The translations under genes were made by a program, and so were the position numbers. DNA of 64,000 bases, taken from positions 2,046,001 to 2,110,000 of the forward strand of contig NZ_CP016591.1 in assembly GCF_001698205.1 (NCBI RefSeq). Direction: 5' to 3'. Positions within the stretch are counted from its first letter, which is position 1, and each line of letters starts with the position of its first letter. The notes under the pieces are model-generated. The model saw nothing but the letters and a program-made list of their open reading frames with translations. It did not search any database and was not told the DNA's origin. This DNA is from Tsuneonella dongtanensis (GTDB taxonomy: Bacteria; Pseudomonadota; Alphaproteobacteria; Sphingomonadales; Sphingomonadaceae). Shown here in pieces: positions 1-64,000 of the stretch.

Positions 1-2684
1 TGGGCAAGGCCGAACCGGTCCGCCCGGTGGATCACGATCGTGTTGGCGCTGGGAATGTCGAGCCCACTCTCGACGATCGTTGTCGAAAGCAGCACCTCGT
101 ACTTGCCCTCGTAGAACGCGCTCATCCGCTCTTCGACCTCGGTCGGGGACATCTGGCCGTGGGCACTGATCGCCTTCACTTCGGGCACGTGCTTGTGCAG
201 CCACTCCTCGACCTCGGGCATGTCGGCGATACGCGGCACGACGATGAAGCTCTGCCCGCCGCGGTGATGCTCGCGCAGCAGTGCCTCGCGCATGACCATA
301 TCGTCCCATTCCATGACGTAAGTCCGCACCGCGAGGCGGTCGACCGGCGGGGTCTGGATGGTGGACAGCTCGCGCAGGCCGCTCATCGCCATCTGCAACG
401 TGCGCGGGATGGGCGTGGCGGTGAGCGTGAGGACGTGGACGTCGGCGCGCAGCTGCTTGAGCTTTTCCTTGTGCGTCACGCCGAAGCGCTGCTCCTCGTC
501 GACGATCACGAGGCCGAGGTTCTTGAACTCGGTCGATTTCGACAGGATCGCGTGGGTTCCGATCACCACGTCGATATCGCCAGACTTGAGGCCGTCGCGG
601 GTGTCCGACGCTTCCTTCGCGCCGACGAGGCGGCTGAGTCGCCCGACCTTCAGCGGGAAGCCTGAGAACCGCGCGGCGAAGTTCTCGTAGTGCTGGCGAG
701 CGAGCAGGGTCGTCGGCGCGACGACCGCGACCTGGCGCCCGCTCATCGCGGTTGCGAAGGCAGCGCGCAGGGCGACCTCGGTCTTCCCGAAGCCGACGTC
801 GCCGCAGACGAGGCGGTCCATCGGCTTGCCGCTGGCGAGATCTTCCAGGACTTCCTCGATCGCGCGGTCCTGGTCGTCGGTCTCCTCCCACGGGAAGCGA
901 TCGACGAACTGGTTGAAGCTCGCTTCCTCGGTCTCGACGACCGCAGCCTTGCGCAGCGCGCGGGCGGCCGCCGTGCGGAGCAGTTCGTGGGCGATCTCCC
1001 GGATGCGTTCCTTGAGGCGGCTGCGGCGCTTCTGCCACGCCTCGCCGCCCAATCGGTCGAGCGCGACCATTTCCTCGCTCGATCCGTAACGGCTGAGGAC
1101 CTCGAGGTTCTCTACGGGCACGTAGAGCTTGTCGCCCCCGTGGTACTCCAGCATCACGCAGTCGTGCTTCGACTTGCCGACGGGGATCGCTTCGAGGCCG
1201 AGGTACTTGCCAATCCCGTGGTCGATGTGAACCACGAGGTCGCCCGCATTGAGCGCCTGAAGCTCGGCAAGGAAGGCGTCGGCACTCTTGCGCTTCTTTT
1301 TGCGGCGGACGAGCCGGTCGCCGAGCACGTCGGCTTCGGTGAGGAGATCCACCTGCTCGTTCGCGAACCCGGCCTCGAGCGGCAGGACCAGCGCGACGGG
1401 CTTGCCTTTCGCACTGAGGCCGAGGGCCTCCTGCCAGGTTTCGGCGAGCGCCATCGGTGCGCCCGCTTCACCGATGATCGACGCGATGCGCGCGCGGCTG
1501 CCCTTGGAATAGGTCGCGAGCAAGGGCTTCTTGCCCGCCTTGCCCGCCGCCTTCAGATGATCGGCGGCGGCGGCATAGACGTTGTCGCCTCGGGTCCGTT
1601 CAGGTGCGAAGTCGCGCCCCGAGCGGAAACCGAAATCGACCACGCCCGCGCCTTCGGGCTCCGCAAAGATCGAGGCGCGGTGGATCGGGCCTTCGGCAAG
1701 CGCGGCGTCGAGCTCGCCCTGCGTCAGGTAGAGCGCGTCTTCGGGAAGCGGGCGATATGTGCCTTCCTCGCGCTGGCGGTGGTAGTCGGCCACGTCCGTC
1801 AGGCGCTCGTCGGCGGCACCCAGCGCAGCGTTGTCGATCACCAGAAGGTCGTCGGGCGAAAGGTGGTCGAACAGCGTCGCCATCCGCTCCTCGAACAGGG
1901 GAAGCCAGTGTTCCATGCCCGCAAGGCGCCGGCCGTCGCTGACTGCCTGGTAGAGCGGGTCCTGCGTCGCGTTGGCCCCGAACCGCTCCCGGTAACGGGT
2001 GCGGAAACGCTTGATCGTGTCTTCGTCGAGCAGCGCCTCGCTCGCGGGAATGAGAAGGTGGCGCTCGATCACCCCGGTGGTCATCTGGGTGTTGGGATCG
2101 AACAGGCGCAACGACTCCAGCTCGTCGCCGAAGAAGTCGAGCCGTAGCCCCGCCTCGAGGCCGCTCGGAAATAGGTCGAAGATGGAGCCGCGCACCGCGA
2201 ACTCGCCGTGGTCGATGACCGTGTCGGTGCGGTTGTAGCCCTGGCGCTGGAGCAGCGCGATCAGCGCCTCACGGGCGATTTCCATCCCCGGCCTGATCTC
2301 GCGCACCGCCTCGCGCACGCGGAAGGGGGTGAGTACGCGCTGGAGGACCGCGTTGATCGTGGTGACCAGCAGTTGCGACCCGGTCTTGCCGGCCTGGAGA
2401 CGGTGCAGCGCGGCGAGCCGCCGGGCGCTGACCGAGAGGGCGGGGGAGGCGCGGTCGTAGGGCAGGCAGTCCCACGCCGGAAACTCGACGACCTCCAGCT
2501 CGGGCGCGAAATATCGCGCGGCCTCGGCAAGTCCGGACATCGCCGCTTCGTCGGGCGCGATAAAGACGGCGCGTCCCTTCGACGCCCGCGCGAGGTCCGC
2601 CATCACCAGCGGCTGGGCACCGCGCGGGATCGAGGACAGCGTCAGCGGCGTCTTGGCGGACAGGATCTTCTGGAGGTCGGGCAT
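1..2684 (-). CDS. mfd: Transcription-repair coupling factor Mfd (3' part outside window)
   Basis: Mfd is an ATP-driven DNA translocase that removes RNA polymerase stalled at lesions and recruits UvrA. Reading from the ATG at 2684 (AGGA-type ribosome site about 6 nt upstream), about 894 residues are inside the window; the C-terminal part lies beyond base 1. Visible in order are a UvrB-like N-terminal module, the CarD-like RNA polymerase interaction domain (GDLVVHIDHGIGKYLG, near residue 480), and a RecG-like motor with Walker A (GDVGFGKTEVA, near 625), DEEQRFG (near 727) and TATPIPRT. The family is usually about 1150 residues, so roughly a quarter is missing only because of the window edge. 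It follows sdhE on the same strand after a 120-base gap. Product identification is very secure. Confidence 0.97.
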   Translation of the reverse strand, partial: MPDLQKILSAKTPLTLSSIPRGAQPLVMADLARASKGRAVFIAPDEAAMSGLAEAARYFAPELEVVEFPAWDCLPYDRASPALSVSARRLAALHRLQAGKTGSQLLVTTINAVLQRVLTPFRVREAVREIRPGMEIAREALIALLQRQGYNRTDTVIDHGEFAVRGSIFDLFPSGLEAGLRLDFFGDELESLRLFDPNTQMTTGVIERHLLIPASEALLDEDTIKRFRTRYRERFGANATQDPLYQAVSDGRRLAGMEHWLPLFEERMATLFDHLSPDDLLVIDNAALGAADERLTDVADYHRQREEGTYRPLPEDALYLTQGELDAALAEGPIHRASIFAEPEGAGVVDFGFRSGRDFAPERTRGDNVYAAAADHLKAAGKAGKKPLLATYSKGSRARIASIIGEAGAPMALAETWQEALGLSAKGKPVALVLPLEAGFANEQVDLLTEADVLGDRLVRRKKKRKSADAFLAELQALNAGDLVVHIDHGIGKYLGLEAIPVGKSKHDCVMLEYHGGDKLYVPVENLEVLSRYGSSEEMVALDRLGGEAWQKRRSRLKERIREIAHELLRTAAARALRKAAVVETEEASFNQFVDRFPWEETDDQDRAIEEVLEDLASGKPMDRLVCGDVGFGKTEVALRAAFATAMSGRQVAVVAPTTLLARQHYENFAARFSGFPLKVGRLSRLVGAKEASDTRDGLKSGDIDVVIGTHAILSKSTEFKNLGLVIVDEEQRFGVTHKEKLKQLRADVHVLTLTATPIPRTLQMAMSGLRELSTIQTPPVDRLAVRTYVMEWDDMVMREALLREHHRGGQSFIVVPRIADMPEVEEWLHKHVPEVKAISAHGQMSPTEVEERMSAFYEGKYEVLLSTTIVESGLDIPSANTIVIHRADRFGLA

Positions 2685-2804
2685 CGGGATCCTGTCAGCT
2701 GGGCACGCGCGGCAGGCCCGTCCGGTGATTCCGGGCGGGCTGTGGTGGTGGAGGTCAGATAAGCCGAACGCGCCGAACGGCAAGCCGTTTCCGGCACGGT
2801 GCGA

Positions 2805-3068
2805 TCAGGGCATCTCGACGTAATCGAGCCGCTGCATCAATGCCATGTGCTGGCCGGCGAACGCATCCGGCACCGGCTGCGTGCCGAGTGCCCAGGCCAT
2901 CACGTCGACGTCGTCCTCTTCCAGCAGTCCTTCGAACCAGTCGAGCGCAGCGTCGTCCCAGCTTTCGTGGTAGCGGTCGAAGAACCCGCCGATCATGTAG
3001 TCGGCCTCGCGCGTGCCGCGATGCCAGGCGCGGAACTTCAACCGCCGGATTCGGGAAGCGCTGTCCAT
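2805..3068 (-). CDS. sdhE: Succinate dehydrogenase assembly factor SdhE
   Basis: Small FAD assembly factor that promotes covalent flavinylation of the SdhA subunit of succinate dehydrogenase in the cytoplasm. The protein of 87 residues starts at MDSASRIRRLKFRAWHRG and carries the family RGxxE motif (RGTRE) close to the N-terminus, followed by acidic helices (FEGLLEEDDVDVMAW) typical of the five-helix fold. An in-frame start 16 codons upstream exists but would add a non-family N-terminal tail, so the ATG at 3068 is preferred. It lies upstream of mfd on the same strand and is divergent from the PLP decarboxylase gene, 51 bases away. No sdh genes are in the window. Confidence 0.9.
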   Translation of the reverse strand: MDSASRIRRLKFRAWHRGTREADYMIGGFFDRYHESWDDAALDWFEGLLEEDDVDVMAWALGTQPVPDAFAGQHMALMQRLDYVEMP

Positions 3069-3119
3069 TGCGAGCCGCCTATGGCACGCGGCGCCCGCCG
3101 ACAACAGGACTTGCAACCG

Positions 3120-4514
3120 ATGACCATCGATCCGCTAACGCCGCTTTCCGTCGCCGCCACTGCCGCCGAAGCCTATCGGCGGAGGATCGCGGATGCGGAG
3201 ACCACCCCGGTGGACGATTACGCGGCGTGCCTTGCGCGTTTTGCCGAACCGTTGCCGGAACGCGGGGGCGAGGGCGAGGCGATCATTCGCGAACTCGTCG
3301 CCAAGGCCGAAGGTGGCATCCGGGCGATGACCGCGCCGCGCTTTTTCGGCTGGGTCATCGGCAGCTCGCACCCGACCGGCGTCGCCGCCGACTGGCTGAC
3401 GTCGGCCTGGGGCCAGAACTGCGCGAACATGAAAGCGGCCCCTGCCGCGAGCGCGGTCGAGGCAGTCGTCGCGGAATGGATTCTCGAGCTCTTGGGCCTC
3501 CCATGCGAAAGCTCGGTCGGCATAGTTTCCGGCGCGACCGTGGCCAACACGGTGTGCCTTGCCTCCGCGCGCGGAGAAGTCCTGCGCCGGGCGGGGTGGG
3601 ACGTCGAGGCCGACGGCCTGTTCGGCGCGCCGGAGATCACCGTGATGATCGGCGCCGATGCCCATGCGACGGTCTTCTCCGGGCTGCGCTACCTCGGGCT
3701 CGGCGCAAAGCGCGTCGTGACGATCGCCACCGACGACCTCGGGCGGATGCTGCCCAATGCGCTCGAAGCGGCTTTGGGGAAGGCGCACGGTCCCACGATC
3801 GTCATCGCGCAGGCCGGGCAGATCAACACCGGGGTGAGCGACCCGTTCGATGCGATCGCCCCCCTGTGCCGCGCCGCAGGCGCCTGGCTCCACGTCGATG
3901 GAGCCTTCGGGCTGTGGGCCGCCGCCTCGCCGAAACTGAAGCACCTTGTCGCGGGAATCGAGCAGGCGGACAGCTGGGGCACCGACGGGCACAAGTGGCT
4001 CCAGACCCCCTACGACGGCAGCTTCGCGATCGTCCGCGACGAAGCCGCGCATCGCCGTGCGATGGAGATCACCGCAAGCTACCTGCCGAGCGTCGGCGGC
4101 GGGGAGCGCGATCCGTCAGCCTACGTCATGGAACTTTCGCGCCGTGCACGGGGCTTCGCGATGTGGGCCATGATCAAGCAGCTCGGCCGCGAGGGCGTGG
4201 CCGGGATGGTCGAAGCGGACGTGGAGGTGGCCCGGGAAATGGCTGCCGAGATCGCTGCAATCGACGGCGCCACTCTCGTATGTCCCGCCGAGATCAACCA
4301 GTTCATGGTCCGCTTCGGCGACAGTGATGCACTGACGCTCGCGACCATAGAGCAGGTCCAGCGCGACGCGATCGCGTTCGTCGGGCCATCGGAGTGGCGC
4401 GGACAGTGGGTCATGCGCGTATCGGTCTGCTCGATTGCGACAACGCCCGAGGACGGCCGCATCACGGTCGATGCCGTGCGCGCGGCGTGGGAGAAGGTGC
4501 GCGCACGGGGGTGA
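3120..4514 (+). CDS. PLP-dependent group II decarboxylase/aminotransferase-fold protein
   Basis: Member of the pyridoxal-phosphate group II decarboxylase superfamily (glutamate and aromatic amino acid decarboxylase relatives). The 464-residue product shows the N-terminal substrate-side segment (PRFFGWVIGSSHPTG), a SGATVAN phosphate-binding stretch, a HVDGAFG aspartate motif and the Schiff-base lysine in TDGHKW (Lys292). The ATG at 3120 is chosen because the longer open frame extends through the divergent sdhE gene. The substrate cannot be read from sequence; proteobacterial homologues of this subfamily are often annotated only as pyridoxal-dependent decarboxylase. It stands between sdhE and recG with no pathway partner nearby, and ends 32 bases before recG, so the two could be co-transcribed. 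Confidence 0.85.
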   Translation: MTIDPLTPLSVAATAAEAYRRRIADAETTPVDDYAACLARFAEPLPERGGEGEAIIRELVAKAEGGIRAMTAPRFFGWVIGSSHPTGVAADWLTSAWGQNCANMKAAPAASAVEAVVAEWILELLGLPCESSVGIVSGATVANTVCLASARGEVLRRAGWDVEADGLFGAPEITVMIGADAHATVFSGLRYLGLGAKRVVTIATDDLGRMLPNALEAALGKAHGPTIVIAQAGQINTGVSDPFDAIAPLCRAAGAWLHVDGAFGLWAAASPKLKHLVAGIEQADSWGTDGHKWLQTPYDGSFAIVRDEAAHRRAMEITASYLPSVGGGERDPSAYVMELSRRARGFAMWAMIKQLGREGVAGMVEADVEVAREMAAEIAAIDGATLVCPAEINQFMVRFGDSDALTLATIEQVQRDAIAFVGPSEWRGQWVMRVSVCSIATTPEDGRITVDAVRAAWEKVRARG

Positions 4515-4546
4515 CGCGCGCCCGTCTGTCGCGCTAATCGACGGAC

Positions 4547-6607
4547 ATGCGGCCCGACATCCTCAATCCCCTGTTCGCCGAGGCCGAGACCCTCGAAGGG
4601 GTGGGGCCCAAGCTGAAGAAGCCGCTGGAGAAGCTCGGGCTGACGCGCGTGCGCGACGTCGCGTATCACCTGCCCGACCGCTTCGTGACCCGGCGCCCAA
4701 TCGACAATCTCGACGCGGCAAGCGTGGGCGAGCAGATCGTCGTGCCGCTCACCGTGACAGAGCATCGTTCGAGCCGCAGCGGGCGCGGACCCTACACTGT
4801 CATGGCGACCGACGCGCCGGGCAACTACGTCGCACTGACCTATTTCGGCAAGGCCAGCTACACCGCGAAGAAGCTGCTGCCGGTAGGCGCGAAGCGGTGG
4901 GTCGCGGGCCGGCTCGACCAGTACGGCCAGATGCTCCAGATCGTGCATCCTGAACACGTGGCGGAGGACAGTTCGGGGCTGCTCGGCACACTCAACGAGC
5001 CGGTCTATTCGCTGTCCGAGGGGCTGACCCAGCCCAAGGTGGCCGGGCTTGCGGCACAGGCGCTCGCGCGGCTGCCCGAGCTGCCCGAATGGATCGAGCC
5101 GGGCCAGTACGCGCGGGCGAAGTGGCCCGCCTGGGCGGACGCGCTGCGCCTTGCCCACAAGGGCGAGCATCCGGCGGCGCGCGACCGGCTCGCCTATGAC
5201 GAACTTCTCGCGAACAGCCTTGCCCTGATGCTGGTGCGTGCCGACAACAAGCGGCGCAAGGGGCAGCCGCTGCGAGGCGACGGGGCGCTGCGCGGCAAGC
5301 TCGACCTGCCGTTTCCGCTCACCGGCGCGCAATCGCGCAGCATCGGCGAGATCGAAGGCGACCTGGCGCAGGACACCCCGATGCTGCGGCTGCTGCAGGG
5401 CGATGTGGGCAGCGGCAAGACCGTGGTGGCGCTGGAAGCCATGCTGATCGCGGTCGAGGCGGGGGCTCAGGCGGCGCTGCTGGCCCCGACGGAAATTCTC
5501 GCGCGCCAGCATTTCGAGACGCTGCGCCGGATGCTCGCCCCGACCGGGGTGGAGATCGCGCTCCTGACTGGTCGCGACAAGGGCCGGGCACGCGAGGCGA
5601 TCCTGATGGGGCTCCACGACGGATCCATTCCGATCGTCGTCGGCACCCACGCCATCTTCCAGGACACCGTGGCCTACCGGAACCTCGGCCTCATCGTCAT
5701 CGACGAGCAGCACCGCTTCGGCGTCTCGCAGCGGCTGATGCTGGCGCAGAAGGGCCGCGTGACGCCGCACACCCTCGCGATGACCGCCACCCCGATCCCG
5801 CGCACGCTGACGCTGGCGCAGTACGGCGAAATGGACGTGAGCCGCCTCGACGAAATGCCCCCGGGCCGGCAGGCGATCGATACCGTGGTGATCAGCCAGG
5901 AGCGGATCGGCGAGGTGGTCGACCGGCTCGCCGCGCAACTCGAGGCTGGCGCGCAGGCCTACTGGGTGTGCCCGATGGTGCGCGAACTCGAAACCGAGGA
6001 CATCGCCGCCGCCGAGGCGCGCTACGCCGCGCTCAGGGAGCGGTTCGGGGACGACGTCGTGCTGGTCCACGGCCAGCTTCGGCCCGAGCTCAAGGACGCC
6101 GCGATGGAGCGCTTCGCATCGGGCAATGCGAAGCTGCTCGTCGCGACCACGGTGATCGAGGTCGGGGTCGACGTGCCCAACGCGACCCTGATGGTGATCG
6201 AACAGGCCGAACGCTTCGGGTTGGCGCAGCTCCACCAGCTCCGCGGTCGGGTGGGGCGGGGCAGCAAGAAGTCGGTCTGCCTCCTGCTGCGCGGCGAAGC
6301 CTTGAGCGAAACCGGCAAGGAACGCCTCGCGCTGATGCGCGAGACGCAGGACGGTTTCCGCCTGGCCGAGGAAGACCTGCGCCTGCGCGGCGGGGGCGAA
6401 CTCCTCGGCACGCGGCAGTCGGGCGACACGCCGTTCCGCGTCGCCGACCTCGACCAGATCCAGCGCCTCCTGCCAATCGCCCACGAGGATGCCCGCCTGT
6501 TGATGGATCGCGACGGGGGCCTGTCGAGCGAGCGCGGCGAGGCAGCGCGAATCCTGCTCTACCTGTTCGAACGCGACTGGGGAGTCCAGCTCCTGCGCGG
6601 AGGCTGA
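4547..6607 (+). CDS. recG: ATP-dependent DNA helicase RecG
   Basis: RecG reverses stalled replication forks and processes Holliday junctions. The 686-residue length matches the family. The N-terminal wedge region begins with the helix-hairpin-like LEGVGPKLKKPLEKLG and contains an OB fold (about residues 60-170). The motor has Walker A GDVGSGKTVVA (near residue 285), DEQHRFG (near 385), TATPIPRT (near 415), and in the second RecA-like domain TTVIEVGVDVPNA and QLHQLRGRVGRG, ending with the RecG-type sequence RLAEEDLRLRGGGELLGTRQSG. The ATG at 4547 is directly followed by conserved family sequence. Together with mfd 1.9 kb to the left it makes a repair-helicase pair on opposite strands. Confidence 0.97.
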   Translation: MRPDILNPLFAEAETLEGVGPKLKKPLEKLGLTRVRDVAYHLPDRFVTRRPIDNLDAASVGEQIVVPLTVTEHRSSRSGRGPYTVMATDAPGNYVALTYFGKASYTAKKLLPVGAKRWVAGRLDQYGQMLQIVHPEHVAEDSSGLLGTLNEPVYSLSEGLTQPKVAGLAAQALARLPELPEWIEPGQYARAKWPAWADALRLAHKGEHPAARDRLAYDELLANSLALMLVRADNKRRKGQPLRGDGALRGKLDLPFPLTGAQSRSIGEIEGDLAQDTPMLRLLQGDVGSGKTVVALEAMLIAVEAGAQAALLAPTEILARQHFETLRRMLAPTGVEIALLTGRDKGRAREAILMGLHDGSIPIVVGTHAIFQDTVAYRNLGLIVIDEQHRFGVSQRLMLAQKGRVTPHTLAMTATPIPRTLTLAQYGEMDVSRLDEMPPGRQAIDTVVISQERIGEVVDRLAAQLEAGAQAYWVCPMVRELETEDIAAAEARYAALRERFGDDVVLVHGQLRPELKDAAMERFASGNAKLLVATTVIEVGVDVPNATLMVIEQAERFGLAQLHQLRGRVGRGSKKSVCLLLRGEALSETGKERLALMRETQDGFRLAEEDLRLRGGGELLGTRQSGDTPFRVADLDQIQRLLPIAHEDARLLMDRDGGLSSERGEAARILLYLFERDWGVQLLRGG

Positions 6608-6657
6608 CACCGACGCATTCAGGGTCCATCAATTGGGAAGAGGCCAGTGCGCGCGCG

Positions 6658-7395
6658 ATGTACGTCTCGCAGCCTCCGCGTGCAGTATCGGCGGCGTCAT
6701 CCGCGCTTCTCACCGCGGGCATCCTCGCAGTGCTGATCTTCGGTTTCGGGCCGGCGCGGACGGCGGAGGCGGTGCCGGCCTTGCTGTCGGTCGAATTCGC
6801 CGACCCGCCGCCTCCCAAGCCCAAACAGAAGGCCGCCGAACGCAAGACGGATCGCAAGGCCGCGCCGAAAGACGAGGCGGGCAGGCGCAACCTGAAGAAC
6901 GAGGCGACCGCGATCGTCGCGCCTCCGGTGGTGCCGCTTATCGTGCCGCCGCCGGTCGTCACCGCACCTGTCGCCGCCACCGGAAGCGCCCCACAGACCG
7001 GAGCTGCGCCGCTGCCGGGACCGGGTCAGGGTGCGGGAACGCGAGGCGACGGACTTGGGGGAGGCGGCCTAGGCGGCGACGGTGACGGTACCGGCGACGG
7101 CATGGCGGTGAAGGGGCCGAGGCGCATCTCTGGACGCATGGCCTTTGCAGACCTGCCGGAAGGCGTGCTCGCGCTAGGCGAGGAAGCCTCGGTGAGGGTG
7201 ATCTACACCGTCGAGGCCGACGGACGCGTCACGCAATGCCGGTCCGATCGTCCAAGCGGGTATCCGGCGATCGACAGCCTCACCTGCCGCCTGATCGAAC
7301 AGCGCTTTCGCTTTCGCCCCGCGGTCGACCGGCGCGGACGGCCGGTGGCCTCGCAGGTCCGCGAAACCCACAGCTGGTATGCGCGCGATAGCTAG
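6658..7395 (+). CDS. TonB-family energy transducer-like protein
   Basis: Predicted inner-membrane anchored periplasmic protein of 245 residues. Residues about 14-35 form one hydrophobic helix (SALLTAGILAVLIFGF). A proline/lysine-rich linker (PPPPKPKQK and later PPVVPLIVPPPVV) and a Gly-rich stretch (GGGGLGGDGDG) follow. The last 90 residues look like a TonB C-terminal domain (VRVIYTVEADGRVTQC ... IEQRFRFRPAVDRRGRPV). TonB transmits proton-motive force to outer-membrane receptors; without adjacent exbB/exbD or a receptor gene, this copy may be a specialised or orphan TonB. The ATG at 6658 is chosen since the longer open frame overlaps recG. Cysteines at the two ends of the C-domain could form a disulfide. 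Confidence 0.8.
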   Translation: MYVSQPPRAVSAASSALLTAGILAVLIFGFGPARTAEAVPALLSVEFADPPPPKPKQKAAERKTDRKAAPKDEAGRRNLKNEATAIVAPPVVPLIVPPPVVTAPVAATGSAPQTGAAPLPGPGQGAGTRGDGLGGGGLGGDGDGTGDGMAVKGPRRISGRMAFADLPEGVLALGEEASVRVIYTVEADGRVTQCRSDRPSGYPAIDSLTCRLIEQRFRFRPAVDRRGRPVASQVRETHSWYARDS

Positions 7396-7435
7396 GCCCT
7401 CTTGTCTCCCGGCGCGTCATGGCCGAGAATACGGC

Positions 7436-7897
7436 ATGAGTGGACATCTTCATCGCTGGCGGCGCGCACTCGCGCCGGTTGCCATAGCTTTCCTGGCTGC
7501 CTGCACCGGAGCCGCCCAGGCCGCCCCCTACGTCATGTTCCGCGATCCCGGCTGCGGCTGTTGCAAGGAATGGGCCGCCCACGCGCGAGAGGGGCTGTCG
7601 CACGAAGTCCAGATGCGCGAGGACGTTCCGATGGGTGCGGTGAAGGCGCAGTACGGCGTGCCGGCCGATCTCGCGTCGTGCCATACCACCATAATCGACG
7701 GCTACGTGATCGAGGGTCACGTTCCCGCGCGTGAGATCGAACGACTCCTGCGCGAACGGCCGGCGGGAATAACCGGGCTTGCGGTTGCGGGAATGCCGGT
7801 CGGCTCGCCGGGCATGGAGATGGACGGGCGCGTGCAACCGTACGAAGTGATCGCATTCGGCGCCAAGGGGCGGACGATCTACGCCCGCTACCCCTGA
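7436..7897 (+). CDS. DUF411 family secreted metal-binding protein
   Basis: A 153-residue protein with an N-terminal signal peptide (ALAPVAIAFLAACTGAAQAA). A Cys lies in the hydrophobic core, so lipoprotein processing is possible but the box is weak. The mature part has the DUF411 signature RDPGCGCCKEWAAH near its start and a conserved SCHTTIIDGYVIEGHVP block. DUF411 proteins are commonly linked to copper or other metal resistance and the CGCC cluster is consistent with thiol metal binding, but no copper efflux gene is adjacent here. Start at ATG 7436 gives a complete signal peptide; an in-frame start 19 codons upstream would add a non-signal tail. Its neighbours are the TonB-like gene and tRNA-Pro. 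Confidence 0.85.
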   Translation: MSGHLHRWRRALAPVAIAFLAACTGAAQAAPYVMFRDPGCGCCKEWAAHAREGLSHEVQMREDVPMGAVKAQYGVPADLASCHTTIIDGYVIEGHVPAREIERLLRERPAGITGLAVAGMPVGSPGMEMDGRVQPYEVIAFGAKGRTIYARYP

Positions 7898-7918
7898 AGC
7901 GTCCTTCTCAAGGTAAAA

Positions 7919-7995
7919 TGGTCGGGGAGAGAGGATTCGAACCTCCGGCCCCTGCCTCCCGAAGACAGTGCTCTACCAGGCTGAGCTACTCCCCG
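7919..7995 (-). tRNA. tRNA-Pro(CGG)
   Basis: On the complement the 77-base sequence folds as a cloverleaf. The acceptor stem CGGGGAG pairs with CTCCCCG. The D arm contains AGCTCAGCCTGGTAGAGC, the anticodon loop is TTCGGGA with anticodon CGG, and the T arm is GGAGG-TTCGAAT-CCTCT. Discriminator A and CCA are encoded in the DNA (bases 7922 to 7919). It lies between the DUF411 gene and thyA, both on the other strand. Confidence 0.97.
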
Positions 7996-8096
7996 ACCGG
8001 CGCCGTCCGGAACTGGTCCGGGGCGAGGCAGAGGCGGCCCTATAGGGAGGGGATCGCGGGGTGGCAAGCGGGCTTTTCGCGCGCTAGGGACCGATC

Positions 8097-9029
8097 ATGC
8101 TCGCCGCCCCACAGCACCCGGAAATCCAGTACCTCGACCTGATGCGGCGCATCTGGACCGAAGGGTCCGAGCGGATCGACCGGACTGGAATCGGCACCCG
8201 ATCGGTATTCGGGACGACGCTGCGCTTCGATCTTGCGGGCGGAGCGATGCCGCTGATCACGACAAAGCGGGTCTACTGGAAAACCGCGACGCGCGAGCTG
8301 CTGTGGTTCCTGACCGGCGAAACCAATATCCGCCCGCTGGTGCTGCAGGGGGTCGGCATCTGGAACGAGTGGCCGCACGCCAGGTACGTCCGCGAAACCG
8401 GTGACGACATCCCGCTCGATTCGTTCGTCGAGCGGATTCGTGACGACGAGGCGTTTGCGGCCAACTGGGGCGACCTGGGCCCTGTCTATGGCAAGCAGTG
8501 GGTCGACTGGCCGACATATCGCTACCGGCCCGACGGGCTCTACGAAGCGGGCGAGGGCGTGAACCAGGTTGCGCAGGTCGTCGAATCGTTGCGCAACAAC
8601 CCCGGCAGCCGGCGGCACATCATCGAAGGCTGGAACGTCGCAGAGCTCGACCGGATGGCGCTGCCGCCGTGTCACAAGACCTACCAGTTTCACGTCGCGG
8701 ACGGGCGGCTTAATGGCCTGCTCTATCAGCGGAGCTGCGATGTCGCGCTGGGCTTGCCCTTCAACCTGTGGTCGGCGGCGCTGCTCCAGCGGATGCTCGC
8801 GCAGCAGGCCGACCTCGAACCAGGCGAGTTCGTGTGGATGGGCGGCGACGTGCACCTCTATCTCAACCACGCCGAGCTCATCGAGGAACAGCTCCAGCGG
8901 GAACCGCAGGGCCATCCGAAGCTTGAGATTCTGCGGCGCCCCCCGACGATCTTCGACTATTCGATCGATGATTTTTCGGTGGCGGACTACACGCCGCACG
9001 GAGCGCTGAAGGCCCCGGTCGCGGTTTGA
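8097..9029 (+). CDS. thyA: Thymidylate synthase
   Basis: Converts dUMP and 5,10-methylene-tetrahydrofolate to dTMP and dihydrofolate in the cytoplasm. The 310-residue product starts with IQYLDLMRRIWTEG and has the folate/dUMP signature region. The active nucleophile is Cys192 in LPPCHKTYQFH, followed by QRSCDVALGLPFN (phosphate and dUMP binding) and HLYLNHAELIEEQL. The insertion around residues 100-150 makes it longer than the 264-residue E. coli enzyme, as in many alphaproteobacterial and Gram-positive forms. No dihydrofolate reductase gene follows. Start ATG 8097 fits the family N-terminus. Confidence 0.97.
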   Translation: MLAAPQHPEIQYLDLMRRIWTEGSERIDRTGIGTRSVFGTTLRFDLAGGAMPLITTKRVYWKTATRELLWFLTGETNIRPLVLQGVGIWNEWPHARYVRETGDDIPLDSFVERIRDDEAFAANWGDLGPVYGKQWVDWPTYRYRPDGLYEAGEGVNQVAQVVESLRNNPGSRRHIIEGWNVAELDRMALPPCHKTYQFHVADGRLNGLLYQRSCDVALGLPFNLWSAALLQRMLAQQADLEPGEFVWMGGDVHLYLNHAELIEEQLQREPQGHPKLEILRRPPTIFDYSIDDFSVADYTPHGALKAPVAV

Positions 9030-9039
9030 CGAGGCGTCC

Positions 9040-9069
9040 TTGACTCGATGGCCCGCTTTGAAATAAAAT
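9040..9069 (+). promoter_or_regulatory. Candidate sigma-70 type promoter of the bkd operon
   Basis: TTGACT (9040-9045) and TAAAAT (9064-9069) are separated by 18 bases and lie about 45 bases before the E1 alpha start codon. The surrounding AT-rich patch stands out in GC-rich DNA. Transcription would start near 9077. Inferred from sequence only. Confidence 0.5.
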
Positions 9070-9112
9070 AACGCAGTTGTAAAACATTGCGTCTGGCGCG
9101 GGAGAGCGTGAC

Positions 9113-10405
9113 ATGGCCGACAAAATGAGCGGTACGGGACGGGCAGGGCACAACCGCCCGGCGCTGGCCTTCCATGTGCCCGAACCCAAGTTCCGGCCCG
9201 GCGACGCGGTCGATTTCTCCGATCTCGAGATCAGCGAACCCGGCGCGCAGCCGCGACCGGACGAGGGCTGCGCCCCGATCGACACCGCGCCGCTCGCCAA
9301 CGACCTGATCCGCGTGCTGGGCGACGATAACGCCGCGCATGGCCCGTGGGACCCCAAGCTCGATCCCGATACGCTTCGCCGGATGCTCCGCACCATGGCG
9401 CTGACCCGCGCCTTCGATGAGCGGATGTATCGCGGCCAGCGCCAAGGCAAGACCAGCTTCTACATGAAGTGCACCGGCGAGGAGGCGACCAGCGTCGCCG
9501 CCGCGATGGCGCTGGCGGGCGACGACATGGTGTTCCCCAGCTATCGCCAGCAGGGCATCCTGATCGCGCGCGGCTATCCGCTGGTCGAGATGATCAACCA
9601 GATCTACTCGAACCGCGGCGACAAGCTGAAAGGCCGCCAGCTTCCGATCATGTATTCGAGCCGCCCGCACAGCTTCTTCACGATCAGCGGCAACCTCGCC
9701 ACGCAGACGCCGCAGGCGGTGGGCTGGGCGATGGCGAGCGCGATGCGCGGCGACAGCCGGATCGCTGCGACCTGGGTGGGAGAGGGCAGCACCGCGGAAG
9801 GCGACTTCCACGCAGCCTGCCTGTTCGCGACGGTCTACAACGCGCCGGTGATCCTCAACGTCATCAACAACCAGTGGGCCATCTCGAGCTTCAGCGGATT
9901 TGCCGGGGGCGAGCGGGCGACCTTCGCCGCGCGCGGTGTCGGCTACGGCATCGCCAGCCTGCGGGTCGACGGAAACGATGCGCTGGCCGTCTATGCCGCG
10001 ACCCAGTGGGCGGCCGACCGCGCCCGGTCGAACGCCGGTCCCACGCTGATCGAGCACTTTACCTATCGCGCCGAAGGGCATTCGACCTCCGACGACCCGA
10101 GCCAGTACCGCAGCGCGCATGAGCGCAGTGAATGGCCGCTCGGCGATCCGATCATGCGCCTGAAGAACCACCTCATCCACCTCGGCGAATGGGACGAGGG
10201 ACGGCAGGAAGCGCTCGATCTCGAATGTGCCGAGCAGGTCAAGGCCGCGACCAAGGACGCCGAGAAGAACGGCGTGCTCGGCCACGGCATGCATCACCCG
10301 TTCCACACCATGTTCGAAGATGTGTTCGAGGAACTGCCCTGGCACCTCGAGGAACAGGCCGCGCAGGCAATCCGCGAAAGGAAGATCAAGTGGCCACAAG
10401 CCTGA
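9113..10405 (+). CDS. bkdA1: Branched-chain 2-oxoacid dehydrogenase E1 alpha subunit
   Basis: Thiamine-diphosphate-dependent E1 alpha of the 2-oxoisovalerate (branched-chain 2-oxoacid) dehydrogenase complex, which decarboxylates the oxoacids from Val, Leu and Ile. The 430-residue product has about 85 N-terminal residues before the catalytic fold, as in BkdA1-type rather than PDH-type E1 alpha. Visible are ALTRAFDERMYRGQRQGKTSFY, the ThDP/Mg motif running from GEGSTAEGDFHAA to NNQWAISS, and the phosphorylation-loop-like region HSTSDDPSQYR. It begins at ATG 9113 after GGGAGAG. It overlaps the E1 beta gene by 16 bases, consistent with translational coupling. Confidence 0.92.
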   Translation: MADKMSGTGRAGHNRPALAFHVPEPKFRPGDAVDFSDLEISEPGAQPRPDEGCAPIDTAPLANDLIRVLGDDNAAHGPWDPKLDPDTLRRMLRTMALTRAFDERMYRGQRQGKTSFYMKCTGEEATSVAAAMALAGDDMVFPSYRQQGILIARGYPLVEMINQIYSNRGDKLKGRQLPIMYSSRPHSFFTISGNLATQTPQAVGWAMASAMRGDSRIAATWVGEGSTAEGDFHAACLFATVYNAPVILNVINNQWAISSFSGFAGGERATFAARGVGYGIASLRVDGNDALAVYAATQWAADRARSNAGPTLIEHFTYRAEGHSTSDDPSQYRSAHERSEWPLGDPIMRLKNHLIHLGEWDEGRQEALDLECAEQVKAATKDAEKNGVLGHGMHHPFHTMFEDVFEELPWHLEEQAAQAIRERKIKWPQA

Positions 10406-11469
10406 CCGCCGCCGATCTGGAGGACGACACCCCGCTCGGCCTCGCCGACGCGCCTTCGCGCAACATGAACATGATCGAGGCGATCAACGACGCGCTCGAC
10501 ATCATGCTCAGCCACGATCCCACCGTCGTCATCATGGGCGAGGACGTGGGCTATTTCGGCGGCGTGTTCCGCGCGACCGCGCACCTGCAGGAAAAGCACG
10601 GGAAGAACCGCGTCTTCGACACGCCGATTTCCGAATGCGGGATCATCGGTGCGGCCGTCGGAATGGGTGCATACGGCTTGCGCCCGGTCCCCGAGATCCA
10701 GTTCGCCGATTACATCTATCCGGGCATGGACCAGCTGATCAGCGAGGCGGCGCGGCTGCGCTATCGCTCGGCGGGCGAATTCATCGCCCCGCTCACCGTC
10801 CGCTCGCCGTTCGGCGGGGGCATCTTCGGCGGGCAGACCCACAGCCAGAGCCCCGAATCGCTGTTCACGCACGTCGCGGGCCTGAAGACCGTGATCCCGT
10901 CGACGCCGTATGACGCCAAGGGCCTGCTGATTGCCGCCATCGAGGACAATGATCCGGTGATCTTCTTCGAGCCCAAGCGGATCTACAACGGACCGTTCAG
11001 CGGATACTACGACAAGCCGGTCGAGCCGTGGAAGAACCACCCGGACAGCAAGGTGCCCGAAGGCTATTTCTCGATCCCGCTCGGCAAGGCGCGCACCGTG
11101 CGCGAAGGCGACACGCTGACGATCCTTGCCTATGGCACGATGGTCCACGTCGTGTCTGCGGTGGCCAAGGAGAAGGGCGTCGATGCCGAGATCATCGACC
11201 TGCGCACGCTCGTGCCGCTCGACATCGAGGCGATCGAGGCCTCGGTCGAAAAGACCGGCCGCTGCCTGATCGTCCACGAGGCGACGCGGACGAGCGGCTT
11301 CGGCGCGGAGCTGTCGGCGCTCGTGCAGGAACGCTGCTTCTACCACCTCGAAGCGCCGATCGAACGCGTGACCGGCTTCGACACCCCCTATCCCCACAGC
11401 CTCGAATGGGCCTATTTCCCAGGTCCGGTCCGCATCGGCGAGGCCATCGACAAGATCCTGGAGGCCTGA
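10390..11469 (+). CDS. bkdA2: Branched-chain 2-oxoacid dehydrogenase E1 beta subunit
   Basis: Partner of E1 alpha in the heterotetrameric decarboxylase. The preferred start is GTG 10390, inside the end of the E1 alpha gene, because AAAGGAAG lies just upstream and the family sequence (NMNMIEAINDALDIMLSHDPTVV) starts shortly after. The product is 359 residues. Seen are GEDVGYFGGVFRAT, TPISECGIIGAAVGMG, PEIQFADYIYPGMDQLISEAARLRYRS and the C-terminal transketolase domain (TILAYGTMVHVV ... RTLVPLDIEAIEASVEKTGR). No ATG lies before residue 30 in this frame, so the GTG decides the start. Confidence 0.93.
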   Translation: MATSLTAADLEDDTPLGLADAPSRNMNMIEAINDALDIMLSHDPTVVIMGEDVGYFGGVFRATAHLQEKHGKNRVFDTPISECGIIGAAVGMGAYGLRPVPEIQFADYIYPGMDQLISEAARLRYRSAGEFIAPLTVRSPFGGGIFGGQTHSQSPESLFTHVAGLKTVIPSTPYDAKGLLIAAIEDNDPVIFFEPKRIYNGPFSGYYDKPVEPWKNHPDSKVPEGYFSIPLGKARTVREGDTLTILAYGTMVHVVSAVAKEKGVDAEIIDLRTLVPLDIEAIEASVEKTGRCLIVHEATRTSGFGAELSALVQERCFYHLEAPIERVTGFDTPYPHSLEWAYFPGPVRIGEAIDKILEA

Positions 11470-11473
11470 TCCG

Positions 11474-12808
11474 ATGGCCCGTTTCACGTTCAATCTCCCC
11501 GACATCGGCGAAGGCATCGCCGAGGCCGAAATCGTCGCCATGCACGTCAAGCCGGGCGACAAGGTCGAGGAAGACCAGCAGATCGCCGACATGATGACCG
11601 ACAAGGCGACGGTCGAGATGGAAAGCCCGGTCTCGGGCACCGTGGTCGAAGTCGCAGGCGAGGCGGGCGACGTGATCGCCATCGGCTCCATGCTCGTGGT
11701 GATCGAGACCGAGGGCGGTGCAGTCGATAGCGCGCCCGCGCCGGAACCGGTTTCGGAGGCGCCTGCGCCCAAGGCCGCGAAGGTCGAGACCCGGATAGAG
11801 GTCGAAACGCCTGATGCATCGGATGCAGACGATGCCATCGAGGCCGCTCCGAAAGCCGCTCCGCCGCCACCGCCCGAGCCGAAACCCGCTCCTGCTCCCA
11901 AGCCTGCTCCGGCGCCGGTAGCGAAGTCGTCGCCCGCGAAGGTCCTCGCCACCCCCGCCGTACGCGAGCGCGCCAGGGCGCTCGGCATCGATCTGTCCGA
12001 AGTCCGCCCGGGCGAGGAGGGCCGCATCCGTCACGCCGACCTCGACGCATTCATCGCCTATGGCGCCCCGACCGGCCATACTCCCGCGGGAATTACCCGC
12101 GCCGACGAGACGGTGAAGGTCATCGGCCTGCGCCGCCGGATCGCCGAGAACATGGCGGCGGCCAAGCGCCACATCCCGCATTTTACGTATGTCGAGGAAT
12201 GCGACGTCACCGAGCTCGAGCGCCTGCGCGAACAGCTCAACGCGGCGCGCGGCGACAAGCCGAAACTCACCATGCTGCCGCTGCTGATCGCTGCGATTTG
12301 CAAGACGATCCCGCAGTTCCCGATGATCAACGCGCGCTACGACGACGAGGCGAACGTGATAACGCGCCACGGCGCGGTCCATCTCGGCATGGCGACCCAG
12401 ACGGACGGCGGCCTGATGGTCCCGGTAATCCGCGATGCGGAAGCGAAGAACCTGTGGCAACTCGCGACCGAGATCCGGCGCCTGGCAGAGGCCGCACGCG
12501 ACGGATCGGCGAAGTCGAACGAACTCAGCGGCTCGACCCTTACCATCACGTCGCTCGGTCCGCTGGGCGGGGTGGCGACAACCCCGGTGATCAACCGCCC
12601 CGAGGTCGCGATCATCGGCCCCAACCGGATCGTCGAACGGCCGATGTTCGTCCCCGACGGCATGGGCGGCGAGCGGGTGGAAAAGCGCAAGCTGATGAAC
12701 ATATCGATCAGCTGCGACCACCGCGTGGTCGACGGCTACGATGCCGCGAGCTTCATCCAGGAAGTCCGCAAGCTGATCGAGACGCCGGCGCTGCTGCTCG
12801 TCAACTGA
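11474..12808 (+). CDS. bkdB: Dihydrolipoamide acyltransferase E2 (branched-chain complex)
   Basis: E2 core of the branched-chain 2-oxoacid dehydrogenase complex; it transfers the acyl group from lipoate to CoA. The 444 residues contain one lipoyl domain (lipoyl Lys44 in MMTDKATVEM), a long Ala/Pro/Lys linker (about 90-150), an E3/E1-binding domain (LATPAVRERARALGIDL, about 155-195) and the catalytic domain. The catalytic site is SCDHRVVDGYDAASF with His416. The first two bases after the E1 beta stop lead into a good ribosome site (GGAGG inside the end of the E1 beta gene). No lipoamide dehydrogenase gene follows, so E3 must come from elsewhere in the genome. Confidence 0.94.
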   Translation: MARFTFNLPDIGEGIAEAEIVAMHVKPGDKVEEDQQIADMMTDKATVEMESPVSGTVVEVAGEAGDVIAIGSMLVVIETEGGAVDSAPAPEPVSEAPAPKAAKVETRIEVETPDASDADDAIEAAPKAAPPPPPEPKPAPAPKPAPAPVAKSSPAKVLATPAVRERARALGIDLSEVRPGEEGRIRHADLDAFIAYGAPTGHTPAGITRADETVKVIGLRRRIAENMAAAKRHIPHFTYVEECDVTELERLREQLNAARGDKPKLTMLPLLIAAICKTIPQFPMINARYDDEANVITRHGAVHLGMATQTDGGLMVPVIRDAEAKNLWQLATEIRRLAEAARDGSAKSNELSGSTLTITSLGPLGGVATTPVINRPEVAIIGPNRIVERPMFVPDGMGGERVEKRKLMNISISCDHRVVDGYDAASFIQEVRKLIETPALLLVN

Positions 12809-12814
12809 GCAAAG

Positions 12815-13234
12815 TCAGCGCACGATGGCGCTGTAGGTCATTCGGCCGCTTGGCGATCCGGCGACTTTCATCCGCAGGTGCGTGACGTCTTCGGCCGAGG
12901 CGAGCCGGGTCCCGGCCTTGAGCGTGCCCAGATCGCCCCAGCTGCGTCCGCCGTCGATCGACACCTCGACCGCGTCGCTGCCAGCGCGCTGGAAGGCGAG
13001 CGTGCGCGGCACGGCGCTCTGCACCGTGAAGCGGCGTTCGGGCGAATCGGCGCGCCATTCGACGACGAGAACGACCTTGTCCCCGGGGCGCAGCGTTCGT
13101 GCCGGTTCGAGCGCCCGCACGCCTTCGCTGCTGCGCTCGACGTAGACCGAACGATCGATGTCGATCGCGCTTTCGGCAAAGGCAGTGCCCGAACCGAGAC
13201 TGACAAGACTGGCAAATCCGAGCCAGAAACGCAT
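12815..13234 (-). CDS. Secreted protein of unknown function
   Basis: I do not recognise the family. From ATG 13234 (ribosome site AGGGGGAT upstream) the 139-residue product has a classic signal peptide (MRFWLGFASLVSLGSGTAFA, cleavage after AFA) and then an all-beta looking domain. That domain has alternating hydrophobic residues (LRPGDKVVLVVEWRA, VEVSIDGGRSWGDLG, THLRMKVAGSPSGRMTYSAIVR) suggestive of a DUF11/Ig-like or sialidase-type repeat. Its likely location is the periplasm. Its 3' end faces the end of the bkd operon, 6 bases away. A longer frame to 13279 would bury the signal peptide and is not used. Confidence 0.75.
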   Translation of the reverse strand: MRFWLGFASLVSLGSGTAFAESAIDIDRSVYVERSSEGVRALEPARTLRPGDKVVLVVEWRADSPERRFTVQSAVPRTLAFQRAGSDAVEVSIDGGRSWGDLGTLKAGTRLASAEDVTHLRMKVAGSPSGRMTYSAIVR

Positions 13235-13341
13235 GATGTTCGATCCCCCTGAACCCCGCGGCCGGGGCAGGGAGATCATGGCCCGACATGGTTAATTTTC
13301 GGTGGAGCGCGCGGGCTGCAAAAAGGCCGCTCGACTGCTGT

Positions 13342-13370
13342 TGACAGCCCGAAGCACACCCCTTAGTGGC
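13342..13370 (+). promoter_or_regulatory. Candidate promoter of tRNA-Asp
   Basis: TTGACA (13342-13347), a 17-base spacer and TAGTGG (13365-13370) end about 32 bases before the tRNA. The -35 hexamer is a perfect consensus; the -10 is weak. This fits a stable-RNA promoter. Inference only. Confidence 0.45.
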
Positions 13371-13402
13371 GCGGCTCCCAAGCGGTGCAAGCCCCGGAAT
13401 GC

Positions 13403-13479
13403 GCGGGTGTAGCTCAGTTGGTTAGAGTGCCGGCCTGTCACGCCGGAGGTCGCGGGTTCGAGCCCCGTCACTCGCGCCA
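13403..13479 (+). tRNA. tRNA-Asp(GTC)
   Basis: A 77-base cloverleaf. The acceptor is GCGGGTG with CACTCGC (one G-T pair) and the D arm contains AGCTCAGTTGGTTAGAGT. The anticodon loop is CTGTCAC with anticodon GTC, and the T arm is GCGGG-TTCGAGC-CCCGT. Discriminator G and an encoded CCA follow. Confidence 0.97.
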
Positions 13480-13489
13480 CTTGGGACAA

Positions 13490-13705
13490 TCAGCCCCAGC
13501 GGCCGGTCTCCATCCAGAGGATGAAGCGCCGCAGCGGCAGCAGCCAGACGATCCCGAGTACGAGATAGACCAGCGCCTGCGCCAGCGTCGGCCAGTCGCC
13601 GATCAGGTCCGGCGCATAGCGTGCGATGACGAGGGTATAGGCCGCCAGCGCCGCGAGCAGCGCGAGTATGCCGAGCGGAATCCGCAAGGTGGGCTCTGTT
13701 CTCAT
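13490..13705 (-). CDS. DUF2842 family small membrane protein
   Basis: A 71-residue protein with two predicted transmembrane helices (IPLGILALLAALAAYTLVIARYA and ALVYLVLGIVWLLPLRRFILW). It ends in the METGRW-type tail typical of DUF2842 proteins of alphaproteobacteria. Function is unknown. Its ATG at 13705 overlaps the last four bases of the fau gene, so the two are translationally coupled. The longer open frame upstream is antisense-biased and lies over fau. Confidence 0.85.
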   Translation of the reverse strand: MRTEPTLRIPLGILALLAALAAYTLVIARYAPDLIGDWPTLAQALVYLVLGIVWLLPLRRFILWMETGRWG

Positions 13706-14286
13706 GCGAAGGGTCCTATCACGCGGGTCGGGGTCACTATCGCCGCCAACGGGCGGTCGTGCGGTTCGTTCGGCAGGTTCGCGACTTCCTGCATATCCCA
13801 GGCCAGCCCGATAGCGAGCGCATGGGGGTTCGCCGACAGCCACCTGTCATAGTGCCCACCGCCCTGACCGAGTCGCCGCCCGTCCGGCGCAAAGGCGACA
13901 AGCGGCGCGAAGACCACGAACGGCACGACTTCCTCGGCCTCCGTGGCAGGTTGCGGACCGAACGGGCCCTGCTCGAGATCGGTGCAGCCAAACGGATCGC
14001 TGTGCACGCGGAAACGCATGGGCGCCGCTTTGTCGGCGAACCACGGCAAGGCCACCGTGCGCCCCTGTTCGATGAAGAATTTCGTGTAGCCGCTCGCGAA
14101 GGCTTCGCCGACAACAGCGTGATAGAGCCCGATCGCGCCGTCGCCCGGCACCATTTCCAGCACCGGCCGCGGCGGGCGGTGGAACACCAACGCGCGAACC
14201 TGATTCGGCAGCGCTTCCGCGTGAGCGAGCCGCTCGGCACGCATGCGCCGTCTCAGGGCGGCCTTGCTCTCGATCGTCACGGTCAT
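13702..14286 (-). CDS. fau: 5-formyltetrahydrofolate cyclo-ligase
   Basis: Converts 5-formyl-THF to 5,10-methenyl-THF using ATP (YgfA/MTHFS family). The 194-residue product shows KAALRRRMRAER near the start, the substrate loop GAIGLYHAV, and the C-terminal ATP site VAFAPDGRRLGQGGGHYDRWL. The ATG at 14286 is preferred over a GTG three codons earlier. It lies directly after the 6S RNA candidate in the order zapA - 6S RNA - fau, an arrangement known from many proteobacteria. It ends in a 4-base overlap with the DUF2842 gene. Confidence 0.94.
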   Translation of the reverse strand: MTVTIESKAALRRRMRAERLAHAEALPNQVRALVFHRPPRPVLEMVPGDGAIGLYHAVVGEAFASGYTKFFIEQGRTVALPWFADKAAPMRFRVHSDPFGCTDLEQGPFGPQPATEAEEVVPFVVFAPLVAFAPDGRRLGQGGGHYDRWLSANPHALAIGLAWDMQEVANLPNEPHDRPLAAIVTPTRVIGPFA

Positions 14287-14309
14287 CGGCCTCACAGGTC
14301 CATGGGTGG

Positions 14310-14475
14310 AGTGGCGGAACCACCATGGGTCGTTTGCCCCGAAATCCTCCGACGCCTCAACGTCAGGTGGGAGCCATGTACCTCGGTCCCCGGGACGAAC
14401 CCGGTCGCCAAGGCAGGGACAGCTCCCTTGGATTGCTTATAGCCCCGGGGATTTTGATGTGGCTCGTGCCGGGCA
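14310..14475 (-). ncRNA. ssrS: 6S RNA candidate
   Basis: 6S RNA binds the sigma-70 RNA polymerase holoenzyme by mimicking an open promoter. The 200-base non-coding gap between zapA and fau is the classical ssrS position. On the complement it folds as one long interrupted rod. The closing helix is AAATCC (14449-14454) with GGATTT (14342-14347); the middle helix is GGGAGC (14422-14427) with GCTCCC (14369-14374). Next come CCTTGG (14408-14413) with CCGAGG (14381-14386), and a TTCG-type terminal loop flanked by CCGGG/CCCGG. A single-stranded region next to GGGCTATAAGC could be the bubble strand. The exact ends are estimates. Confidence 0.65.
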
Positions 14476-14492
14476 GTCCCGCCGCGGCTTAT

Positions 14493-15077
14493 CTAGGCGC
14501 TCGCGGCCCGGCTCTCAAGCTTGTCGGCGCATTCCTCGAGCATTTCGGCGAACCGTTCGAGCGCCGGGGCCAATGCAGCCAGGTCGGCGCTCCCCTCCGA
14601 TGACGGCCCACTGGCAGGGGGCGGAGCGGACCTGAGGTCGGCGATCTCCGCGCGCAGCCTAGCAGCTTCCGCCTCGTGATCGGCGATCGCCTCGGTCAGT
14701 TCGGTCTGGCGCGACAAGACGCCTTCCATTTCCTGCGCGGATGACTGCGCGGCGCTTTGCAGGCGTGCCAGCTCGGCCTCGAGGCTGGCGATCGTCGCTT
14801 TCAGTTGGTCGCGCTGGCCGAGCGCCGTGTCCGCGTCGCGCCTGGCTGCCGCGACTGCCTCGTCCGCGCCGGCGGTCGCATCGCGGCTCTCCTGGACCTC
14901 GTCGGCCAGCAGGAGGGCCGCAAAGAGCAGGTTCTGCGCGTCGGGACCCGTAGGGTTGCCCATCGACACGAGCTTGTCGTTGATCGTGGCACCAAGCCGC
15001 GTCACCCGATCTTCCTCGCCGGCCGCACAGGCCACGCGGTACGTCCGCCCGCCGATCTGGAGAGCGACTTCGCTCAC
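14493..15077 (-). CDS. zapA: Cell division protein ZapA with extended coiled coil
   Basis: ZapA stabilises and crosslinks FtsZ filaments at the division site. Residues 1-70 carry the ZapA globular domain (VALQIGGRTYRVACAAGEEDRVTRLGATINDKL, then NLLFAALLLADEV). The remaining 120 residues form a long Ala/Glu/Gln-rich coiled coil, so at 194 residues the protein is nearly twice the E. coli length (109). An extended tail of this kind is common in sphingomonads. Its start overlaps the stop of the preceding small coiled-coil gene by four bases, and the 6S RNA candidate follows. Confidence 0.9.
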   Translation of the reverse strand: MSEVALQIGGRTYRVACAAGEEDRVTRLGATINDKLVSMGNPTGPDAQNLLFAALLLADEVQESRDATAGADEAVAAARRDADTALGQRDQLKATIASLEAELARLQSAAQSSAQEMEGVLSRQTELTEAIADHEAEAARLRAEIADLRSAPPPASGPSSEGSADLAALAPALERFAEMLEECADKLESRAASA

Positions 15078-15289
15078 TGATCGATCTCCGCGATGACGGC
15101 GTCGAGATCGGCGATCGCCTGAGCGACCGTCTCACGCAAAGTCTCGTGCTTTTCTATGAGCGCCATCACATTGGCCGATGCGGCGGGAGCCGGCGCGGTC
15201 GCATGGGGCGGGGCATCGGCGGCGCGCGCGATGCGCGCAAGCGCGGCCTCGATACGCTGCACCGCCGCTTCGCTTCGATCCCCCGACAT
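15074..15289 (-). CDS. Small coiled-coil protein upstream of ZapA
   Basis: A 71-residue protein of unknown function starting MSGDRSEAAVQRIEAALARIARAA. It has two amphipathic helices joined by an Ala/Pro linker; the second helix (VMALIEKHETLRETVAQAIADLDAVIAEI) has clear heptad spacing. The 4-base overlap with zapA argues for translational coupling and a shared role in division. I cannot assign a named family. An in-frame start 12 codons upstream (15325) is possible but would lengthen the disordered N-terminus. Confidence 0.75.
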   Translation of the reverse strand: MSGDRSEAAVQRIEAALARIARAADAPPHATAPAPAASANVMALIEKHETLRETVAQAIADLDAVIAEIDQ

Positions 15290-15464
15290 ACGATGCGATT
15301 TACCGCCAATCCCGCGTCCACGCAAAGGGTTGCCGGGGCCTGTTGATAACTGGCCTTCAGCGCCTGCGCGGGGAACTATCTCCGGCCTCGCCTTGACCTC
15401 ACGTGACGGTCACGCAAAGGCGTCCCCGCGCACCGAATCGCCCTCAAAACGGAGCATTGCCGCG

Positions 15465-17429
15465 ATGACGCTGAACCCCGCCCGCCTGGCGCCGATGGCC
15501 AACGCCATTCGCGCGCTCTCGATGGACGCGGTGCAGGCGGCCAATTCCGGCCATCCGGGGATGCCGATGGGCATGGCCGACGTCGCGACGGTCCTGTTCT
15601 CGAAGTATCTCAAGTTCGATCCGAAAGCGCCCGACTGGCCCGACCGCGACCGCTTCGTGCTGTCCGCCGGACACGGCTCAATGCTGATCTACAGCCTGCT
15701 GTACCTGACCGGATACGAGCGGCCGACGATCCAGGACATTGCCAATTTCCGCCAGATCGGCAGCCCCTGCGCCGGGCATCCCGAGAATTTCCTGCTCGAT
15801 GGCGTCGAGTGCACCACCGGGCCGCTGGGGCAGGGCCTTGCGATGGCGGTCGGCATGGCGATTGCGGAGCGTCACCTCAACGCCGCGCATGGCGCCGATG
15901 TCGTCGATCACGATACCTGGGTGGTCGCCGGCGACGGTTGCCTGATGGAAGGCGTCAATCACGAGGCCATCGGGCTTGCCGGCCATCTCGGCCTCGGCCG
16001 CCTCAAAGTACTGTGGGATTCGAACAGGATCACCATCGACGGATCGACCGACCTGTCGACCTGCGAGGACATTCCCGCGCGCTATCGCGCGTCGGGCTGG
16101 CATGTCCTCGCCTGCGACGGCCACGACTTTGCCGATATCGACCGCGCCTTGGGCGAAGCGGCCGCGCTGACCGACAAGCCGGTGCTGGTCGAATGCCGCA
16201 CGGTGATCGGCAAGGGCGCACCGAACAAGCAGGGCACCAGCGGCGTTCACGGCGCGGCACTGGGCGCGGACGAGGTGGCGGCAGCGCGCGCGGAACTGGG
16301 CTGGAGCGCTGCTCCGTTCGAGGTACCGGCTGAGATTCTCTCCGACTGGCGTGAGACCGGCCAGCGCGGCGCCAAGGCCCGGGCAGAGTGGGAGCAGCGG
16401 ACGTCGGGCAAAGACCTCGGCGTCGTTCCGGTGCCCGAAGGTGCGCTCGACGATTACATCGCCGGCCTCCTTGCCGAGCCGAAGAAGGTCGCGACGCGCA
16501 AGGCGAGCGAAATGGCGCTCGAGGTGCTGACAGCGGCCATTCCGTCGATGATCGGCGGTTCGGCCGACCTCACCGGCTCGAATAACACCAAGACCAAAGC
16601 GACCCTGCCGCTGACCGCACAGGACTACTCGGGGCGCTACCTCTATTACGGCATCCGCGAGTTCGGAATGGCCTGCGCCATGAACGGCATGGCGCTGCAT
16701 GGCGGGGTGATCCCCTACGGTGGCACCTTCCTGATCTTCAGCGACTATTGCCGCAACGCGGTGCGCCTCAGCGCGCTGCAGCAGACCCGCGCGATCTACG
16801 TGTTCACTCACGACAGCATCGGCCTCGGCGAAGATGGCCCGACGCACCAGCCTGTCGAACAGTTGATGAGCCTGCGCCTGGTCCCCAACCTCAACGTCTT
16901 CCGGCCGTGCGATACGATCGAGACCGCGGAGTGCTGGGCGCTGGCGCTTGCCGATACCGATACCCCGAGCGTGCTTGCCCTGAGCCGCCAGAACCTGCCG
17001 CAGCTGCGCACCGAGGGCGGCAACCTCTCGGCGAAGGGCGCCTATCGCCTGCGCGCCGCGAAAGCGGACCGCAAGGTCATCCTGATCGCGACCGGTTCCG
17101 AGGTCGAAGTAGCGGTCGCCACCGCCGATGCTCTTGAAGCCGACGGGATCGGTGCGGACGTGATTTCAATGCCTTGCATGGAACTGTTCGAAGCGCAGCA
17201 CCAGTCCTACAAGGACGACCTTCTGCCCAACGTGCCGCCCGAGCAGCTGCTCCGCGTCTCGATCGAGGCAGGCAGTACGATGGGGTGGGAACGCTACACG
17301 ATGGCAAACGGCCTGCAGATCGGCCTCGACCGTTTCGGCGCTTCCGCGCCGGCGGAAGATCTGTTCGCGAAGTTTGGCTTCACTGCCGAAGCCATCGTAC
17401 CAAAAATCAAAGCCAGACTGGGCATTTAG
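15465..17429 (+). CDS. tkt: Transketolase
   Basis: Thiamine-diphosphate enzyme of the pentose phosphate pathway that moves two-carbon units between sugar phosphates. The 654-residue product has the family N-terminus (LAPMANAIRALSMDAVQAANSGHPGMPMGMADV), the ThDP-binding GDGCLMEGVNHEAIGLAGHLGLG, and the substrate motif GIREFGMACAMNGMALHGG. HDSIGLGEDGPTHQPVEQL lies in the pyrimidine domain. The start ATG 15465 follows AACGGAG; the longer frame upstream overlaps the coiled-coil gene on the other strand. It heads a carbon-metabolism cluster with gap 14 bases downstream. Confidence 0.96.
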   Translation: MTLNPARLAPMANAIRALSMDAVQAANSGHPGMPMGMADVATVLFSKYLKFDPKAPDWPDRDRFVLSAGHGSMLIYSLLYLTGYERPTIQDIANFRQIGSPCAGHPENFLLDGVECTTGPLGQGLAMAVGMAIAERHLNAAHGADVVDHDTWVVAGDGCLMEGVNHEAIGLAGHLGLGRLKVLWDSNRITIDGSTDLSTCEDIPARYRASGWHVLACDGHDFADIDRALGEAAALTDKPVLVECRTVIGKGAPNKQGTSGVHGAALGADEVAAARAELGWSAAPFEVPAEILSDWRETGQRGAKARAEWEQRTSGKDLGVVPVPEGALDDYIAGLLAEPKKVATRKASEMALEVLTAAIPSMIGGSADLTGSNNTKTKATLPLTAQDYSGRYLYYGIREFGMACAMNGMALHGGVIPYGGTFLIFSDYCRNAVRLSALQQTRAIYVFTHDSIGLGEDGPTHQPVEQLMSLRLVPNLNVFRPCDTIETAECWALALADTDTPSVLALSRQNLPQLRTEGGNLSAKGAYRLRAAKADRKVILIATGSEVEVAVATADALEADGIGADVISMPCMELFEAQHQSYKDDLLPNVPPEQLLRVSIEAGSTMGWERYTMANGLQIGLDRFGASAPAEDLFAKFGFTAEAIVPKIKARLGI

Positions 17430-17443
17430 CAGGAGCTTTTCAC

Positions 17444-18451
17444 ATGGCGACCAAGGTTGCGATCAACGGTTTCGGGCGCATCGGGCGGCTCGTGGCGCGG
17501 GCCATTCTCGAGCGGTCCGACCACGACCTTGAGCTGGTCAGCATCAACGATCTGTCGGATACCGCCTCGAACGCGTTGCTGTTCGGGTTCGACAGCACCC
17601 ACGGGCGCTTCCCCGGCAAGGTGGAAACCGACGGCAACGACCTGGTCGTCGACGGCAGGCACATCAAGGTGACCGCCGAGAAGGACCCGGGTAACCTGCC
17701 GCACGCCGCCAATGGCATCGACCTCGTCATGGAATGCACCGGCTTCTTCCAGTCGGACGAAGCCGCGCGGCCGCACCTTTCCGCGGGTGCCAGGCGTGTG
17801 CTGATCTCGGCACCGGCAACAGGCGTCAGCAAGACGATCGTCTACGGCGTCAACCACGACACGCTGACCGCCGACGACGACATCATCTCGAACGCGAGCT
17901 GCACGACCAACTGCCTCGCCCCCGTGGCCAAGGTGCTCAACGACACGATGGGCATCGAGCGCGGTTTCATGACCACGATCCACAGCTACACCAACGACCA
18001 GCGCATGCTCGACCAGATCCACAAGGACCTGCGCCGCGCACGCGGCGGGGCGCAGAACATGATCCCGACGACCACCGGCGCCGCGCGAGCAGTCGGCCTC
18101 GTTCTCCCCGAGCTCAAGGGCAAGCTCGACGGCAGCTCGGTCCGCGTGCCGACCCCCAACGTGTCGATGGTCGATCTCGTCTTCGTGCCGGGCCGCGACA
18201 CCTCCGCCGAAGAAATCAACGCGGCCCTGAAGGCAGCGGCCGAAGGTTCGATGAAGGGTGTGCTCGACTATACCGATCAGCCGCTGGTTTCGAGTGATTT
18301 CAATCACTACCCGGCCAGTTCTACCGTCGATTCATTGGAAACCGCTGTTCTCGAATCCAAGCTCGCCCGGGTGGTCAGCTGGTACGACAACGAGTGGGGC
18401 TTCTCTAACCGAATGATCGACACCGCCGGGGTGATGGCGCGGTTGCTCTGA
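17444..18451 (+). CDS. gap: Type I glyceraldehyde-3-phosphate dehydrogenase
   Basis: NAD(P)-dependent oxidation and phosphorylation of glyceraldehyde-3-phosphate. The 335-residue product has the Rossmann motif [14 protein letters not shown], the catalytic Cys153 in [12 protein letters not shown], and the phosphate-site loops [11 protein letters not shown] and [18 protein letters not shown]. The C-terminal signature is [15 protein letters not shown]. The ribosome site AGGAG lies 9 bases before ATG 17444. Its stop TGA overlaps the ATG of pgk by one base. Confidence 0.97.
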
Positions 18452-19650
18452 TGGCGGCGTTCAAGACCCTCGACGACCTCAAGGACGTGCGCGGCAAGGT
18501 CGCGCTCGTCCGCGTCGACCTCAACCTGCCGATGAACGAAGGGCGGGCTAGCGATGTGACCAGGGTCGAGGCGAGCGCGCCGACGATCCTCGAACTCGCG
18601 GACGCCGGCGCGAAGGTGCTGCTGCTGGCCCACTTCGGCCGCCCGAAGGGCCAGCGCAGTTCGGTCATGAGCACGAGCATGGTCATGGGCGATGTCGAGC
18701 GTGTGCTCGGCCGCGAGATCATGTTCATCCCCGAAGTCATGGGCCCTGTCGTCGAACAGTCGATCGGCATCCTTCGTGATGGCGACATCGGCCTGCTCGA
18801 CAACGTCCGCTTCTGGCCGGGCGAGGAGAAGAACGATCCCGAATTCGCGCGCGGCATCGCGGCGGTCGGCGATTTCTACGTCAACGACGCCTTTTCCGCC
18901 GCCCACCGCGCCCATGCGACCACCGAGGGGCTGGCGCACCTGCTGCCGGCATACGCGGGCCGCGCGATGGAGAAAGAGCTCAAGGCTCTAGACGCCGCGC
19001 TCGGGAGCCCCGAAACGCCGGTCGCTGCGGTCGTGGGCGGGGCCAAGGTTTCGACCAAGCTCGCGGTCCTCGAAAACCTTGTCGGGCGGGTGCAGCACCT
19101 GATCATCGGCGGTGGCATGGCGAACACCTTCCTCGCGGCGCGCGGGGTGGATGTCGGAAAGTCGCTGGCCGAGCACGATCTTGCCGACACCGCGAACGCG
19201 ATCATGGACAAGGCCGACCACGCCGGCTGCACGGTACACCTGCCATATGACGTCGTGGTCGCGAAGGAATTCGCCGCCAACCCGCCTTCCTTGCGCACCT
19301 GCAACGTCCACGAAGTGGCGCCGGACGAGATGATTCTCGACGTCGGACCGACCGCTGTCGAAGCGCTGGCGGACGTCCTCAAGACCTGCCGCACGCTCGT
19401 CTGGAACGGGCCGCTCGGCGCCTTCGAGACGCCGCCGTTCGATGACGCCACGGTGGCGCTGGCCCGTACCGCCGCGGCGCTCACGCAGGATGGCAGCCTG
19501 ACTTCGGTCGCTGGCGGCGGCGATACCGTGGCGGCACTCAATCACGCCGGCGTGGCGGGTGACTTCACCTATGTCTCGACCGCGGGAGGCGCGTTCCTCG
19601 AATGGATGGAAGGACGCGAGCTGCCCGGAGTGAAGGCGCTGCAGGCATGA
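18451..19650 (+). CDS. pgk: Phosphoglycerate kinase
   Basis: Transfers phosphate between 1,3-bisphosphoglycerate and ADP. The 399-residue protein shows [13 protein letters not shown], the substrate-binding [22 protein letters not shown], and [34 protein letters not shown] opens the nucleotide domain and [16 protein letters not shown] lies near the end. It overlaps both neighbours (gap by one base at the start, the thioesterase gene by four at the end), so the cluster is read as one operon. Confidence 0.97.
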
Positions 19651-20108
19651 GCGAGGAACCCGCAGTCACCGAAACCCCGCGCGGACCGCGGATGATCGAG
19701 GACGGGGAGTTCGCGGGCTGGATGAATTGGCCGCACGACGCGTTCGAGACGCGCGCCGGGCCGTTCTACTATCGCACCGAGGACAGCGGCGAGATCGTTT
19801 GTGCCTTCCGCGCAGAACAGAAGCACATGAACGGCGGCGGCTTCATGCACGGCGGGTGCCTGATGACCTTCGCCGACTTCGCGCTGTTCTCTATCGCTGA
19901 GCGCGAGCTCCAGGAAAGTTACGCAGTCACCCTGCAGATGGGCAGCGAGTTCCTCGACCGGGTCTTCGTCGGCCAGTGGATGGAGGCGCGCGGCGAAGTC
20001 ACGCGGGCGGGGGGCAAGACCATATTCGTCCGCGGCATGATCACCGCCGACGCTAAACCCGTTTTCGCCTTTACGAGCATCATTCGAAAAGTCGGGAAGC
20101 GCAGCTAG
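19647..20108 (+). CDS. PaaI-type hotdog-fold thioesterase
   Basis: A 153-residue protein with the hotdog-fold acyl-CoA thioesterase pattern of the PaaI family. The key block is [22 protein letters not shown], with the HGG turn before the long central helix. A second strand block [25 protein letters not shown] and [17 protein letters not shown] complete the sheet. ATG 19647 overlaps the pgk stop by four bases, so it is translated with the glycolytic genes. The substrate is unknown; clean-up of acyl-CoA or a side product is possible but not shown. Confidence 0.85.
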
Positions 20109-20140
20109 CGCACCGCAACCAACTCGGGACAGGATACCAG

Positions 20141-21028
20141 ATGAACCAGCAGCAGATGACTGATCGTATCGCCACCGGAGAGGGCTTCATCGCGGCGCTC
20201 GACCAGTCGGGCGGATCGACCCCCAAGGCGCTGACGGGTTACGGAGTGGCCGAAGGATCGTGGAACGGCGACGACGAGATGTTCGCCCTGATCCACGAAA
20301 TGCGCACCCGGATCATCGAGAGCCCCTGCTTCGGCAACGGCAAGGTCATCGGTGCGATCCTGTTCGAGAAGACGATGGACGGGCTGAGCGGCGGCAAACC
20401 GGTCCCGACGCGCCTCGCCGAGCGCGGCGTGGTGCCGTTCCTCAAGGTCGACAAGGGTCTCGAGGACGAGCGCGACGGCGTCCAGCTGATGAAATCGAAT
20501 CCGGGGCTCGAGGATCTCTGTAATCGTGCGCGCGAGCTCGGCGTTTTCGGCACCAAGATGCGCTCGGTGATCAAGAGCGCAAACCCGGCCGGGATCAGGG
20601 CGATCGTCGACCAGCAGTTCGCGGAGGGCGCGCGTATCCTGTCCTGCGGGCTCGTCCCGATCCTCGAGCCGGAATACGACATCAAGGCTGCCGACCGCGC
20701 CGAAGGTGAAAAACTTCTGCGAGACGCGATCCTTGAAGGTCTCGACGCGCTGCCCGAAGGCCAGCAGGTCATGTTGAAGCTGTCGATCCCGGTAGAGGCC
20801 GACCTCTACAGGCCGCTAATCGATCACCCCAAGGTCCTGCGGGTCGTCGCGTTGTCCGGCGGCTATTCGACCGACGAGGCGTGCGCCGAACTGGCCAGGA
20901 ACCCCGGCATGATCGCCAGCTTCAGTCGCGGCTTGCTGCAGGACCTGCGCGCGCAGCAATCGGACGATGAGTTCGACACCACGCTCGGCGCGGCGATCGA
21001 CCAGATTCAGGCCGCCAGTATCGCCTAA
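20141..21028 (+). CDS. Class I fructose-bisphosphate aldolase
   Basis: Schiff-base (metal-independent) aldolase cleaving fructose-1,6-bisphosphate. The 295 residues match the short class I type known from Staphylococcus and some proteobacteria. Visible are IAALDQSGGSTPKAL, AILFEKTMDG, VVPFLKVDKGL, ILSCGLVPILEPE (acidic general acid/base) and VMLKLSIPVEADLY, where Lys213 is the probable Schiff-base lysine. The start is ATG 20141 after AGGATACC. It closes the tkt-gap-pgk cluster. No class II aldolase is present in the window. Confidence 0.93.
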   Translation: MNQQQMTDRIATGEGFIAALDQSGGSTPKALTGYGVAEGSWNGDDEMFALIHEMRTRIIESPCFGNGKVIGAILFEKTMDGLSGGKPVPTRLAERGVVPFLKVDKGLEDERDGVQLMKSNPGLEDLCNRARELGVFGTKMRSVIKSANPAGIRAIVDQQFAEGARILSCGLVPILEPEYDIKAADRAEGEKLLRDAILEGLDALPEGQQVMLKLSIPVEADLYRPLIDHPKVLRVVALSGGYSTDEACAELARNPGMIASFSRGLLQDLRAQQSDDEFDTTLGAAIDQIQAASIA

Positions 21029-21412
21029 TCAGCGCGCTTCGAACGCGAACCGATAATCGCGCGAAGCGATCTCGGCCTGCGTGGTTTTTTCCGGTCGCAC
21101 GGACACAAGCGCCAGCATCTTGCCGTGCGTGCCGAATGGCTCGCCGAGCGTAAGGTTGGCAGTGTCCGAAAATCCGGGGCCGACGATTCGCGCCGTCACC
21201 ACGACCCGTCCCGCCCACACGCAACGCGCGTTCATGGGGCAACGGCTGTCCTCGACCAGCTTCTTCGGTGTGACAACGAGTTCGCCGACCTGAACGGCTA
21301 CATCGAATGGGACCGCATAGCCTTGCGGTTGCGGCGGCGTGCTGGTGGGAGGCGGGACGACTGTGCAGGCGCCGAGCACGGCGGTGGCGAAGATCGGAAT
21401 GAAGGCTCTCAT
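21029..21412 (-). CDS. Putative lipoprotein of unknown function
   Basis: A 127-residue protein with a signal peptide and lipobox (FATAVLGAC, Cys16), so probably anchored in the outer membrane. After a Pro/Thr-rich spacer there is a beta-rich domain (FDVAVQVGELVVTPKKLVEDSRCPMNARCVWAGRVVVTARI) with two Cys that may pair. No family name is recognised with confidence. It is convergent with the aldolase gene (stop codons directly adjacent) and divergent from thiE (60 bases between starts). Confidence 0.8.
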   Translation of the reverse strand: MRAFIPIFATAVLGACTVVPPPTSTPPQPQGYAVPFDVAVQVGELVVTPKKLVEDSRCPMNARCVWAGRVVVTARIVGPGFSDTANLTLGEPFGTHGKMLALVSVRPEKTTQAEIASRDYRFAFEAR

Positions 21413-21472
21413 GACGCCCTTACGCGCCGCTTCCGCTTGCGGTTGCCTGAATGACCGCTACCAAGCGGCGCG

Positions 21473-22105
21473 ATGGCGACCAGCGAACTCTACCTTATTT
21501 CTCCCCTCGACGTGTCCGGGAATTTTCCCGCGAAGCTCGAATCCGCTCTCGGTGCAGGGCCGGTGGCCGCGTTTCAGTACCGCGTGAAAGGCATCGATCA
21601 GCACGAGGCTGCGCGCCTTGCCGAGCCGCTCCAGGCGATCTGCGCGGCTCACGATTGCGCCTTCATCGTCAACGACAGCGTCGCGCTGGCCAAGCGACTT
21701 GGGGCCGACGGTGTGCACCTCGGGCAGGGCGACGGCGATGTGCGCGAGGCGCGTGAGGCGCTCGGGCGCGAGGCGCAGATTGGCGTCACCTGTCATGCGA
21801 GCCGTCACCTGGCGATGGAAGCCGGCGAAGCGGGGGCCGACTATGTGGCGTTCGGCGCATTCTTCCCGAGTTCGACGAAGGCGAGCGAGCATCGCCCCGA
21901 TCCCGACCTGCTGACATGGTGGCAGACCCTGTTCGAGATCCCCTGCATCGCGATCGGCGGCATCACTTCTGCGAATTGCGCGCCGCTGGTGACCGCGGGA
22001 GCGGACTTTCTTGCCGTTTCGGCCGCGGTCTGGGAAGGCGATCCGGCTGCGAATGTGACAGCGTTCCTGCAAGCCATAGCCTCGGCGCCTACCCGACCGA
22101 ACTGA
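21473..22105 (+). CDS. thiE: Thiamine phosphate synthase
   Basis: Joins hydroxymethylpyrimidine diphosphate and thiazole phosphate to thiamine phosphate. The 210-residue TIM-barrel protein has YRVKGIDQHEAARLAEPLQAIC (diphosphate Arg/Lys), FIVNDSVALAKRLGADGVHLGQGD, ADYVAFGAFFPSSTKA and the phosphate-binding end CIAIGGITSANCAPLVTAGADFLAVSAAVW. It stands alone, without other thi genes. No TPP riboswitch is visible in the 60 bases upstream. Confidence 0.93.
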   Translation: MATSELYLISPLDVSGNFPAKLESALGAGPVAAFQYRVKGIDQHEAARLAEPLQAICAAHDCAFIVNDSVALAKRLGADGVHLGQGDGDVREAREALGREAQIGVTCHASRHLAMEAGEAGADYVAFGAFFPSSTKASEHRPDPDLLTWWQTLFEIPCIAIGGITSANCAPLVTAGADFLAVSAAVWEGDPAANVTAFLQAIASAPTRPN

Positions 22106-22181
22106 CGGACCGGATATATTTTCCGCTTCGCCCGTTGGCTTGCCGAGGGACGGGTCGCGTCCCGCGAAAAGGGGACTTCCA

Positions 22182-23378
22182 TTGCGCCACATCATCGCCG
22201 CCGCCTCTCTCCTCGCACTTGCCGCGTGCGGTCTCAACGGGACCGACCGCACCGACGAGGAGTCCGCCGCCGCCGACCGATCGGCGAACGCAACGACCGA
22301 CAGCCTGTCGGACACGATGTCATCACGAGACGGCGCCGACATGGCATCGGACGTTCCCGACATACCCGACAGCGAGCCGCGCCCCATCATGCAGGCGCAG
22401 GTGGTTCTAGACCGCCAGGGCTTCGGTCCGGGCGTGATCGACGGCAAGATGGGTATGTCGACCGAGAATGCTCTCGAAGGTTTTCAGGAGGTCAACGGCC
22501 TCGAGGTGACCGGGAAGCTCGACGATCCGACGAAGGCCAAGCTCGCCCAGTGGGACTCGATTCCCGCGACTCGGGTCGTGCGTATTCCCGACGACTGGGG
22601 CACGCTGGAATACCGCGATATTCCGGAAGAGGCGGCGGAGCAGGCCAAGCTCGAGCGGTTGACCTACGAGACCCTCGACGAAAAGCTGGCCGAGCGCTTC
22701 CACACGACGATCGACGTGCTCAAGATGCTCAACCCAGGCGGCAAACCGGCGACGATGCAATCTTCAGCTCCCGGCACCGCACCAGCGACGCCGTCTCCGA
22801 CCCCGACCGCCAGTCCCGATTCCGAAGAAAGCACATCCTCGATGTTTGCCGCAGGTCAGCTGATCCGCGTGCCCAACATCGGCGCTGACCGGATCGCGCC
22901 GGGAGCGGTGGACGACCCGGACTGGCAGCAGACTCTCCAGAGCCTGGGGGTCGGAACCGAACAGCCCAAGGTCGCGCGCGTCGTCGTCAGCAAGAGCGAC
23001 AGCGTACTCAAGGGCTACGACGACGCCGGCAAGCTCGTGGTGGTCTTCACCGTTTCGTCGGGATCGAGCCGCTTCCCGCTGCCGCTCGGCAACTGGAAGA
23101 TCAACGGAAAGGCGCCCAATCCGCCGTTTACCTACGATCCCGAGGTGCTCGGAAACGGCGACGACGGCGGCAAACACAAGCTGCCGCCCGGCCCGAACAG
23201 CCCCGTCGGCGTCGTCTGGATCGATCTCAGCAAGGAGCATTACGGCATCCACGGCACGCCCGAGCCGCAAACGATCGGCCGCGCGCAGAGCAGCGGTTGC
23301 GTCCGCCTGACCAACTGGGATGCCGCGCGGCTGGCCCAGATGGTGAAGGCGGGGACGAAGGTGGAGTTCGTAGCTTAA
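22182..23378 (+). CDS. L,D-transpeptidase lipoprotein with peptidoglycan-binding domain
   Basis: Peptidoglycan crosslinking or lipoprotein-attaching enzyme of the YkuD family. The preferred start is TTG 22182, because AAGGGGA lies about 8 bases before it and it gives a complete lipoprotein signal (HIIAAASLLALAAC, Cys16). The ATG 14 codons upstream has no ribosome site. The 398-residue product has a PG_binding_1 domain (MQAQVVLDRQGFGPGVIDGKMG, about 70-125), a second small domain, a Pro/Ser/Thr linker, and the YkuD domain. The catalytic pair is His in HYGIHG and Cys373 in SSGCVRL. It is followed within one base by an M23 peptidase gene, giving a cell-wall remodelling pair. Confidence 0.9.
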   Translation: MRHIIAAASLLALAACGLNGTDRTDEESAAADRSANATTDSLSDTMSSRDGADMASDVPDIPDSEPRPIMQAQVVLDRQGFGPGVIDGKMGMSTENALEGFQEVNGLEVTGKLDDPTKAKLAQWDSIPATRVVRIPDDWGTLEYRDIPEEAAEQAKLERLTYETLDEKLAERFHTTIDVLKMLNPGGKPATMQSSAPGTAPATPSPTPTASPDSEESTSSMFAAGQLIRVPNIGADRIAPGAVDDPDWQQTLQSLGVGTEQPKVARVVVSKSDSVLKGYDDAGKLVVVFTVSSGSSRFPLPLGNWKINGKAPNPPFTYDPEVLGNGDDGGKHKLPPGPNSPVGVVWIDLSKEHYGIHGTPEPQTIGRAQSSGCVRLTNWDAARLAQMVKAGTKVEFVA

Positions 23379-23379
23379 T

Positions 23380-24051
23380 ATGGCGATGGGGTTCGTCGAT
23401 CGGCTGATGACGATCGTCGTCACGGCCACGCTGACCAGTGCAGCGTGGATCGTGATGGGCGGAACGTTGATGGAAGGCGCGCGCGGTATCGGACAGATGG
23501 ACCGCACCAGGCCCGCCGACGCCGCGCCGAGCCCCGCACCCAGCGCGACGATGGGAACCACCGCGGCGCCGTCGCTCGACACGGCGGACCAGACGAGGCT
23601 GGGTGACGCCCGGACCGGTAACCTGGTGATCCCTGTGGTCGGCGTGCGCGCGTCGGACCTGACCGACACCTTCACCGACGAGCGCGGCGGCGGCGAGCGA
23701 CTGCACGAGGCGCTCGACATCATGGCGCCCGAGGGGACCAGCGTGGTCGCCAGCGCTCCGGGAACGATCGAAAAGCTGTTCCTCTCAGACGCTGGCGGGA
23801 AAACGATCTACGTGCGGTCCGACGATGGCCGGTCGATCTACTACTACGCGCATCTCAAGGACTACGCCGTGGGCCTGCAGGAGGGACAAAAGGTCCGTCG
23901 GGGTCAACGCATCGGCAGTGTCGGCTACACCGGCAACGCAGATCCGGCTTCGCCGCATCTCCATTTCGCCGTCATGCGTACGACACCGGACGCCAAGTGG
24001 TGGGAGCCGGCGACCGCCCTCAATCCCTATACGTTGCTGGCCGGACGCTAG
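23380..24051 (+). CDS. M23 family (LytM) metallopeptidase
   Basis: A 223-residue protein with an N-terminal membrane segment (RLMTIVVTATLTSAAWIVMGG) and a LytM/peptidase M23 domain. The zinc ligands are visible as HEALDIMAP (HxxxD) and HLHF, with the middle block IYVRSDDGRSIYYYAHLKDYAVGLQEGQKVRRGQ. It probably cuts or senses peptidoglycan cross-bridges in the periplasm. It starts right after the stop of the L,D-transpeptidase gene. Its last four bases overlap the end of a gene on the other strand. Confidence 0.9.
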   Translation: MAMGFVDRLMTIVVTATLTSAAWIVMGGTLMEGARGIGQMDRTRPADAAPSPAPSATMGTTAAPSLDTADQTRLGDARTGNLVIPVVGVRASDLTDTFTDERGGGERLHEALDIMAPEGTSVVASAPGTIEKLFLSDAGGKTIYVRSDDGRSIYYYAHLKDYAVGLQEGQKVRRGQRIGSVGYTGNADPASPHLHFAVMRTTPDAKWWEPATALNPYTLLAGR

Positions 24052-24443
24052 TCGGCAGCGCCTCTGCCGCTCCGTACACAACGCATTTTCGCCAGTTCGC
24101 CCTCGGCATTGATGGCCTTGAGCGAGCGCGCGCCCATGCGCTTGAAGGTCATTCCCTTCATCGGTCCGCGCGTGAAGACGACCGTCTTGCCTGTGAGCAG
24201 GTAGGTGCCGCTGCCGCTGCCGGAAGCGTAGCTGGACGCATTGATGATATCGAACCAGCCATCCTGGATCGGAATGGAAGCCAGTCCCGAGGCATCTCCT
24301 GGCAATTCGCACAGGTAACGGCCGGATTCCAGCGTACCGAGCCGACCCTCCGCAAGTGAGGCGGTCGATGCCAGCGCGACAAGCGCTGCAAGGAAGGCAA
24401 GACGGGCGACCATCGCGGCCCGACCTAGCAAAGTGATCCCCAT
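24048..24443 (-). CDS. Secreted small protein of unknown function
   Basis: From ATG 24443 the product has 131 residues with a signal peptide ([23 protein letters not shown]). The ATG at 24413 would start directly at this signal and is an equally good choice. The mature domain ([65 protein letters not shown]) has two Cys probably forming a disulfide. Function and family are not recognised. The 3' end overlaps the M23 peptidase gene by four bases. Confidence 0.75.
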
Positions 24444-24554
24444 TCGGCCACCCGAACTTGCCCGCGCGGCCACTTGTCGCTAAGCGCCGCGCCCAATCGG
24501 CCGGCGGAAATCTTCGCCGCGCCGCGCTCTTTCCCAATCGAAGGCCCACCACCC

Positions 24555-25118
24555 ATGAAGATTTCCGGCGTGGACATCCGTCCCGGCAACATCCTCGAAT
24601 ACGAAGGCGGCATCTGGAAAGTTGCCAAGATCCAGCACACCCAGCCGGGCAAGGGCGGGGCCTACATGCAGGTCGAGATGAAGAACCTGCAGGACGGGCG
24701 GAAGACCAACGTGCGCTTCCGCAGCGCCGACACGATCGAACGCGTGCGGCTCGACCAGAAGGAATTCCAGTATCTCTACACCGATGGCGACAGCCTAGTG
24801 TTCATGGACAAGGATACCTACGAGCAGATCAACCTGCCGACCGACCTTCTCGGCGATGCAGCGGCGTTCCTGCAGGACGGCATGGACGTCACGCTTGAAC
24901 TGTGGGACGAAAAGCCGATCTCGGTCGCTCTGCCCGAACAGGTCGAAGCGACGATCGTCGAGGCCGACGCGGTTGTGAAGGGGCAGACCGCCTCGTCCAG
25001 CTACAAGCCGGCGGTGCTCGACAACGGCGTGCGCGTGATGGTGCCGCCGCACATCGAAAGCGGCACACGGATCGTGGTCGACGTTTACGAGCGGACCTAC
25101 GTCGGCAAGGCGGGCTGA
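24555..25118 (+). CDS. efp: Elongation factor P
   Basis: Translation factor that relieves ribosome stalling at polyproline. The 187-residue length and the three OB-like domains are standard. [23 protein letters not shown] starts domain I, and the tip loop [10 protein letters not shown] carries Lys33 in the usual modification site. The domain III signature is [26 protein letters not shown] Lys at the tip implies EpmA/B-type or no modification rather than rhamnosylation (Arg). The ATG 24555 is fixed by the family N-terminus. A monophosphatase gene follows after 7 bases. Confidence 0.97.
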
Positions 25119-25125
25119 TCCTGTC

Positions 25126-25947
25126 GTGAGCGCATTATCGGGACTCATTCGCGTCATGGAAAAGGCCGCGCGCAAGGCGGGCGGCAAGCTGCGGCGCGAC
25201 TTCGGCGAGGTCGAGCACCTCCAGGTCAGCCGCAAGGGGCCGTCGGACTTCGTCTCGAAGGCCGACCGCATCGCCGAACGCACCATCTGGGACGAGCTCA
25301 AGGTCGCGCGTCCGGGCTGGGGTTTCCTGATGGAGGAAGGCGGCGAGATCCCTGGGGAAGAGGGCAAGCCGCGCTTCATCGTCGATCCGCTCGACGGAAC
25401 CAGCAACTTTCTTCACGGCATTCCGCACTTCGCGATCTCGATCGCGGCGCAGGAGCCGACGCTCGACGGAAAGGGCTGGGGCGAGGTGACAGCAGCGGTG
25501 ATCTATCAGCCGATCACCGACGAGACTTTCTGGGCCGAGAAGACCCGGGGCGCATGGCTCCACGATGGCCGGCTGCGCGTATCGAGCCGGTCGCGCATGT
25601 CCGACGCCCTGCTCGCCACCGGAATGCCGTACCAGGCCCACGGCGACTTCGAGCAATGGCTCAAGATCTACGGCGCGTTAGGACCGCAGGTTGCGGGTGT
25701 GCGCCGTTTCGGCGCCGCCTCGCTCGACCTCGCGTGGGTCGCCGCCGGGCGTTTCGACGGGTTCTGGGAGAGCGACCTTGCCCCGTGGGACACTGCAGCG
25801 GGCTGTCTGCTCGTGCGCGAGGCGGGCGGTTTTGTTACCGACTTCCGCGGCCGGTCGCAGCCGATCTGCGACCGCCAGGTGCTTGCCGCCAACGACGGTT
25901 TGCATTCCAAATTGCACAAAGCACTGGCCGGCGCGATCAAGGTCTAG
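25126..25947 (+). CDS. suhB: Inositol monophosphatase family protein
   Basis: Mg-dependent sugar phosphatase of the SuhB/inositol-monophosphatase family. The start is GTG 25126, giving MSALSGLIRVMEKAARKAGGKLRR as in alphaproteobacterial homologues; the first ATG (25156) would cut the first helix. The 273 residues show the metal-binding FLMEEGGEIPG, DPLDGTSNFLHGIPHFAISIA and WDTAAGCLLVREAGG motifs. In other bacteria SuhB also helps rRNA antitermination; nothing here decides between the roles. It follows efp closely and is probably co-transcribed. Confidence 0.92.
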   Translation: MSALSGLIRVMEKAARKAGGKLRRDFGEVEHLQVSRKGPSDFVSKADRIAERTIWDELKVARPGWGFLMEEGGEIPGEEGKPRFIVDPLDGTSNFLHGIPHFAISIAAQEPTLDGKGWGEVTAAVIYQPITDETFWAEKTRGAWLHDGRLRVSSRSRMSDALLATGMPYQAHGDFEQWLKIYGALGPQVAGVRRFGAASLDLAWVAAGRFDGFWESDLAPWDTAAGCLLVREAGGFVTDFRGRSQPICDRQVLAANDGLHSKLHKALAGAIKV

Positions 25948-25991
25948 CCGAGCGTACTCTGCGCCGCTAAGGCACGGCGCGCTTGCGGGGA

Positions 25992-26076
25992 GCCCCTGTG
26001 GCGGAATCGGTAGACGCGCTCGACTCAAAATCGAGTTTCGCAAGAAGTGCCCGTTCGAGTCGGGCCAGGGGCACCA
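25992..26076 (+). tRNA. tRNA-Leu(CAA)
   Basis: An 85-base class II tRNA. The acceptor is GCCCCTG with CAGGGGC, and the D arm includes GGCGGAATCGGTAGACGC. The anticodon stem-loop is CTCGA-CTCAAAA-TCGAG with anticodon CAA. A short variable arm (TTCGCAAGAA region), T loop TTCGAGT, discriminator A and encoded CCA follow. Confidence 0.95.
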
Positions 26077-26160
26077 GATTTCTCGCAACACCGCTCTGGC
26101 GCTTTCGAGCGGGATAATCGCTTGTAATTGCGGGCGCGGTCTGGGATTCACCGTGACCGG

Positions 26161-27960
26161 ATGATCGACGCTCCCAATCTCCACGCGATCGGCGCGATGA
26201 TCGTCACCATCGGTATGTTCGTCGCCTTCGCGCGGGGGCGCATGAGCACCGAGATCGTGTCGTTGCTGACCATCGCGGTCATCGCGGTGGGGCTTTATTT
26301 CTTTCCCATGCCGCACACGCAGCCGACCGACGGGCTGGCACTCGCCTTCTCGGGCTTCGGCCACTACGCGCTGATCACCATCTGTGCGCTGATGATCATG
26401 GGACGGGGGCTGGTGGTGACCGGCGCGCTCGAACCCTTCGCGCGGGTGCTGGAGTCCGTTTTCAAGTTCAACCAGCAGGTCGGCCTGCTCGTTTCGCTGG
26501 TCATGGCGTTCTTCCTGTCGATGTTCGTCAACGACACGCCGGTCCTCGTCCTGCTGCTTCCGATCTTCGTCAGCATGGCGGCGCGCGGCGGCATGGCGGC
26601 ATCGAAAACGCTGATCCCGCTCAACGCGGCGGTGCTGATCGGCGGGATGGGTACCACAATCGGCACATCGACTAATCTGCTGGTGGTATCGATTGCGCGC
26701 GATCTGGGCATGCCCCAGATGAACGTGTTCCACTTCACACCGATCGTCCTCACCGCGGCGCTCGTCGCGCTGCCGTATCTCTGGCTCATCGCGCCGCGAC
26801 TTCTCGGCGACAACCGGACAGAGGATCTCCACGTGAAGCGGCGGTTCGTCACTCGCCTGAGGATCAACGAAGGCAGTACTCTGACGGGGCAGGAACTCGC
26901 CACGGTGATGCCGCGGCTCCCTGCCGAGATCGAATTTCACGATAGGCCGGCGGGCAAGATCCAGACCCAGGAACGCCTGACGATCTCCGGAACCCACGAC
27001 GCGATCGAGGAAGCGATGCGGACGCTGAAGGGCGAGGTCGCGCCGGCCTGGGTGATCGATCGCATTCGCAAGGAATCGGCCGAGGCACGCGAAGACATCG
27101 CGGTGGTGGAGATGACTGTCACCGCCGATTCCCGCCTGATCGAACGTACGCTGCCCAGTTCGGGCATCGCCGACCTGTACGGGGTCGCAGTGCTCGGCAT
27201 CCATCGGCCGAAGAAGCTGCTCGGAGATGGCGACGATGCCGCACAATTGGGCGAAATGCGCATCGCGGAAGGCGACGTGCTGCTGGTCATGGGCCTGCCA
27301 GAGCCGCTCCAGGCATTTGCCCGGGCCGACAGCCTGCTGATCCTCGAAGGGATGCGCGAACTTCCCCGGCGATCGAAAGCGGTGCTCGCCGGAGGCATCA
27401 TGCTGGGATCGGTCGGGCTGGCGTCGATCGGGCTTCTACCCATCGCCATCTCGGCGCTCGCCGGGGCGATCCTGATGTTCGTGACCGGTTGCGTAAAGTT
27501 CGACCGGGTCGGCCGCGCCCTGTCGGCGAAGGTCATCGTACTGGTAGCGGCGAGCATCGCGCTCGGGCGGCTGATCGGCGACACCGGGGCTGCCGAGTGG
27601 CTGGGGCAGGCGATGTCGCTGGGCCTCCAGTTCCTCAGCCCCGCCGCGGTCCTGGCCGCGATCATGCTCTTCGTCACCCTGCTGACCAACTTCGCCAGCA
27701 ACGCCACGGCCGCGACGGTCGGAACGCCCATCGCGTTCAACATCGCACAGCAGCTCGGCCTGCCTCCCGAACCGCTGATCCTCGCGGTGCTGTTCGGGTG
27801 CAACCTCTGCTACGCGACGCCGATCGCCTACCAGACCAACATGCTCATCATGGCCGAGGGCGGGTACGAGTTCAAAGACTACATCCGCACGGGCGTACCG
27901 CTGGTGTTGTTGATGACGGTGACACTGTCTGTCCTGCTGGTGGTGACGTACCAGATGTAA
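26161..27960 (+). CDS. SLC13/ArsB-fold permease with paired TrkA-C domains
   Basis: A 599-residue inner-membrane transporter. The N-terminal half (about 1-200) has helices including FLSMFVNDTPVLVLLLPIFVSMA and the GTSTNLLVVSIA signature loop of the anion/citrate permease superfamily. Residues about 210-390 form two cytoplasmic RCK_C/TrkA-C-like domains (LRINEGSTLTGQELATVMP, EMTVTADSRLIERTLPSSG). The C-terminal half repeats the fold (LLTNFASNATAATVGTPIAFNIA). This layout is that of YbhI/SLC13-type transporters with regulatory insert; the substrate (di/tricarboxylate, sulfate or other anion) is not determined. Start ATG 26161 is favoured since the upstream extension runs into the tRNA-Leu flank. 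Confidence 0.88.
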   Translation: MIDAPNLHAIGAMIVTIGMFVAFARGRMSTEIVSLLTIAVIAVGLYFFPMPHTQPTDGLALAFSGFGHYALITICALMIMGRGLVVTGALEPFARVLESVFKFNQQVGLLVSLVMAFFLSMFVNDTPVLVLLLPIFVSMAARGGMAASKTLIPLNAAVLIGGMGTTIGTSTNLLVVSIARDLGMPQMNVFHFTPIVLTAALVALPYLWLIAPRLLGDNRTEDLHVKRRFVTRLRINEGSTLTGQELATVMPRLPAEIEFHDRPAGKIQTQERLTISGTHDAIEEAMRTLKGEVAPAWVIDRIRKESAEAREDIAVVEMTVTADSRLIERTLPSSGIADLYGVAVLGIHRPKKLLGDGDDAAQLGEMRIAEGDVLLVMGLPEPLQAFARADSLLILEGMRELPRRSKAVLAGGIMLGSVGLASIGLLPIAISALAGAILMFVTGCVKFDRVGRALSAKVIVLVAASIALGRLIGDTGAAEWLGQAMSLGLQFLSPAAVLAAIMLFVTLLTNFASNATAATVGTPIAFNIAQQLGLPPEPLILAVLFGCNLCYATPIAYQTNMLIMAEGGYEFKDYIRTGVPLVLLMTVTLSVLLVVTYQM

Positions 27961-27976
27961 CGGCCAGGTTGCCGGC

Positions 27977-28486
27977 TCAATCGGCAGCGGATGCTTCGCC
28001 CGAGCGCGCGCGCGACGCGTCAAGAAGGCTTTCGATCTGCGTTGCCCTGCCGGGCGCGATCGCCTCGCGCTGCGAGCGTGCGTGATCCGCGATGATCTTG
28101 CGCTTCTGCTCTTCGCTGAGCCGCGCCCAGGCTTCGTTTGATATTCCGTACATGTTGAAGCCGGCAGGCATTCCGATCACCGATCCTGACGCGTCGGGAG
28201 GGATGATCCCCGAGTTCGCACCACCGAAGTCACCGTCCGTCGGCTGTCCGTAACTGCCGTCGAACTCCTCGCTGCCAAAGCCGCGGCCCTGGCCATCGCC
28301 TTTGCGCACCAATTCTGTGGGATGGGCCTCGGCCGGCGCCTGGCTGACGGCTACTTCCCTGGCGACCGCGTCGCGGGCGTCCCCGTTTGCAAACATGGCC
28401 AATGCCAGGGTGCACACGATGGTGACCGCCGCGAAATGGCGATACATCTGGGCCGTGACCGGCTTGGCTGTCGCCTTGCGAACCAT
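27977..28486 (-). CDS. Hypothetical protein with N-terminal membrane or signal segment
   Basis: A 169-residue protein of unknown function. Residues 16-34 (RHFAAVTIVCTLALAMFANG) are a signal peptide or anchor. A Gly/Asp-rich region (GRGFGSEEFDGSYGQPTDGDFGGANSG) follows, then a C-terminal amphipathic helix (NEAWARLSEEQKRKIIADHARSQREAI). No family is recognised. Its start is ATG 28486; an 18-base palindrome lies 35-52 bases upstream and may regulate it. It converges on the permease gene with 16 bases between stops. Confidence 0.65.
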   Translation of the reverse strand: MVRKATAKPVTAQMYRHFAAVTIVCTLALAMFANGDARDAVAREVAVSQAPAEAHPTELVRKGDGQGRGFGSEEFDGSYGQPTDGDFGGANSGIIPPDASGSVIGMPAGFNMYGISNEAWARLSEEQKRKIIADHARSQREAIAPGRATQIESLLDASRARSGEASAAD

Positions 28487-28520
28487 GGGGACCGCCTAGC
28501 GGACCAAGGTTAAACGGGCG

Positions 28521-28538
28521 GCAACCATCGATGGTTGC
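28521..28538. promoter_or_regulatory. Perfect 18-base palindrome (operator candidate)
   Basis: GCAACCATCGATGGTTGC is a perfect inverted repeat with no spacer. It is followed 4 bases later by TGGTTG, a partial third copy of the half-site. It lies upstream of the hypothetical gene ending at 27977 and downstream of the aceA transcript. A dimeric regulator site or part of a terminator region are both possible. Confidence 0.4.
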
Positions 28539-28547
28539 CATATGGTT

Positions 28548-28582
28548 GACGGCCGCCGGGGAAGGGGTCCCCGACGGCCGTC
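28548..28582 (-). terminator. Strong hairpin after the aceA operon
   Basis: A 15-base stem (GACGGCCG-C-CGGGGA against its complement, one mismatch) encloses a five-base loop. It sits about 40 bases after the stop of the small gene behind aceA. No clear T-run follows on either strand, so it may be a transcript-end stabilising hairpin or a Rho-associated stop rather than a classic intrinsic terminator. Confidence 0.45.
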
Positions 28583-28622
28583 TCTCCTCCCCAGGAGATG
28601 ATAAGTCGGTGTGCCCGACGTG

Positions 28623-28799
28623 TCAGGTGTAGGTGCCGAGCCGATGGTGCAAGGCATTGATCCGGGCAAGCTCGTCGCGGTCTTCAACCGTCCGCGCATA
28701 GGCAGTCAGCGCGGTCCGCAGCAGGCGGAAGTCGGCGGTCGAGAGCAGGGCGCGGGCCCGGCTCGGTTCGGGCGGACGTTCTTCAGTCATGGTCGTCAT
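28623..28799 (-). CDS. Small helical protein encoded behind aceA
   Basis: A 58-residue open frame, MTTMTEERPPEPSRARAL to HHRLGTYT. The ribosome site AAGGAG is well placed and overlaps the aceA stop codon, so it is probably translated from the aceA transcript. The product is predicted mostly helical and charged (STADFRLLRTALTAYARTVEDRDELARINALHHRL), without Cys or membrane segment. Function unknown; a regulator or stabiliser of isocitrate lyase is a possible guess from position only. A second in-frame ATG (codon 4) could be the start. Confidence 0.7.
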   Translation of the reverse strand: MTTMTEERPPEPSRARALLSTADFRLLRTALTAYARTVEDRDELARINALHHRLGTYT

Positions 28800-28810
28800 C
28801 CTCTCTCTCC

Positions 28811-30409
28811 TTACGCCGCGGCGAACTGGTTCATGGTGTTGTGCTCGCCGCCGGCTTTCAGCGCGGCTTCGCCGGCGAAGTATTCCTTGTGATCGTCCCC
28901 GATGTCGGAGCCGGCCATGTTCTGGTGCTTCACGCAGGCGATGCCCTGGCGGATTTCCTCGCGCTGGACCTGCTTGACGTAGCCCAGCATGCCCTCGTCG
29001 CCGAAATAGCGCTTGGCGAGGTTGTCGGTGCTGAGCGCCGCGGTGTGGTAGGTCGGCAGCGTGATCAGGTGGTGGAAGATGCCCGCCTGCGCCGCGCTGT
29101 CGCGCTGGAACGTGCGGATGCGCTCATCGGCTTCGTCGGCGAGCTCGGTGCCGTCGTAGTCGATGCTCATCAGCTTCGCCCGGTCGTAGGTTGACACGTC
29201 CTTGCCCTCGGCTTCCCAGGCATCGAACACCTGCTGGCGGAAGTTGAGCGTCCAGTTGAAGCTGGGGCTGTTGTTGTAGACCAGCTTGGCGTTCGGGATC
29301 ACCTCGCGGATGCGATCCACCATTCCGCCGATCTGGCCGATGTGCGGCTTCTCGGTCTCGATCCACAGCAGGTCCGCACCGTTCTGGAGCGAAGTGATGC
29401 AGTCGAGCACGCAGCGATCCTCTCCCGTGCCGGGACGGAACTGGTAGAGGTTGCTGGGCAGGCGCTTGGGCCGCAGCAGCTTGCCGTTCCGAGTGATCAG
29501 CACGTCGCCGTTGCCGATCTCGGACGCATCGACTTCATCGCAATCGAGGAAGGCGTTGTACTGGTCGCCCAGGTCGCCCGGTTCCTTCGAGAAGGCGATC
29601 TGCTTGGTCAGGCCCGCGCCGAGCGAATCGGTGCGTGCGACGATGACCCCGTCCTCCACGCCGAGCTCGAGGAAGGCATAGCGGATCGCGCGGATCTTCT
29701 GCAGGAAGTCCTCGTGCGGCACGGTGACCTTGCCATCCTGGTGGCCGCACTGCTTCTCGTCGGACACCTGGTTTTCGATCTGGATCGCGCAGGCTCCCGC
29801 CTCGATCATCTTCTTGGCGAGCAGGTACGTTGCCTCCGGATTGCCGAAGCCGGCGTCGATATCCGCGATGATCGGCACGACGTGCGTTTCGTGGTTGTCG
29901 ATCAGACCTTGAATCCGCTTCGCCTCGACCTCGTTGCCGCTCTCGCGGGCCTTGTCGAGCTCACGGAAAAGGCCGCCCAATTCGCGGGCGTCGGCCTGGC
30001 GGAGGAAGGTGTAGAGTTCTTCGATCAGGGCGGGGACGCTGGTCTTCTCGTGCATCGACTGGTCCGGCAGCGGGCCGAACTCGCTGCGCAGCGCGGCAAT
30101 CATCCAGCCCGAGAGATAGAGGTACCGGCTCTTTGTGGTGCCGAAATGCTTCTTGATCGCGATCAGCTTCTGCTGACCGATGAACCCGTGCCAGCAACCG
30201 AGCGACTGGGTATAGGCCGCGGGATCGGCATCGTATGCAGCCATGTCGGCGCGCATGATCTTGGCCGTGTAGCGAGCGATGTCGAGGCCGGTGGGAAAGC
30301 GGTTCTGCAGCTTCATCCGCGCGGCGCTTTCGGCATCGATGGCGTTCCAGGGCGCACCGGCGCCATCGATTGTGCGGCGGAAGTCGGCAATGGAGGTCTG
30401 GTAGGTCAT
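28811..30409 (-). CDS. aceA: Isocitrate lyase (long form)
   Basis: Glyoxylate shunt enzyme splitting isocitrate into succinate and glyoxylate. The 532-residue product has the catalytic loop DEKQCGHQDGK with Cys221, PIIADIDAGFGN upstream as the Mg site, VARTDSLGA, and NNSPSFNWTLNF near the active site. It is about 100 residues longer than E. coli AceA (434), like the extended isocitrate lyases of Mycobacterium AceA2 and many alphaproteobacteria, with the insert in the middle (PGDLGDQYNAFLDCDEVDA). No malate synthase gene is in the window. The divergent ScfR-type regulator strongly suggests induction on acetate or fatty acids. Confidence 0.95.
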   Translation of the reverse strand: MTYQTSIADFRRTIDGAGAPWNAIDAESAARMKLQNRFPTGLDIARYTAKIMRADMAAYDADPAAYTQSLGCWHGFIGQQKLIAIKKHFGTTKSRYLYLSGWMIAALRSEFGPLPDQSMHEKTSVPALIEELYTFLRQADARELGGLFRELDKARESGNEVEAKRIQGLIDNHETHVVPIIADIDAGFGNPEATYLLAKKMIEAGACAIQIENQVSDEKQCGHQDGKVTVPHEDFLQKIRAIRYAFLELGVEDGVIVARTDSLGAGLTKQIAFSKEPGDLGDQYNAFLDCDEVDASEIGNGDVLITRNGKLLRPKRLPSNLYQFRPGTGEDRCVLDCITSLQNGADLLWIETEKPHIGQIGGMVDRIREVIPNAKLVYNNSPSFNWTLNFRQQVFDAWEAEGKDVSTYDRAKLMSIDYDGTELADEADERIRTFQRDSAAQAGIFHHLITLPTYHTAALSTDNLAKRYFGDEGMLGYVKQVQREEIRQGIACVKHQNMAGSDIGDDHKEYFAGEAALKAGGEHNTMNQFAAA

Positions 30410-30473
30410 GGCAATATCCCGGTGAAAATCGTGCTATTGCGATACCGGGCTTGGCGCAGCGTGGCTGCCTAGA

Positions 30474-30540
30474 TTTACAAAGTTTGTTGTCTTGGCGGCT
30501 GAAACGCGGCAGACTGTTGTGTAATCTTGTAAAGAAAGTT
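30474..30540. promoter_or_regulatory. Candidate ScfR/RamB operators between aceA and its regulator
   Basis: The 135-base divergent gap holds two related AT-rich sites. One is TTTACAAAGTTT (30474-30485), whose complement AAACTTTGTAAA resembles the AACTTTGCAAA-type motif I recall for the RamB regulator of glyoxylate genes. The other, CTTGTAAAGAAAGTT (30526-30540), lies directly before the regulator start. Their position suits control of both genes. Confidence 0.5.
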
Positions 30541-30544
30541 ACAC

Positions 30545-31912
30545 ATGACTGACGCGGCCATATTCGCCGGACCTGCCATCAGGCGTTTGCGCAAACGCGA
30601 GGGGCTCACGCAAAGTGCCATGGCGACCCGTTTGGGCATCTCCCCCAGCTACCTCAATCTCATCGAGCGCAACCAGCGGCCGCTTTCGGCGCGCGTGGTG
30701 CTGCAGGTCGTCGACCAGTTCGATTTTGACCCGCGCGCACTGCGCGAAGACGAAGCGATCGGCGGTCTCGACGGCCTTGCACGGCGAATGGCCGATGATC
30801 GTTTCACTGACCTGGGCATCGACCGCGACGAACTCGCAGAGTTTCTTTCGGCTGCGCCGCAGGCGGCAGCTGCTTTCGCACGGCTATATGACAACGCCGC
30901 ACCGGAGGAACGGCGCGACGATCCCACCCAGGCGGCCCGGCGAGAAATCGAGCGCTGGCGCAATCATTTCGCCGACCTCGATGCGGCCGCAGAGGCGCTC
31001 GCCGACGAACTTCGTCTCTCCCGCAGCGACACCTACGCCGCCCTCGCGGAAAGGCTGCGCGAACACCATCAGCTTTCTATCCGGATTCTCCCACGCGAGG
31101 TCTTGCCGGATCACGTGCGGCGGCTCGATCTTCACGCGCGCCAGCTCCAGCTCAACGAAATGCTCGATCCATCGTCGCGTACCTTCCAGGTGGCGACGCA
31201 GATCGCCTCACTGGAATTTCGCGACCTGATCGCCGGTCTGGCGAAGGGCGCCCAGTTTCCCGACGAAGCACCGCGCAGGCTGTTCGAGCGGCACCTCGTG
31301 TCGTACGCCGCCGCGGCATTGGTCATGCCATACGGACGCTTCCTGCGCGCGGCCGAGGCGACGGGTTACGATTTCGCGGTCTTGATGCGGCGCTTCGGCG
31401 TCGGTTTTGAAAGCCTCGCGCACCGCCTGACCACCCTCCAAAGGATCGGACAGCGTGGCCTGCCTTTCTTCATGGCGCGGATCGACCGGGCAGGGCAGTT
31501 CTCCAAGCGATATGCGGGTGCGAGCGGGGCAGCGTTCCTGGACAGCGACGCCAGCTGTCCCTTGTGGCATGTGCATCGCGCGTTCGAACGAACCGACGCG
31601 TTCCACGTCCAGGCAGTCAAGGTCGATGGCTCCGGCGCCAGCCCCGCGCACTGGCTCACCGTTTCTCACGCGGTCGAAGGGCGCGAAGGTGCCCGGTTTG
31701 CGGTCGTCCTCGGGCTCGAGGCCTCGCTCGCCGCCGATCTCGCGTCGTCCCGGGGCCTCTCGCTGAGGGAAGCGGATGCACAGGGGATCGGCGCGGGGTG
31801 CGCTCGCTGCCACATTGCCGGCTGCACCCAGCGCTCGCTACCGCCTCGCGGCACCGCACTCGTTTTCTCGGCGATCGAACAGGGCACCACGCCGTTCCGC
31901 TTCGCCGGTTAA
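30545..31912 (+). CDS. ScfR/RamB-family short-chain fatty acid transcriptional regulator
   Basis: A 455-residue regulator. The first 65 residues form an XRE-type helix-turn-helix (IRRLRKREGLTQSAMATRLGIS, SYLNLIERNQRPLS). An IrrE-like middle domain spans about 150-290 (DLHARQLQLNEMLDPSSRTFQVATQIA). A Cys-rich C-terminal DUF2083 domain ends with GCARCHIAGCTQRSLPPRG. This architecture is that of ScfR/RamB/PrpC-type regulators that sense acyl-CoA or propionate metabolites and control glyoxylate or methylcitrate genes. Divergent orientation to aceA supports that it controls aceA. Activator or repressor role cannot be read from sequence. Confidence 0.9.
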   Translation: MTDAAIFAGPAIRRLRKREGLTQSAMATRLGISPSYLNLIERNQRPLSARVVLQVVDQFDFDPRALREDEAIGGLDGLARRMADDRFTDLGIDRDELAEFLSAAPQAAAAFARLYDNAAPEERRDDPTQAARREIERWRNHFADLDAAAEALADELRLSRSDTYAALAERLREHHQLSIRILPREVLPDHVRRLDLHARQLQLNEMLDPSSRTFQVATQIASLEFRDLIAGLAKGAQFPDEAPRRLFERHLVSYAAAALVMPYGRFLRAAEATGYDFAVLMRRFGVGFESLAHRLTTLQRIGQRGLPFFMARIDRAGQFSKRYAGASGAAFLDSDASCPLWHVHRAFERTDAFHVQAVKVDGSGASPAHWLTVSHAVEGREGARFAVVLGLEASLAADLASSRGLSLREADAQGIGAGCARCHIAGCTQRSLPPRGTALVFSAIEQGTTPFRFAG

Positions 31913-31979
31913 CCATTCATCGCGGAACCAGCACCGACCGGCGACCGTTCTTGCGCCATTCCATGAGGGAGATCCTCCA

Positions 31980-32270
31980 ATGACCGAAGAACGCATTACC
32001 GAAGTCCGCGACCCTGCCACTGGCAGCACGCACACCACCCATACCGTCGTGACCGACGGGGAACCCCGCCGAGGCGGCGGATCGGGCTGGCTTATCGCCA
32101 TCGTCCTGCTGATCGCCGTCATAGCCGGCTTCTTCATCTTCTCGAACATGAGCGGCGCCGAAGTGTCGAAGGACAACGCGGTTGCAGAAGCCGCGAACGA
32201 AGTCGGAGAGGCCGCCCAGCAGGTCGGTGACGCAGCGCAGGATGCCGCGCAGAATCTCGACGGAAACTGA
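31980..32270 (+). CDS. Small single-pass membrane protein
   Basis: A 96-residue protein of unknown function. A Thr/Glu-rich cytoplasmic N-terminus (ERITEVRDPATGSTHTTHTVV) and Arg-Gly stretch precede one membrane helix (GWLIAIVLLIAVIAGFFIFSN). An Ala/Glu/Gln heptad-like tail (AVAEAANEVGEAAQQVGDAAQDAAQNL) probably lies in the periplasm. The ribosome site GAGGGAG lies 8 bases before ATG 31980. It lies between the ScfR-type regulator and the sugar transferase, with its own 5' gap of 67 bases. Confidence 0.8.
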   Translation: MTEERITEVRDPATGSTHTTHTVVTDGEPRRGGGSGWLIAIVLLIAVIAGFFIFSNMSGAEVSKDNAVAEAANEVGEAAQQVGDAAQDAAQNLDGN

Positions 32271-32393
32271 CACGAGAGCTCGCGGGAGGCAGTTCCGGCC
32301 AGCCCCCCGATCTCTGTTGTAAAGTTTACCGACATTTCATCTCTCGGTCCTAGGGCTCGTTTACCTTAATTGGAGCGCGCCCGGGCCGAGACG

Positions 32394-33779
32394 ATGATCC
32401 GTCTTTTCAAGCACTATATACCGCATGCGGTCTTGCTGCTCGGGCTGTTCGACCTCGTGCTCCTGTTGGCGGCAGGCGAGATCGCGTGGCTGGTGCGCGC
32501 AAGCCAGATCGGTACCGATCCGGGCAGGGTAACCGATCGCGCCTGGATGCTGGCCGGTTTCGCCGGTGTGATCTGGCTCGCGATGATCGCGGTCGGCACT
32601 TATGGCGCGGATGCGCTGCGGTCGATGCGGTTCGCCGGTGCGCGCCTGCTCGTCGCCGTCAGCCTCGGCATCATCGCTCTCGCCTTCATTGATTTCCTGT
32701 TCCCTGGCAGCACGTTCTGGCGCTCGACGCTGCTTTACGCGATGGTCATTGCCACCGCGCTCCTGATCGCCAATCGCATGCTGGTCGGCAGCGTAATCGG
32801 AACCGCCGCTTTTCGCCGCCGGGTCATGGTGCTCGGGGCAGGCGAGCGGGCTCGCCGGATCAAGGCGCTGGCGGAACGTCCCGAGAGCGGTTTTGCCGTG
32901 GTCAGTTTCATCGGCATGAACGATGGCGCTCCGCAACTCGAAGAGGCAATTCCGCGGACCGCGATCCACGATCTGGGCCGGTTCGTCGAGAACATCGGCG
33001 CGAGCGAGGTTGTCCTGGCACTCGAGGAGCGCCGCAATGCGCTGCCGCTGAAAGACCTGCTGCGGATCAAGACGCACGGGGTCCACGTCAACGACTTCTC
33101 GAGTTTCATGGAACGCGAGACCGGCCGGGTCGACCTCGACACGCTCAACCCCAGTTGGCTCATATTCTCCGACGGATTCTCCAGCGGACGCATGCTCTCA
33201 AGCGCGGCCAAGCGCGTGTTCGACGTAACCGCCAGTGGCCTGCTGCTCGCCCTGACGTTCCCGCTGATCGCTCTCTTCGCCCTGCTCGTGAAGATCGACA
33301 GCAAGGGTCCGGCATTCTTCCGGCAGACCCGCGTCGGCCTCTACGGAGAGCCGTTCACCGTCCACAAGCTCCGCTCGATGCGGATCGATGCGGAGGCTGG
33401 CGGAGCCAAGTGGGCGGAAAGGGACGACCCGCGGATCACGCGGCTCGGCCGCTTCATCCGCAAGGTCCGGATCGACGAATTGCCGCAGGTTTGGACCGTC
33501 CTTGCGGGGCGGATGAGCTTCGTCGGACCCCGACCCGAAGTCCCGGCATTCGTGACCGACCTCGAGGACAAGCTGCCCTATTACGCCGAGCGGCACATGG
33601 TGAAGCCCGGCATCACGGGCTGGGCCCAGATCAATTATCCCTATGGCGCCAGCGTCGAGGATGCCCGCGCCAAGCTGGAATACGACCTCTATTACGCCAA
33701 GAACTATACCCCTTTCCTCGACCTGCTGATCCTGCTCCAGACGGTGCGCGTGATCCTCTGGTCCGAAGGAGCGCGCTGA
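32394..33779 (+). CDS. Exosortase-system-associated sugar transferase (undecaprenyl-phosphate glycosyl-1-phosphate transferase)
   Basis: Membrane enzyme that starts exopolysaccharide synthesis by placing a sugar-1-phosphate on a polyprenyl carrier. The 461-residue protein starts at ATG 32394 ([22 protein letters not shown], typical of the PEP-CTERM/exosortase-linked TIGR03013 type). It has four or five N-terminal helices, a CoA-binding-like middle domain ([15 protein letters not shown]), and the catalytic bacterial sugar transferase domain. That domain begins with [15 protein letters not shown] and includes [41 protein letters not shown] and [19 protein letters not shown] eight codons earlier is possible. 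prsK follows after one base, supporting the exosortase connection. Confidence 0.9.
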
Positions 33780-33780
33780 G

Positions 33781-35892
33781 ATGGGCGCGGCGTCGTTCTG
33801 GCAATTCGCCGGGTTCTTCCTGAGCCTGGGCGGCGCGGTCGCCTGCGCCGTGGTGGCGGTGATGCTGCTCACCCGCAACGGCAACCCCCGCCGCGAGCAT
33901 GCCAGCGTTATCGTCGCGCTCGTCGCATCCGCTGCCTGGTGCGTGACCATTGCGGCGTGGGGGCCAGGGACGTTGCCTGCGAGCCTTGTGGAATCCGGGC
34001 GAAACCTGGCATGGCTTTTCGTGCTTTACCGGCTCTTCGGGAACGACGGGCGCGACCACAGCCTCGCGCCGATCCGCCCCCTCGTTTTCGTCCTGGCACT
34101 GGTGGAATGCCTACAGCCCGCAGTGGCTATTCTGCAGTTTCGCTTCGCGGACGTGAAGGCGATTGCCGAGTTGGCTTTTTCGGTCGGCGCTCTTTTCCGC
34201 GCGCTGGTATCGGTGGGTGCGCTGGTGCTGCTGCACAATCTCTATGCGGGCGCATCGGGCCTGTCGCGGCAGATGCTTCGCTGGTCCGCTGCGGCGCTGG
34301 CGGGACTATGGGCGTTCCAGCTCAACCTCTATGCCGTAGCCTGGCTGGTCGGATACATGCCGGTGGAGCTTGCCGCGCTGCGCGGCCTCGTGATCGCCGG
34401 GGTCGCCCTGTTGTTCGCGATCGGCGCCAATGCTCGCGCCGCAGAGCTGAAAATCCTGCCGAGCCGCACTGTCGCCTTCCAGTCGCTCTCGCTGCTCGTG
34501 ATCGGGGCGTATCTGATCGCCATGACCCTTTTGGCGGAATCGATGGCGGTTTTCGGCGGAGAATTTTCGCGGTTCACGCAAGTGGGGTTTCTCTTCGCGG
34601 CGGCGACTGTCGCTCTGCTGTGGCTCCCATCGAAGCGCATGCGCGGCTGGCTGCGGGTCAAGGCCTTTAAGCACCTGTTCCAGCACAGGTACGACTACCG
34701 GGCCGAATGGTTGCGCTTTACCGGGACGATCGGGCGCGCCGGGCCCGAGGCGCCCGCGCTCTCGATCCGCGCCGCGCAGGCGCTCGCCGACATCACCGAC
34801 AGCCAGGGTGCCGCCTTGCTGCTCCCTGCGGAAGGTGGCGAGATGGTCCTTGCGGGCCATTGGCAATGGCCGGAGTTGTCGACCTCGTCCTCGTCATGCG
34901 ACGCGGAACTGGCCGCGTTGCTCGAACGCACGGGCAAGATCGTCGAACTCGACGACGTGCGAGACAGCGACGACGCCGAGATCGACCCCGCCGTCGTTCC
35001 GCCGTGGCTGATCGATGACCGGAAGGCATGGGCCATCGTACCGCTGATCCATTTCGAGCGCCTTGTCGGCGTGGCTGTGCTGGCCCGCCCGCCGCTCGCC
35101 CGCAGGCTCGACTGGGAGGATTTCGACCTCCTGAAGGTCGTCGGGCGGCAGCTTGCGAGCTACCTGGCCGAGCAGGCGGGACACGAGGCGCTGATTGAGG
35201 CTTCGCGTTTCGAGGAATTCAATCGCCGCATCGCCTTCGTGATGCACGATATCAAGAACCTTGCCAGCCAGCTTTCGCTTCTTGCCCGCAATGCGGAAAG
35301 ACATGCCGACAATCCTGCCTTCCGCGCAGACATGCTGGTCACGCTCACCAAGAGTGCCGAGAAGCTCAACGCGCTGCTTGCGCGCCTCGGGCGCTATGGC
35401 GCGGCGGGTGGAACCGGCCGCGTCCCTGTAGACCTTGCGCTGGTCGCGCGACGGATCGCGCTGCGCTACTCGGGCGCACGACGGGTCGAACTGACGCGCT
35501 GCGATCCTTGCGTCGTAAAGGCCGATGCCGAAGCGCTCGAACAGGCGCTCGTCCATATCGTCCAGAACGCCATCGACGCGAGCGATCCGGACATGCCGGT
35601 CTTCATCGACGTGTCCTGCGACGGCTTGCAGGGCCGTATCGAGATCATCGACTCCGGCAGCGGGATGAGCCCGCAGTTCGTTCGTGACAAGCTGTTCAAG
35701 CCGTTCGTCTCGTCCAAGGAGGGCGGCTTCGGCATCGGCGCGTTCGAGGCCCGCGAACTGATCCGTGCGATGGGCGGGCGGCTGGATGTCGATTCTCGGG
35801 AAGGGCTCGGCACCCGCTTTGCCACGGTCCTGCCCATGACCACTGCCGTCGGCCCCAAGGCCGACATCAACCTGCAGCAAGAGGTGGCGTGA
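33781..35892 (+). CDS. prsK: XrtA/PEP-CTERM system histidine kinase PrsK
   Basis: Sensor kinase of the PrsK-PrsR system that controls exosortase-linked polysaccharide and PEP-CTERM genes in other bacteria. The 703 residues hold about eight membrane helices (1-290), a GAF-like domain (about 320-480), the phosphoacceptor region FVMHDIKNLASQLSLLARNAERHADNP with His489, and a HATPase domain (HIVQNAIDASDPDMPVFID, DSGSGMSPQFVRDKLFKPF, FGIGAFEARELIRAMGG). The HDIKN box differs from ordinary HisKA sequences and is a good family marker. It starts one base after the sugar transferase stop and overlaps prsR by one base. Confidence 0.93.
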   Translation: MGAASFWQFAGFFLSLGGAVACAVVAVMLLTRNGNPRREHASVIVALVASAAWCVTIAAWGPGTLPASLVESGRNLAWLFVLYRLFGNDGRDHSLAPIRPLVFVLALVECLQPAVAILQFRFADVKAIAELAFSVGALFRALVSVGALVLLHNLYAGASGLSRQMLRWSAAALAGLWAFQLNLYAVAWLVGYMPVELAALRGLVIAGVALLFAIGANARAAELKILPSRTVAFQSLSLLVIGAYLIAMTLLAESMAVFGGEFSRFTQVGFLFAAATVALLWLPSKRMRGWLRVKAFKHLFQHRYDYRAEWLRFTGTIGRAGPEAPALSIRAAQALADITDSQGAALLLPAEGGEMVLAGHWQWPELSTSSSSCDAELAALLERTGKIVELDDVRDSDDAEIDPAVVPPWLIDDRKAWAIVPLIHFERLVGVAVLARPPLARRLDWEDFDLLKVVGRQLASYLAEQAGHEALIEASRFEEFNRRIAFVMHDIKNLASQLSLLARNAERHADNPAFRADMLVTLTKSAEKLNALLARLGRYGAAGGTGRVPVDLALVARRIALRYSGARRVELTRCDPCVVKADAEALEQALVHIVQNAIDASDPDMPVFIDVSCDGLQGRIEIIDSGSGMSPQFVRDKLFKPFVSSKEGGFGIGAFEARELIRAMGGRLDVDSREGLGTRFATVLPMTTAVGPKADINLQQEVA

Positions 35893-37268
35893 TGACGCAC
35901 CAGAAATCGACCGTCCGGCCGAAGCTTCTCGTAATCGAGGACGACGAAGGCCTCCAGGCCCAACTTAAATGGGCGTACGAGGATTTCGAAGTGATCATTG
36001 CCGGCGATCGCGACAGTGCGCTCGCGGCGTTGCGCAGCGAAGAACCCGCAGTCGTCACTCTCGACCTCGGCCTCCCGCCCGACCCCGACGGCACCAGTGA
36101 GGGTTTCGCGGTCCTCGATGCGATCATGGCGCTGAAGCCCGATACCAAGGTCATCGTCGCGAGCGGCCATGGCGCGCGCGAGAGTGCACTGACCGCGATC
36201 GAGCGCGGCGCCTACGACTTCTACCAGAAACCGGTCGATATCGATGCGCTCGGCCTGATCGTCCGGCGCGCGTTCGCCCTGCACGAGATCGAGGGCGAGA
36301 ACCGCCGCCTCGCTGCCAAGGTGGGCGAGGAGAAGACAGTCCTGGGCGGGATGATCACCGCAGCGCCCGAAATGGCCAAGGTAGCACGCACGATCGAGCG
36401 GGTGGCAAAAACCAAGGTTTCGGTCATGCTCCTGGGCGCAAGCGGCACAGGCAAGGAACTCCTCGCGCGCGGCCTCCACGATGCAAGCGACCGCAAGGGC
36501 AAGGCCTTCGTCGCGCTCAACTGCGCGGCAATCCCCGAGACCCTGCTGGAAGCAGAGCTGTTCGGGCACGAGAAGGGTGCCTTCACCGGCGCGGTCAAGA
36601 GCACCGAAGGGAAGATCGAGCAGGCGCAAGGCGGAACCCTGTTTCTCGACGAGGTCGGCGACATTCCGTTGCCGCTGCAGGTCAAGCTGCTGCGCTTCCT
36701 GCAGGAACGCACGATCGAGCGCATCGGCGGTCGCTCGGCCATTGCGGTCGACACCCGCGTCGTGTGCGCGACGCACCAGGACCTCGAAGCGATGATCGCT
36801 GCCGGCACCTTCCGAGAAGACCTGTTCTATCGGCTCGCGGAGATCGTCATAAGAATTCCAACGCTTGCGGAGCGCCCCGGCGATGCCGTGCTGCTCGCCA
36901 AGGCATTCCTCCAGCGCTTTGCCGCCGAGATGAACCCGTCGGTGAAGGGCTTCGCGCCCGATGCCCTCGCGGCGATCGACGCCTGGAGCTGGCCGGGCAA
37001 CGTTCGCGAACTCGAGAACCGTGTAAAACGCTCCGTGATCATGTCGGAGAACAAGCTCGTCGGCGTCGAGGACCTCGACCTGGCGGGCAATGTCGATGAG
37101 CCTGCCGAAGTGCTCAACCTCAAGAGCGCACGCGAGCGATCCGATCGTACGGTGATCCGGCATGCTTTGGCGCGAAGCGAGGGCAACATCTCGAGCACCG
37201 CCAAGCTGCTCGGCATCAGTCGGCCGACATTGTACGACCTGATCAAACAGTATGACCTCGCGACCTAG
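35892..37268 (+). CDS. prsR: PEP-CTERM-box sigma-54 response regulator PrsR
   Basis: A 458-residue NtrC-type activator. The receiver domain has the acidic pocket IEDDEG and phospho-acceptor Asp58 in VVTLDLGLPP. The AAA+ domain has Walker A GASGTGKELLAR, the sigma-54 contact loop GAFTGA and Walker B GGTLFLDEVGDIPL. A C-terminal Fis helix-turn-helix (NISSTAKLLGISRPTLYDLIKQY) binds DNA. The ATG at 35892 shares one base with the prsK stop; a GTG one codon earlier is less likely. It should activate sigma-54 promoters elsewhere. No exosortase gene or PEP-CTERM protein is in the window. Its stop lies 17 bases inside the next gene. Confidence 0.94.
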   Translation: MTHQKSTVRPKLLVIEDDEGLQAQLKWAYEDFEVIIAGDRDSALAALRSEEPAVVTLDLGLPPDPDGTSEGFAVLDAIMALKPDTKVIVASGHGARESALTAIERGAYDFYQKPVDIDALGLIVRRAFALHEIEGENRRLAAKVGEEKTVLGGMITAAPEMAKVARTIERVAKTKVSVMLLGASGTGKELLARGLHDASDRKGKAFVALNCAAIPETLLEAELFGHEKGAFTGAVKSTEGKIEQAQGGTLFLDEVGDIPLPLQVKLLRFLQERTIERIGGRSAIAVDTRVVCATHQDLEAMIAAGTFREDLFYRLAEIVIRIPTLAERPGDAVLLAKAFLQRFAAEMNPSVKGFAPDALAAIDAWSWPGNVRELENRVKRSVIMSENKLVGVEDLDLAGNVDEPAEVLNLKSARERSDRTVIRHALARSEGNISSTAKLLGISRPTLYDLIKQYDLAT

Positions 37269-38808
37269 TTTCGCGCGAATTCTCTGTCTTGTCCTGGCCG
37301 GCGCACTGGCGGGATGCGGCGGCGAAGCGGCTCCCGGCCCGGGTGCCGACGATTGGCGGGCGATGCTCGCGGCGGGCGACGGGGCTGGCGCCGAGGCGGC
37401 CCTGCGCCGCGAACTCGACGGCGGGGCGGCCCCGGCCATGTTGGCACCATGGCTCGGCGAGGCGGAATTGCAGCAAGGCAATCTGCCTGAGGCCGAATTC
37501 TGGCTCACCGGCGGAGAATTCGCCCCTGAGGCCTCCGCACATGGATTTCACATGCTCGGACGCTTGCGGATGAAGCAGGGGGATCTGCCGGCAGCCGGGA
37601 AGGCCTTCGACCGCGCGCTTGCGTCCGACCCGGACGATCCCGAGTTGTGGGTCGACATCGGCCGACTTCGCTGGCTCGGCGGTGAGCAGGTTCAGGCACG
37701 CGAAGCGGCGGCGAGGGCTCTGGAACAGGGGCCGGCCAATCCCGCAGCGCTCCTGTTTCGCGCACAACTCGTGCGCGATTCGCACGGCAACGTTGCTGCA
37801 TTGCCGCTTCTCGAGCGCAGTCTTGAAGTGGCGGCGAATGACCCGGAATTGCTGGCGGAGTACGCGGCGACCCTTGGTGAAGTCGGGCGAGCCCGCGACA
37901 TGGTGGCGGCGACACGCCGACTCTCGACGGCGGCCCCAGGGGACCGGCGCGTACCGTACCTCCAGGCAATCCTCGCTGCGCGCGCGGGCAAGGACGATCT
38001 GGCACGGAGCCTCCTCCAGCGCAGCGGCGACATCGATCGCAAACTGCCTGCGGCGATGCTGCTGCTTGCGCTTCTGGACATCGAGAACGGCAATTTCGCG
38101 AGCGCGGCACAAGGCCTTGATGTGCTGTCGCGCCGCCAGCCTGACAATCCGCGCGTCCGCCACCTGCTGGCCAAAGCACTTGCCCTCGGCGGCAATCACC
38201 GCGAGCTCGTGGCGCGGTTCGGCGAGCGCGCGACGACGCCCTACCTCGCCACTTTGGTCGGTCGTTCGTACGAAGCGCTCGGCGAGCGCGAAAAAGCTGC
38301 ACCTTACTTGGACACGGCGGCAAGTGGCGGAGCGCTACGCATCGCTGCGATCGCGGACCGGGCGGGCGCGGGGACCGCCCCTGTCGTGGGCGAGGTCAGG
38401 CGATATCTCGGCAACGGAAATGTGAATGCCGCCCGCAAGAAAGCGAACGCTCTCCTTGCCGCCAATCCCGGGTCTTCGGACGCAGTCGCATTGGCAGGAG
38501 ACGTCGCGCTTGCGGCAGGCGATGCCCGCGAAGCGGTTCGCCTTTATGGACAGGCGGCGACGGTTCGCCGATCCTGGTCGCTCGTCCAGCGCATGGCGGT
38601 CGCTCTCGATCGCTCGGGCCGGCGCGATGCCGCAACCGACCTCATCGCCGAGCACCTTGCCGGAGAACCGGCCAACGCCGACGCTGCCGCGGTTCTCGCT
38701 CGGCGCCTCAAGGACCGGGGTGACCGGTCGCGAGCCACATTGCTGTTGCGTTACGCCCAGACGCGGGGCCGCAACGACCCATTGTTCGACCGGTTGCTGG
38801 AGGGCTGA
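37252..38808 (+). CDS. TPR-repeat lipoprotein (PrsT-like position)
   Basis: A 518-residue protein starting in the last codons of prsR (17-base overlap). The lipoprotein signal ARILCLVLAGALAGC gives Cys22 as anchor. The rest is a solenoid of about 10-12 tetratricopeptide-like repeats, e.g. GDLPAAGKAFDRALASDPDDPELWVDIGR and NPAALLFRAQLV. In exosortase clusters a TPR protein called PrsT accompanies PrsK/PrsR; this one is shorter than the roughly 900-residue PrsT I know, so I give position-based homology only. It likely acts as an outer-membrane scaffold for polysaccharide export or assembly. Confidence 0.85.
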   Translation: MTSRPSFARILCLVLAGALAGCGGEAAPGPGADDWRAMLAAGDGAGAEAALRRELDGGAAPAMLAPWLGEAELQQGNLPEAEFWLTGGEFAPEASAHGFHMLGRLRMKQGDLPAAGKAFDRALASDPDDPELWVDIGRLRWLGGEQVQAREAAARALEQGPANPAALLFRAQLVRDSHGNVAALPLLERSLEVAANDPELLAEYAATLGEVGRARDMVAATRRLSTAAPGDRRVPYLQAILAARAGKDDLARSLLQRSGDIDRKLPAAMLLLALLDIENGNFASAAQGLDVLSRRQPDNPRVRHLLAKALALGGNHRELVARFGERATTPYLATLVGRSYEALGEREKAAPYLDTAASGGALRIAAIADRAGAGTAPVVGEVRRYLGNGNVNAARKKANALLAANPGSSDAVALAGDVALAAGDAREAVRLYGQAATVRRSWSLVQRMAVALDRSGRRDAATDLIAEHLAGEPANADAAAVLARRLKDRGDRSRATLLLRYAQTRGRNDPLFDRLLEG

Positions 38809-38837
38809 ACCGCTCGACAAGCGTCATTGCTCTCGCC

Positions 38838-39830
38838 ATGCCCGGGACGATGCGATTTCTCGGCAAGATCGATCTCATGGTGCGGCTGCTGATCCTCGCG
38901 ATCCTGCTCGCAAGCGTGCTTCCCGCGACCGGCGGCGCGCGCGATATCGCACAGTGGGTCTCCAACGCCGCCATCTTCGTGCTCTTTTTTCTCAACGGCT
39001 TGCGGCTGCCACGTCGCGAAGTGATCCGGGGCATAGGCAACTGGCGCTTCCTCCTGCCGCTCGTAATGTGGTGCTTCGGGGCGATGGCTCTCGCGGGAAA
39101 GGGGCTTGAGCTTGGACTGGCAGGCGCAATGCCGCCGATGGTCGCGCTGGGATTTCTCTATCTCGGGGTCCTGCCGTCGACCGTGCAATCCGCGACCGCC
39201 TATTCATCGCTGGCTGGAGGCAATGTGGCGAGTTCGGTGGTGGCTGCGGCCTTGACCAACATCCTGGGCGTGTTCGTTTGCACGCCGCTGTTCGTCGCGC
39301 TCGGCGGAGGCGGAGCGGCTGACATGGGATTGGAGGGGCTTGCCAAGGTGTTCGGCATGCTGATCCTGCCCTTCGCCATCGGACAAGGCCTGCAGACGCG
39401 CATGTCGGGATGGGTGGCGGGCCATCGCAACCTGGTAACTTGGATGGACCGGCTTTCGATTGCGATCGCGGTCTATGTCGCGTTTTCCGGAGCGGTCGAG
39501 CAGGGTCTTTGGGTCAGGGTCGGCGCGGGCGAGTGGGCGGTCCTGCTCGCTGCAGTATGCGCGATGCTCGTCTTCGCATTTGCCGGCTCGTGGCTCGTGG
39601 CGGGCGCGATCGGACTCGATCGAGGCGACCGGATCGCGTTTCTGTTCGCTGGGGCGCAAAAGAGTGTGGCAATGGGTGCGCCGCTCGCCGCAGTGCTATT
39701 CCCGCCAGCGGTAGCGGGAATGGTCCTGCTGCCGCTGCTCGCCTATCACCTGCTCCAGCTGGTGGTCAGTGCGCCGCTGGCTGCTCGCCTCGCAAGTCAT
39801 GATCGAAGCTCGCCGGGTTCCGCCGATTGA
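38838..39830 (+). CDS. Bile acid:sodium symporter family-like transporter (YfeH type)
   Basis: A 330-residue integral membrane protein with about ten helices and the SBF-like CPA-superfamily pattern. Visible are FLYLGVLPSTVQSATAYSSLAGGNVASSVVAAALTNILGVF (crossing motif) and IAFLFAGAQKSVAMGAPLAAVLF (second crossing motif). Homologues are annotated as SBF-like or YfeH family; the substrate is not known. Its 3' end overlaps the convergent DUF475 gene by 65 bases. An ATG at codon 5 is a reasonable alternative start. Confidence 0.87.
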   Translation: MPGTMRFLGKIDLMVRLLILAILLASVLPATGGARDIAQWVSNAAIFVLFFLNGLRLPRREVIRGIGNWRFLLPLVMWCFGAMALAGKGLELGLAGAMPPMVALGFLYLGVLPSTVQSATAYSSLAGGNVASSVVAAALTNILGVFVCTPLFVALGGGGAADMGLEGLAKVFGMLILPFAIGQGLQTRMSGWVAGHRNLVTWMDRLSIAIAVYVAFSGAVEQGLWVRVGAGEWAVLLAAVCAMLVFAFAGSWLVAGAIGLDRGDRIAFLFAGAQKSVAMGAPLAAVLFPPAVAGMVLLPLLAYHLLQLVVSAPLAARLASHDRSSPGSAD

Positions 39831-40854
39831 AGCGGACCGACCACAACAGAGACAGCCCGATCAGGATCGCCCCGAAAAGCCCGGTGATCGTCTCTGGGAT
39901 GTGCCATTTCGCCGACAGCAGCATGATCGCACCGAGCACAATGATCGCCCAGAAGGCGCCGTGCTCAAGGAAACGGTACTGCGCGAGGGTGCCCTTCTCG
40001 ACGAGGTGAATGGTCATGGAGCGCACGAACATCGCGCCGATCGAGAGGCCGAGCGCGATGACGATCATGTTGTTCGAAAGCGCGAACGCGCCGATCACGC
40101 CGTCGAAGCTGAAGCTCGCGTCGAGGATGTTGAGGTAAAGGAAGCCGCCGAGCCCGCTGCGCACGACTGCGCCCGCGAGCCGCTGCTTCTCTTCATGCAG
40201 TTCCAACATCGTCGACACGCCTTCCACCGCGATGAAAGTGACGATTCCCAGCAGTCCGGCCACGACGAAAGTCAGCGCTTCTTCGTCGGGCAACAGCAGC
40301 GAAATGCCCCAGATCGACAGAAGGAGCAGGCCGATCTCGGCCGCAGGCAGCGCGGCGAAACGGCCGAGGAAACGCTCGACCACCTCGATCCAGTGCACGT
40401 CTTTCTCTCCGTCGAAGAAGAACTTCAGCCCCACCATCGCAAGGAACGCGCCGCCGAAACCGGCGATGCCGACATGCGCACTCGATACGAGACGTTCATA
40501 TTCGACAGGATCGTTGAGCGACAGTCTGATGGTTTCCATCGGCCCGATCCCCGCCGCGATGGCAACGATGGCGAGCGGGAAGACGATGCGCATTCCGAAC
40601 ACCGCAAATGCGATACCCCATGTCAGGAAGCGTTTCTGCCAGACGCGATCCATGTCCTTCAGCACCGAGGCATTGACCACTGCGTTGTCGAAACTGAGCG
40701 AGATCTCGAGGATCGACAGGACGACGATAATCCACAGCATCTGTGCCGTTCCGGCGAAGGTTCCGGTGCTCTCGACACCGTACCAGACACCCAGTCCGAG
40801 GCAGATCAGCGTGAAGATCAGCGAGAAGCCGTAAAAGCGCTTGAGCGTATCCAT
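39766..40854 (-). CDS. DUF475 / TerC-like integral membrane protein
   Basis: A 362-residue protein of nine to ten helices. The signature is ILEISLSFDNAVVNASVLKDMD, with the conserved SFDNA acidic pair shared with TerC-type metal exporters, repeated as LDASFSFDGVIGAFALSNNM in the second half. The proposed role is metal (possibly manganese) transport, inferred from the TerC relation only. The start is ATG 40854 (MDTLKRFYGFSLIFT); the longer frame overlaps the end of panB. The two genes are 13 bases apart and probably co-transcribed from panB. Confidence 0.88.
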   Translation of the reverse strand: MDTLKRFYGFSLIFTLICLGLGVWYGVESTGTFAGTAQMLWIIVVLSILEISLSFDNAVVNASVLKDMDRVWQKRFLTWGIAFAVFGMRIVFPLAIVAIAAGIGPMETIRLSLNDPVEYERLVSSAHVGIAGFGGAFLAMVGLKFFFDGEKDVHWIEVVERFLGRFAALPAAEIGLLLLSIWGISLLLPDEEALTFVVAGLLGIVTFIAVEGVSTMLELHEEKQRLAGAVVRSGLGGFLYLNILDASFSFDGVIGAFALSNNMIVIALGLSIGAMFVRSMTIHLVEKGTLAQYRFLEHGAFWAIIVLGAIMLLSAKWHIPETITGLFGAILIGLSLLWSVRFNRRNPASFDHDLRGEQPAAH

Positions 40855-40867
40855 CGATGAGGCGGCC

Positions 40868-41737
40868 TTATCTGGGCTGGTAGGTCTGTTCGGGCGTCGG
40901 GAAAGTGCGGGAACGCACCTCTGCGGCATAGGTTTCCGCCGCCTTGGAAATGACCGAAGCGAGGTCCTCGTAGCGCTTCACGAAGCGGGGGACGCGCTCG
41001 AACATGCCGAGCATGTCCTCGGTAACGAGCACCTGCCCGTCGCATTCGACGGAGCCGCCGATGCCGATCGTCGGACAGGACACCGCCTTGGTGACAGCAA
41101 CCGCGATAGGCTCGACCACACCTTCGACGACGATGGCGAAAGCACCGGCTTCATCGAGAGCCTTGGCGTCGGAGACGATCTTGTCCGCCTCGGCATCGCT
41201 GCGGCCGCGAGCATTGTAGCCACCCAATACGTTCACCGCCTGCGGGGTCAGGCCGACGTGGCCCATGACAGGGACGCCGCGTGCGTTCAGGAATGCCACC
41301 GTCTCGCCCATCGCTGCGCCGCCTTCGAGCTTCACCCCGGCAGCGCCGGTTTCCTTGAGCACGCGAGACGCCGTGGCGAAGGCAGCCTCAGGTGAGGCTT
41401 CGTAGGTGCCGAACGGCAGGTCGACGATCACCGCCGCGTGATAGCTGCCGCGCACAACCGCCGCGCCATGCGCGATCATCATGTCGAGGGTGACCGGTAC
41501 GCTCGAATCGAGCCCGTAAATCACCTGCCCGAGCGAATCCCCCACCAGCAGCAGGTCGCAGTGCGCGTCGAGCAGCTGGGCCTGGCGCGCGGTGTAGGCG
41601 GTGAGCATGACGATCGGTTCGGCGGTCACGCCATCCACCTTGCGGCGGCGGATCGCGGGGATCGTCAGCCGCCGCATGGGCTGCGGCGTCGGGTGTGCGC
41701 GACTGGTCGAAGTGTCGAGCTGGAAAGTCGTGGACAT
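40868..41737 (-). CDS. panB: 3-methyl-2-oxobutanoate hydroxymethyltransferase
   Basis: First step of pantothenate synthesis: transfers a hydroxymethyl group from methylene-THF to 2-oxoisovalerate. The 289-residue product has [28 protein letters not shown] (Mg-binding Asp), [40 protein letters not shown] and the C-terminal [23 protein letters not shown] (catalytic Glu region). The ATG 41737 gives MSTTFQLDT; an earlier start at 41761 is possible. panC is not adjacent. It uses the same 2-oxoisovalerate pool that the bkd complex degrades. Confidence 0.95.
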
Positions 41738-41845
41738 GGCGGGAAGCTCTAGCGGCGCCACCGAGGCGGGGAAAGCCCGGACATTACGTCTTGCCTTGAC
41801 GGTGGGCCGCGCTAGCTTCCCCCGCCATTGAGGGAGAGCGCCGTG

Positions 41846-43459
41846 ATGGCGTCTCTAGAGAGGGAAAACGGGTCCATGTTCCTAGACCGCGTCAAGCCGC
41901 TCGACGCCATCCTGGCGACGGCGGAAAAGAAGTCGCTGCACCGAACGCTCGGTGCATTTCAGCTCATGCTTTTCGGCATCGGATGCATCATCGGCACGGG
42001 CATCTTCGTGCTGACTGCCGCCGGAGCGCAAAAGGCCGGGCCTGGCCTGATGCTCGCCTTCATTATCGCGGGCCTCGTCTGCATCGTCGCCGCGCTCTGC
42101 TACTCGGAAATCGCGTCGATGATCCCAGTCGCGGGATCCGCTTACACCTACAGCTACGCGACGATGGGCGAATTCCTGGCCTGGACGGTCGGTTGGGCGC
42201 TCATTCTCGAGTATGCGATCGCCGCCTCGGCGGTGTCGGTCGGATGGTCGGGGTATTTTACCGGCACGATCCTGGGTGACACATTCGGGATATCGTTACC
42301 GGCCTGGCTGACGGCAGGACCGCTCGCGCTGGGAGGCGCTCCCGGCGGTTTCATCAACCTTCCGGCACTGGTCATCGCGCTGCTCGTGACCTGGCTGCTC
42401 ATGATCGGCACAAGCGAAAGCGCCAAGGTCAATGCGGTGCTCGTGCTGATCAAGGTGACGGCGCTCACCGCGTTCATTGCCCTGACGCTGACGAGTTCCG
42501 AGTTCGACGCGGCGCGCTTCAATCCGTTCCTTCCCGCCGGCGTGTTCGGGGGCTGGGGCACGGGCGTGGGCGCGGTCGGCGCGGCTGCCACGATCTTCTT
42601 CGCCTATGTCGGATTCGATGCGGTTTCCACGGCTGCCGAAGAAACCAAGAACCCTCAGCGCAACGTGCCCATCGGTCTCGTCGGCTCGCTCCTGTTCTGC
42701 ACCGTGTTCTACATCCTCGTCGCGGCGGGCGCGATCGGCACCATCGGCGGTCAGCCGATCATGGGTCCGAATGGTGTGCCGTTCCCTGCGGGTTCCGAAG
42801 AACTTGCGCGTCAGTGCGCGATGCCGATCTATGCCGATGCCCTGGTCTGCTCGAACGAGGCGCTAGCGCACGTTCTGCGTCAAATCGGCTTCGGCGCGAT
42901 CGGCAACATGCTCGGCTATGCGGCGATCCTCGCCCTTCCGTCGGTGATCTTGGTGCTGCTGTTCGCGCAGACGCGCATCTTCTTCGTGATGAGCCGCGAC
43001 GGGTTGCTGCCCGAGGGCCTGTCGAAGGTGCACCCCAAGTGGAAGACGCCGTATGTCGTGACCGCGATCACCGGCGTGGTCGTGGCGATTGCCGCAGCGT
43101 TTTTCCCCGTCGGTCAGCTCGCTGATATCGCGAATGCGGGTACGCTGTACGCCTTCTTCATGGTGGCGATCGCGGTGATGGTGCTGCGGCGAACCGACCC
43201 TGCGCGGACCCGCACGTTCCGGGTCCCGGGGCTTATGGTGATCGGTCCGCTCACGATTCTGGGCTGTCTGTTCCTGTTCCTCAACCTGCCGTCTGCGGCA
43301 ATGCTGGTGCTGCCGGTTTGGACGGCGATCGGGCTGCTGGTCTATTTCGCCTACAGCCGCGGCAATAGCCATCTGGGCAAGGGCATCGTGGAGGTAGTCG
43401 ATGACATCGGTGGCCAGGAACACGATTTCCCGATCGATACGCCGGATAGCCACCGCTAG
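41846..43459 (+). CDS. APC-superfamily amino acid permease (cationic type)
   Basis: A 537-residue transporter with about 12-14 membrane helices. The APC N-terminal motif is [34 protein letters not shown]; a large loop ([26 protein letters not shown]) is unusual and has two Cys. [25 protein letters not shown] marks the cationic amino acid transporter subgroup, with [16 protein letters not shown] near the end. ATG 41846 has GAGGGAGAG 7 bases upstream; ATG 41876 ([12 protein letters not shown]) fits homologues too. A strong hairpin terminator follows. Divergent from panB (108 bases). Confidence 0.88.
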
Positions 43460-43475
43460 GGCTTTCGCATGAAAG

Positions 43476-43510
43476 AAGGGCCGCTCCTCTCGCGAGGGGC
43501 GGCCCTTTTT
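43476..43510. terminator. Bidirectional intrinsic terminator
   Basis: A 14-base GC-rich stem (AAGGGCCGCTCCTC against GAGGGGCGGCCCTT, one mismatch, four-base loop) is followed by TTTTT on the plus strand and by an AT-rich TTCTTTC on the minus strand. It ends both the permease gene and the convergent gene to the right. Confidence 0.85.
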
Positions 43511-43529
43511 CTTGCCGTGGTTTTGCCGC

Positions 43530-44021
43530 TTAGAGCGCGGTTTCCTTCACGTGCTGCTTTTCGGCCGCGGGCTCGACGTACATGCCGAGCGCCATCTTCG
43601 CGGTGTTGATCAGGCCGATATCGCCATTCCAGATTTCGGCATTGCCAAGGTCCATGCGCAGGAACAGCAGGTCCGGATCGTTCTTGCCCTCGTCGTACCA
43701 AGCCTCGACGAAGTTGTTCCAGAACTGATCGAAGCGCTCCTGGCTGGTCTCGACCGCGAGCGTGCCGTCGAAGCGGGCGAACATGTCGTGGCCTTTTCCC
43801 TGGAAGGTGGCGGTGACCGGGCCGAGCTGGGCGAACGCGCTCTTCTTGTGGGTGAAGAACCAGATGGCGCTGTTGGCGTCCTTGTCGAGCTGCGGGCTCA
43901 TCGGCACCGCGGTGTCGCTTTCGCCGGTGCGCTGGAGGAACAGGAACGGGGAATCGGCGAGCGCCTTCCAGAAGTCCTTCTTGAGCTGCTCGGGGTCGGC
44001 GGCGGGCTTGCTGTGATGCAT
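43530..44021 (-). CDS. General stress protein, pyridoxamine 5'-phosphate oxidase-like fold
   Basis: A 163-residue protein of the FMN-binding split-barrel superfamily, close to general stress protein 26. The pattern LADSPFLFLQRTGESDTAVPMSPQLDKDANSAIWFFTHKKSAFAQLG, VTATFQGKGHDMFARFDGTLAV and LLFLRMDLGNAEIWNGD is typical. FMN or F420 binding has not been shown for this subgroup. The ribosome site AAAGGAG lies just before ATG 44021. It is divergent from imuA, with the imuA LexA box 71 bases upstream of its start, but nothing suggests that LexA controls it. Confidence 0.85.
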   Translation of the reverse strand: MHHSKPAADPEQLKKDFWKALADSPFLFLQRTGESDTAVPMSPQLDKDANSAIWFFTHKKSAFAQLGPVTATFQGKGHDMFARFDGTLAVETSQERFDQFWNNFVEAWYDEGKNDPDLLFLRMDLGNAEIWNGDIGLINTAKMALGMYVEPAAEKQHVKETAL

Positions 44022-44091
44022 GTCTATCTCCTTTGTTTTCCGAACGGCGGGGAAGGGGTGCGGTTCCGGCGTTGCGAATCGATCCGCTATG

Positions 44092-44106
44092 GAACATAAA
44101 GGGAAC
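44092..44106 (+). promoter_or_regulatory. LexA box over the imuA promoter
   Basis: GAAC (44092-44095), N7 and GAAC (44103-44106) is the complement of the alphaproteobacterial SOS box GTTC-N7-GTTC. It covers a probable -10 element (CATAAA 44095-44100) located 17 bases after TTGCGA (44072-44077). The box ends two bases before ATG 44109, the same geometry as at 48335-48349. Confidence 0.9.
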
Positions 44107-44108
44107 GA

Positions 44109-44900
44109 ATGAGTCGTTTGTCTGCCATGACCTCCCCGAACGCGCTCCTGCCGGCCTCAGGGCTTGCCTGCCTGTCCACCCACACACCGCGCTGGCGGCC
44201 GGGGCTGGCAGGGGCGCACCACAGCGAGGTGTTCGGTGCCTCGCGCGAGGCGAGCGGAGCGGCCGCCGCGCTTGCGCTCGCCGCCGATGCGCTCGCTGCG
44301 GCGGATCGGTCGGAGACGGCAGAGGCTGACGACCGCCGCGTTCTGCTGTGGGTGCAGGATCGCAATGCGCTGCGGCTCGGCGGGCGCCCCTATCGGCCGG
44401 GCCTGCCGAAGGTGTTCCGCCACCGCCTCGTCCACGTCGTCTGCGAGAAACCCGAGGATGCGCTCTTCGCGCTCGAGGAGGGCTTGCGCTGCCGCGAGGT
44501 GGCAGCGGTCGTCGGCGAGCTGGCGGGCAATCCCCGGGCGCTCGATTTCACCGCCTCGCGGCGACTGACGCTGACCGCCGAAAAGCATGGCGTGCCGTTG
44601 TGGCTCGTTCGGCTCGACGCGCAGCGCGACCTGTCGTCGGCCCGGCTGCGGTGGGAGATGACCTCAGCTCCCTCTCCGGCTCCGCGCTGGAACGCCGCCG
44701 CGCCCGGCACACCGTCCTGGCGTGCCGAACTGTTCCGCGCTCGTATGCATCCCCCCGGCACATGGACCCTGCGCGATGACGACAACGGTCTCGCCGCCAC
44801 GCGTCTCGCCGACTGCGATCCCGACTATAGGCATGCGGCCGCGCCGTATCCTCTCGGTCTGGCTTTCGCGGCTGGCGATCGATCGCTGGCGGCTTGCTAG
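44109..44900 (+). CDS. imuA: SOS mutagenesis accessory protein ImuA
   Basis: Accessory protein of the ImuA-ImuB-DnaE2 mutasome, a RecA/SulA-like small protein. The 263-residue product has the family core: HHSEVFGASREASGAAAALALAADAL, RRVLLWVQDRNALRLGGRPYRPGL, VVCEKPEDALFALEEGLRCREVAAVVGEL and RRLTLTAEKHGVPLWLVRL, ending with WRAELFRARMHPPGTWTL. ATG 44109 lies right behind the LexA box and probably at the transcription start; ATG 44127 (MTSPNAL) is the alternative. It overlaps imuB by 68 bases, which indicates tight coupling. Induction by DNA damage is inferred from the box. Confidence 0.9.
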   Translation: MSRLSAMTSPNALLPASGLACLSTHTPRWRPGLAGAHHSEVFGASREASGAAAALALAADALAAADRSETAEADDRRVLLWVQDRNALRLGGRPYRPGLPKVFRHRLVHVVCEKPEDALFALEEGLRCREVAAVVGELAGNPRALDFTASRRLTLTAEKHGVPLWLVRLDAQRDLSSARLRWEMTSAPSPAPRWNAAAPGTPSWRAELFRARMHPPGTWTLRDDDNGLAATRLADCDPDYRHAAAPYPLGLAFAAGDRSLAAC

Positions 44901-46401
44901 CGGGCTGGCGCCGGGCGAGGGCGCCGACGCCGAACCCTATGCCCTGATCACCGAAACCGCGCACGGACCGCGGATCGATGCCGCCAACGCCGCGGGGCTC
45001 GCAGGCGGAGCGCGCAGCGGCATGATGCTGGCCGATGCGCGTGCGCTCTGTCCCCAGCTCAAGGTCGCGCCGAGCGATCCGGCCGGGACGCACGATTTCC
45101 TCGAAAAGCTCGCCGTCTGGGCGCTGCGCTGGGGGCCTTGGAGCGCGATGGACGCGCCCGACGGTCTGCTCTTGGACGTCACTGCCGTCGCCCACCTGTT
45201 CGGCGGCGAGGCAAGGCTGCTTGTCGATGCCGGGGCGCGATTCGAGGCGCGCGGGCTGTCGGCGAGGTTCGCCATCGCGCCGACCGCAGGCGCGGCATGG
45301 GCATTGTCGCATTACGGACTGCCATCGACGATCCTGCCCGCGCACGGTGACATCGCCGCCGCGCTGGCCGGGCTCCCCGTCGCTGCGCTGCGTCTCGATG
45401 CCGACGTCCTCGCAGTGCTCCGCCGCCTCGGCCTCAAGCGGATCGGCGACCTGACCGACCGGTTCGAGGAGCACCGGGGGCGCGACGCGCTCCACCGTCG
45501 CTTCCGCAACCGCAAGTCGCCCGGTGCGAACCCGCTGGTCCGGCTCGACCAACTTCTCGGCAAGGTGCCCGAACCGCTGTTGCCGGTGATCCCCACCGAG
45601 ATGCCGCTGGTGCAGCGGCGGCTGATGGAGCCGATCCGCCACCGCGACCTGCTCGACCGGGTGCTCGCCGACCTGGCCGCCGACATGGCGCGCGAACTGG
45701 AGGGCAAGGGGCAGGGCGCCCGCCGGCTCGAACTCGGCCTGTGGCGAATCGACGGTGAAGTGGTCGTCCGCCGGCTCGAACTCGCCGCCGCCACGCGCGA
45801 GGCAGCGCATATCGTGCGGCTGTTCTCCGCCAAGATCGACGACGTCGACGCCGGCTTCGGGATCGAGACCGTGCGCCTCCGCGCAAGCTGGGCCGAGCCA
45901 CTCGCGCTGGCGCAAGCCGATATCGAGGCGGCGGCGGAGGAGCACGGGACATCGCTCGCCGCGTGCATCGACCGGCTGACGGTGCGGCTCGGCCCGCGCG
46001 CGGTGACCAAGCCGGTGCTCCACGCCAGCCACATCCCCGAACGCGCGCAGCGCTGGCAGCCACCGCTCGCGCCCGAGCCGGCCAGCCAGGGCGAACTCGC
46101 CTTTCACACCCGGCCGCTGAAACTGCTCGACCGCGCGGAGAAAATCGCCGTCCTCTACGCCACCCCCGACGGACACCCGCAGCGCTTCCGCTGGCGGGGC
46201 GAGGTGCACGAGGTGGTAAGGGTGGAGGGGCCCGAACGGATCGCGCCCGAATGGTGGCGCGAGAAGGGCAGTGCGCGGCTGCGCGACTACTACCGGATCG
46301 AGGACCACGCGGGCCGCCGCTACTGGATCTACCGCCTCGGCCTGATCGGCGACGGGCGGGGCGGGATGCCCGACTGGTTCCTGCAGGGGCTGTGCAGCTA
46401 G
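44833..46401 (+). CDS. imuB: ImuB, inactive Y-family polymerase-like protein
   Basis: Hub of the mutasome that links the beta clamp, ImuA and DnaE2. The 522-residue product (MRPRRILSVWLSRLAIDRWRL) resembles DinB/UmuC. The first catalytic acidic pair of true Y-family polymerases is not seen at the N-terminus (SVWLSRLAIDRW instead of a DxDxF pattern), as expected for ImuB. It has a thumb/little-finger region (GLKRIGDLTDRFEEHRGRDALHRRFRN) and a C-terminal part RGEVHEVVRVEGPERIAPEWWRE, RDYYRIEDHAGRRYWIYR. ATG 44833 is preferred over 44722, which would lie deep inside imuA. dnaE2 is not adjacent but 4.6 kb downstream. Confidence 0.93.
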   Translation: MRPRRILSVWLSRLAIDRWRLASGLAPGEGADAEPYALITETAHGPRIDAANAAGLAGGARSGMMLADARALCPQLKVAPSDPAGTHDFLEKLAVWALRWGPWSAMDAPDGLLLDVTAVAHLFGGEARLLVDAGARFEARGLSARFAIAPTAGAAWALSHYGLPSTILPAHGDIAAALAGLPVAALRLDADVLAVLRRLGLKRIGDLTDRFEEHRGRDALHRRFRNRKSPGANPLVRLDQLLGKVPEPLLPVIPTEMPLVQRRLMEPIRHRDLLDRVLADLAADMARELEGKGQGARRLELGLWRIDGEVVVRRLELAAATREAAHIVRLFSAKIDDVDAGFGIETVRLRASWAEPLALAQADIEAAAEEHGTSLAACIDRLTVRLGPRAVTKPVLHASHIPERAQRWQPPLAPEPASQGELAFHTRPLKLLDRAEKIAVLYATPDGHPQRFRWRGEVHEVVRVEGPERIAPEWWREKGSARLRDYYRIEDHAGRRYWIYRLGLIGDGRGGMPDWFLQGLCS

Positions 46402-46510
46402 CGGGCAAAAGGTGGCGTGTGCCGCGGCACGACCCGTCCAGCATCATCTCGATCAAACAGGTGATCCCATCCCCCTTTGTAACGAAGAGGGGAAGGGAAG
46501 CGCGATTACA

Positions 46511-47239
46511 TCAGTCTTCCCACGAACCCGTGCGGCGGTAGCGCGCGAGCAGAGTAGCCAGCGTTGGGGTGTGCCCGCCAGTCGGCGCGCTAAGGCCGGT
46601 GGTGCGTCCAAAGCTTGCCGGAGACGGCCCCGCGTCTACGTCTCCGGGCGCGGAGTGCGGCCCTTCCGCTTCCAGCAGGTCCGTGATTTCCCCCGCGAAC
46701 CGCTGCTCTGCCTCCGGCTCACGCTCCATCACCTGATCCGGATGCGGGCGGCGAAACTGCATCTCACCGACGATAGACGGTACGTCGACTTTCGCGATGG
46801 GCGGGGCTGCGGGCTCGGTCTCCACCGGCGCCGAATCTTCCGGCCGCACACGCTTCAGAAAACCCATCGACCGCTTGCGCCCCTGCGTAATGTTGCCGAC
46901 GCTGGCGATCGGCAGCTCCACTACCCGGTCAAGAGCTGCAGTTTCGGCGACAAGTTCGGCCGACAGAGGCGTCTGGAACCATACGCCGCACGCGCCGTCG
47001 TCGTGCCAGATGACCGTGCAGACGGCCTCGTGCGTACCCCAGCGGAGCAGCGCAGTGGCGCCCTTTCCGGGCGGCTCAGCCGCTTCGAAACGGGCGCCGG
47101 TCTCGGATATATCGCCGAGGATGCCGTGCGTCATCGTCGTCATCGTCTGAAGGCTAGCGGAACAAGTGACCCGAATGCGGCGCGACGCGCGGCGTTCCGC
47201 ATAGGCAACGTCATCAGCGATGCGGAGCAGTTCTGACAC
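46511..47239 (-). CDS. PilZ domain protein with disordered C-terminal tail
   Basis: Probable cyclic-di-GMP receptor. The first 110 residues carry the PilZ motifs ERRASRRIRV (RxxxR) and GDISETGARFE (DxSxxG), then the beta barrel (CTVIWHDDGACGVWFQTP). The remaining 130 residues (PEDSAPVETEPAAPPIAKV ...) are low complexity and end with TLATLLARYRRTGSWED. Start GTG 47239; the frame has no ATG before the RRxxR motif, so GTG decides the start. The gene lies between imuB and a hydrolase gene, facing imuB. No diguanylate cyclase nearby. Confidence 0.83.
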   Translation of the reverse strand: MSELLRIADDVAYAERRASRRIRVTCSASLQTMTTMTHGILGDISETGARFEAAEPPGKGATALLRWGTHEAVCTVIWHDDGACGVWFQTPLSAELVAETAALDRVVELPIASVGNITQGRKRSMGFLKRVRPEDSAPVETEPAAPPIAKVDVPSIVGEMQFRRPHPDQVMEREPEAEQRFAGEITDLLEAEGPHSAPGDVDAGPSPASFGRTTGLSAPTGGHTPTLATLLARYRRTGSWED

Positions 47240-47289
47240 GCACGCAGACTTGTCACGGAGCGGTGAATTCGCGGTGTCCGGCCATGGTA

Positions 47290-47321
47290 AACGGGCGCGT
47301 TACCATCGTGACGCGCCCGTT
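47290..47321 (-). terminator. Intrinsic terminator of the hydrolase gene
   Basis: AACGGGCGCGT and its exact complement (11-base stem, ten-base loop) lie 22 bases after the stop of the alpha/beta hydrolase gene. On the minus strand the stem is followed by TTTACC, a short T-rich end. Confidence 0.7.
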
Positions 47322-47342
47322 CTCGTTTCAATTCACCTTTGG

Positions 47343-48218
47343 TCAGGCCATCTGCGAACTCTTCTCGCTATCGGCCTTTACTGTGTGATTGCCGCCCTCT
47401 CCGAGGAAAGCGAGCAGGTCGTTCGCGAGCCGATCGGTCTGGGTTGCGAAGACGGCATGCGGTTCGCCGTCGTATTCGATAAGGCGGGCGCTCGGAACGG
47501 CATCGGCCACGGCGCGACCTGTGGCGTCGATCGGCACCGTTGCGTCCTTGGTGCCATGGATCACCAGCGTCGGGACCTTGAAGTGGGCAAGGTCGGGGCG
47601 GAAATCGGTCGTGGCGAACGCGCCCGCTGATTGTAACGTGGCATACTGGCTGGCGTGCATGGTCGTCATCCACGCCCAGTCCTTTTCTTCTTGGCTCACT
47701 TTGTCAGTCAGGATGCCATCGCCGTAGAAATCCTCGAAGAAGCCGGTGAAGAAGTGGCGGAAATCCTTCTTCATGCCATCGGTCATTTCGTCGAAGGTCG
47801 ATTGCGGCACGCCGGCGGGGTTGTCGTCGGTCTTCAGCATGTACGGCACAACCGAGCTTACCAGAACCGTCTGGCTTACACCCTTGCCGCCATGTCGATT
47901 CATGTATCGCGCGATCTCGCCGCCACCCATCGAGAACCCCACCAGCGCTACATCATTCGTGGCTCCGGTTTCCTTCATGACGTCAGCGAGGTCGTCCGAG
48001 AAAGTGTCGTAGTCATAGCCCTTGGCCGCATGGTCCGAGTGCCCGAACCCGCGGCGGTCGTAGGCAATCGCACGATAACCGCTATCCGCCAGCTTGATCA
48101 TGATCGGATCCCAGCTGTCGGCGCTGAGCGGCCATCCGTGGATGAGGATTACCGGGCGACCCTCACCAAGCTCCTTCCAACGTATCTTCGTCCCGTCGCG
48201 TGTGGTGGCGTGTGGCAT
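47343..48218 (-). CDS. Alpha/beta hydrolase (non-heme haloperoxidase-like)
   Basis: A 291-residue hydrolase of the cofactor-free chloroperoxidase/esterase group. Visible are the oxyanion motif LIHGWPLSADSWDP, the nucleophile elbow GFSMGGGE, Asp in LVIHGTKDATVPID and His in YDGEPHAVF. About 100 residues of cap domain (YMLKTDDNPAGVPQSTFDEMTDGMKKDF) lie between. The ribosome site GGAAGGA precedes ATG 48218. Homologues act on esters or in vitro on halides with peroxide; the physiological substrate is unknown. It is divergent from the SOS operon and separated by 133 bases. Confidence 0.88.
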   Translation of the reverse strand: MPHATTRDGTKIRWKELGEGRPVILIHGWPLSADSWDPIMIKLADSGYRAIAYDRRGFGHSDHAAKGYDYDTFSDDLADVMKETGATNDVALVGFSMGGGEIARYMNRHGGKGVSQTVLVSSVVPYMLKTDDNPAGVPQSTFDEMTDGMKKDFRHFFTGFFEDFYGDGILTDKVSQEEKDWAWMTTMHASQYATLQSAGAFATTDFRPDLAHFKVPTLVIHGTKDATVPIDATGRAVADAVPSARLIEYDGEPHAVFATQTDRLANDLLAFLGEGGNHTVKADSEKSSQMA

Positions 48219-48334
48219 TTGTTATCCTTCCGTAAGTGTCTGGGTTACCAATCTTGTTTCCTGATTTCCGTTTCATGCGTGCGACGGGCTGAGGGTAATT
48301 TGCCTTCAACGCCCTCTTGGCGAATCCTGCATGA

Positions 48335-48349
48335 GAACATATAAGGAAC
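48335..48349 (+). promoter_or_regulatory. LexA box over the promoter of the rSAM-udgX-dnaE2 operon
   Basis: GAAC (48335-48338), N7 and GAAC (48346-48349), complement of GTTC-N7-GTTC. It overlaps the -10 element TATAAG (48340-48345), which lies 17 bases after TTGGCG (48317-48322). The box ends two bases before ATG 48352. Predicted transcription start falls at or one base from this ATG. Confidence 0.92.
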
Positions 48350-48351
48350 AG

Positions 48352-49596
48352 ATGGGCACGCAGACCACCATCGAAAAGCTGGAAATCCTTGCCGATGCGG
48401 CGAAGTACGATGCGTCGTGCGCGTCGTCCGGCACATCCAAGCGCAACTCAACCGGCGGCAAGGGCATCGGCTCGACCGAAGGAATGGGCATTTGCCACGC
48501 CTACGCGCCAGACGGCCGTTGCATCAGCCTGCTCAAGATCCTGCTGACCAACCACTGCGTGTTCGACTGCCACTACTGCGTCAACCGCAAGAGCTCGAAC
48601 GTGCGCCGCGCGCGGTTCACCCCGCAAGAGGTAGTGGACCTCACGCTCAGCTTCTACCGCCGCAATTACATTGAGGGACTGTTTCTCTCCTCGGGCATCG
48701 TCAAGAGCTCGAACCACACGATGGAGCAGCTGGTCGAGGTTGCGCGGATGCTGCGCGAAGAGCACGACTTCCGCGGCTATATCCACCTTAAGACCATCCC
48801 CGAAGCCGATCCCGAACTCGTCCACCAGGCCGGGCTCTACGCCGACCGCGTGTCGATCAACGTCGAGCTGCCGACCGATGCCGGCCTCACCCGCCTCGCG
48901 CCCGACAAGAACGCGCGGCAGATCGAGGGCGCGATGGGCAAACTGAAGAGCGACATCGTCGAGGCGAAGGACAACCGAAAGCGCTTTCGCCACGCACCGC
49001 GCTTCGCGCCAGCGGGCCAGTCCACCCAGATGATCGTCGGGGCGGATGCGGCAACCGATGCGGATATCGTGGGGAAGGCGAGCCGACTCTACGACAGTTT
49101 CCGTCTGCGCCGCGTCTATTACAGCGCGTTCTCGCCCATTCCCGATGCTAGCGCGGTGCTGCCGCTGAAGCGCCCGCCGCTGATCCGCGAGCACCGGCTC
49201 TACCAGTCGGATTGGCTGATGCGCTTCTATGGTTACCAGCCTAGTGAAGTCATGCAGGCGACCGAGGCGGACGGCAACCTGCCGCTCGACATTGATCCCA
49301 AGTTGGCCTGGGCGCTCAAGTTTCGCGAACGCTTTCCGGTCGACGTCAACCGTGCGTCGAAAGAGCAGTTGCTGCGCGTGCCGGGGCTGGGCGTGCGCGC
49401 GGTGGGGCGCATCCTTGCGAGCCGGCGGCACCGCACGATGCGGCTAGAAGACGTCGCCAAGCTCACCGTGTCGATTGCCAAGGTGCGCCCGTTCATCGTC
49501 ACCGCCGACTGGCGTCCGGTGCTCCTGACCGACCGCGCCGACCTGCGTGCTCTGCTTGCACCGAAGCAGGAGCAGCTTGAGCTGTTTGCCGCATGA
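48352..49596 (+). CDS. UDG-linked putative DNA repair/modification radical SAM protein
   Basis: A 414-residue protein of the family described in TIGRFAM as rSAM linked to UDG. It starts at ATG 48352; the in-frame ATG at 48331 lies inside the promoter and LexA box and is rejected. It has the radical SAM cluster CVFDCHYC (Cys69, Cys73, Cys76), GLFLSSGIVKSSNHTMEQL and VSINVELPTDAGLTRLAPDK in the barrel. Near the C-terminus is a helix-hairpin-helix (VNRASKEQLLRVPGLGVRAVGRILASR, about 335-362), suggesting DNA binding. The reaction is unknown. It heads an operon with udgX 10 bases downstream; SOS induction is inferred from the LexA box. Confidence 0.92.
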   Translation: MGTQTTIEKLEILADAAKYDASCASSGTSKRNSTGGKGIGSTEGMGICHAYAPDGRCISLLKILLTNHCVFDCHYCVNRKSSNVRRARFTPQEVVDLTLSFYRRNYIEGLFLSSGIVKSSNHTMEQLVEVARMLREEHDFRGYIHLKTIPEADPELVHQAGLYADRVSINVELPTDAGLTRLAPDKNARQIEGAMGKLKSDIVEAKDNRKRFRHAPRFAPAGQSTQMIVGADAATDADIVGKASRLYDSFRLRRVYYSAFSPIPDASAVLPLKRPPLIREHRLYQSDWLMRFYGYQPSEVMQATEADGNLPLDIDPKLAWALKFRERFPVDVNRASKEQLLRVPGLGVRAVGRILASRRHRTMRLEDVAKLTVSIAKVRPFIVTADWRPVLLTDRADLRALLAPKQEQLELFAA

Positions 49597-49606
49597 GGTT
49601 TTGGGC

Positions 49607-51046
49607 ATGACCGCTCTGCAGCACGTCAAGCTCGGCACCTACTATGTCGTCGCGCTGCCCGAGGCTGACGATTTCGACTTCTGGCGCGAGCGGGCACGCG
49701 CGTTGGTACAGTGCGAGGTGCCGCCCGACCGGATCGCGTGGGTCGAGCCGGGCGGATCGGGCAGCCTGTTCTCGCACGGTGATCGCCGCCTGCCGGTGCC
49801 GCCCGCCGATGCCCCGCCGGTGCGCGCGAGCAAGGCGTTCGTAAGCCTCGCGAAGTCGGCGATCTGTCACTCCGATCCCGAGCGGTTCGCGCTGCTCTAT
49901 CGCCTGCTGTGGCGACTGCAGGCCAATCCGCGCCTGCTCGAGGACGGGGCCGATACCGAGGTACGGCGGCTCGACGAACTCGCGCGCACCGTGCGCCGCG
50001 ACATCCACAAGATGCGCGCTTTCGTCCGCTTCCGGCTCGTGGAGAGCGAGGACGAAGAGGCGGGAGAGCATTACGTCGCCTGGTTCGAGCCCGAGCATCA
50101 TATCCTGCGAACCAACGCCGGGTTCTTCGTCCGCCGCTTCGCCAACATGAAGTGGTCGATCCTGACGCCCAAGGGTTCGCTGCACTGGGACGGTAACGTG
50201 CTCGAGGAAGGCCCGCCCGCGCAGCGCAGCGATGCGCCGCAGGGCGATCCCACGGAGGATCTCTGGCGCAAGTACTACGCATCGATCTTCAACCCGGCGC
50301 GACTGAAGATAGGGGCGATGCTCAAGGAAATGCCCCGCAAGTATTGGAAGAACATGCCCGAGGCAGTGCTTATCCCCGAGCTGGTCGCCGGGGCGCAATC
50401 GCGGGAGTCGCAGATGGTCGCAGCAGGTGCGCTGGAGTTCGACGAGCGACCCGAAACGCTTGAGGCAATCGACAAGGCGATCCACGCCTGCCGCAAGTGC
50501 CCCATCGGTTCCTTGGACAACCACGCGGTGATGGGGGAGGGGCCGAAGGACGCCGCTTTGATGATCGTCGGCGAACAGCCGGGCGACCAGGAGGACCTCG
50601 CCGGACGACCATTCGTCGGCCCCGCGGGGCAGCTGCTCGACTGGCATCTCGAACGCGCGGGGATCGACCGGCGCAGCGCCTACGTCACCAACGCGGTCAA
50701 GCATTTCAAGTTCGTGCAGCGGGGCAAGCGGCGGCTGCACCAGTCGCCTACGGCCAAGGAGATCGATACCTGCCGCTGGTGGGTGGAAAGCGAGCGCCAG
50801 ATCGTGCAGCCCAGGCTGATCCTCGCGATGGGCGCGAGCGCGGCGCGCGGGATGCTCGGCAAGACGGTGAGCATCTCGAAGGCCCGCGGGGCCCCGATAC
50901 CGCTCGAAGACGGCAGCGAACTGTGGGTCACCGCACACCCCAGCTACCTGCTCCGTCTCGACGGCGCAGCGCAGGAAGAACAGTCGCGGCTGTTCGATGC
51001 CGATCTTGCCGCGGTGAAGGCGCGCCTCGCGGAACTCGCGGGATGA
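49607..51046 (+). CDS. udgX: DUF4130-UdgX fusion uracil-DNA binding protein
   Basis: A 479-residue two-domain protein. Residues about 1-260 match the DUF4130 family that accompanies the linked radical SAM protein (TYYVVALPEADDFDFWRERARAL, HSDPERFALLYRLLWRL, DELARTVRRDIHKMRAFVRFR). Residues about 280-479 form a UDG-fold domain: four-Cys-cluster start (CRKCPIG), GEQPGDQEDLAGRPFVGPAGQLLD, VKHFKF, and the UdgX hallmark KRRLHQSP with His378. In M. smegmatis UdgX the equivalent His bonds covalently to the abasic site after uracil removal. ATG 49607 is chosen; the longer frame overlaps the radical SAM gene. dnaE2 starts one base after its stop. Confidence 0.92.
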   Translation: MTALQHVKLGTYYVVALPEADDFDFWRERARALVQCEVPPDRIAWVEPGGSGSLFSHGDRRLPVPPADAPPVRASKAFVSLAKSAICHSDPERFALLYRLLWRLQANPRLLEDGADTEVRRLDELARTVRRDIHKMRAFVRFRLVESEDEEAGEHYVAWFEPEHHILRTNAGFFVRRFANMKWSILTPKGSLHWDGNVLEEGPPAQRSDAPQGDPTEDLWRKYYASIFNPARLKIGAMLKEMPRKYWKNMPEAVLIPELVAGAQSRESQMVAAGALEFDERPETLEAIDKAIHACRKCPIGSLDNHAVMGEGPKDAALMIVGEQPGDQEDLAGRPFVGPAGQLLDWHLERAGIDRRSAYVTNAVKHFKFVQRGKRRLHQSPTAKEIDTCRWWVESERQIVQPRLILAMGASAARGMLGKTVSISKARGAPIPLEDGSELWVTAHPSYLLRLDGAAQEEQSRLFDADLAAVKARLAELAG

Positions 51047-51047
51047 C

Positions 51048-54000
51048 ATGCCCGAGAACGACCTCCTCATCCCGCGCCGGCGGATCGAACTCGACGACCC
51101 GTCGGCCGTAGCCCCGCCGCCGCGCGCTGCGTTCGTCGAGCTGGGGCTCATTTCCAACTTCAGCTTCCTGCGCGGTGCATCCGACGCGGTCGACCTGGTA
51201 CTGACCGCCCATGCGCTCGGCTACGATGCGATCGGCATCGCAGATGCGAACTCGATGGCGGGCGTCGTGCGGGTGCACACCGAGGCGAAGACTCTCAAGA
51301 TGCGGCCCGTCATCGGCTGCCGGATCGAAACGGTCGAGGGGCTCGCCTTCCTCGCCTATCCCACCGACCGGGCCGCCTACGGCCGCCTGTGCAAATTGAT
51401 CAGCGCAGGCCGGATGCGCACGCTCGAAGGCGAATGGCAGGCCAAGGGCGCGTGCGACATCGACCTTGCGATGCTCGCGAAGCATGCCGAAGGGGTGCAG
51501 CTGATCCTCCTGCCGCCGGACGATCTGGGGGCCCGCTTCGTCATCCCGGCATGGGCAAGCAACGTGGTCACGCTCGGCGGCGAGCAGGCGCAGGAAGCGG
51601 TCGGCGGGGATTTCGCCCAGCTTATCGGACATCTGGTTGCGGGCCTTCCCACCCTCCGCCACCTCGCCGCGAGCTACCTCCACGTCGGCGACGATATCGC
51701 GCGCATCGACCGGCTCGATTCGCTGGCGAAGGACCATGGCCTGTCGCTGCTCGCGACCAACGACGTGCACTACCACACCCCCGAGCGGCGCCCGCTGCAG
51801 GACGTGATGGTGGCGATCCGGCACAAGACCACCGTGGCCGAAGCCGGACATCTGCTGTTCGGTAATGCCGAGCGGCACCTGAAGGGTCCTGCCGAGATGG
51901 CGGCGCTGTTCGATCGCTGGCCCCACGCCATCGCCGCGGCGCGCAGCGTGGCGGATGCCTGCGACTTCACGCTCGACGAGCTGCAGTACGAATATCCGCA
52001 GGAAATCTACCCCGACGGGATGACACCGCAGGCGTTCCTCGAAGGCGAGACGTGGAAAGGTGCCGAGTGGCGCTATCCGGGCGGCTTGCCGGATGCGGTC
52101 CGCGCGACCTTGCACCGCGAGCTGGCGCTCATCGGCAAGCTCGACCTTGCGCGCTATTTTCTCACGATCAAGGACATCGTCGATTACGCGCGCGGGGTCG
52201 ATCCGCCGATCCTGTGCCAGGGGCGCGGAAGTGCGGCGAACTCGGCGGTCTGTTATTGCCTCGGCATTACCAGCGTCGACCCGGCGAAGCACGCGCTGCT
52301 GTTCGACCGCTTCATCTCGGAAGAGCGCAAGGAGCCGCCCGACATCGATGTCGACTTCGAACACGAGCGGCGCGAGGAGGTGATCCAGCACATCTATCGC
52401 CAGTACGGTCGCCACCGCGCCGGGCTCTGCGCCACGGTGATCCACTACCGCCCGCGCATGGCCATCCGCGAGGTGGGCAAGGCGATGGGCCTGTCGGAGG
52501 ATGTAACCAGCGCGCTCGCCCGCACCGTGTGGGGCGGGTGGGGCAAGGAAATCGGCGACAAGCACGTCGAGGAGACGGGCATGGACGTGACCGATCCGCA
52601 CTTGCGGCGCGTCCTCAAACTGACCGAGCAAATGATTGGAATGCCGCGCCATTTGTCGCAACACGTCGGGGGATTCATCCTCACGGACGGGCCGCTGACC
52701 GAGACCGTGCCGATCGGCAACGGCGCGATGCCCGACCGCAGCTTCATCGAATGGGACAAGGACGACATCGAGGCGCTGGGCATCCTCAAGGTCGACGTGC
52801 TTGCGCTGGGGATGCTTACTTGCATCAGGAAATGCCTCGATCTCATTGAAAACACGCACGAACGCACGCTTACGCTGGCCACCGTCCCGCGCGAGGACCC
52901 CGAGACATACGCGATGCTCCGCAAGGGCGACTCGCTCGGCGTGTTCCAAGTCGAGAGCCGCGCGCAGATGAACATGCTGCCCCGCCTGCGTCCGCGCGAA
53001 TTCTACGACCTCGTGATCCAGGTCGCGATCGTGCGCCCCGGGCCGATCCAGGGGGACATGGTGCACCCCTACCTCAAGCGCCGCCGTGGGGCCGAACAGG
53101 TCGTGATCCCCGCGCCGAGCCCCGAGCACGGCCCGCCCGACGAGCTCTCCAGCATCCTCGAGCGTACGCTGGGGGTGCCGATCTTCCAGGAACAGGCGAT
53201 GAAGATCGCGCTCGACGCGGCCAAGTTCTCCTCGCTCGAGGCGAACCGGCTACGCAAGGCGATGGCGACTTTCCGCAGCCGCGGCATGGTCGACGAGCTG
53301 CAGGACATGATGGTCGAGCGGATGGTCGAGCGCGGTTACGATCGCGAGTTCGCCCAGCGCTGCTTCAACCAGATCCGCGGCTTCGGCGAATACGGCTTTC
53401 CGGAGAGCCACGCGGCCAGCTTCGCGCACCTCGTCTACGTATCCAGCTGGCTCAAGTGCCACTTCCCGGCCGCGTTCGGCTGCGCCTTGCTCAACTCGCA
53501 GCCGATGGGTTTCTACGCCCCGGCGCAGATCGTGCGTGACGCCGTGGAACATGGCGTCACGGTGCTGCCCGCCGACGTCAACGCGTCGGAATGGGATTGC
53601 ACGCTCGAAGTCGTGGGCCAAGTGGAAGCAGGGCGGCGCGACAGCACCAGTCTGGACCGGGGCCGCCTCGACCGGCATATCGCCCTGCGCCTCGGTCTCA
53701 GGCAAGTCGATGGATTGCCCGAGCACGTCGCCGCCCGGCTGCTGGCCGAACGGGCCGAGCGCGGATCATTCGCTGACGTCACGGCGCTGCGCGACCGTGC
53801 GGGCATTTCGCCCGCCCACATCGAGCGGCTCGCCAGCGCCGACGCCTTCCAGTCGATCCATCTCCCTCGGCGCCAGGCATTGTGGGACGCGCGCAGCCTG
53901 ATCGGAGGGCCCGACCTGCCGCTGTTCGCTTTTGCCGAGGCGAGGGACGAAGGCGGCGAGGCCGTGCCCACCGCGCTCCCCCGCATGCCGCTCTCCGAAG

Positions 54001-54623
54001 AGGTCGTCGCCGATTACCAGACCACCCGCCTCAGCCTGAAGGCGCACCCGATGGCGTTCCTGCGCGCTTCACTGGCCGAGCGCGGCTTCGTGCGCGCCTG
54101 CGACCTGCGTGCGCGCAAGTTCCGCAGCATGGTGCAGGTCGCCGGCGTCGTACTCATCCGCCAGCGGCCGGGCAGCGCCAAGGGCGTATGCTTCATCACG
54201 CTGGAGGACGAGACCGGGGTCATCAACCTTGTCGTCTGGCCCGACCTCAAGGAAAAGCAGCGCAAGGTGGTGATGGGATCGCGGCTGATGGAGGTGCGCG
54301 GCCGGGTCGAATACGACGACGAGGTGATCCATGTGATCGCCCACCACATGACCGACGCGACGCACGAACTCCACCGCCTCAGCGACGACCTCATCAAGAC
54401 GCCGATCGCCCGCGCCGACCACTGCAACAACCCGTTGCCTGCGCGCTGGGGCCCGAAAGACGATCTGCGCGAGGGTGCGGACGATCCGCACCAGACCCAG
54501 GCAGTCGAGCCGTGGGAGCCGCCACCCCCCAACAATCGCGAATGCGGGTTCCATGGCCATCCACGCGACGCGCGCATCGTCCCGAAGCTGTTGCCGCTCC
54601 CCCCGAGCCGAGACTTCCACTGA
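51048..54623 (+). CDS. dnaE2: Error-prone DNA polymerase III alpha subunit DnaE2 (ImuC)
   Basis: SOS translesion polymerase of the C family. The 1191 residues begin with a PHP domain (FVELGLISNFSFLRGASDAVDLV) in which the usual HxH metal ligands are absent, so proofreading-type activity is unlikely. The catalytic palm has PPDIDVDFEHERREEVI with Asp432 and Asp434, and GILKVDVLALGMLT. RGMVDELQDMM and the fingers follow, then an OB domain (VQVAGVVLIRQRPGSAKGVCFITLEDETGVINLVVW). Disordered C-terminal tail. It is the third gene of the LexA-controlled operon, not adjacent to imuAB as in most genomes. Start ATG 51048 is 2 bases after the udgX stop. Confidence 0.96.
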   Translation: MPENDLLIPRRRIELDDPSAVAPPPRAAFVELGLISNFSFLRGASDAVDLVLTAHALGYDAIGIADANSMAGVVRVHTEAKTLKMRPVIGCRIETVEGLAFLAYPTDRAAYGRLCKLISAGRMRTLEGEWQAKGACDIDLAMLAKHAEGVQLILLPPDDLGARFVIPAWASNVVTLGGEQAQEAVGGDFAQLIGHLVAGLPTLRHLAASYLHVGDDIARIDRLDSLAKDHGLSLLATNDVHYHTPERRPLQDVMVAIRHKTTVAEAGHLLFGNAERHLKGPAEMAALFDRWPHAIAAARSVADACDFTLDELQYEYPQEIYPDGMTPQAFLEGETWKGAEWRYPGGLPDAVRATLHRELALIGKLDLARYFLTIKDIVDYARGVDPPILCQGRGSAANSAVCYCLGITSVDPAKHALLFDRFISEERKEPPDIDVDFEHERREEVIQHIYRQYGRHRAGLCATVIHYRPRMAIREVGKAMGLSEDVTSALARTVWGGWGKEIGDKHVEETGMDVTDPHLRRVLKLTEQMIGMPRHLSQHVGGFILTDGPLTETVPIGNGAMPDRSFIEWDKDDIEALGILKVDVLALGMLTCIRKCLDLIENTHERTLTLATVPREDPETYAMLRKGDSLGVFQVESRAQMNMLPRLRPREFYDLVIQVAIVRPGPIQGDMVHPYLKRRRGAEQVVIPAPSPEHGPPDELSSILERTLGVPIFQEQAMKIALDAAKFSSLEANRLRKAMATFRSRGMVDELQDMMVERMVERGYDREFAQRCFNQIRGFGEYGFPESHAASFAHLVYVSSWLKCHFPAAFGCALLNSQPMGFYAPAQIVRDAVEHGVTVLPADVNASEWDCTLEVVGQVEAGRRDSTSLDRGRLDRHIALRLGLRQVDGLPEHVAARLLAERAERGSFADVTALRDRAGISPAHIERLASADAFQSIHLPRRQALWDARSLIGGPDLPLFAFAEARDEGGEAVPTALPRMPLSEEVVADYQTTRLSLKAHPMAFLRASLAERGFVRACDLRARKFRSMVQVAGVVLIRQRPGSAKGVCFITLEDETGVINLVVWPDLKEKQRKVVMGSRLMEVRGRVEYDDEVIHVIAHHMTDATHELHRLSDDLIKTPIARADHCNNPLPARWGPKDDLREGADDPHQTQAVEPWEPPPPNNRECGFHGHPRDARIVPKLLPLPPSRDFH

Positions 54624-54692
54624 ATCGTCCCGATCCGGGTCGGCAGGCAATCGCCGCATTCCCCGACTCGCCCGCCGGTGTAGAGTGCGGCC

Positions 54693-55109
54693 ATGCGCAC
54701 CGCCGCCGCCCTGTCGATCGCCGTTTCCGTCGCTGGCACGGGAGCGATGGCCTACGATCCGATCGTCATCGCACGCGGATGGGAGCGCGTCGACGCTTTC
54801 GACGATGGCGCATGCTCGGGGGAGATCGGCACCAATGGCCGCTTCTACGTGATCTCGGCCGCCGGATTCGAACCCGGCGAACGGACCTTCCTGACCATCA
54901 CCAACGGGGACATGCGTCCGATCGAACGCCCCGTCCGCGCCGATGGCCGGGGCGAATGGCACGATTACTACATCCCGTTTCGCTACAACCGCGGCGAGGG
55001 CGGAGACGTGACCGTGACCGTGTCGGGCGAAAGCTGCGTTGTGCCCTTGGGCTTCACCTGGAGCCGCGCAAAGGGATGGGAAGTTCCGCCACCGCTGGTC
55101 CCGCGCTGA
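54693..55109 (+). CDS. Secreted protein of unknown function
   Basis: A 138-residue protein with a signal peptide (MRTAAALSIAVSVAGTGAMA). The mature part is predicted all-beta: ARGWERVDAFDDGACSGEIGTNGRFYVISAAGFEPGERTFLTITNGDM, then GEWHDYYIPFRYNRGEGGDVTVTVSGESCVVPLGFTW. The two Cys may be bridged. It looks like a small immunoglobulin- or CARDB-like periplasmic domain; no family is recognised. It follows dnaE2 by 69 bases, but nothing ties it to the SOS operon. Confidence 0.75.
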   Translation: MRTAAALSIAVSVAGTGAMAYDPIVIARGWERVDAFDDGACSGEIGTNGRFYVISAAGFEPGERTFLTITNGDMRPIERPVRADGRGEWHDYYIPFRYNRGEGGDVTVTVSGESCVVPLGFTWSRAKGWEVPPPLVPR

Positions 55110-55147
55110 CAGTTCCCGAATCGCCGCCAGACCTCTAGCGGCGGGGA

Positions 55148-55771
55148 GTGGTCGATCCGGAACGTCTTGCCGCCTTCGCGCTGATGACCGCCGCGACGAG
55201 CGTCGTCCCCGGCGTGTCGATGCTGTTCGTGATGGGGCAGACCATACGGATCGGGTGGCGCAGCGGGGCTGCGGCGCTCACAGGGTTGCAGATCGGCTAC
55301 ATCGGCTGGTGGCTTCTCGCAGCGGTAGGCCTCGGCACGCTTGCGACGGCGTTCCCTGCCGCCTTTGCGGCCTTGGCGGTCGGCGGCGCGCTGTACCTGG
55401 CATGGCTCGGCGTGAAGGCCATCCGCCACGGTGGACGGGCAGGGCCTTCCATCGAGGCCGGAAAAGGTTCGCTTCACGCCTTGCGTGACGGCATCCTGGT
55501 TGCGCTCGGCAACCCCAAATCCCTGATCTACATCGTCGCGCTGCTTCCACCGTTCGTTGACACGAAGCAATCGATCGGCCCCCAACTCGTCGTCATGGCG
55601 GTAGCCGCCCTTTTCATCGACGTGATCGTGGGAGCCATCTATATCGCCGCCGGCCAAGGCCTGACCGCTGCGATGAGCGATCCGCAAACCCGGCGACGCC
55701 TGGATATCGCCATCGGGCTGCTCTTCCTCGCTATCGCGCTCGGCATTCTGGCGGAAATGGCACTTCGATGA
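55148..55771 (+). CDS. LysE/RhtB family exporter
   Basis: A 207-residue inner-membrane exporter with six helices, of the LysE type exporting amino acids or homoserine-like compounds. The N-terminus MTAATSVVPGVSMLFVMGQTIRIGWRSG and the conserved GGALYLAWLGVKAIRHG, ALGNPKSLIYIVALLPPFVD blocks are typical. Start is GTG 55148 just after GGCGGGGA; no ATG fits before helix 1. It overlaps the extensin-like gene by four bases, suggesting co-transcription. Confidence 0.87.
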   Translation: MVDPERLAAFALMTAATSVVPGVSMLFVMGQTIRIGWRSGAAALTGLQIGYIGWWLLAAVGLGTLATAFPAAFAALAVGGALYLAWLGVKAIRHGGRAGPSIEAGKGSLHALRDGILVALGNPKSLIYIVALLPPFVDTKQSIGPQLVVMAVAALFIDVIVGAIYIAAGQGLTAAMSDPQTRRRLDIAIGLLFLAIALGILAEMALR

Positions 55772-56508
55772 AGTGGAGCGCCATCTTGAAGCGCCTGCGA
55801 GGCGCGCGCCTGTCGCGCATCGACCATCTCGCGTTTTCGGCGCTCCTTCTCGCCGCGTTGGTGCTTGCGGCCAAGGGGTGGCTCGACGCGCACCCCCAGC
55901 ACAATCCCTGGGCGCCGCTCGACCTGCGCGATCCGCCGGGCTGGGCGACCCAAGCAAAGATCGCAGCCATGCGCAGCGACGCAGCGATTTGTCGCGGCGT
56001 TCTTGAACGCAGCGAGATCGCATTCGAGACGCTCGATCCGGCGGGCGAGGGCGCGTGCGCCCGAACCGACCGCACTTTGCTGAGCCAGGCCCCCTTGCGC
56101 CCGAACGTACCGCCGACGACCTGTGCTGTGGCCGCTGGCGTGGAGATCTGGCTGCGCGATGCCGTCCGACCCGCGGCGCAGGAGGAGCTCGGTGCCCCCC
56201 TCGCGAGCATTGAGCATTACGGCGCCTATTCGTGTCGTCGGATGTACAGCCGAGACGACGCGCCCTGGAGCGAGCATGCGACCGGCAACGCGATCGATGT
56301 CGCTGCCTTCGTGCTTGAAGACGGAAGGCGGATCACCGTCCTGCGCGACTGGGACGGCGACGACGCGGAAGCGCGTTTCCTGAGGCGTGTGCGCGATGGT
56401 GCCTGCGGCCCGTTCGGAACCGTCCTCGGCCCCGAATACAACGCGGCCCATCGCGACCACTTCCACTTCGACCAGGCGGCACGCGGCCTGGGCGGCGTTT
56501 GCCGCTAG
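55768..56508 (+). CDS. Extensin-like C-terminal domain protein
   Basis: A 246-residue protein with one N-terminal membrane helix (HLAFSALLLAALVLAAKGWL) and an extensin-like C domain. The mature part has Cys pairs (AICRGVL, GACARTD, YSCRRMY) and the His/Asp motifs SEHATGNAIDVAAF and HRDHFHFD. These resemble the zinc ligands of the VanY/M15-type peptidases. That would suggest a periplasmic cell-wall hydrolase, but the family is uncharacterised. ATG 55768 overlaps the LysE-type gene stop by four bases. Confidence 0.85.
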   Translation: MKWSAILKRLRGARLSRIDHLAFSALLLAALVLAAKGWLDAHPQHNPWAPLDLRDPPGWATQAKIAAMRSDAAICRGVLERSEIAFETLDPAGEGACARTDRTLLSQAPLRPNVPPTTCAVAAGVEIWLRDAVRPAAQEELGAPLASIEHYGAYSCRRMYSRDDAPWSEHATGNAIDVAAFVLEDGRRITVLRDWDGDDAEARFLRRVRDGACGPFGTVLGPEYNAAHRDHFHFDQAARGLGGVCR

Positions 56509-57074
56509 CGAAGCGCGGTTTCCACGATTACCCACGCACCGATGGCCAGGAACAGGATTGCAGCGATGCCGCGCACCACGCCAAGCGGCACTCTCTCGAC
56601 GATACGGTTGCCTAGATAAACCGCAGGAACGTTCGCCAGGAGCATTCCGAGAGTGGTGCCGGCCGTAACGAGCCAGACGTCGCGGAACTGCGCGCCGAGC
56701 GCGATGGTCGCGATCTGCGTCTTGTCGCCGATCTCGACCACGAAGAACGCGACCAATGTGGTGAGAAAGGCCCCGAAACCCGATGGACCGGCGCCCTCGT
56801 CGTCATCCAGCTTGTCGGGCACAAGTGTCCACGCTGCCATGAGGATGAAGCTTACGCCGATCGCGTAACGAAACCAGCGCCCGTCAAGGAGCCCGGCGAT
56901 CGATTGTCCCAGGAAGGCTGCGATGGCGTGATTGGCCAGCGTGGCGAACAGGATTCCGAGAACGATCGGCACCGGCTTGCGAAACCGTGTCGCGAGTACG
57001 ATCGCGAGCAACATGGTCTTGTCGCCGATCTCTGCGAGCGCAACGACTGCGACCGAGGTTATGATGGCTTCCAT
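56505..57074 (-). CDS. GDT1/TMEM165 (UPF0016) family manganese exporter
   Basis: A 189-residue membrane protein with six helices in two repeats, each carrying the family motif E-x-G-D-K-T (LAEIGDKTM near residue 14 and VVEIGDKTQ near residue 120). Bacterial members export Mn2+ (MneA/MntX type). The start ATG 57074 is chosen because upstream sequence is the riboswitch leader; the frame open to 57227 would cover the leader. A yybP-ykoY manganese riboswitch lies directly before it, which supports the role: high Mn turns the exporter on. Its stop overlaps the extensin-like gene end by four bases on the other strand. Confidence 0.92.
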   Translation of the reverse strand: MEAIITSVAVVALAEIGDKTMLLAIVLATRFRKPVPIVLGILFATLANHAIAAFLGQSIAGLLDGRWFRYAIGVSFILMAAWTLVPDKLDDDEGAGPSGFGAFLTTLVAFFVVEIGDKTQIATIALGAQFRDVWLVTAGTTLGMLLANVPAVYLGNRIVERVPLGVVRGIAAILFLAIGAWVIVETALR

Positions 57075-57151
57075 TGGAATATCTCCGGGCCGGACCGACG
57101 AGACTGCAACGACACCCGCCTCCCGTCCGGCCGGACGAAAGCGGGTGCCAT

Positions 57152-57252
57152 TGGTCTCGCCCAAGCGACCTGATCGCTCCCCCGCGCCACGGCCTCTCGA
57201 CCGAGTATGTTGACACGAAGATACCACCCTAAGGCGGTGGGCTACTCCCCAG
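57152..57252 (-). promoter_or_regulatory. yybP-ykoY manganese riboswitch
   Basis: On the complement the leader has the aptamer landmarks in order: CTGGGGAGTAGC, a hairpin arm (ACCGCC/GGGTGG), the loop segment GTCAACATACTC, a GC-rich arm, and the closing GGGCGAGACCA. The first and last segments (GGGGAGTAG and GGCGAGACC) are the two L1/L3 sides that bind Mn2+. It is followed by a hairpin (57113-57147, CACCCGC/GCGGGTG with an inner GTCCGG palindrome) before the ribosome site GGAG, probably the expression platform. The downstream gene is a Mn exporter of the GDT1 family. Confidence 0.9.
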
Positions 57253-57306
57253 ATGACGGCCGACAGCTAGCAATACGGGAGACGGAACGCAAACCCGCCC
57301 GTGGTC

Positions 57307-57999
57307 CTATCCCTCGAGCGAGTAACCCGCTGAGCGCACGGTGCGCACCGGGTCCTTCGCACCGTCAACGGATATGGCTTGCCGCAGCCGACGGATGTGC
57401 ACATCGACCGTGCGCAGTTCGATCTCGCTCTCGGTGCCCCAAACCCCATCAAGAAGCTGGCTGCGGCTGAACACGCGGCCCGGACTTTCCATCAGGAACT
57501 TGAGCAGGCGATATTCGGTAGGACCGAGATGAAGCGGCTGCCCGCGACGTGCAACGCGGTGCGCGACCGGGTCGAGCGACAAATCGCCGACCGTTATGCT
57601 TTCGCCTGCCAGCGCGGGGCGGATGCGGCGCAGGACGGCCGCGACGCGCGCCAGAAGTTCGCGCGGAGAGAATGGTTTTGTCAGGTAGTCGTCCGCTCCG
57701 GTCTCCAGGCCGCGGATCTTGTCGTCCTCGCCTTCGCGCGCGGTCAGCATGATTATCGGCACATGCGCGGTCGACTTGTCGCGGCGCAGTCGGCGGCAAA
57801 CCTCGATCCCGCTGGTGCCTTCGATCATCCAGTCGAGGATGATCAGGTCGGGTGTGTCCTCGGCCGCGAGGAGCAGCGCCTCGTCACCATCGGGCGTTGA
57901 GCGAACCGAATATCCTTCGTTCGAGAACCGATACTCGAGAAGCTCGGCGAGCGCGGGGTCGTCTTCGACCAGGAGAAGCTTGGCGGCGGTCATCGGCAA
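57307..57999 (-). CDS. phoB: Phosphate regulon response regulator PhoB
   Basis: OmpR-type DNA-binding regulator of phosphate starvation genes. The 230 residues have a receiver domain with VEDDPALAEL and phospho-acceptor Asp56 in LIILDWMIEG, Thr in LTARE and Lys in LTKPFSP. The C-terminal winged helix (LDPVAHRVARRGQPLHLGPTEYRLLKFLMESPG, RTVDVHIRRLRQAI) binds Pho boxes. The first codon is ATG 57999, with a second ATG two codons later. It is the last gene of the pst-pho operon, 58 bases after phoU. Confidence 0.96.
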   Translation of the reverse strand: MPMTAAKLLLVEDDPALAELLEYRFSNEGYSVRSTPDGDEALLLAAEDTPDLIILDWMIEGTSGIEVCRRLRRDKSTAHVPIIMLTAREGEDDKIRGLETGADDYLTKPFSPRELLARVAAVLRRIRPALAGESITVGDLSLDPVAHRVARRGQPLHLGPTEYRLLKFLMESPGRVFSRSQLLDGVWGTESEIELRTVDVHIRRLRQAISVDGAKDPVRTVRSAGYSLEG

Positions 58000-58057
58000 T
58001 CACCCGACACCAGAATTGTTACACCTTCACGACGATCCTGTGTCGCGCTCCGCACCG

Positions 58058-58723
58058 TCAGAAGTCGGAGTCGACCGGGTAGGCGCCAGTCGCGGCATAG
58101 TGAACCATTTCGGCCACGTTGGTCGCATGGTCGCCGATCCGCTCAATGTTGCGCGCGACGAACAGCAACTGGGCGGCCGAGCTGATCGTCGAGGGGTTCT
58201 CGACCATGTGACTGACGAGGTTGCGGAAGAGAGATTCGTAAAAGTTGTCGACCTTCTCGTCCGTCAGGATGACCTCGCGCGCGAGGACCGCGTCGCGGGC
58301 GGCATAGGCCGTCATGGCATCGTGGACCATCTCGGCGGCGATCTCTCCCATCGCAGGGACGAGCGTGAGCGGGCCGAATTTCTTGCGATCCTCAATCTGC
58401 CGCCCAGCCTTGGCGATCGCTTTGGAATAATCGCCGATCCGCTCGACTACGCCGGCGATCTTCAACGCCGCGATGACTTCGCGCAAGTCGTCAGCCATCG
58501 GCGCGCGCAGCGCGATGATGCGAACGGCCAGCTTGTCGACCTCGCTTTCCAGCGCATCGAGCTTCTTGTCGTCGGCGATGACCTGCTCGGCAAGCGCGTC
58601 GTCGCCCTTGACCAGCGCATCCATCGCGTTCTGCACCGCGACCTCGGCCATGCCGCCCATCTGGGCGATCAATCCGCGCAGCTTGGTGATGTCCTCGTCG
58701 AAGGCCTTGACGGTGTGTTCCAT
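58058..58723 (-). CDS. phoU: Phosphate signalling protein PhoU
   Basis: Negative regulator that connects the Pst transporter with PhoR. The 221-residue all-helical protein has two repeats of the PhoU three-helix bundle, each with acidic metal motifs: VIADDKKLDALESEVDKLAVRIIALRAP and VILTDEKVDNFYESLFRNLVSHM. VVERIGDYSKAIA and NIERIGDHATNVAEMVHY are the family RIGDxxxNxxE patterns. ATG 58723 is chosen as the family start (MEHTVKAFDEDI); the longer frame overlaps pstB. It follows pstB by 13 bases. Confidence 0.96.
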   Translation of the reverse strand: MEHTVKAFDEDITKLRGLIAQMGGMAEVAVQNAMDALVKGDDALAEQVIADDKKLDALESEVDKLAVRIIALRAPMADDLREVIAALKIAGVVERIGDYSKAIAKAGRQIEDRKKFGPLTLVPAMGEIAAEMVHDAMTAYAARDAVLAREVILTDEKVDNFYESLFRNLVSHMVENPSTISSAAQLLFVARNIERIGDHATNVAEMVHYAATGAYPVDSDF

Positions 58724-58736
58724 GCTTTTCCGTGTC

Positions 58737-59525
58737 CTAGCCGTAGCGGCCCGTGATGTAGTCCTTGGTCCGTTCCTCGAGCGGATTGGTGAATATGTCG
58801 GACGTGCGACCATACTCTACCATGTTACCGAGGTGAAAGAACGCAGTGCGCTGGCTGACCCGCGCGGCCTGCTGCATCGAATGCGTGACGATGACGATCG
58901 CGTAATTGCCGCGCAGTTCGTCGATCAGCTCCTCGATCTTGGCGGTCGCGATGGGGTCGAGCGCCGAACACGGCTCGTCCATCAGGATCACCTCGGGATC
59001 GACGGCGATGGCGCGGGCGATGCAGAGACGCTGCTGCTGGCCGCCAGACAGCGCGGTACCGCTGTCGGTCAGCCGGTCCTTGACCTCGTTCCACAACCCT
59101 GCGCGCTTAAGCGAGCGTTCGACGATCGCGTCGAGCTCGGCCTTGCCTTCGGCCAGGCCGTGGATGCGCGGGCCGTAGGCGATGTTCTCGTAGATCGTTT
59201 TCGGGAAGGGGTTGGGCTTTTGAAATACCATGCCGACCCGTGCGCGAAGCTGCACGACGTCCATCCCTGACGTGTAGATGTCCTCACCATCGAGCTCGAT
59301 CGTGCCCTCGACGCGAGCCGACGGGATGGTGTCGTTCATGCGGTTGAGCGCGCGCAGGAAGGTCGACTTGCCGCAGCCCGACGGACCGATGAAAGCGGTG
59401 ACATACTTCGACGGAATGTCGATCGACACCTCGTCTATCGCCTTCTTCGCGCCGTAGAACACCGACACGTCGCGCGCGCGGATCTTGGCGTCGGTCACCT
59501 CGAGGTTGGGATGGACTACGGTCAC
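58737..59525 (-). CDS. pstB: Phosphate ABC transporter ATP-binding protein PstB
   Basis: ATPase of the high-affinity phosphate importer. The 262 residues include Walker [10 protein letters not shown] (about 45), the phosphate-family [14 protein letters not shown], the signature [16 protein letters not shown] and Walker [16 protein letters not shown], then the His switch in [15 protein letters not shown]. Start GTG 59525, with a four-base GTGA overlap with the pstA stop, indicating coupling. The first 15 residues before the conserved core are also found in alphaproteobacterial homologues. Confidence 0.96.
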
Positions 59526-60784
59526 CAGGTCTTCTCGAATTTGTTGCGCAGGTAAATGGCGAGCCCGTTCATCACGAGCAGGAACAGCAGTAGCACGATA
59601 ATAGCCGCGCTTGTGCGCTCGACGAAGCCGCGGTCGATTTCATCCGACCACAGGAAAATCTGCACCGGCAGGACGGTCGCGGGCGATGTAAAGCCCGACG
59701 GCGGGGTCGCAACGAACGCGCGCATGCCGATCATCAGAAGCGGCGCGGTCTCGCCCAGCGCGCGGGCCATGCCGATGATCGTCCCGGTGAGGATGCCGGG
59801 GAGGGCAAGCGGCAGGACGTGATGGAACACGACCTGCACCGGGCTCGCGCCAATGGCCAGCGCGCCGTCGCGAATGCTGGGCGGCACCGCCTTGATCGCG
59901 TTGCGTCCGGCGATGACGATGACAGGCATCGTCATGAGCGCAAGCGTCATGCCGCCGATCAGCGGGGCCGAGCGCATGTTCGGGAAAATCCACAGGAAGA
60001 CCGCCAGGCCCAGCAGGCCGAAGATGATCGAAGGCACCGCGGCGAGATTGTTGATCGAAACCTCTATGAGGTCGGTCCAGCGGTTCTTGGGCGCGTATTC
60101 CTCAAGATAAAGGGCAGCGAGCACACCGATCGGGAATGCGAGCAGCAGCGTGACGAACATCGTCAACATAGAGCCCTTGAGCGCGCCCCAGATCCCGACA
60201 GCCTGTGGATCGGTCGCATCCGAACGCTCGAGGAAGCCTATGTCGAACCGGTTGGCGAGCTTGCCCTCATCCGAAAGGCGGTCGGCCAGCGCACGCTCTT
60301 CGGCCGAACCTTCGCCAGACAGGCCGGCGGCAAGGTCCGAACTTGCCGGAAGGTACATCGTTTCGGCACGGCGAAGGAGGCCTGGATCCTCCGCGATTGC
60401 TGCGGCCACCTCGCGCCAGGCGTCGCCGGACACCTCGGCTCCTCCGGCATCGCCCAGTTCCTTCGCGGCGAAGAACTCGATTACCTGGGGCAGGCCCTGG
60501 CCCTGCAGACTTTGCTGGATATCGACCGGGTCGGTCAGCGACGGGTCGAGCGAGAGGCCCGCCTGGGTGAAATCGACCGGCACGCGCAACTCGGCACGCT
60601 GGAACCCTCCGATCCCATTCGCGACCATGGTCGTCAGCAGGAACAGCAGAACCGCCACGGAGACGAGGATCGCCGTAAGCCCGAGCGCCTTGAACCGTCG
60701 CTCGGACGCGTAGCGCTTCTTCAGCCGGGCCTCGAACGCCGGCGTGCGGGTGGGGGCCCGGAAGGTTTCGGCCGACTCACTCAT
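59522..60784 (-). CDS. pstA: Phosphate ABC transporter permease PstA
   Basis: Inner-membrane permease. The 420 residues are over 120 longer than E. coli PstA (296). An N-terminal region has one helix ([22 protein letters not shown]) and a periplasmic insert of about 130 residues ([25 protein letters not shown] to [16 protein letters not shown]), typical of the DUF3333-containing alphaproteobacterial form. The permease core is intact ([87 protein letters not shown]). It overlaps pstC by eight bases. Confidence 0.95.
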
Positions 60785-62162
60785 AGGCTTCACGGAACCG
60801 TTTGACGACGCGCAGGGCGATGAAGTTAAGCGCGAGCGTGACCATGAACAGGACGAAACCCAGCGCGAACGCGCTGAGCGTCGCGGGGTGATCGAAACTG
60901 CCTTCACCCGTCAGCATGGCGACGATCTGCACGGTGACGGTGGTCATCGCATCGAGCGGGTTGGCGCTGAGGTTGGCTGCCGTCGAAGCGGCCATGACCA
61001 CGATCATCGTCTCGCCGATGGCGCGGCTGACGGCGAGCATGACACCGGCAACGATGCCGGGCAGCGCCGCGGGAATGAGCACGCGGCGAATCGTTTCAGA
61101 CTTGGTCGCGCCCATCGCGAGGCTGCCGTCGCGCATCGCCTGCGGGACCGCGGCGATGCTGTCATCCGCCATGGAAGAGACGAACGGGATGATCATCACG
61201 CCCATCACGAGGCCGGCGGCGAGGGCGCTTTCCGAACTGGCGCCAGCGAACCCGATCGCCTGCGCCGCATCCCGGATTGCCGGAGCGACCGTAAGGGCGG
61301 CGAAATAGCCGTAGACCACCGTCGGCACACCGGCGAGAATCTCGAGGGCTGGCTTGAGCCACTTGCGCCACGACGGCCGTGCATACTGGGTCAGGTAGAT
61401 CGCGCTCATCAGCCCAAGCGGGATAGCTACGATCATCGCGATGATCGCGCCGATGAAGATCGTCCCCCAGAATAGCGGGATCGCGCCGTAACGCGTCGGG
61501 TCGGCCGAGGTGGGCGAGACCATCGGATCGGGCGACCACATCGTGCCGAACAGGAAGTCGATCGGCGAGATCATCCCGAAGAAACGGATCGTCTCGAATA
61601 CGAGACTGACGAGAATGCCCAGCGTCGTCAGGATGGCTACAAGCGACGCCACCAGCAGGACCGCGAGCACGGACCTTTCTACCCGGGTGCGCGCAGTGAA
61701 TTGCGGCTTGAGCCGGAGGAACGCGAAGGCACCCGCAGCCAGCGCTATGCCCAGCGTCGCGAGTATGCCGATCAGGCGGTAACGCGCGATCGCCGCGCGA
61801 TAGGGTTCGACCAGCGCCGCCGCATCCGGGTGGGTGGTAGTCGAAGCCACCCCGGTCGCGACCGCGCGGGCCTGCGAGAGAATCGCATTGCGCTGGAAGT
61901 CGAACGCCGGAAGCCCCGCCGCTGCCGGATCGGCGAGGACCGATTGCTGGACCAGGTTTGGCGCAACGGACGTCCACACCGCGGCGAATACGAGCAAAGG
62001 CACCGCGATCCACAGGGCAACGTACCAACCGTGGTAACTCGGGAGAGCGGCCAACCTCTGTCCCGCGTTGGCCTTGCGAAAGCCCCACGCCCGCGCACGG
62101 CCCGCCAGCCAACCCGCGAGCGCGAGGCCAATCGTCAGGAGAAGGAGGAGCGATAACGACAT
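60777..62162 (-). CDS. pstC: Phosphate ABC transporter permease PstC
   Basis: Second permease subunit. The 461 residues exceed the E. coli protein (319) by an N-terminal part with three helices and a periplasmic segment with LADPAAAGLPAFDFQRNAILSQARAVATGVASTTTHPDAAAL. The core shows PLFWGTIFIGAIIAMIVAIPLGLMSAIYLTQYARP, LEILAGVPTVVYGYFAALT and MRDGSLAMGATKSETIRRVLIPAALPGIVAGVMLAVSRAIGETMIVVMAA. The ATG 62162 lies 68 bases from phoR. A Pho box at the end of phoR is well placed for a promoter of pstC-A-B-phoU-phoB. pstS is not in the window. Confidence 0.95.
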   Translation of the reverse strand: MSLSLLLLLTIGLALAGWLAGRARAWGFRKANAGQRLAALPSYHGWYVALWIAVPLLVFAAVWTSVAPNLVQQSVLADPAAAGLPAFDFQRNAILSQARAVATGVASTTTHPDAAALVEPYRAAIARYRLIGILATLGIALAAGAFAFLRLKPQFTARTRVERSVLAVLLVASLVAILTTLGILVSLVFETIRFFGMISPIDFLFGTMWSPDPMVSPTSADPTRYGAIPLFWGTIFIGAIIAMIVAIPLGLMSAIYLTQYARPSWRKWLKPALEILAGVPTVVYGYFAALTVAPAIRDAAQAIGFAGASSESALAAGLVMGVMIIPFVSSMADDSIAAVPQAMRDGSLAMGATKSETIRRVLIPAALPGIVAGVMLAVSRAIGETMIVVMAASTAANLSANPLDAMTTVTVQIVAMLTGEGSFDHPATLSAFALGFVLFMVTLALNFIALRVVKRFREAYE

Positions 62163-62221
62163 TCTGAAGTGGTTCTATCCGCGAGGAGCCGGGCGGTCGC
62201 GTGGGCCAATGCGTAAGTTCT

Positions 62222-62239
62222 GTGACGGTTTCATGACAG
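62222..62239 (-). promoter_or_regulatory. Pho box upstream of pstC
   Basis: On the complement, CTGTCATGAAACCGTCAC matches two PhoB half-sites (CTGTCAT, four-base AT-leaning spacer, CCGTCAC) of the consensus CTGTCATAAATCTGTCAC. It overlaps the last codons and stop of phoR and lies about 60 bases before the pstC ATG, with the sequence TTCTATCC between. Confidence 0.75.
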
Positions 62240-63427
62240 TTCCTGCTCCCCGTCGCTGCTTAGCGGAATACGAACCTCGACCGTCGTTCCCGTACCGACT
62301 TTGCTGTCGATGTCGAGCCGCCCCCGGTGCCGCTCCACGATGTGCTTCACAATTGCGAGACCAAGACCCGTTCCTCCCGACGCGCGGCTGCGGCCCGGAT
62401 CGGTCCGATAGAAACGCCGCGTGAGGTGGGGGAGGTGCTCGGGCGCAATGCCATCTCCTTCGTCGCGTACGGTGAAACGCGCATTGTCGCCCTGGCCGTG
62501 TACGAGCGTGACGTGAACCGGGCGGTCTTCAGCCCCATACTTCAGCGCGTTGTCGACTAGGTTGCGGACCAGCTGCTCCAGCTGCTGCTGATCACCCCGC
62601 ACGACAAGGCCGTCCTCGAGCTCGAGCTCGACCCGCGTGATTCGCTCGGCACCCGCTGCATCGCGGGCCGCGCGGTCGACGAGCGGCTTTAGGTCGATCC
62701 GCTCGGAGGGCTGGTCGTGCTTTTCGGCCTCGATGCGCGACAGCGACATAAGGTCATCGACGAGGCCTTTGAGGCGCTTGGATTCGCGCAGGATGGTGCC
62801 GAGAAACTTCTCGCGCATCGCCGGGTCTGCGCCACCGTTCTCTTCTGCCAGTGTTTCGGCGTATCCGATTATGGATGCCAGCGGCGTGCGCAGTTCGTGG
62901 CTCGCGTTGGCGACAAAATCGGTGTGGGAGCGGCTGATGTCGGCCTCGGCCGTGCGATTGATCAGTTCGATGACCGCCATTCCGTCACCGAGCGGCTGAC
63001 GGCTCACGCGCCAGATGTCGTGACGGCGCGCCAGTCCCTTGACCGTGCGTGTCTCTGCCCGATCGAGCTGTGCGAGGGCAATCGCATCGGGGTGGCGCAG
63101 CGCGACGCGCACATCCTGATCTACGATATGGGCGCCAAGTACCTCGCGCGCCGCCTGATTGGCGATCACGATCCGGCCCTTCTCGGTGAGAAGCAGGGGC
63201 GTTCCGGAGTGCTCGATCAGCTCACCCATCGTGTCGCGGGAAAACCGCGGCCCGCCGTTGGCCGGCTGCACCGGCGGCGGTTCGGCGATCGCCAGCCACA
63301 GCGATCCCACCCAAAGGAGGAGGACTGCCAGCGCCAGCCAGGGTTGTTCGCCGAGAATCAGAAGTCCGATCGCGCCAAGCACCGCAAGGGCGATGCCGAG
63401 CCAGGGAAGGTTGCGACGCGGCTCCAT
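62231..63427 (-). CDS. phoR: Phosphate regulon sensor histidine kinase PhoR
   Basis: Sensor kinase pairing with PhoB. The 398 residues begin with two N-terminal membrane helices (LGIALAVLGAIGLLILGEQPWLALAVLLLWVGSLWLAI) and a PAS-like domain (ELIEHSGTPLLLTEKGRIVIANQAAREVLG). HisKA with His177 is in FVANASHELRTPLASIIGYAETL, followed by HATPase (NLVDNALKYGAEDRP, RDEGDGIAPEHLPHLTRRFYRTD, GGTGLGLAIVKHIVERHRG). ATG 63427 is preferred over the open frame reaching 63583, which would run into the tRNA-Glu gene. It is the first gene of the phosphate cluster. Confidence 0.95.
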   Translation of the reverse strand: MEPRRNLPWLGIALAVLGAIGLLILGEQPWLALAVLLLWVGSLWLAIAEPPPVQPANGGPRFSRDTMGELIEHSGTPLLLTEKGRIVIANQAAREVLGAHIVDQDVRVALRHPDAIALAQLDRAETRTVKGLARRHDIWRVSRQPLGDGMAVIELINRTAEADISRSHTDFVANASHELRTPLASIIGYAETLAEENGGADPAMREKFLGTILRESKRLKGLVDDLMSLSRIEAEKHDQPSERIDLKPLVDRAARDAAGAERITRVELELEDGLVVRGDQQQLEQLVRNLVDNALKYGAEDRPVHVTLVHGQGDNARFTVRDEGDGIAPEHLPHLTRRFYRTDPGRSRASGGTGLGLAIVKHIVERHRGRLDIDSKVGTGTTVEVRIPLSSDGEQELS

Positions 63428-63491
63428 CGGGGGCGGCCCTAGCGGCGCGCCAAGGCACGCGCCAGTCTCAAGACTGTCATATTGGATGATC

Positions 63492-63566
63492 TGGTGACCC
63501 CTACGGGAATCGAACCCGTGTTTCAGCCGTGAGAGGGCCGCGTCCTGACCGCTAGACGAAGGGGCC
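63492..63566 (-). tRNA. tRNA-Glu(CTC)
   Basis: A 75-base cloverleaf on the complement. The acceptor is GGCCCCT with AGGGGTC, the anticodon loop CTCTCAC has anticodon CTC, and the T arm is ACGGG-TTCGATT-CCCGT. Discriminator A and an encoded CCA follow. It differs from the copy at 63596-63670 at only two positions, one in the D loop and the first anticodon base. Confidence 0.95.
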
Positions 63567-63595
63567 ATCCATGCGAATGGCACGCGCTTTCCGGA

Positions 63596-63670
63596 TGGTG
63601 ACCCCTACGGGAATCGAACCCGTGTTTCAGCCGTGAAAGGGCCGCGTCCTAACCGCTAGACGAAGGGGCC
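63596..63670 (-). tRNA. tRNA-Glu(TTC)
   Basis: A 75-base cloverleaf on the complement with anticodon loop CTTTCAC, anticodon TTC, discriminator A and encoded CCA. It is 29 bases upstream of the CTC copy and virtually identical, so the pair arose by tandem duplication followed by a change at the wobble base. Confidence 0.96.
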
Positions 63671-63741
63671 ACGCCCGGAAGCGTGGCGGGCCCATTAGGG
63701 GCGGGGGGAAGCGCGGTCAACCCTGCCGCGCGTTCCCGCGC

Positions 63742-64000
63742 TCAATCTGCCCAGGCCGCATCTTCGATCTGGAGTTCCGCCTGTGGCCGGTCGCCCCAGT
63801 CGTCGATCTTGGCGCGCCCCGCGAGCCAGAGCGTGCGACCTCGAGATCCATGGATCAGGGCCTGACCCAAGGCCGTTTCCGCGGCACGGAAGGCGATCGT
63901 CTTGAAGCTTTTCCCGTCCATCCCGCTGGCAATCGCACGAACGTGATCGGTGCCGACGACATCGACCTTCACGAGTCGCACGGGGCCCACCGCGACGCGC
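63742..64000 (-). CDS. recJ: Single-stranded-DNA-specific exonuclease RecJ, C-terminal end
   Basis: Only the last 85 or so residues are inside the window; the rest lies past base 64000. The visible sequence (VRLVKVDVVGTDHVRAIASGMDGKSFKTIAFRAAETALGQALIHG, ending RPQAELQIEDAAWAD) matches the RecJ C-terminal OB-fold domain. The long stretch HVRAIASGMDGKSFKTIAFRAA, with its G-D-GK pattern, is characteristic of alphaproteobacterial RecJ. RecJ degrades ssDNA from the 5' end in recombination and mismatch repair. Confidence 0.8.
   Translation of the reverse strand, partial: RVAVGPVRLVKVDVVGTDHVRAIASGMDGKSFKTIAFRAAETALGQALIHGSRGRTLWLAGRAKIDDWGDRPQAELQIEDAAWAD

Follow-up and report, generated by a model that had tools for sequence, protein, structure and literature searches.

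What does a radical SAM protein do in an operon that ends in an error-prone polymerase? A locus of Tsuneonella dongtanensis raises this question. In the window analysed here, a stretch of 64,000 nucleotides, a LexA box is followed by a radical SAM gene (rSAM), a DUF4130–UdgX fusion gene and dnaE2, all on the forward strand and separated by gaps of 10 and 1 bp (Table 1). The rSAM family has so far been labelled only as putative DNA modification or repair.

The trio, its promoter and the adjoining imuA and imuB genes

All members of the trio score above the cut-offs of their families, including the rSAM protein of family TIGR03916, which we take to be COG4277. The gene order and spacings that a sequence-only reading of this DNA had described are confirmed, and the sequence supports the single predicted transcription unit.

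Table 1. Features of the trio and of the region upstream of it, in positions of the window
Feature	Position	Strand	Support
LexA box of imuA, GAACATAAAGGGAAC, ending 2 bp before the imuA ATG	44092..44106	+	
imuA	44109..44900	+	NF033429 30.9 bits (cut-off 150), E 2e-7; position before imuB
imuB ORF, true start probably further in	44722..46401	+	PF00817, PF11799 and PF20114 over cut-off
PilZ-domain gene, between imuB and the trio	46514..47239	-	PF07238
Alpha/beta hydrolase gene, between imuB and the trio	47343..48218	-	PF00561
-35 element CTTGGC	48316..48321	+	column conservation, 95 distinct upstream sequences
LexA box of the trio, GAACATATAAGGAAC, ending 2 bp before the rSAM ATG	48335..48349	+	
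-10 element TATAAG, inside the LexA box	48340..48345	+	
Radical SAM gene, 414 aa	48352..49596	+	TIGR03916 583.1 bits (cut-off 343.5)
Three extra conserved cysteines, C23, C48 and C57, possible accessory metal/Fe-S site	48418..48522	+	172/173 sequences
CX3CX2C radical SAM cluster motif (C69, C73, C76)	48556..48579	+	173/173 sequences
Probable C-terminal helix-hairpin-helix (HhH) DNA-binding region	49324..49503	+	PF12836 23.4 bits, below the 27-bit cut-off
Predicted C-terminal beta-clamp-binding motif QLELF	49573..49587	+	
DUF4130–UdgX fusion gene, 479 aa	49607..51046	+	TIGR03915 and TIGR03914; also PF13566, PF03167
DUF4130 domain	49664..50365	+	TIGR03915 220.3 bits (cut-off 112.25)
UdgX domain	50369..51016	+	TIGR03914 320.7 bits (cut-off 189.95)
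dnaE2 (imuC), error-prone polymerase	51048..54623	+	NF004225 1373.5 bits (cut-off 939)

The bare LexA pattern is weak evidence and mildly enriched: the window holds five matches against 1.9 expected, a number reached by 7 of 100 shuffles, and across both strands of the genome there are 80 sites, where the reversed control gives 48. Fourteen of these 80 loci were inspected, and most of their LexA-boxed genes have no clear name. Conservation decides the matter. In the order sample, 58 of the 59 orthologues have a box that starts within -60 to -10 of the rSAM start, whereas a control window of equal width gives 1 of 59; a chance box was therefore rejected, and it is because of this conservation across orthologues, rather than from the pattern count, that we take the box as real and the proposed LexA control of the trio as borne out at the level of sequence. 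The same position is occupied in 13 of 14 loci of the class sample and in 76 of 80 named loci, which partly overlap the sampled genomes. Among 18 non-alphaproteobacterial Pseudomonadota loci that were read, 13 have an E. coli-type CTGTN8ACAG at this position and five are without it. An Acinetobacter copy (L280), one of these 18, has no LexA box. A radical SAM gene figures among the LexA targets of Streptomyces (PMC9380542, excerpt).

The -35/-10 pair is likewise conserved across 95 distinct upstream sequences, and the predicted SOS promoter is deeply conserved. As the -10 element lies within the LexA box, LexA would block the promoter directly. Transcription probably starts at or next to the rSAM ATG, which predicts a leaderless message.

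The locus had also been presented as one in which dnaE2 lies here instead of with imuAB. This arrangement was rejected, since imuAB adjoins the trio: the end of imuB lies 1.95 kb upstream, on the strand of the trio, in a unit with its own LexA box, and for this reason we read the locus as an imuAB–dnaE2 mutasome cassette with the rSAM–fusion pair set before dnaE2. Together imuA, assigned below its model cut-off, imuB and dnaE2 cluster within 10.5 kb under LexA in two transcription units. The sequence-only reading had left out imuA, imuB and their LexA box at 44092-44106. A LexA box precedes imuA in all 24 loci in which imuA was located, the window counted in. ImuB carries a clamp-like hexapeptide, QGELAF, at residue 432 of a 535-aa piece starting at 44794, and a Q-x-x-h-x-F motif is found in 23 of 24 loci. 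Contact between ImuB and the clamp is essential in mycobacteria (PMC10421592, excerpt).

The radical SAM protein and the DUF4130–UdgX fusion

The C-terminal peptide of the rSAM protein is of the QL[S/D]LF type given as the clamp-binding consensus (PMC3716654, excerpt), and its place at an exposed terminus marks the protein as a putative beta-clamp client. In the structure model the tail, residues 408-414, has a pLDDT below 50. The last 20 residues contain the motif in its relaxed form in all 148 distinct rSAM proteins and in its strict form in 133; the corresponding numbers for 2852 other distinct ORFs, used as a control, are 11 and 3, and all three strict matches read as pieces of the same rSAM family. 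The first glutamine is present in 173 of 173 sequences, and also in the members read from Bacteroidota, Bacillota and Gemmatimonadota. The motif is a short peptide, and 9 of the 148 proteins also have the relaxed form at a site other than the C-terminus. One tail, QLGFGF of L275, falls outside even a wider clamp pattern. The motif, a strong clue, had been missed before.

A phage or defence origin was rejected, neither rSAM nor the fusion having a PADLOC match. Among phrogs, rSAM matched a single radical SAM entry, weakly (E 2e-4), and the DUF4130 part matched none.

In the fusion, GEQPG (motif A) lies at 50570-50584 and the R-loop KRRLH at 50726-50740, while motif B, HPSYLLR, is one position off the printed HPS(S/A)(L/V)(L/V)R; these two motifs and the R-loop histidine are those described for UdgX (PMC10359453, excerpt). 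Judged by sequence, the covalent-capture motifs are intact. The M. smegmatis UdgX is 42% identical and has GEQPG, the R-loop histidine and motif B in common with this domain, but its R-loop reads KRRIH, and the domain studied here is fused behind DUF4130. Almost all of the best 50 PDB rows of the fold search with the fusion are UDG-superfamily folds, and among viral structures the rows are mostly UDGs and DNA polymerases where named. The sequence search of DUF4130 against solved structures gave no significant match.

Distribution of the parts across genomes

In the phylum sample, DUF4130, which adjoins rSAM here, scores over its cut-off in 72 of 72 rSAM genomes, and UdgX in 56; the other 16 have DUF4130 without UdgX over its cut-off. 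The constant unit is thus rSAM with DUF4130, and UdgX is optional. These 16 genomes led us to reject UdgX as the core of the module, and they do not support uracil as its common theme, as had been suggested.

Tightly packed and co-directional, dnaE2 stands directly behind the pair in 25 of the 59 rSAM genomes of the order sample; it is not beside rSAM in the remaining 34, and within the order the arrangement is confined to one Sphingomonadales clade. Of the 24 linked loci with imuB on the contig, 5 have it no more than 80 bp from the rSAM match. The neighbourhood search thereby bears out the expected linkage in relatives, for this one clade, and the tie of the trio to mutagenic repair gains support. 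The further suggestion that the three act together holds as a possibility, not as an obligation: 2 of the 59 order-sample rSAM genomes have neither a DnaE2 nor an ImuB match, and 45 of 102 DnaE2 genomes have no rSAM. The phylum sample contains rSAM without DnaE2 in 8 of 72 genomes.

Linkage takes other forms elsewhere. The pair is divergent to imuAB–dnaE2 across a gap of 2.4–2.5 kb in five of six genomes of one family (f144), and is divergent and closely linked to it in Henriciella. Outside the order, none of the 14 genomes of the class sample has rSAM within 2.6 kb of dnaE2; outside the family, only 5 of the 59 genomes of the phylum sample do. Looser, divergent spacings outside the order, of 25 kb (G603, G615) and of 41–46 kb (G171, G280, G355, G360), were left out of the linked counts. 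Where the loci read have the pair or the mutasome without the other, it keeps its own LexA box. On the rSAM tree, a quick tree with SH-aLRT support only in which some unlinked rows are cut contigs, the linked label needs 12 changes where the least forced number is 5, and several losses and/or returns of linkage inside one clade are therefore indicated. Because the genomes in every sample are related, none of these counts represents independent events.

A proposed clamp-tethered module, its alternatives and known systems

Taken together, the conserved clamp tail, the deep LexA control and the repeated linkage to the mutasome suggest that rSAM acts at the replication clamp once DNA is damaged. 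We favour, with a probability of about 0.6, a predicted SOS-induced, clamp-tethered lesion-processing module that is co-deployed with DnaE2 beside the imuA–imuB–dnaE2 mutasome. Upon LexA cleavage, a probably leaderless message would yield rSAM, DUF4130–UdgX and DnaE2 together. By its tail, rSAM would dock on the beta clamp, beside ImuB with its own clamp-like motif, and where the stalled clamp meets a damaged or deaminated base, rSAM and DUF4130 would act on that base chemically. Uracil-derived abasic sites might be held covalently by the optional UdgX domain, and DnaE2 would copy past the remaining lesion. Such a module would work beside the mutasome without being an obligatory part of it.

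As to the chemistry, our guess is that repair of a pyrimidine lesion is most likely, and two possible reactions can be accommodated within this explanation. An SplB-like lyase that directly reverses pyrimidine dimers, following the label of Aravind et al. 2013, would agree with the radical SAM cluster, with SOS control, with the reported association of DUF4130 with SplB-like radical SAM photolyases (PMC3765255, excerpt), and with the probable HhH region, for which there are weak ComEA/RuvA sequence matches and helices in the structure model. We nevertheless consider it unlikely, as spore photoproduct lyase is absent from the best 50 of 61 Foldseek matches (E up to 0.001), headed by HydE, BioB and LIAS at a TM of about 0.4, as well as from 16 sequence hits, and as rSAM has three extra conserved cysteines. 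These cysteines could instead hold an accessory Fe-S cluster, the base being modified or rebuilt by sulfur insertion or another addition with no dimer breakage. They are kept in all sequences but one (L283), where all three are missing together, and the fold neighbours among the matches listed include the sulfur-inserting enzymes LIAS, BioB and MiaB. However, the resemblance in fold is modest and of a kind common to radical SAM barrels in general, and the model has low confidence in the region of the cysteines; we regard this reaction as a decidedly long shot.

Two other explanations concern the locus as a whole. The neighbourhood of dnaE2 might reflect shared regulation only, a gathering of LexA-controlled repair genes with no functional contact, as the LexA boxes kept by solitary pairs and mutasomes and the many rSAM loci outside the clade that are not beside dnaE2 would suggest. 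Close linkage to imuAB–dnaE2 in three lineages and two orientations, and clamp-type motifs on both rSAM and ImuB, make us doubt this. Conversely, the three proteins might form an obligate uracil-directed mutagenic complex, in which uracil would be marked by UdgX and bypassed by DnaE2 with the help of rSAM. The tight packing in 25 of 59 genomes and the intact UdgX motifs speak for such a complex, but it is hard to reconcile with the 16 genomes that have rSAM and DUF4130 without UdgX over its cut-off, with the rSAM genomes without DnaE2 and with the restriction of dnaE2 behind the pair to one clade of the order, and appears very improbable.

Tentatively, and with clearly less confidence than in the favoured module, we suggest that the rSAM–DUF4130 pair could be a widespread, undescribed class of clamp-tethered radical enzyme that acts at the stalled fork, where its chemistry would repair or convert a blocking base lesion. 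In this clade the pair may have been built into a mutasome cassette, which would leave direct repair and mutagenic bypass to compete on the same clamp. In the literature searched we found no description of the clamp motif or the promoter anatomy of the TIGR03916 group, and no paper joining UdgX or a clamp-binding motif with radical SAM, both weak absences since most subscription papers and all bioRxiv preprints lay outside the search. A radical SAM protein of this kind has been listed with a ‘?’ for its process (PMC8307549, excerpt), and neither PMC1839093 (excerpt) nor a search within PMC10776899 yielded information on function. For this family, the present work offers the deletion of QLELF as a handle and names DUF4130, not UdgX, as the partner. 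If the proposal is true, bacteria would use radical chemistry on DNA as a general part of their SOS response, and it would not be a peculiarity of spores.

Spore photoproduct lyase is a radical SAM protein that acts on DNA; the rSAM protein differs from it in its extra cysteines, probable HhH region and predicted clamp tail. The group defined by TIGR03916, TIGR03915 and TIGR03914 (‘putative DNA modification/repair radical SAM protein’, DUF4130 and UdgX) is matched here over cut-off by all three models, but in this locus the pair precedes dnaE2 and lies beside imuAB. The COG1573–COG4277 operon of Bacteroidetes presumably consists of the same genes as this pair. It is SOS-regulated, as the pair here is predicted to be through LexA, and has been read as base excision repair, in a paper that also cites SOS control of such a UDG system for Verrucomicrobia and Alphaproteobacteria, Caulobacter included; in the excerpt of that source, however, it has two genes and no dnaE2 behind them (PMC8565304). 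The archaeal NreB system similarly places an SplB-like gene beside that of a clamp-binding protein family, but according to the part of the source available it is the neighbour that bears the peptide, which is directed at archaeal PCNA and is clear in NreA but less so in NreB, whereas here the radical SAM protein bears it (PMC4929162). Finally, the locus resembles the imuA–imuB–dnaE2 mutasome in its three clustered genes and in the LexA boxes on both units, and departs from it in that the cassette is split by two opposite-strand genes and the rSAM–UdgX pair stands before dnaE2.

The trio and its linkage to the mutasome genes

The sequence-only reading had described an SOS promoter driving a radical SAM gene (rSAM, family TIGR03916), a DUF4130-UdgX fusion (TIGR03915 and TIGR03914) and dnaE2 (imuC) as a candidate uracil-linked mutagenic repair module. 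Re-reading of the sequence and family matches bore out the coordinates, gene identities and gaps of this trio, with 10 bp between rSAM and the fusion and 1 bp between the fusion and dnaE2. The description had left out imuA and imuB, which lie upstream on the same strand; the gap from the end of imuB to the start of rSAM is 1.95 kb. Nine of 24 other linked loci, that is, loci with dnaE2 directly behind the pair of rSAM and fusion, also show a PilZ match on the minus strand in this neighbourhood.

Features of the trio, its surroundings and a second radical SAM gene elsewhere in the genome
Feature	Location	Strand	Remark
imuA–imuB LexA box	44092-44106		own box upstream
imuA	44109-44900	+	30.9 bits, weak against the cut-off of 150
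imuB ORF	44722-46401	+	three Pfam cut-offs passed
PilZ and alpha/beta hydrolase genes	46514-48218	-	between imuAB and the trio
LexA box GAACATATAAGGAAC	48335-48349	+	ahead of rSAM
rSAM	48352-49596	+	family match
DUF4130-UdgX fusion	49607-51046	+	family match
dnaE2	51048-54623	+	family match
PA0069-family radical SAM gene	L033:1194-2423	+	genome position about 2316316
LexA-type box GAACATACATGGAAC	L033:1317-1331	-	near the start of the PA0069-family gene

The order sample comprised 147 Sphingomonadales genomes, 59 of them with rSAM above the cut-off. UdgX was present in all 59, and two further genomes carried UdgX without rSAM. In 58/59, rSAM and UdgX shared a contig and strand and were no more than 4 kb apart; dnaE2 lay directly behind the pair in 25/59, all of one clade. 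In the rSAM tree of 148 rows, the 41 linked rows all fall within one 59-row set (SH-aLRT 99), so the arrangement belongs to a single clade, in which it was later lost more than once. In 24 of the 25 linked genomes imuB precedes the rSAM match on its strand by 73-3359 bp; five have it within 80 bp, giving the row imuA-imuB-rSAM-DUF4130/UdgX-dnaE2, and linked genome G027 has it on a separate contig. Separately, 14/59 loci (L100, L103, L104, L108, L110, L118, L120, L122-L127, L129) have 0.5-3 kb of other sequence between rSAM and DUF4130-UdgX on one strand.

None of 14 class-sample loci outside the order had rSAM within 40 kb of dnaE2. Outside the window's family, the phylum sample held 59 rSAM genomes, 51 of them with DnaE2. 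In five, all from family f144 (five of its six members), rSAM and dnaE2 are divergent and 2.4-2.5 kb apart; one LexA-type box separates rSAM-UdgX from the divergent imuA-imuB, dnaE2 being beyond these loci. In Henriciella pelagia (L218), dnaE2-imuB-imuA diverges from rSAM-UdgX with two boxes between. The pair thus lies near the mutasome (imuA-imuB-dnaE2) in three lineages, the two divergent ones possibly sharing one origin, and in two orientations, a closeness that favours a functional tie. Outside the order, six genomes (G603, G615, G171, G280, G355, G360) have rSAM and dnaE2 divergent and 25-46 kb apart, perhaps left over from a tighter divergent arrangement. Matches to the rSAM were also present in 158 records of a plasmid set of 72,556 (Phaeobacter, Paracoccus, Azospirillum, Leisingera and others); the gene therefore occurs on extrachromosomal replicons too.

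The LexA box and the promoter

The pattern GAACN7GAAC alone is unremarkable, with 5 sites in the window against 1.9 expected and 80 genome-wide against 48 for the reversed pattern; the rSAM box stands out because it is conserved. It starts at -60..-10 from the rSAM start in 58/59 order-sample loci, exactly at -17 in 47/59, compared with 1/59 in a control window of equal width (-360..-310). The same interval held a box in 13/14 class-sample and 76/80 named loci; L099, L134, L187, L198, L228 and L229 had none there. Among 18 non-alphaproteobacterial Pseudomonadota loci, 13 carried CTGTN8ACAG, the LexA type of E. coli, in this interval, from which it was missing in L259, L261, L266, L272 and L280.

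Ninety-five distinct upstream sequences, selected for a box at -17, show a conserved -35 element at -36..-31 (C 64%, T 86%, T 49%, G 82%, G/A 73%, C 75%) and, within the box, TATA at -12..-9 (T and A 100%, T 73%, A 86%). TTGACA matched in at least 4/6 places with a 16-18 bp spacer in 67/95, against 7-21 at three control spacings. Since the -10 element lies inside the box, LexA would cover it. Transcription is predicted to begin roughly on the A of the rSAM ATG, giving a leaderless message; AAGGA inside the window's box could serve as a ribosome site.

The second radical SAM gene belongs to the PA0069 family (NF033668, 442 bits against a cut-off of 360), and BLASTP found no significant similarity between its product and the window rSAM. 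At least one LexA-type box arose in 18/200 shuffles of this stretch.

Separability and the core of the module

rSAM and DnaE2 occurred together in 57 of the 147 order-sample genomes (Fisher p 4e-10, kinship ignored), rSAM alone in 2 (G112 and G145, neither with an ImuB match), DnaE2 alone in 45 and neither in 43. Reading of loci L147-L150 from four genomes showed imuB leading directly into dnaE2 without the pair in G018 and G095; in G108 and G105 the pair is absent, yet the box GAACATATAAGGAAC is kept before dnaE2. The identical box in these relatives (L149, L150) is perhaps a footprint of the window's arrangement. DnaE2 does not require the pair, nor does the pair depend on DnaE2.

The constant partner of rSAM is DUF4130: all 72 phylum-sample genomes with rSAM have it, whereas UdgX passed the cut-off in 56 of them and DnaE2 was found in 64. 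A Bacteroidota plasmid copy of rSAM is likewise followed by a TIGR03915 protein, with no UdgX within the stretch shown. Uracil capture looks like an add-on to the module. DUF4130 has strongly conserved residues across 41 aligned fusions, and no fold was recognised for it by sequence search of solved structures or among the structure matches listed for the fusion. The UdgX domain resembles Mycobacterium smegmatis UdgX (E 1.4e-44, 42% identity); it carries HPSYLLR, shares GEQPG and has the R-loop KRRLH instead of KRRIH (motif roles after passages of PMC10359453). H378, E323 and Q324 are invariant in the 41 fusions.

The rSAM protein and relation to known systems

All 173 aligned rSAM sequences keep CX3CX2C. 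C23, C48 and C57 are present in 172, the exception lacking all three; this joint absence suggests one site, perhaps for an accessory Fe-S cluster, in a region modelled with low confidence. This exception, a diverged Gemmatimonadota member (L283:3001-4134) with the three extra cysteines missing and a clamp-type motif, QLSLW, kept, is a natural test of their role. The model (mean pLDDT 84) has a general radical SAM barrel likeness (HydE, BioB and LIAS at TM about 0.4), and spore photoproduct lyase was not among the 50 structure matches listed, of 61 with E up to 0.001. Pfam, ComEA/RuvA matches and the model weakly indicate a C-terminal HhH region.

The window rSAM ends in QLELFAA. Among 148 distinct rSAM proteins (order, class and named samples), the final 20 residues held the relaxed motif Q[LMF]xL[FLIAV] in 148 and the strict Q[LM][SDEANTG]LF in 133; away from the C-terminus these occurred in 9 and 0. 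The fetched loci gave 2852 other distinct mechanical ORFs of 150 aa or more; 11 had the relaxed and 3 the strict motif in the final 20 residues, the 3 all reading as rSAM-family pieces that had passed the filter against this family. Of the window's 152 ORFs with 100 aa or more, rSAM alone carried the motif. A wider pattern fitted the final 40 residues in 24/25 further loci, mostly of other groups; the L275 tail, QLGFGF, misfits even this. Because its Gln is invariant (173/173), its place near-terminal and the tail flexible in the model (pLDDT <50), the tail is a predicted match to the bacterial clamp-binding peptide, given as QL[S/D]LF in a passage of PMC3716654. ImuB of linked loci has a Q-x-x-h-x-F hexapeptide in 23/24, and in mycobacteria ImuB–clamp contact is essential for mutasome function, as stated in part of PMC10421592.

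We propose, with a probability of roughly 0.6, that the pair is SOS-induced and, tethered to the clamp, processes lesions beside the mutasome. Our literature search found no description of the rSAM clamp motif, of the promoter-in-box anatomy of the rSAM operon or of the pair beside imuAB ahead of dnaE2. Of the new points, three are the most useful: the clamp-binding tail, DUF4130 as constant partner and separability from DnaE2. The pairing and its SOS control were already known, judging from passages of Aravind et al. and PMC8565304; the former places DUF4130 with SplB-like radical SAM photolyases (PMC3765255), and the latter reports an SOS-regulated COG1573-COG4277 operon in Bacteroidetes and points to other work that puts such a UDG system under SOS control in Verrucomicrobia and Alphaproteobacteria. 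The trio is a real, LexA-controlled and conserved unit, not a new system but a variant of this known pairing.
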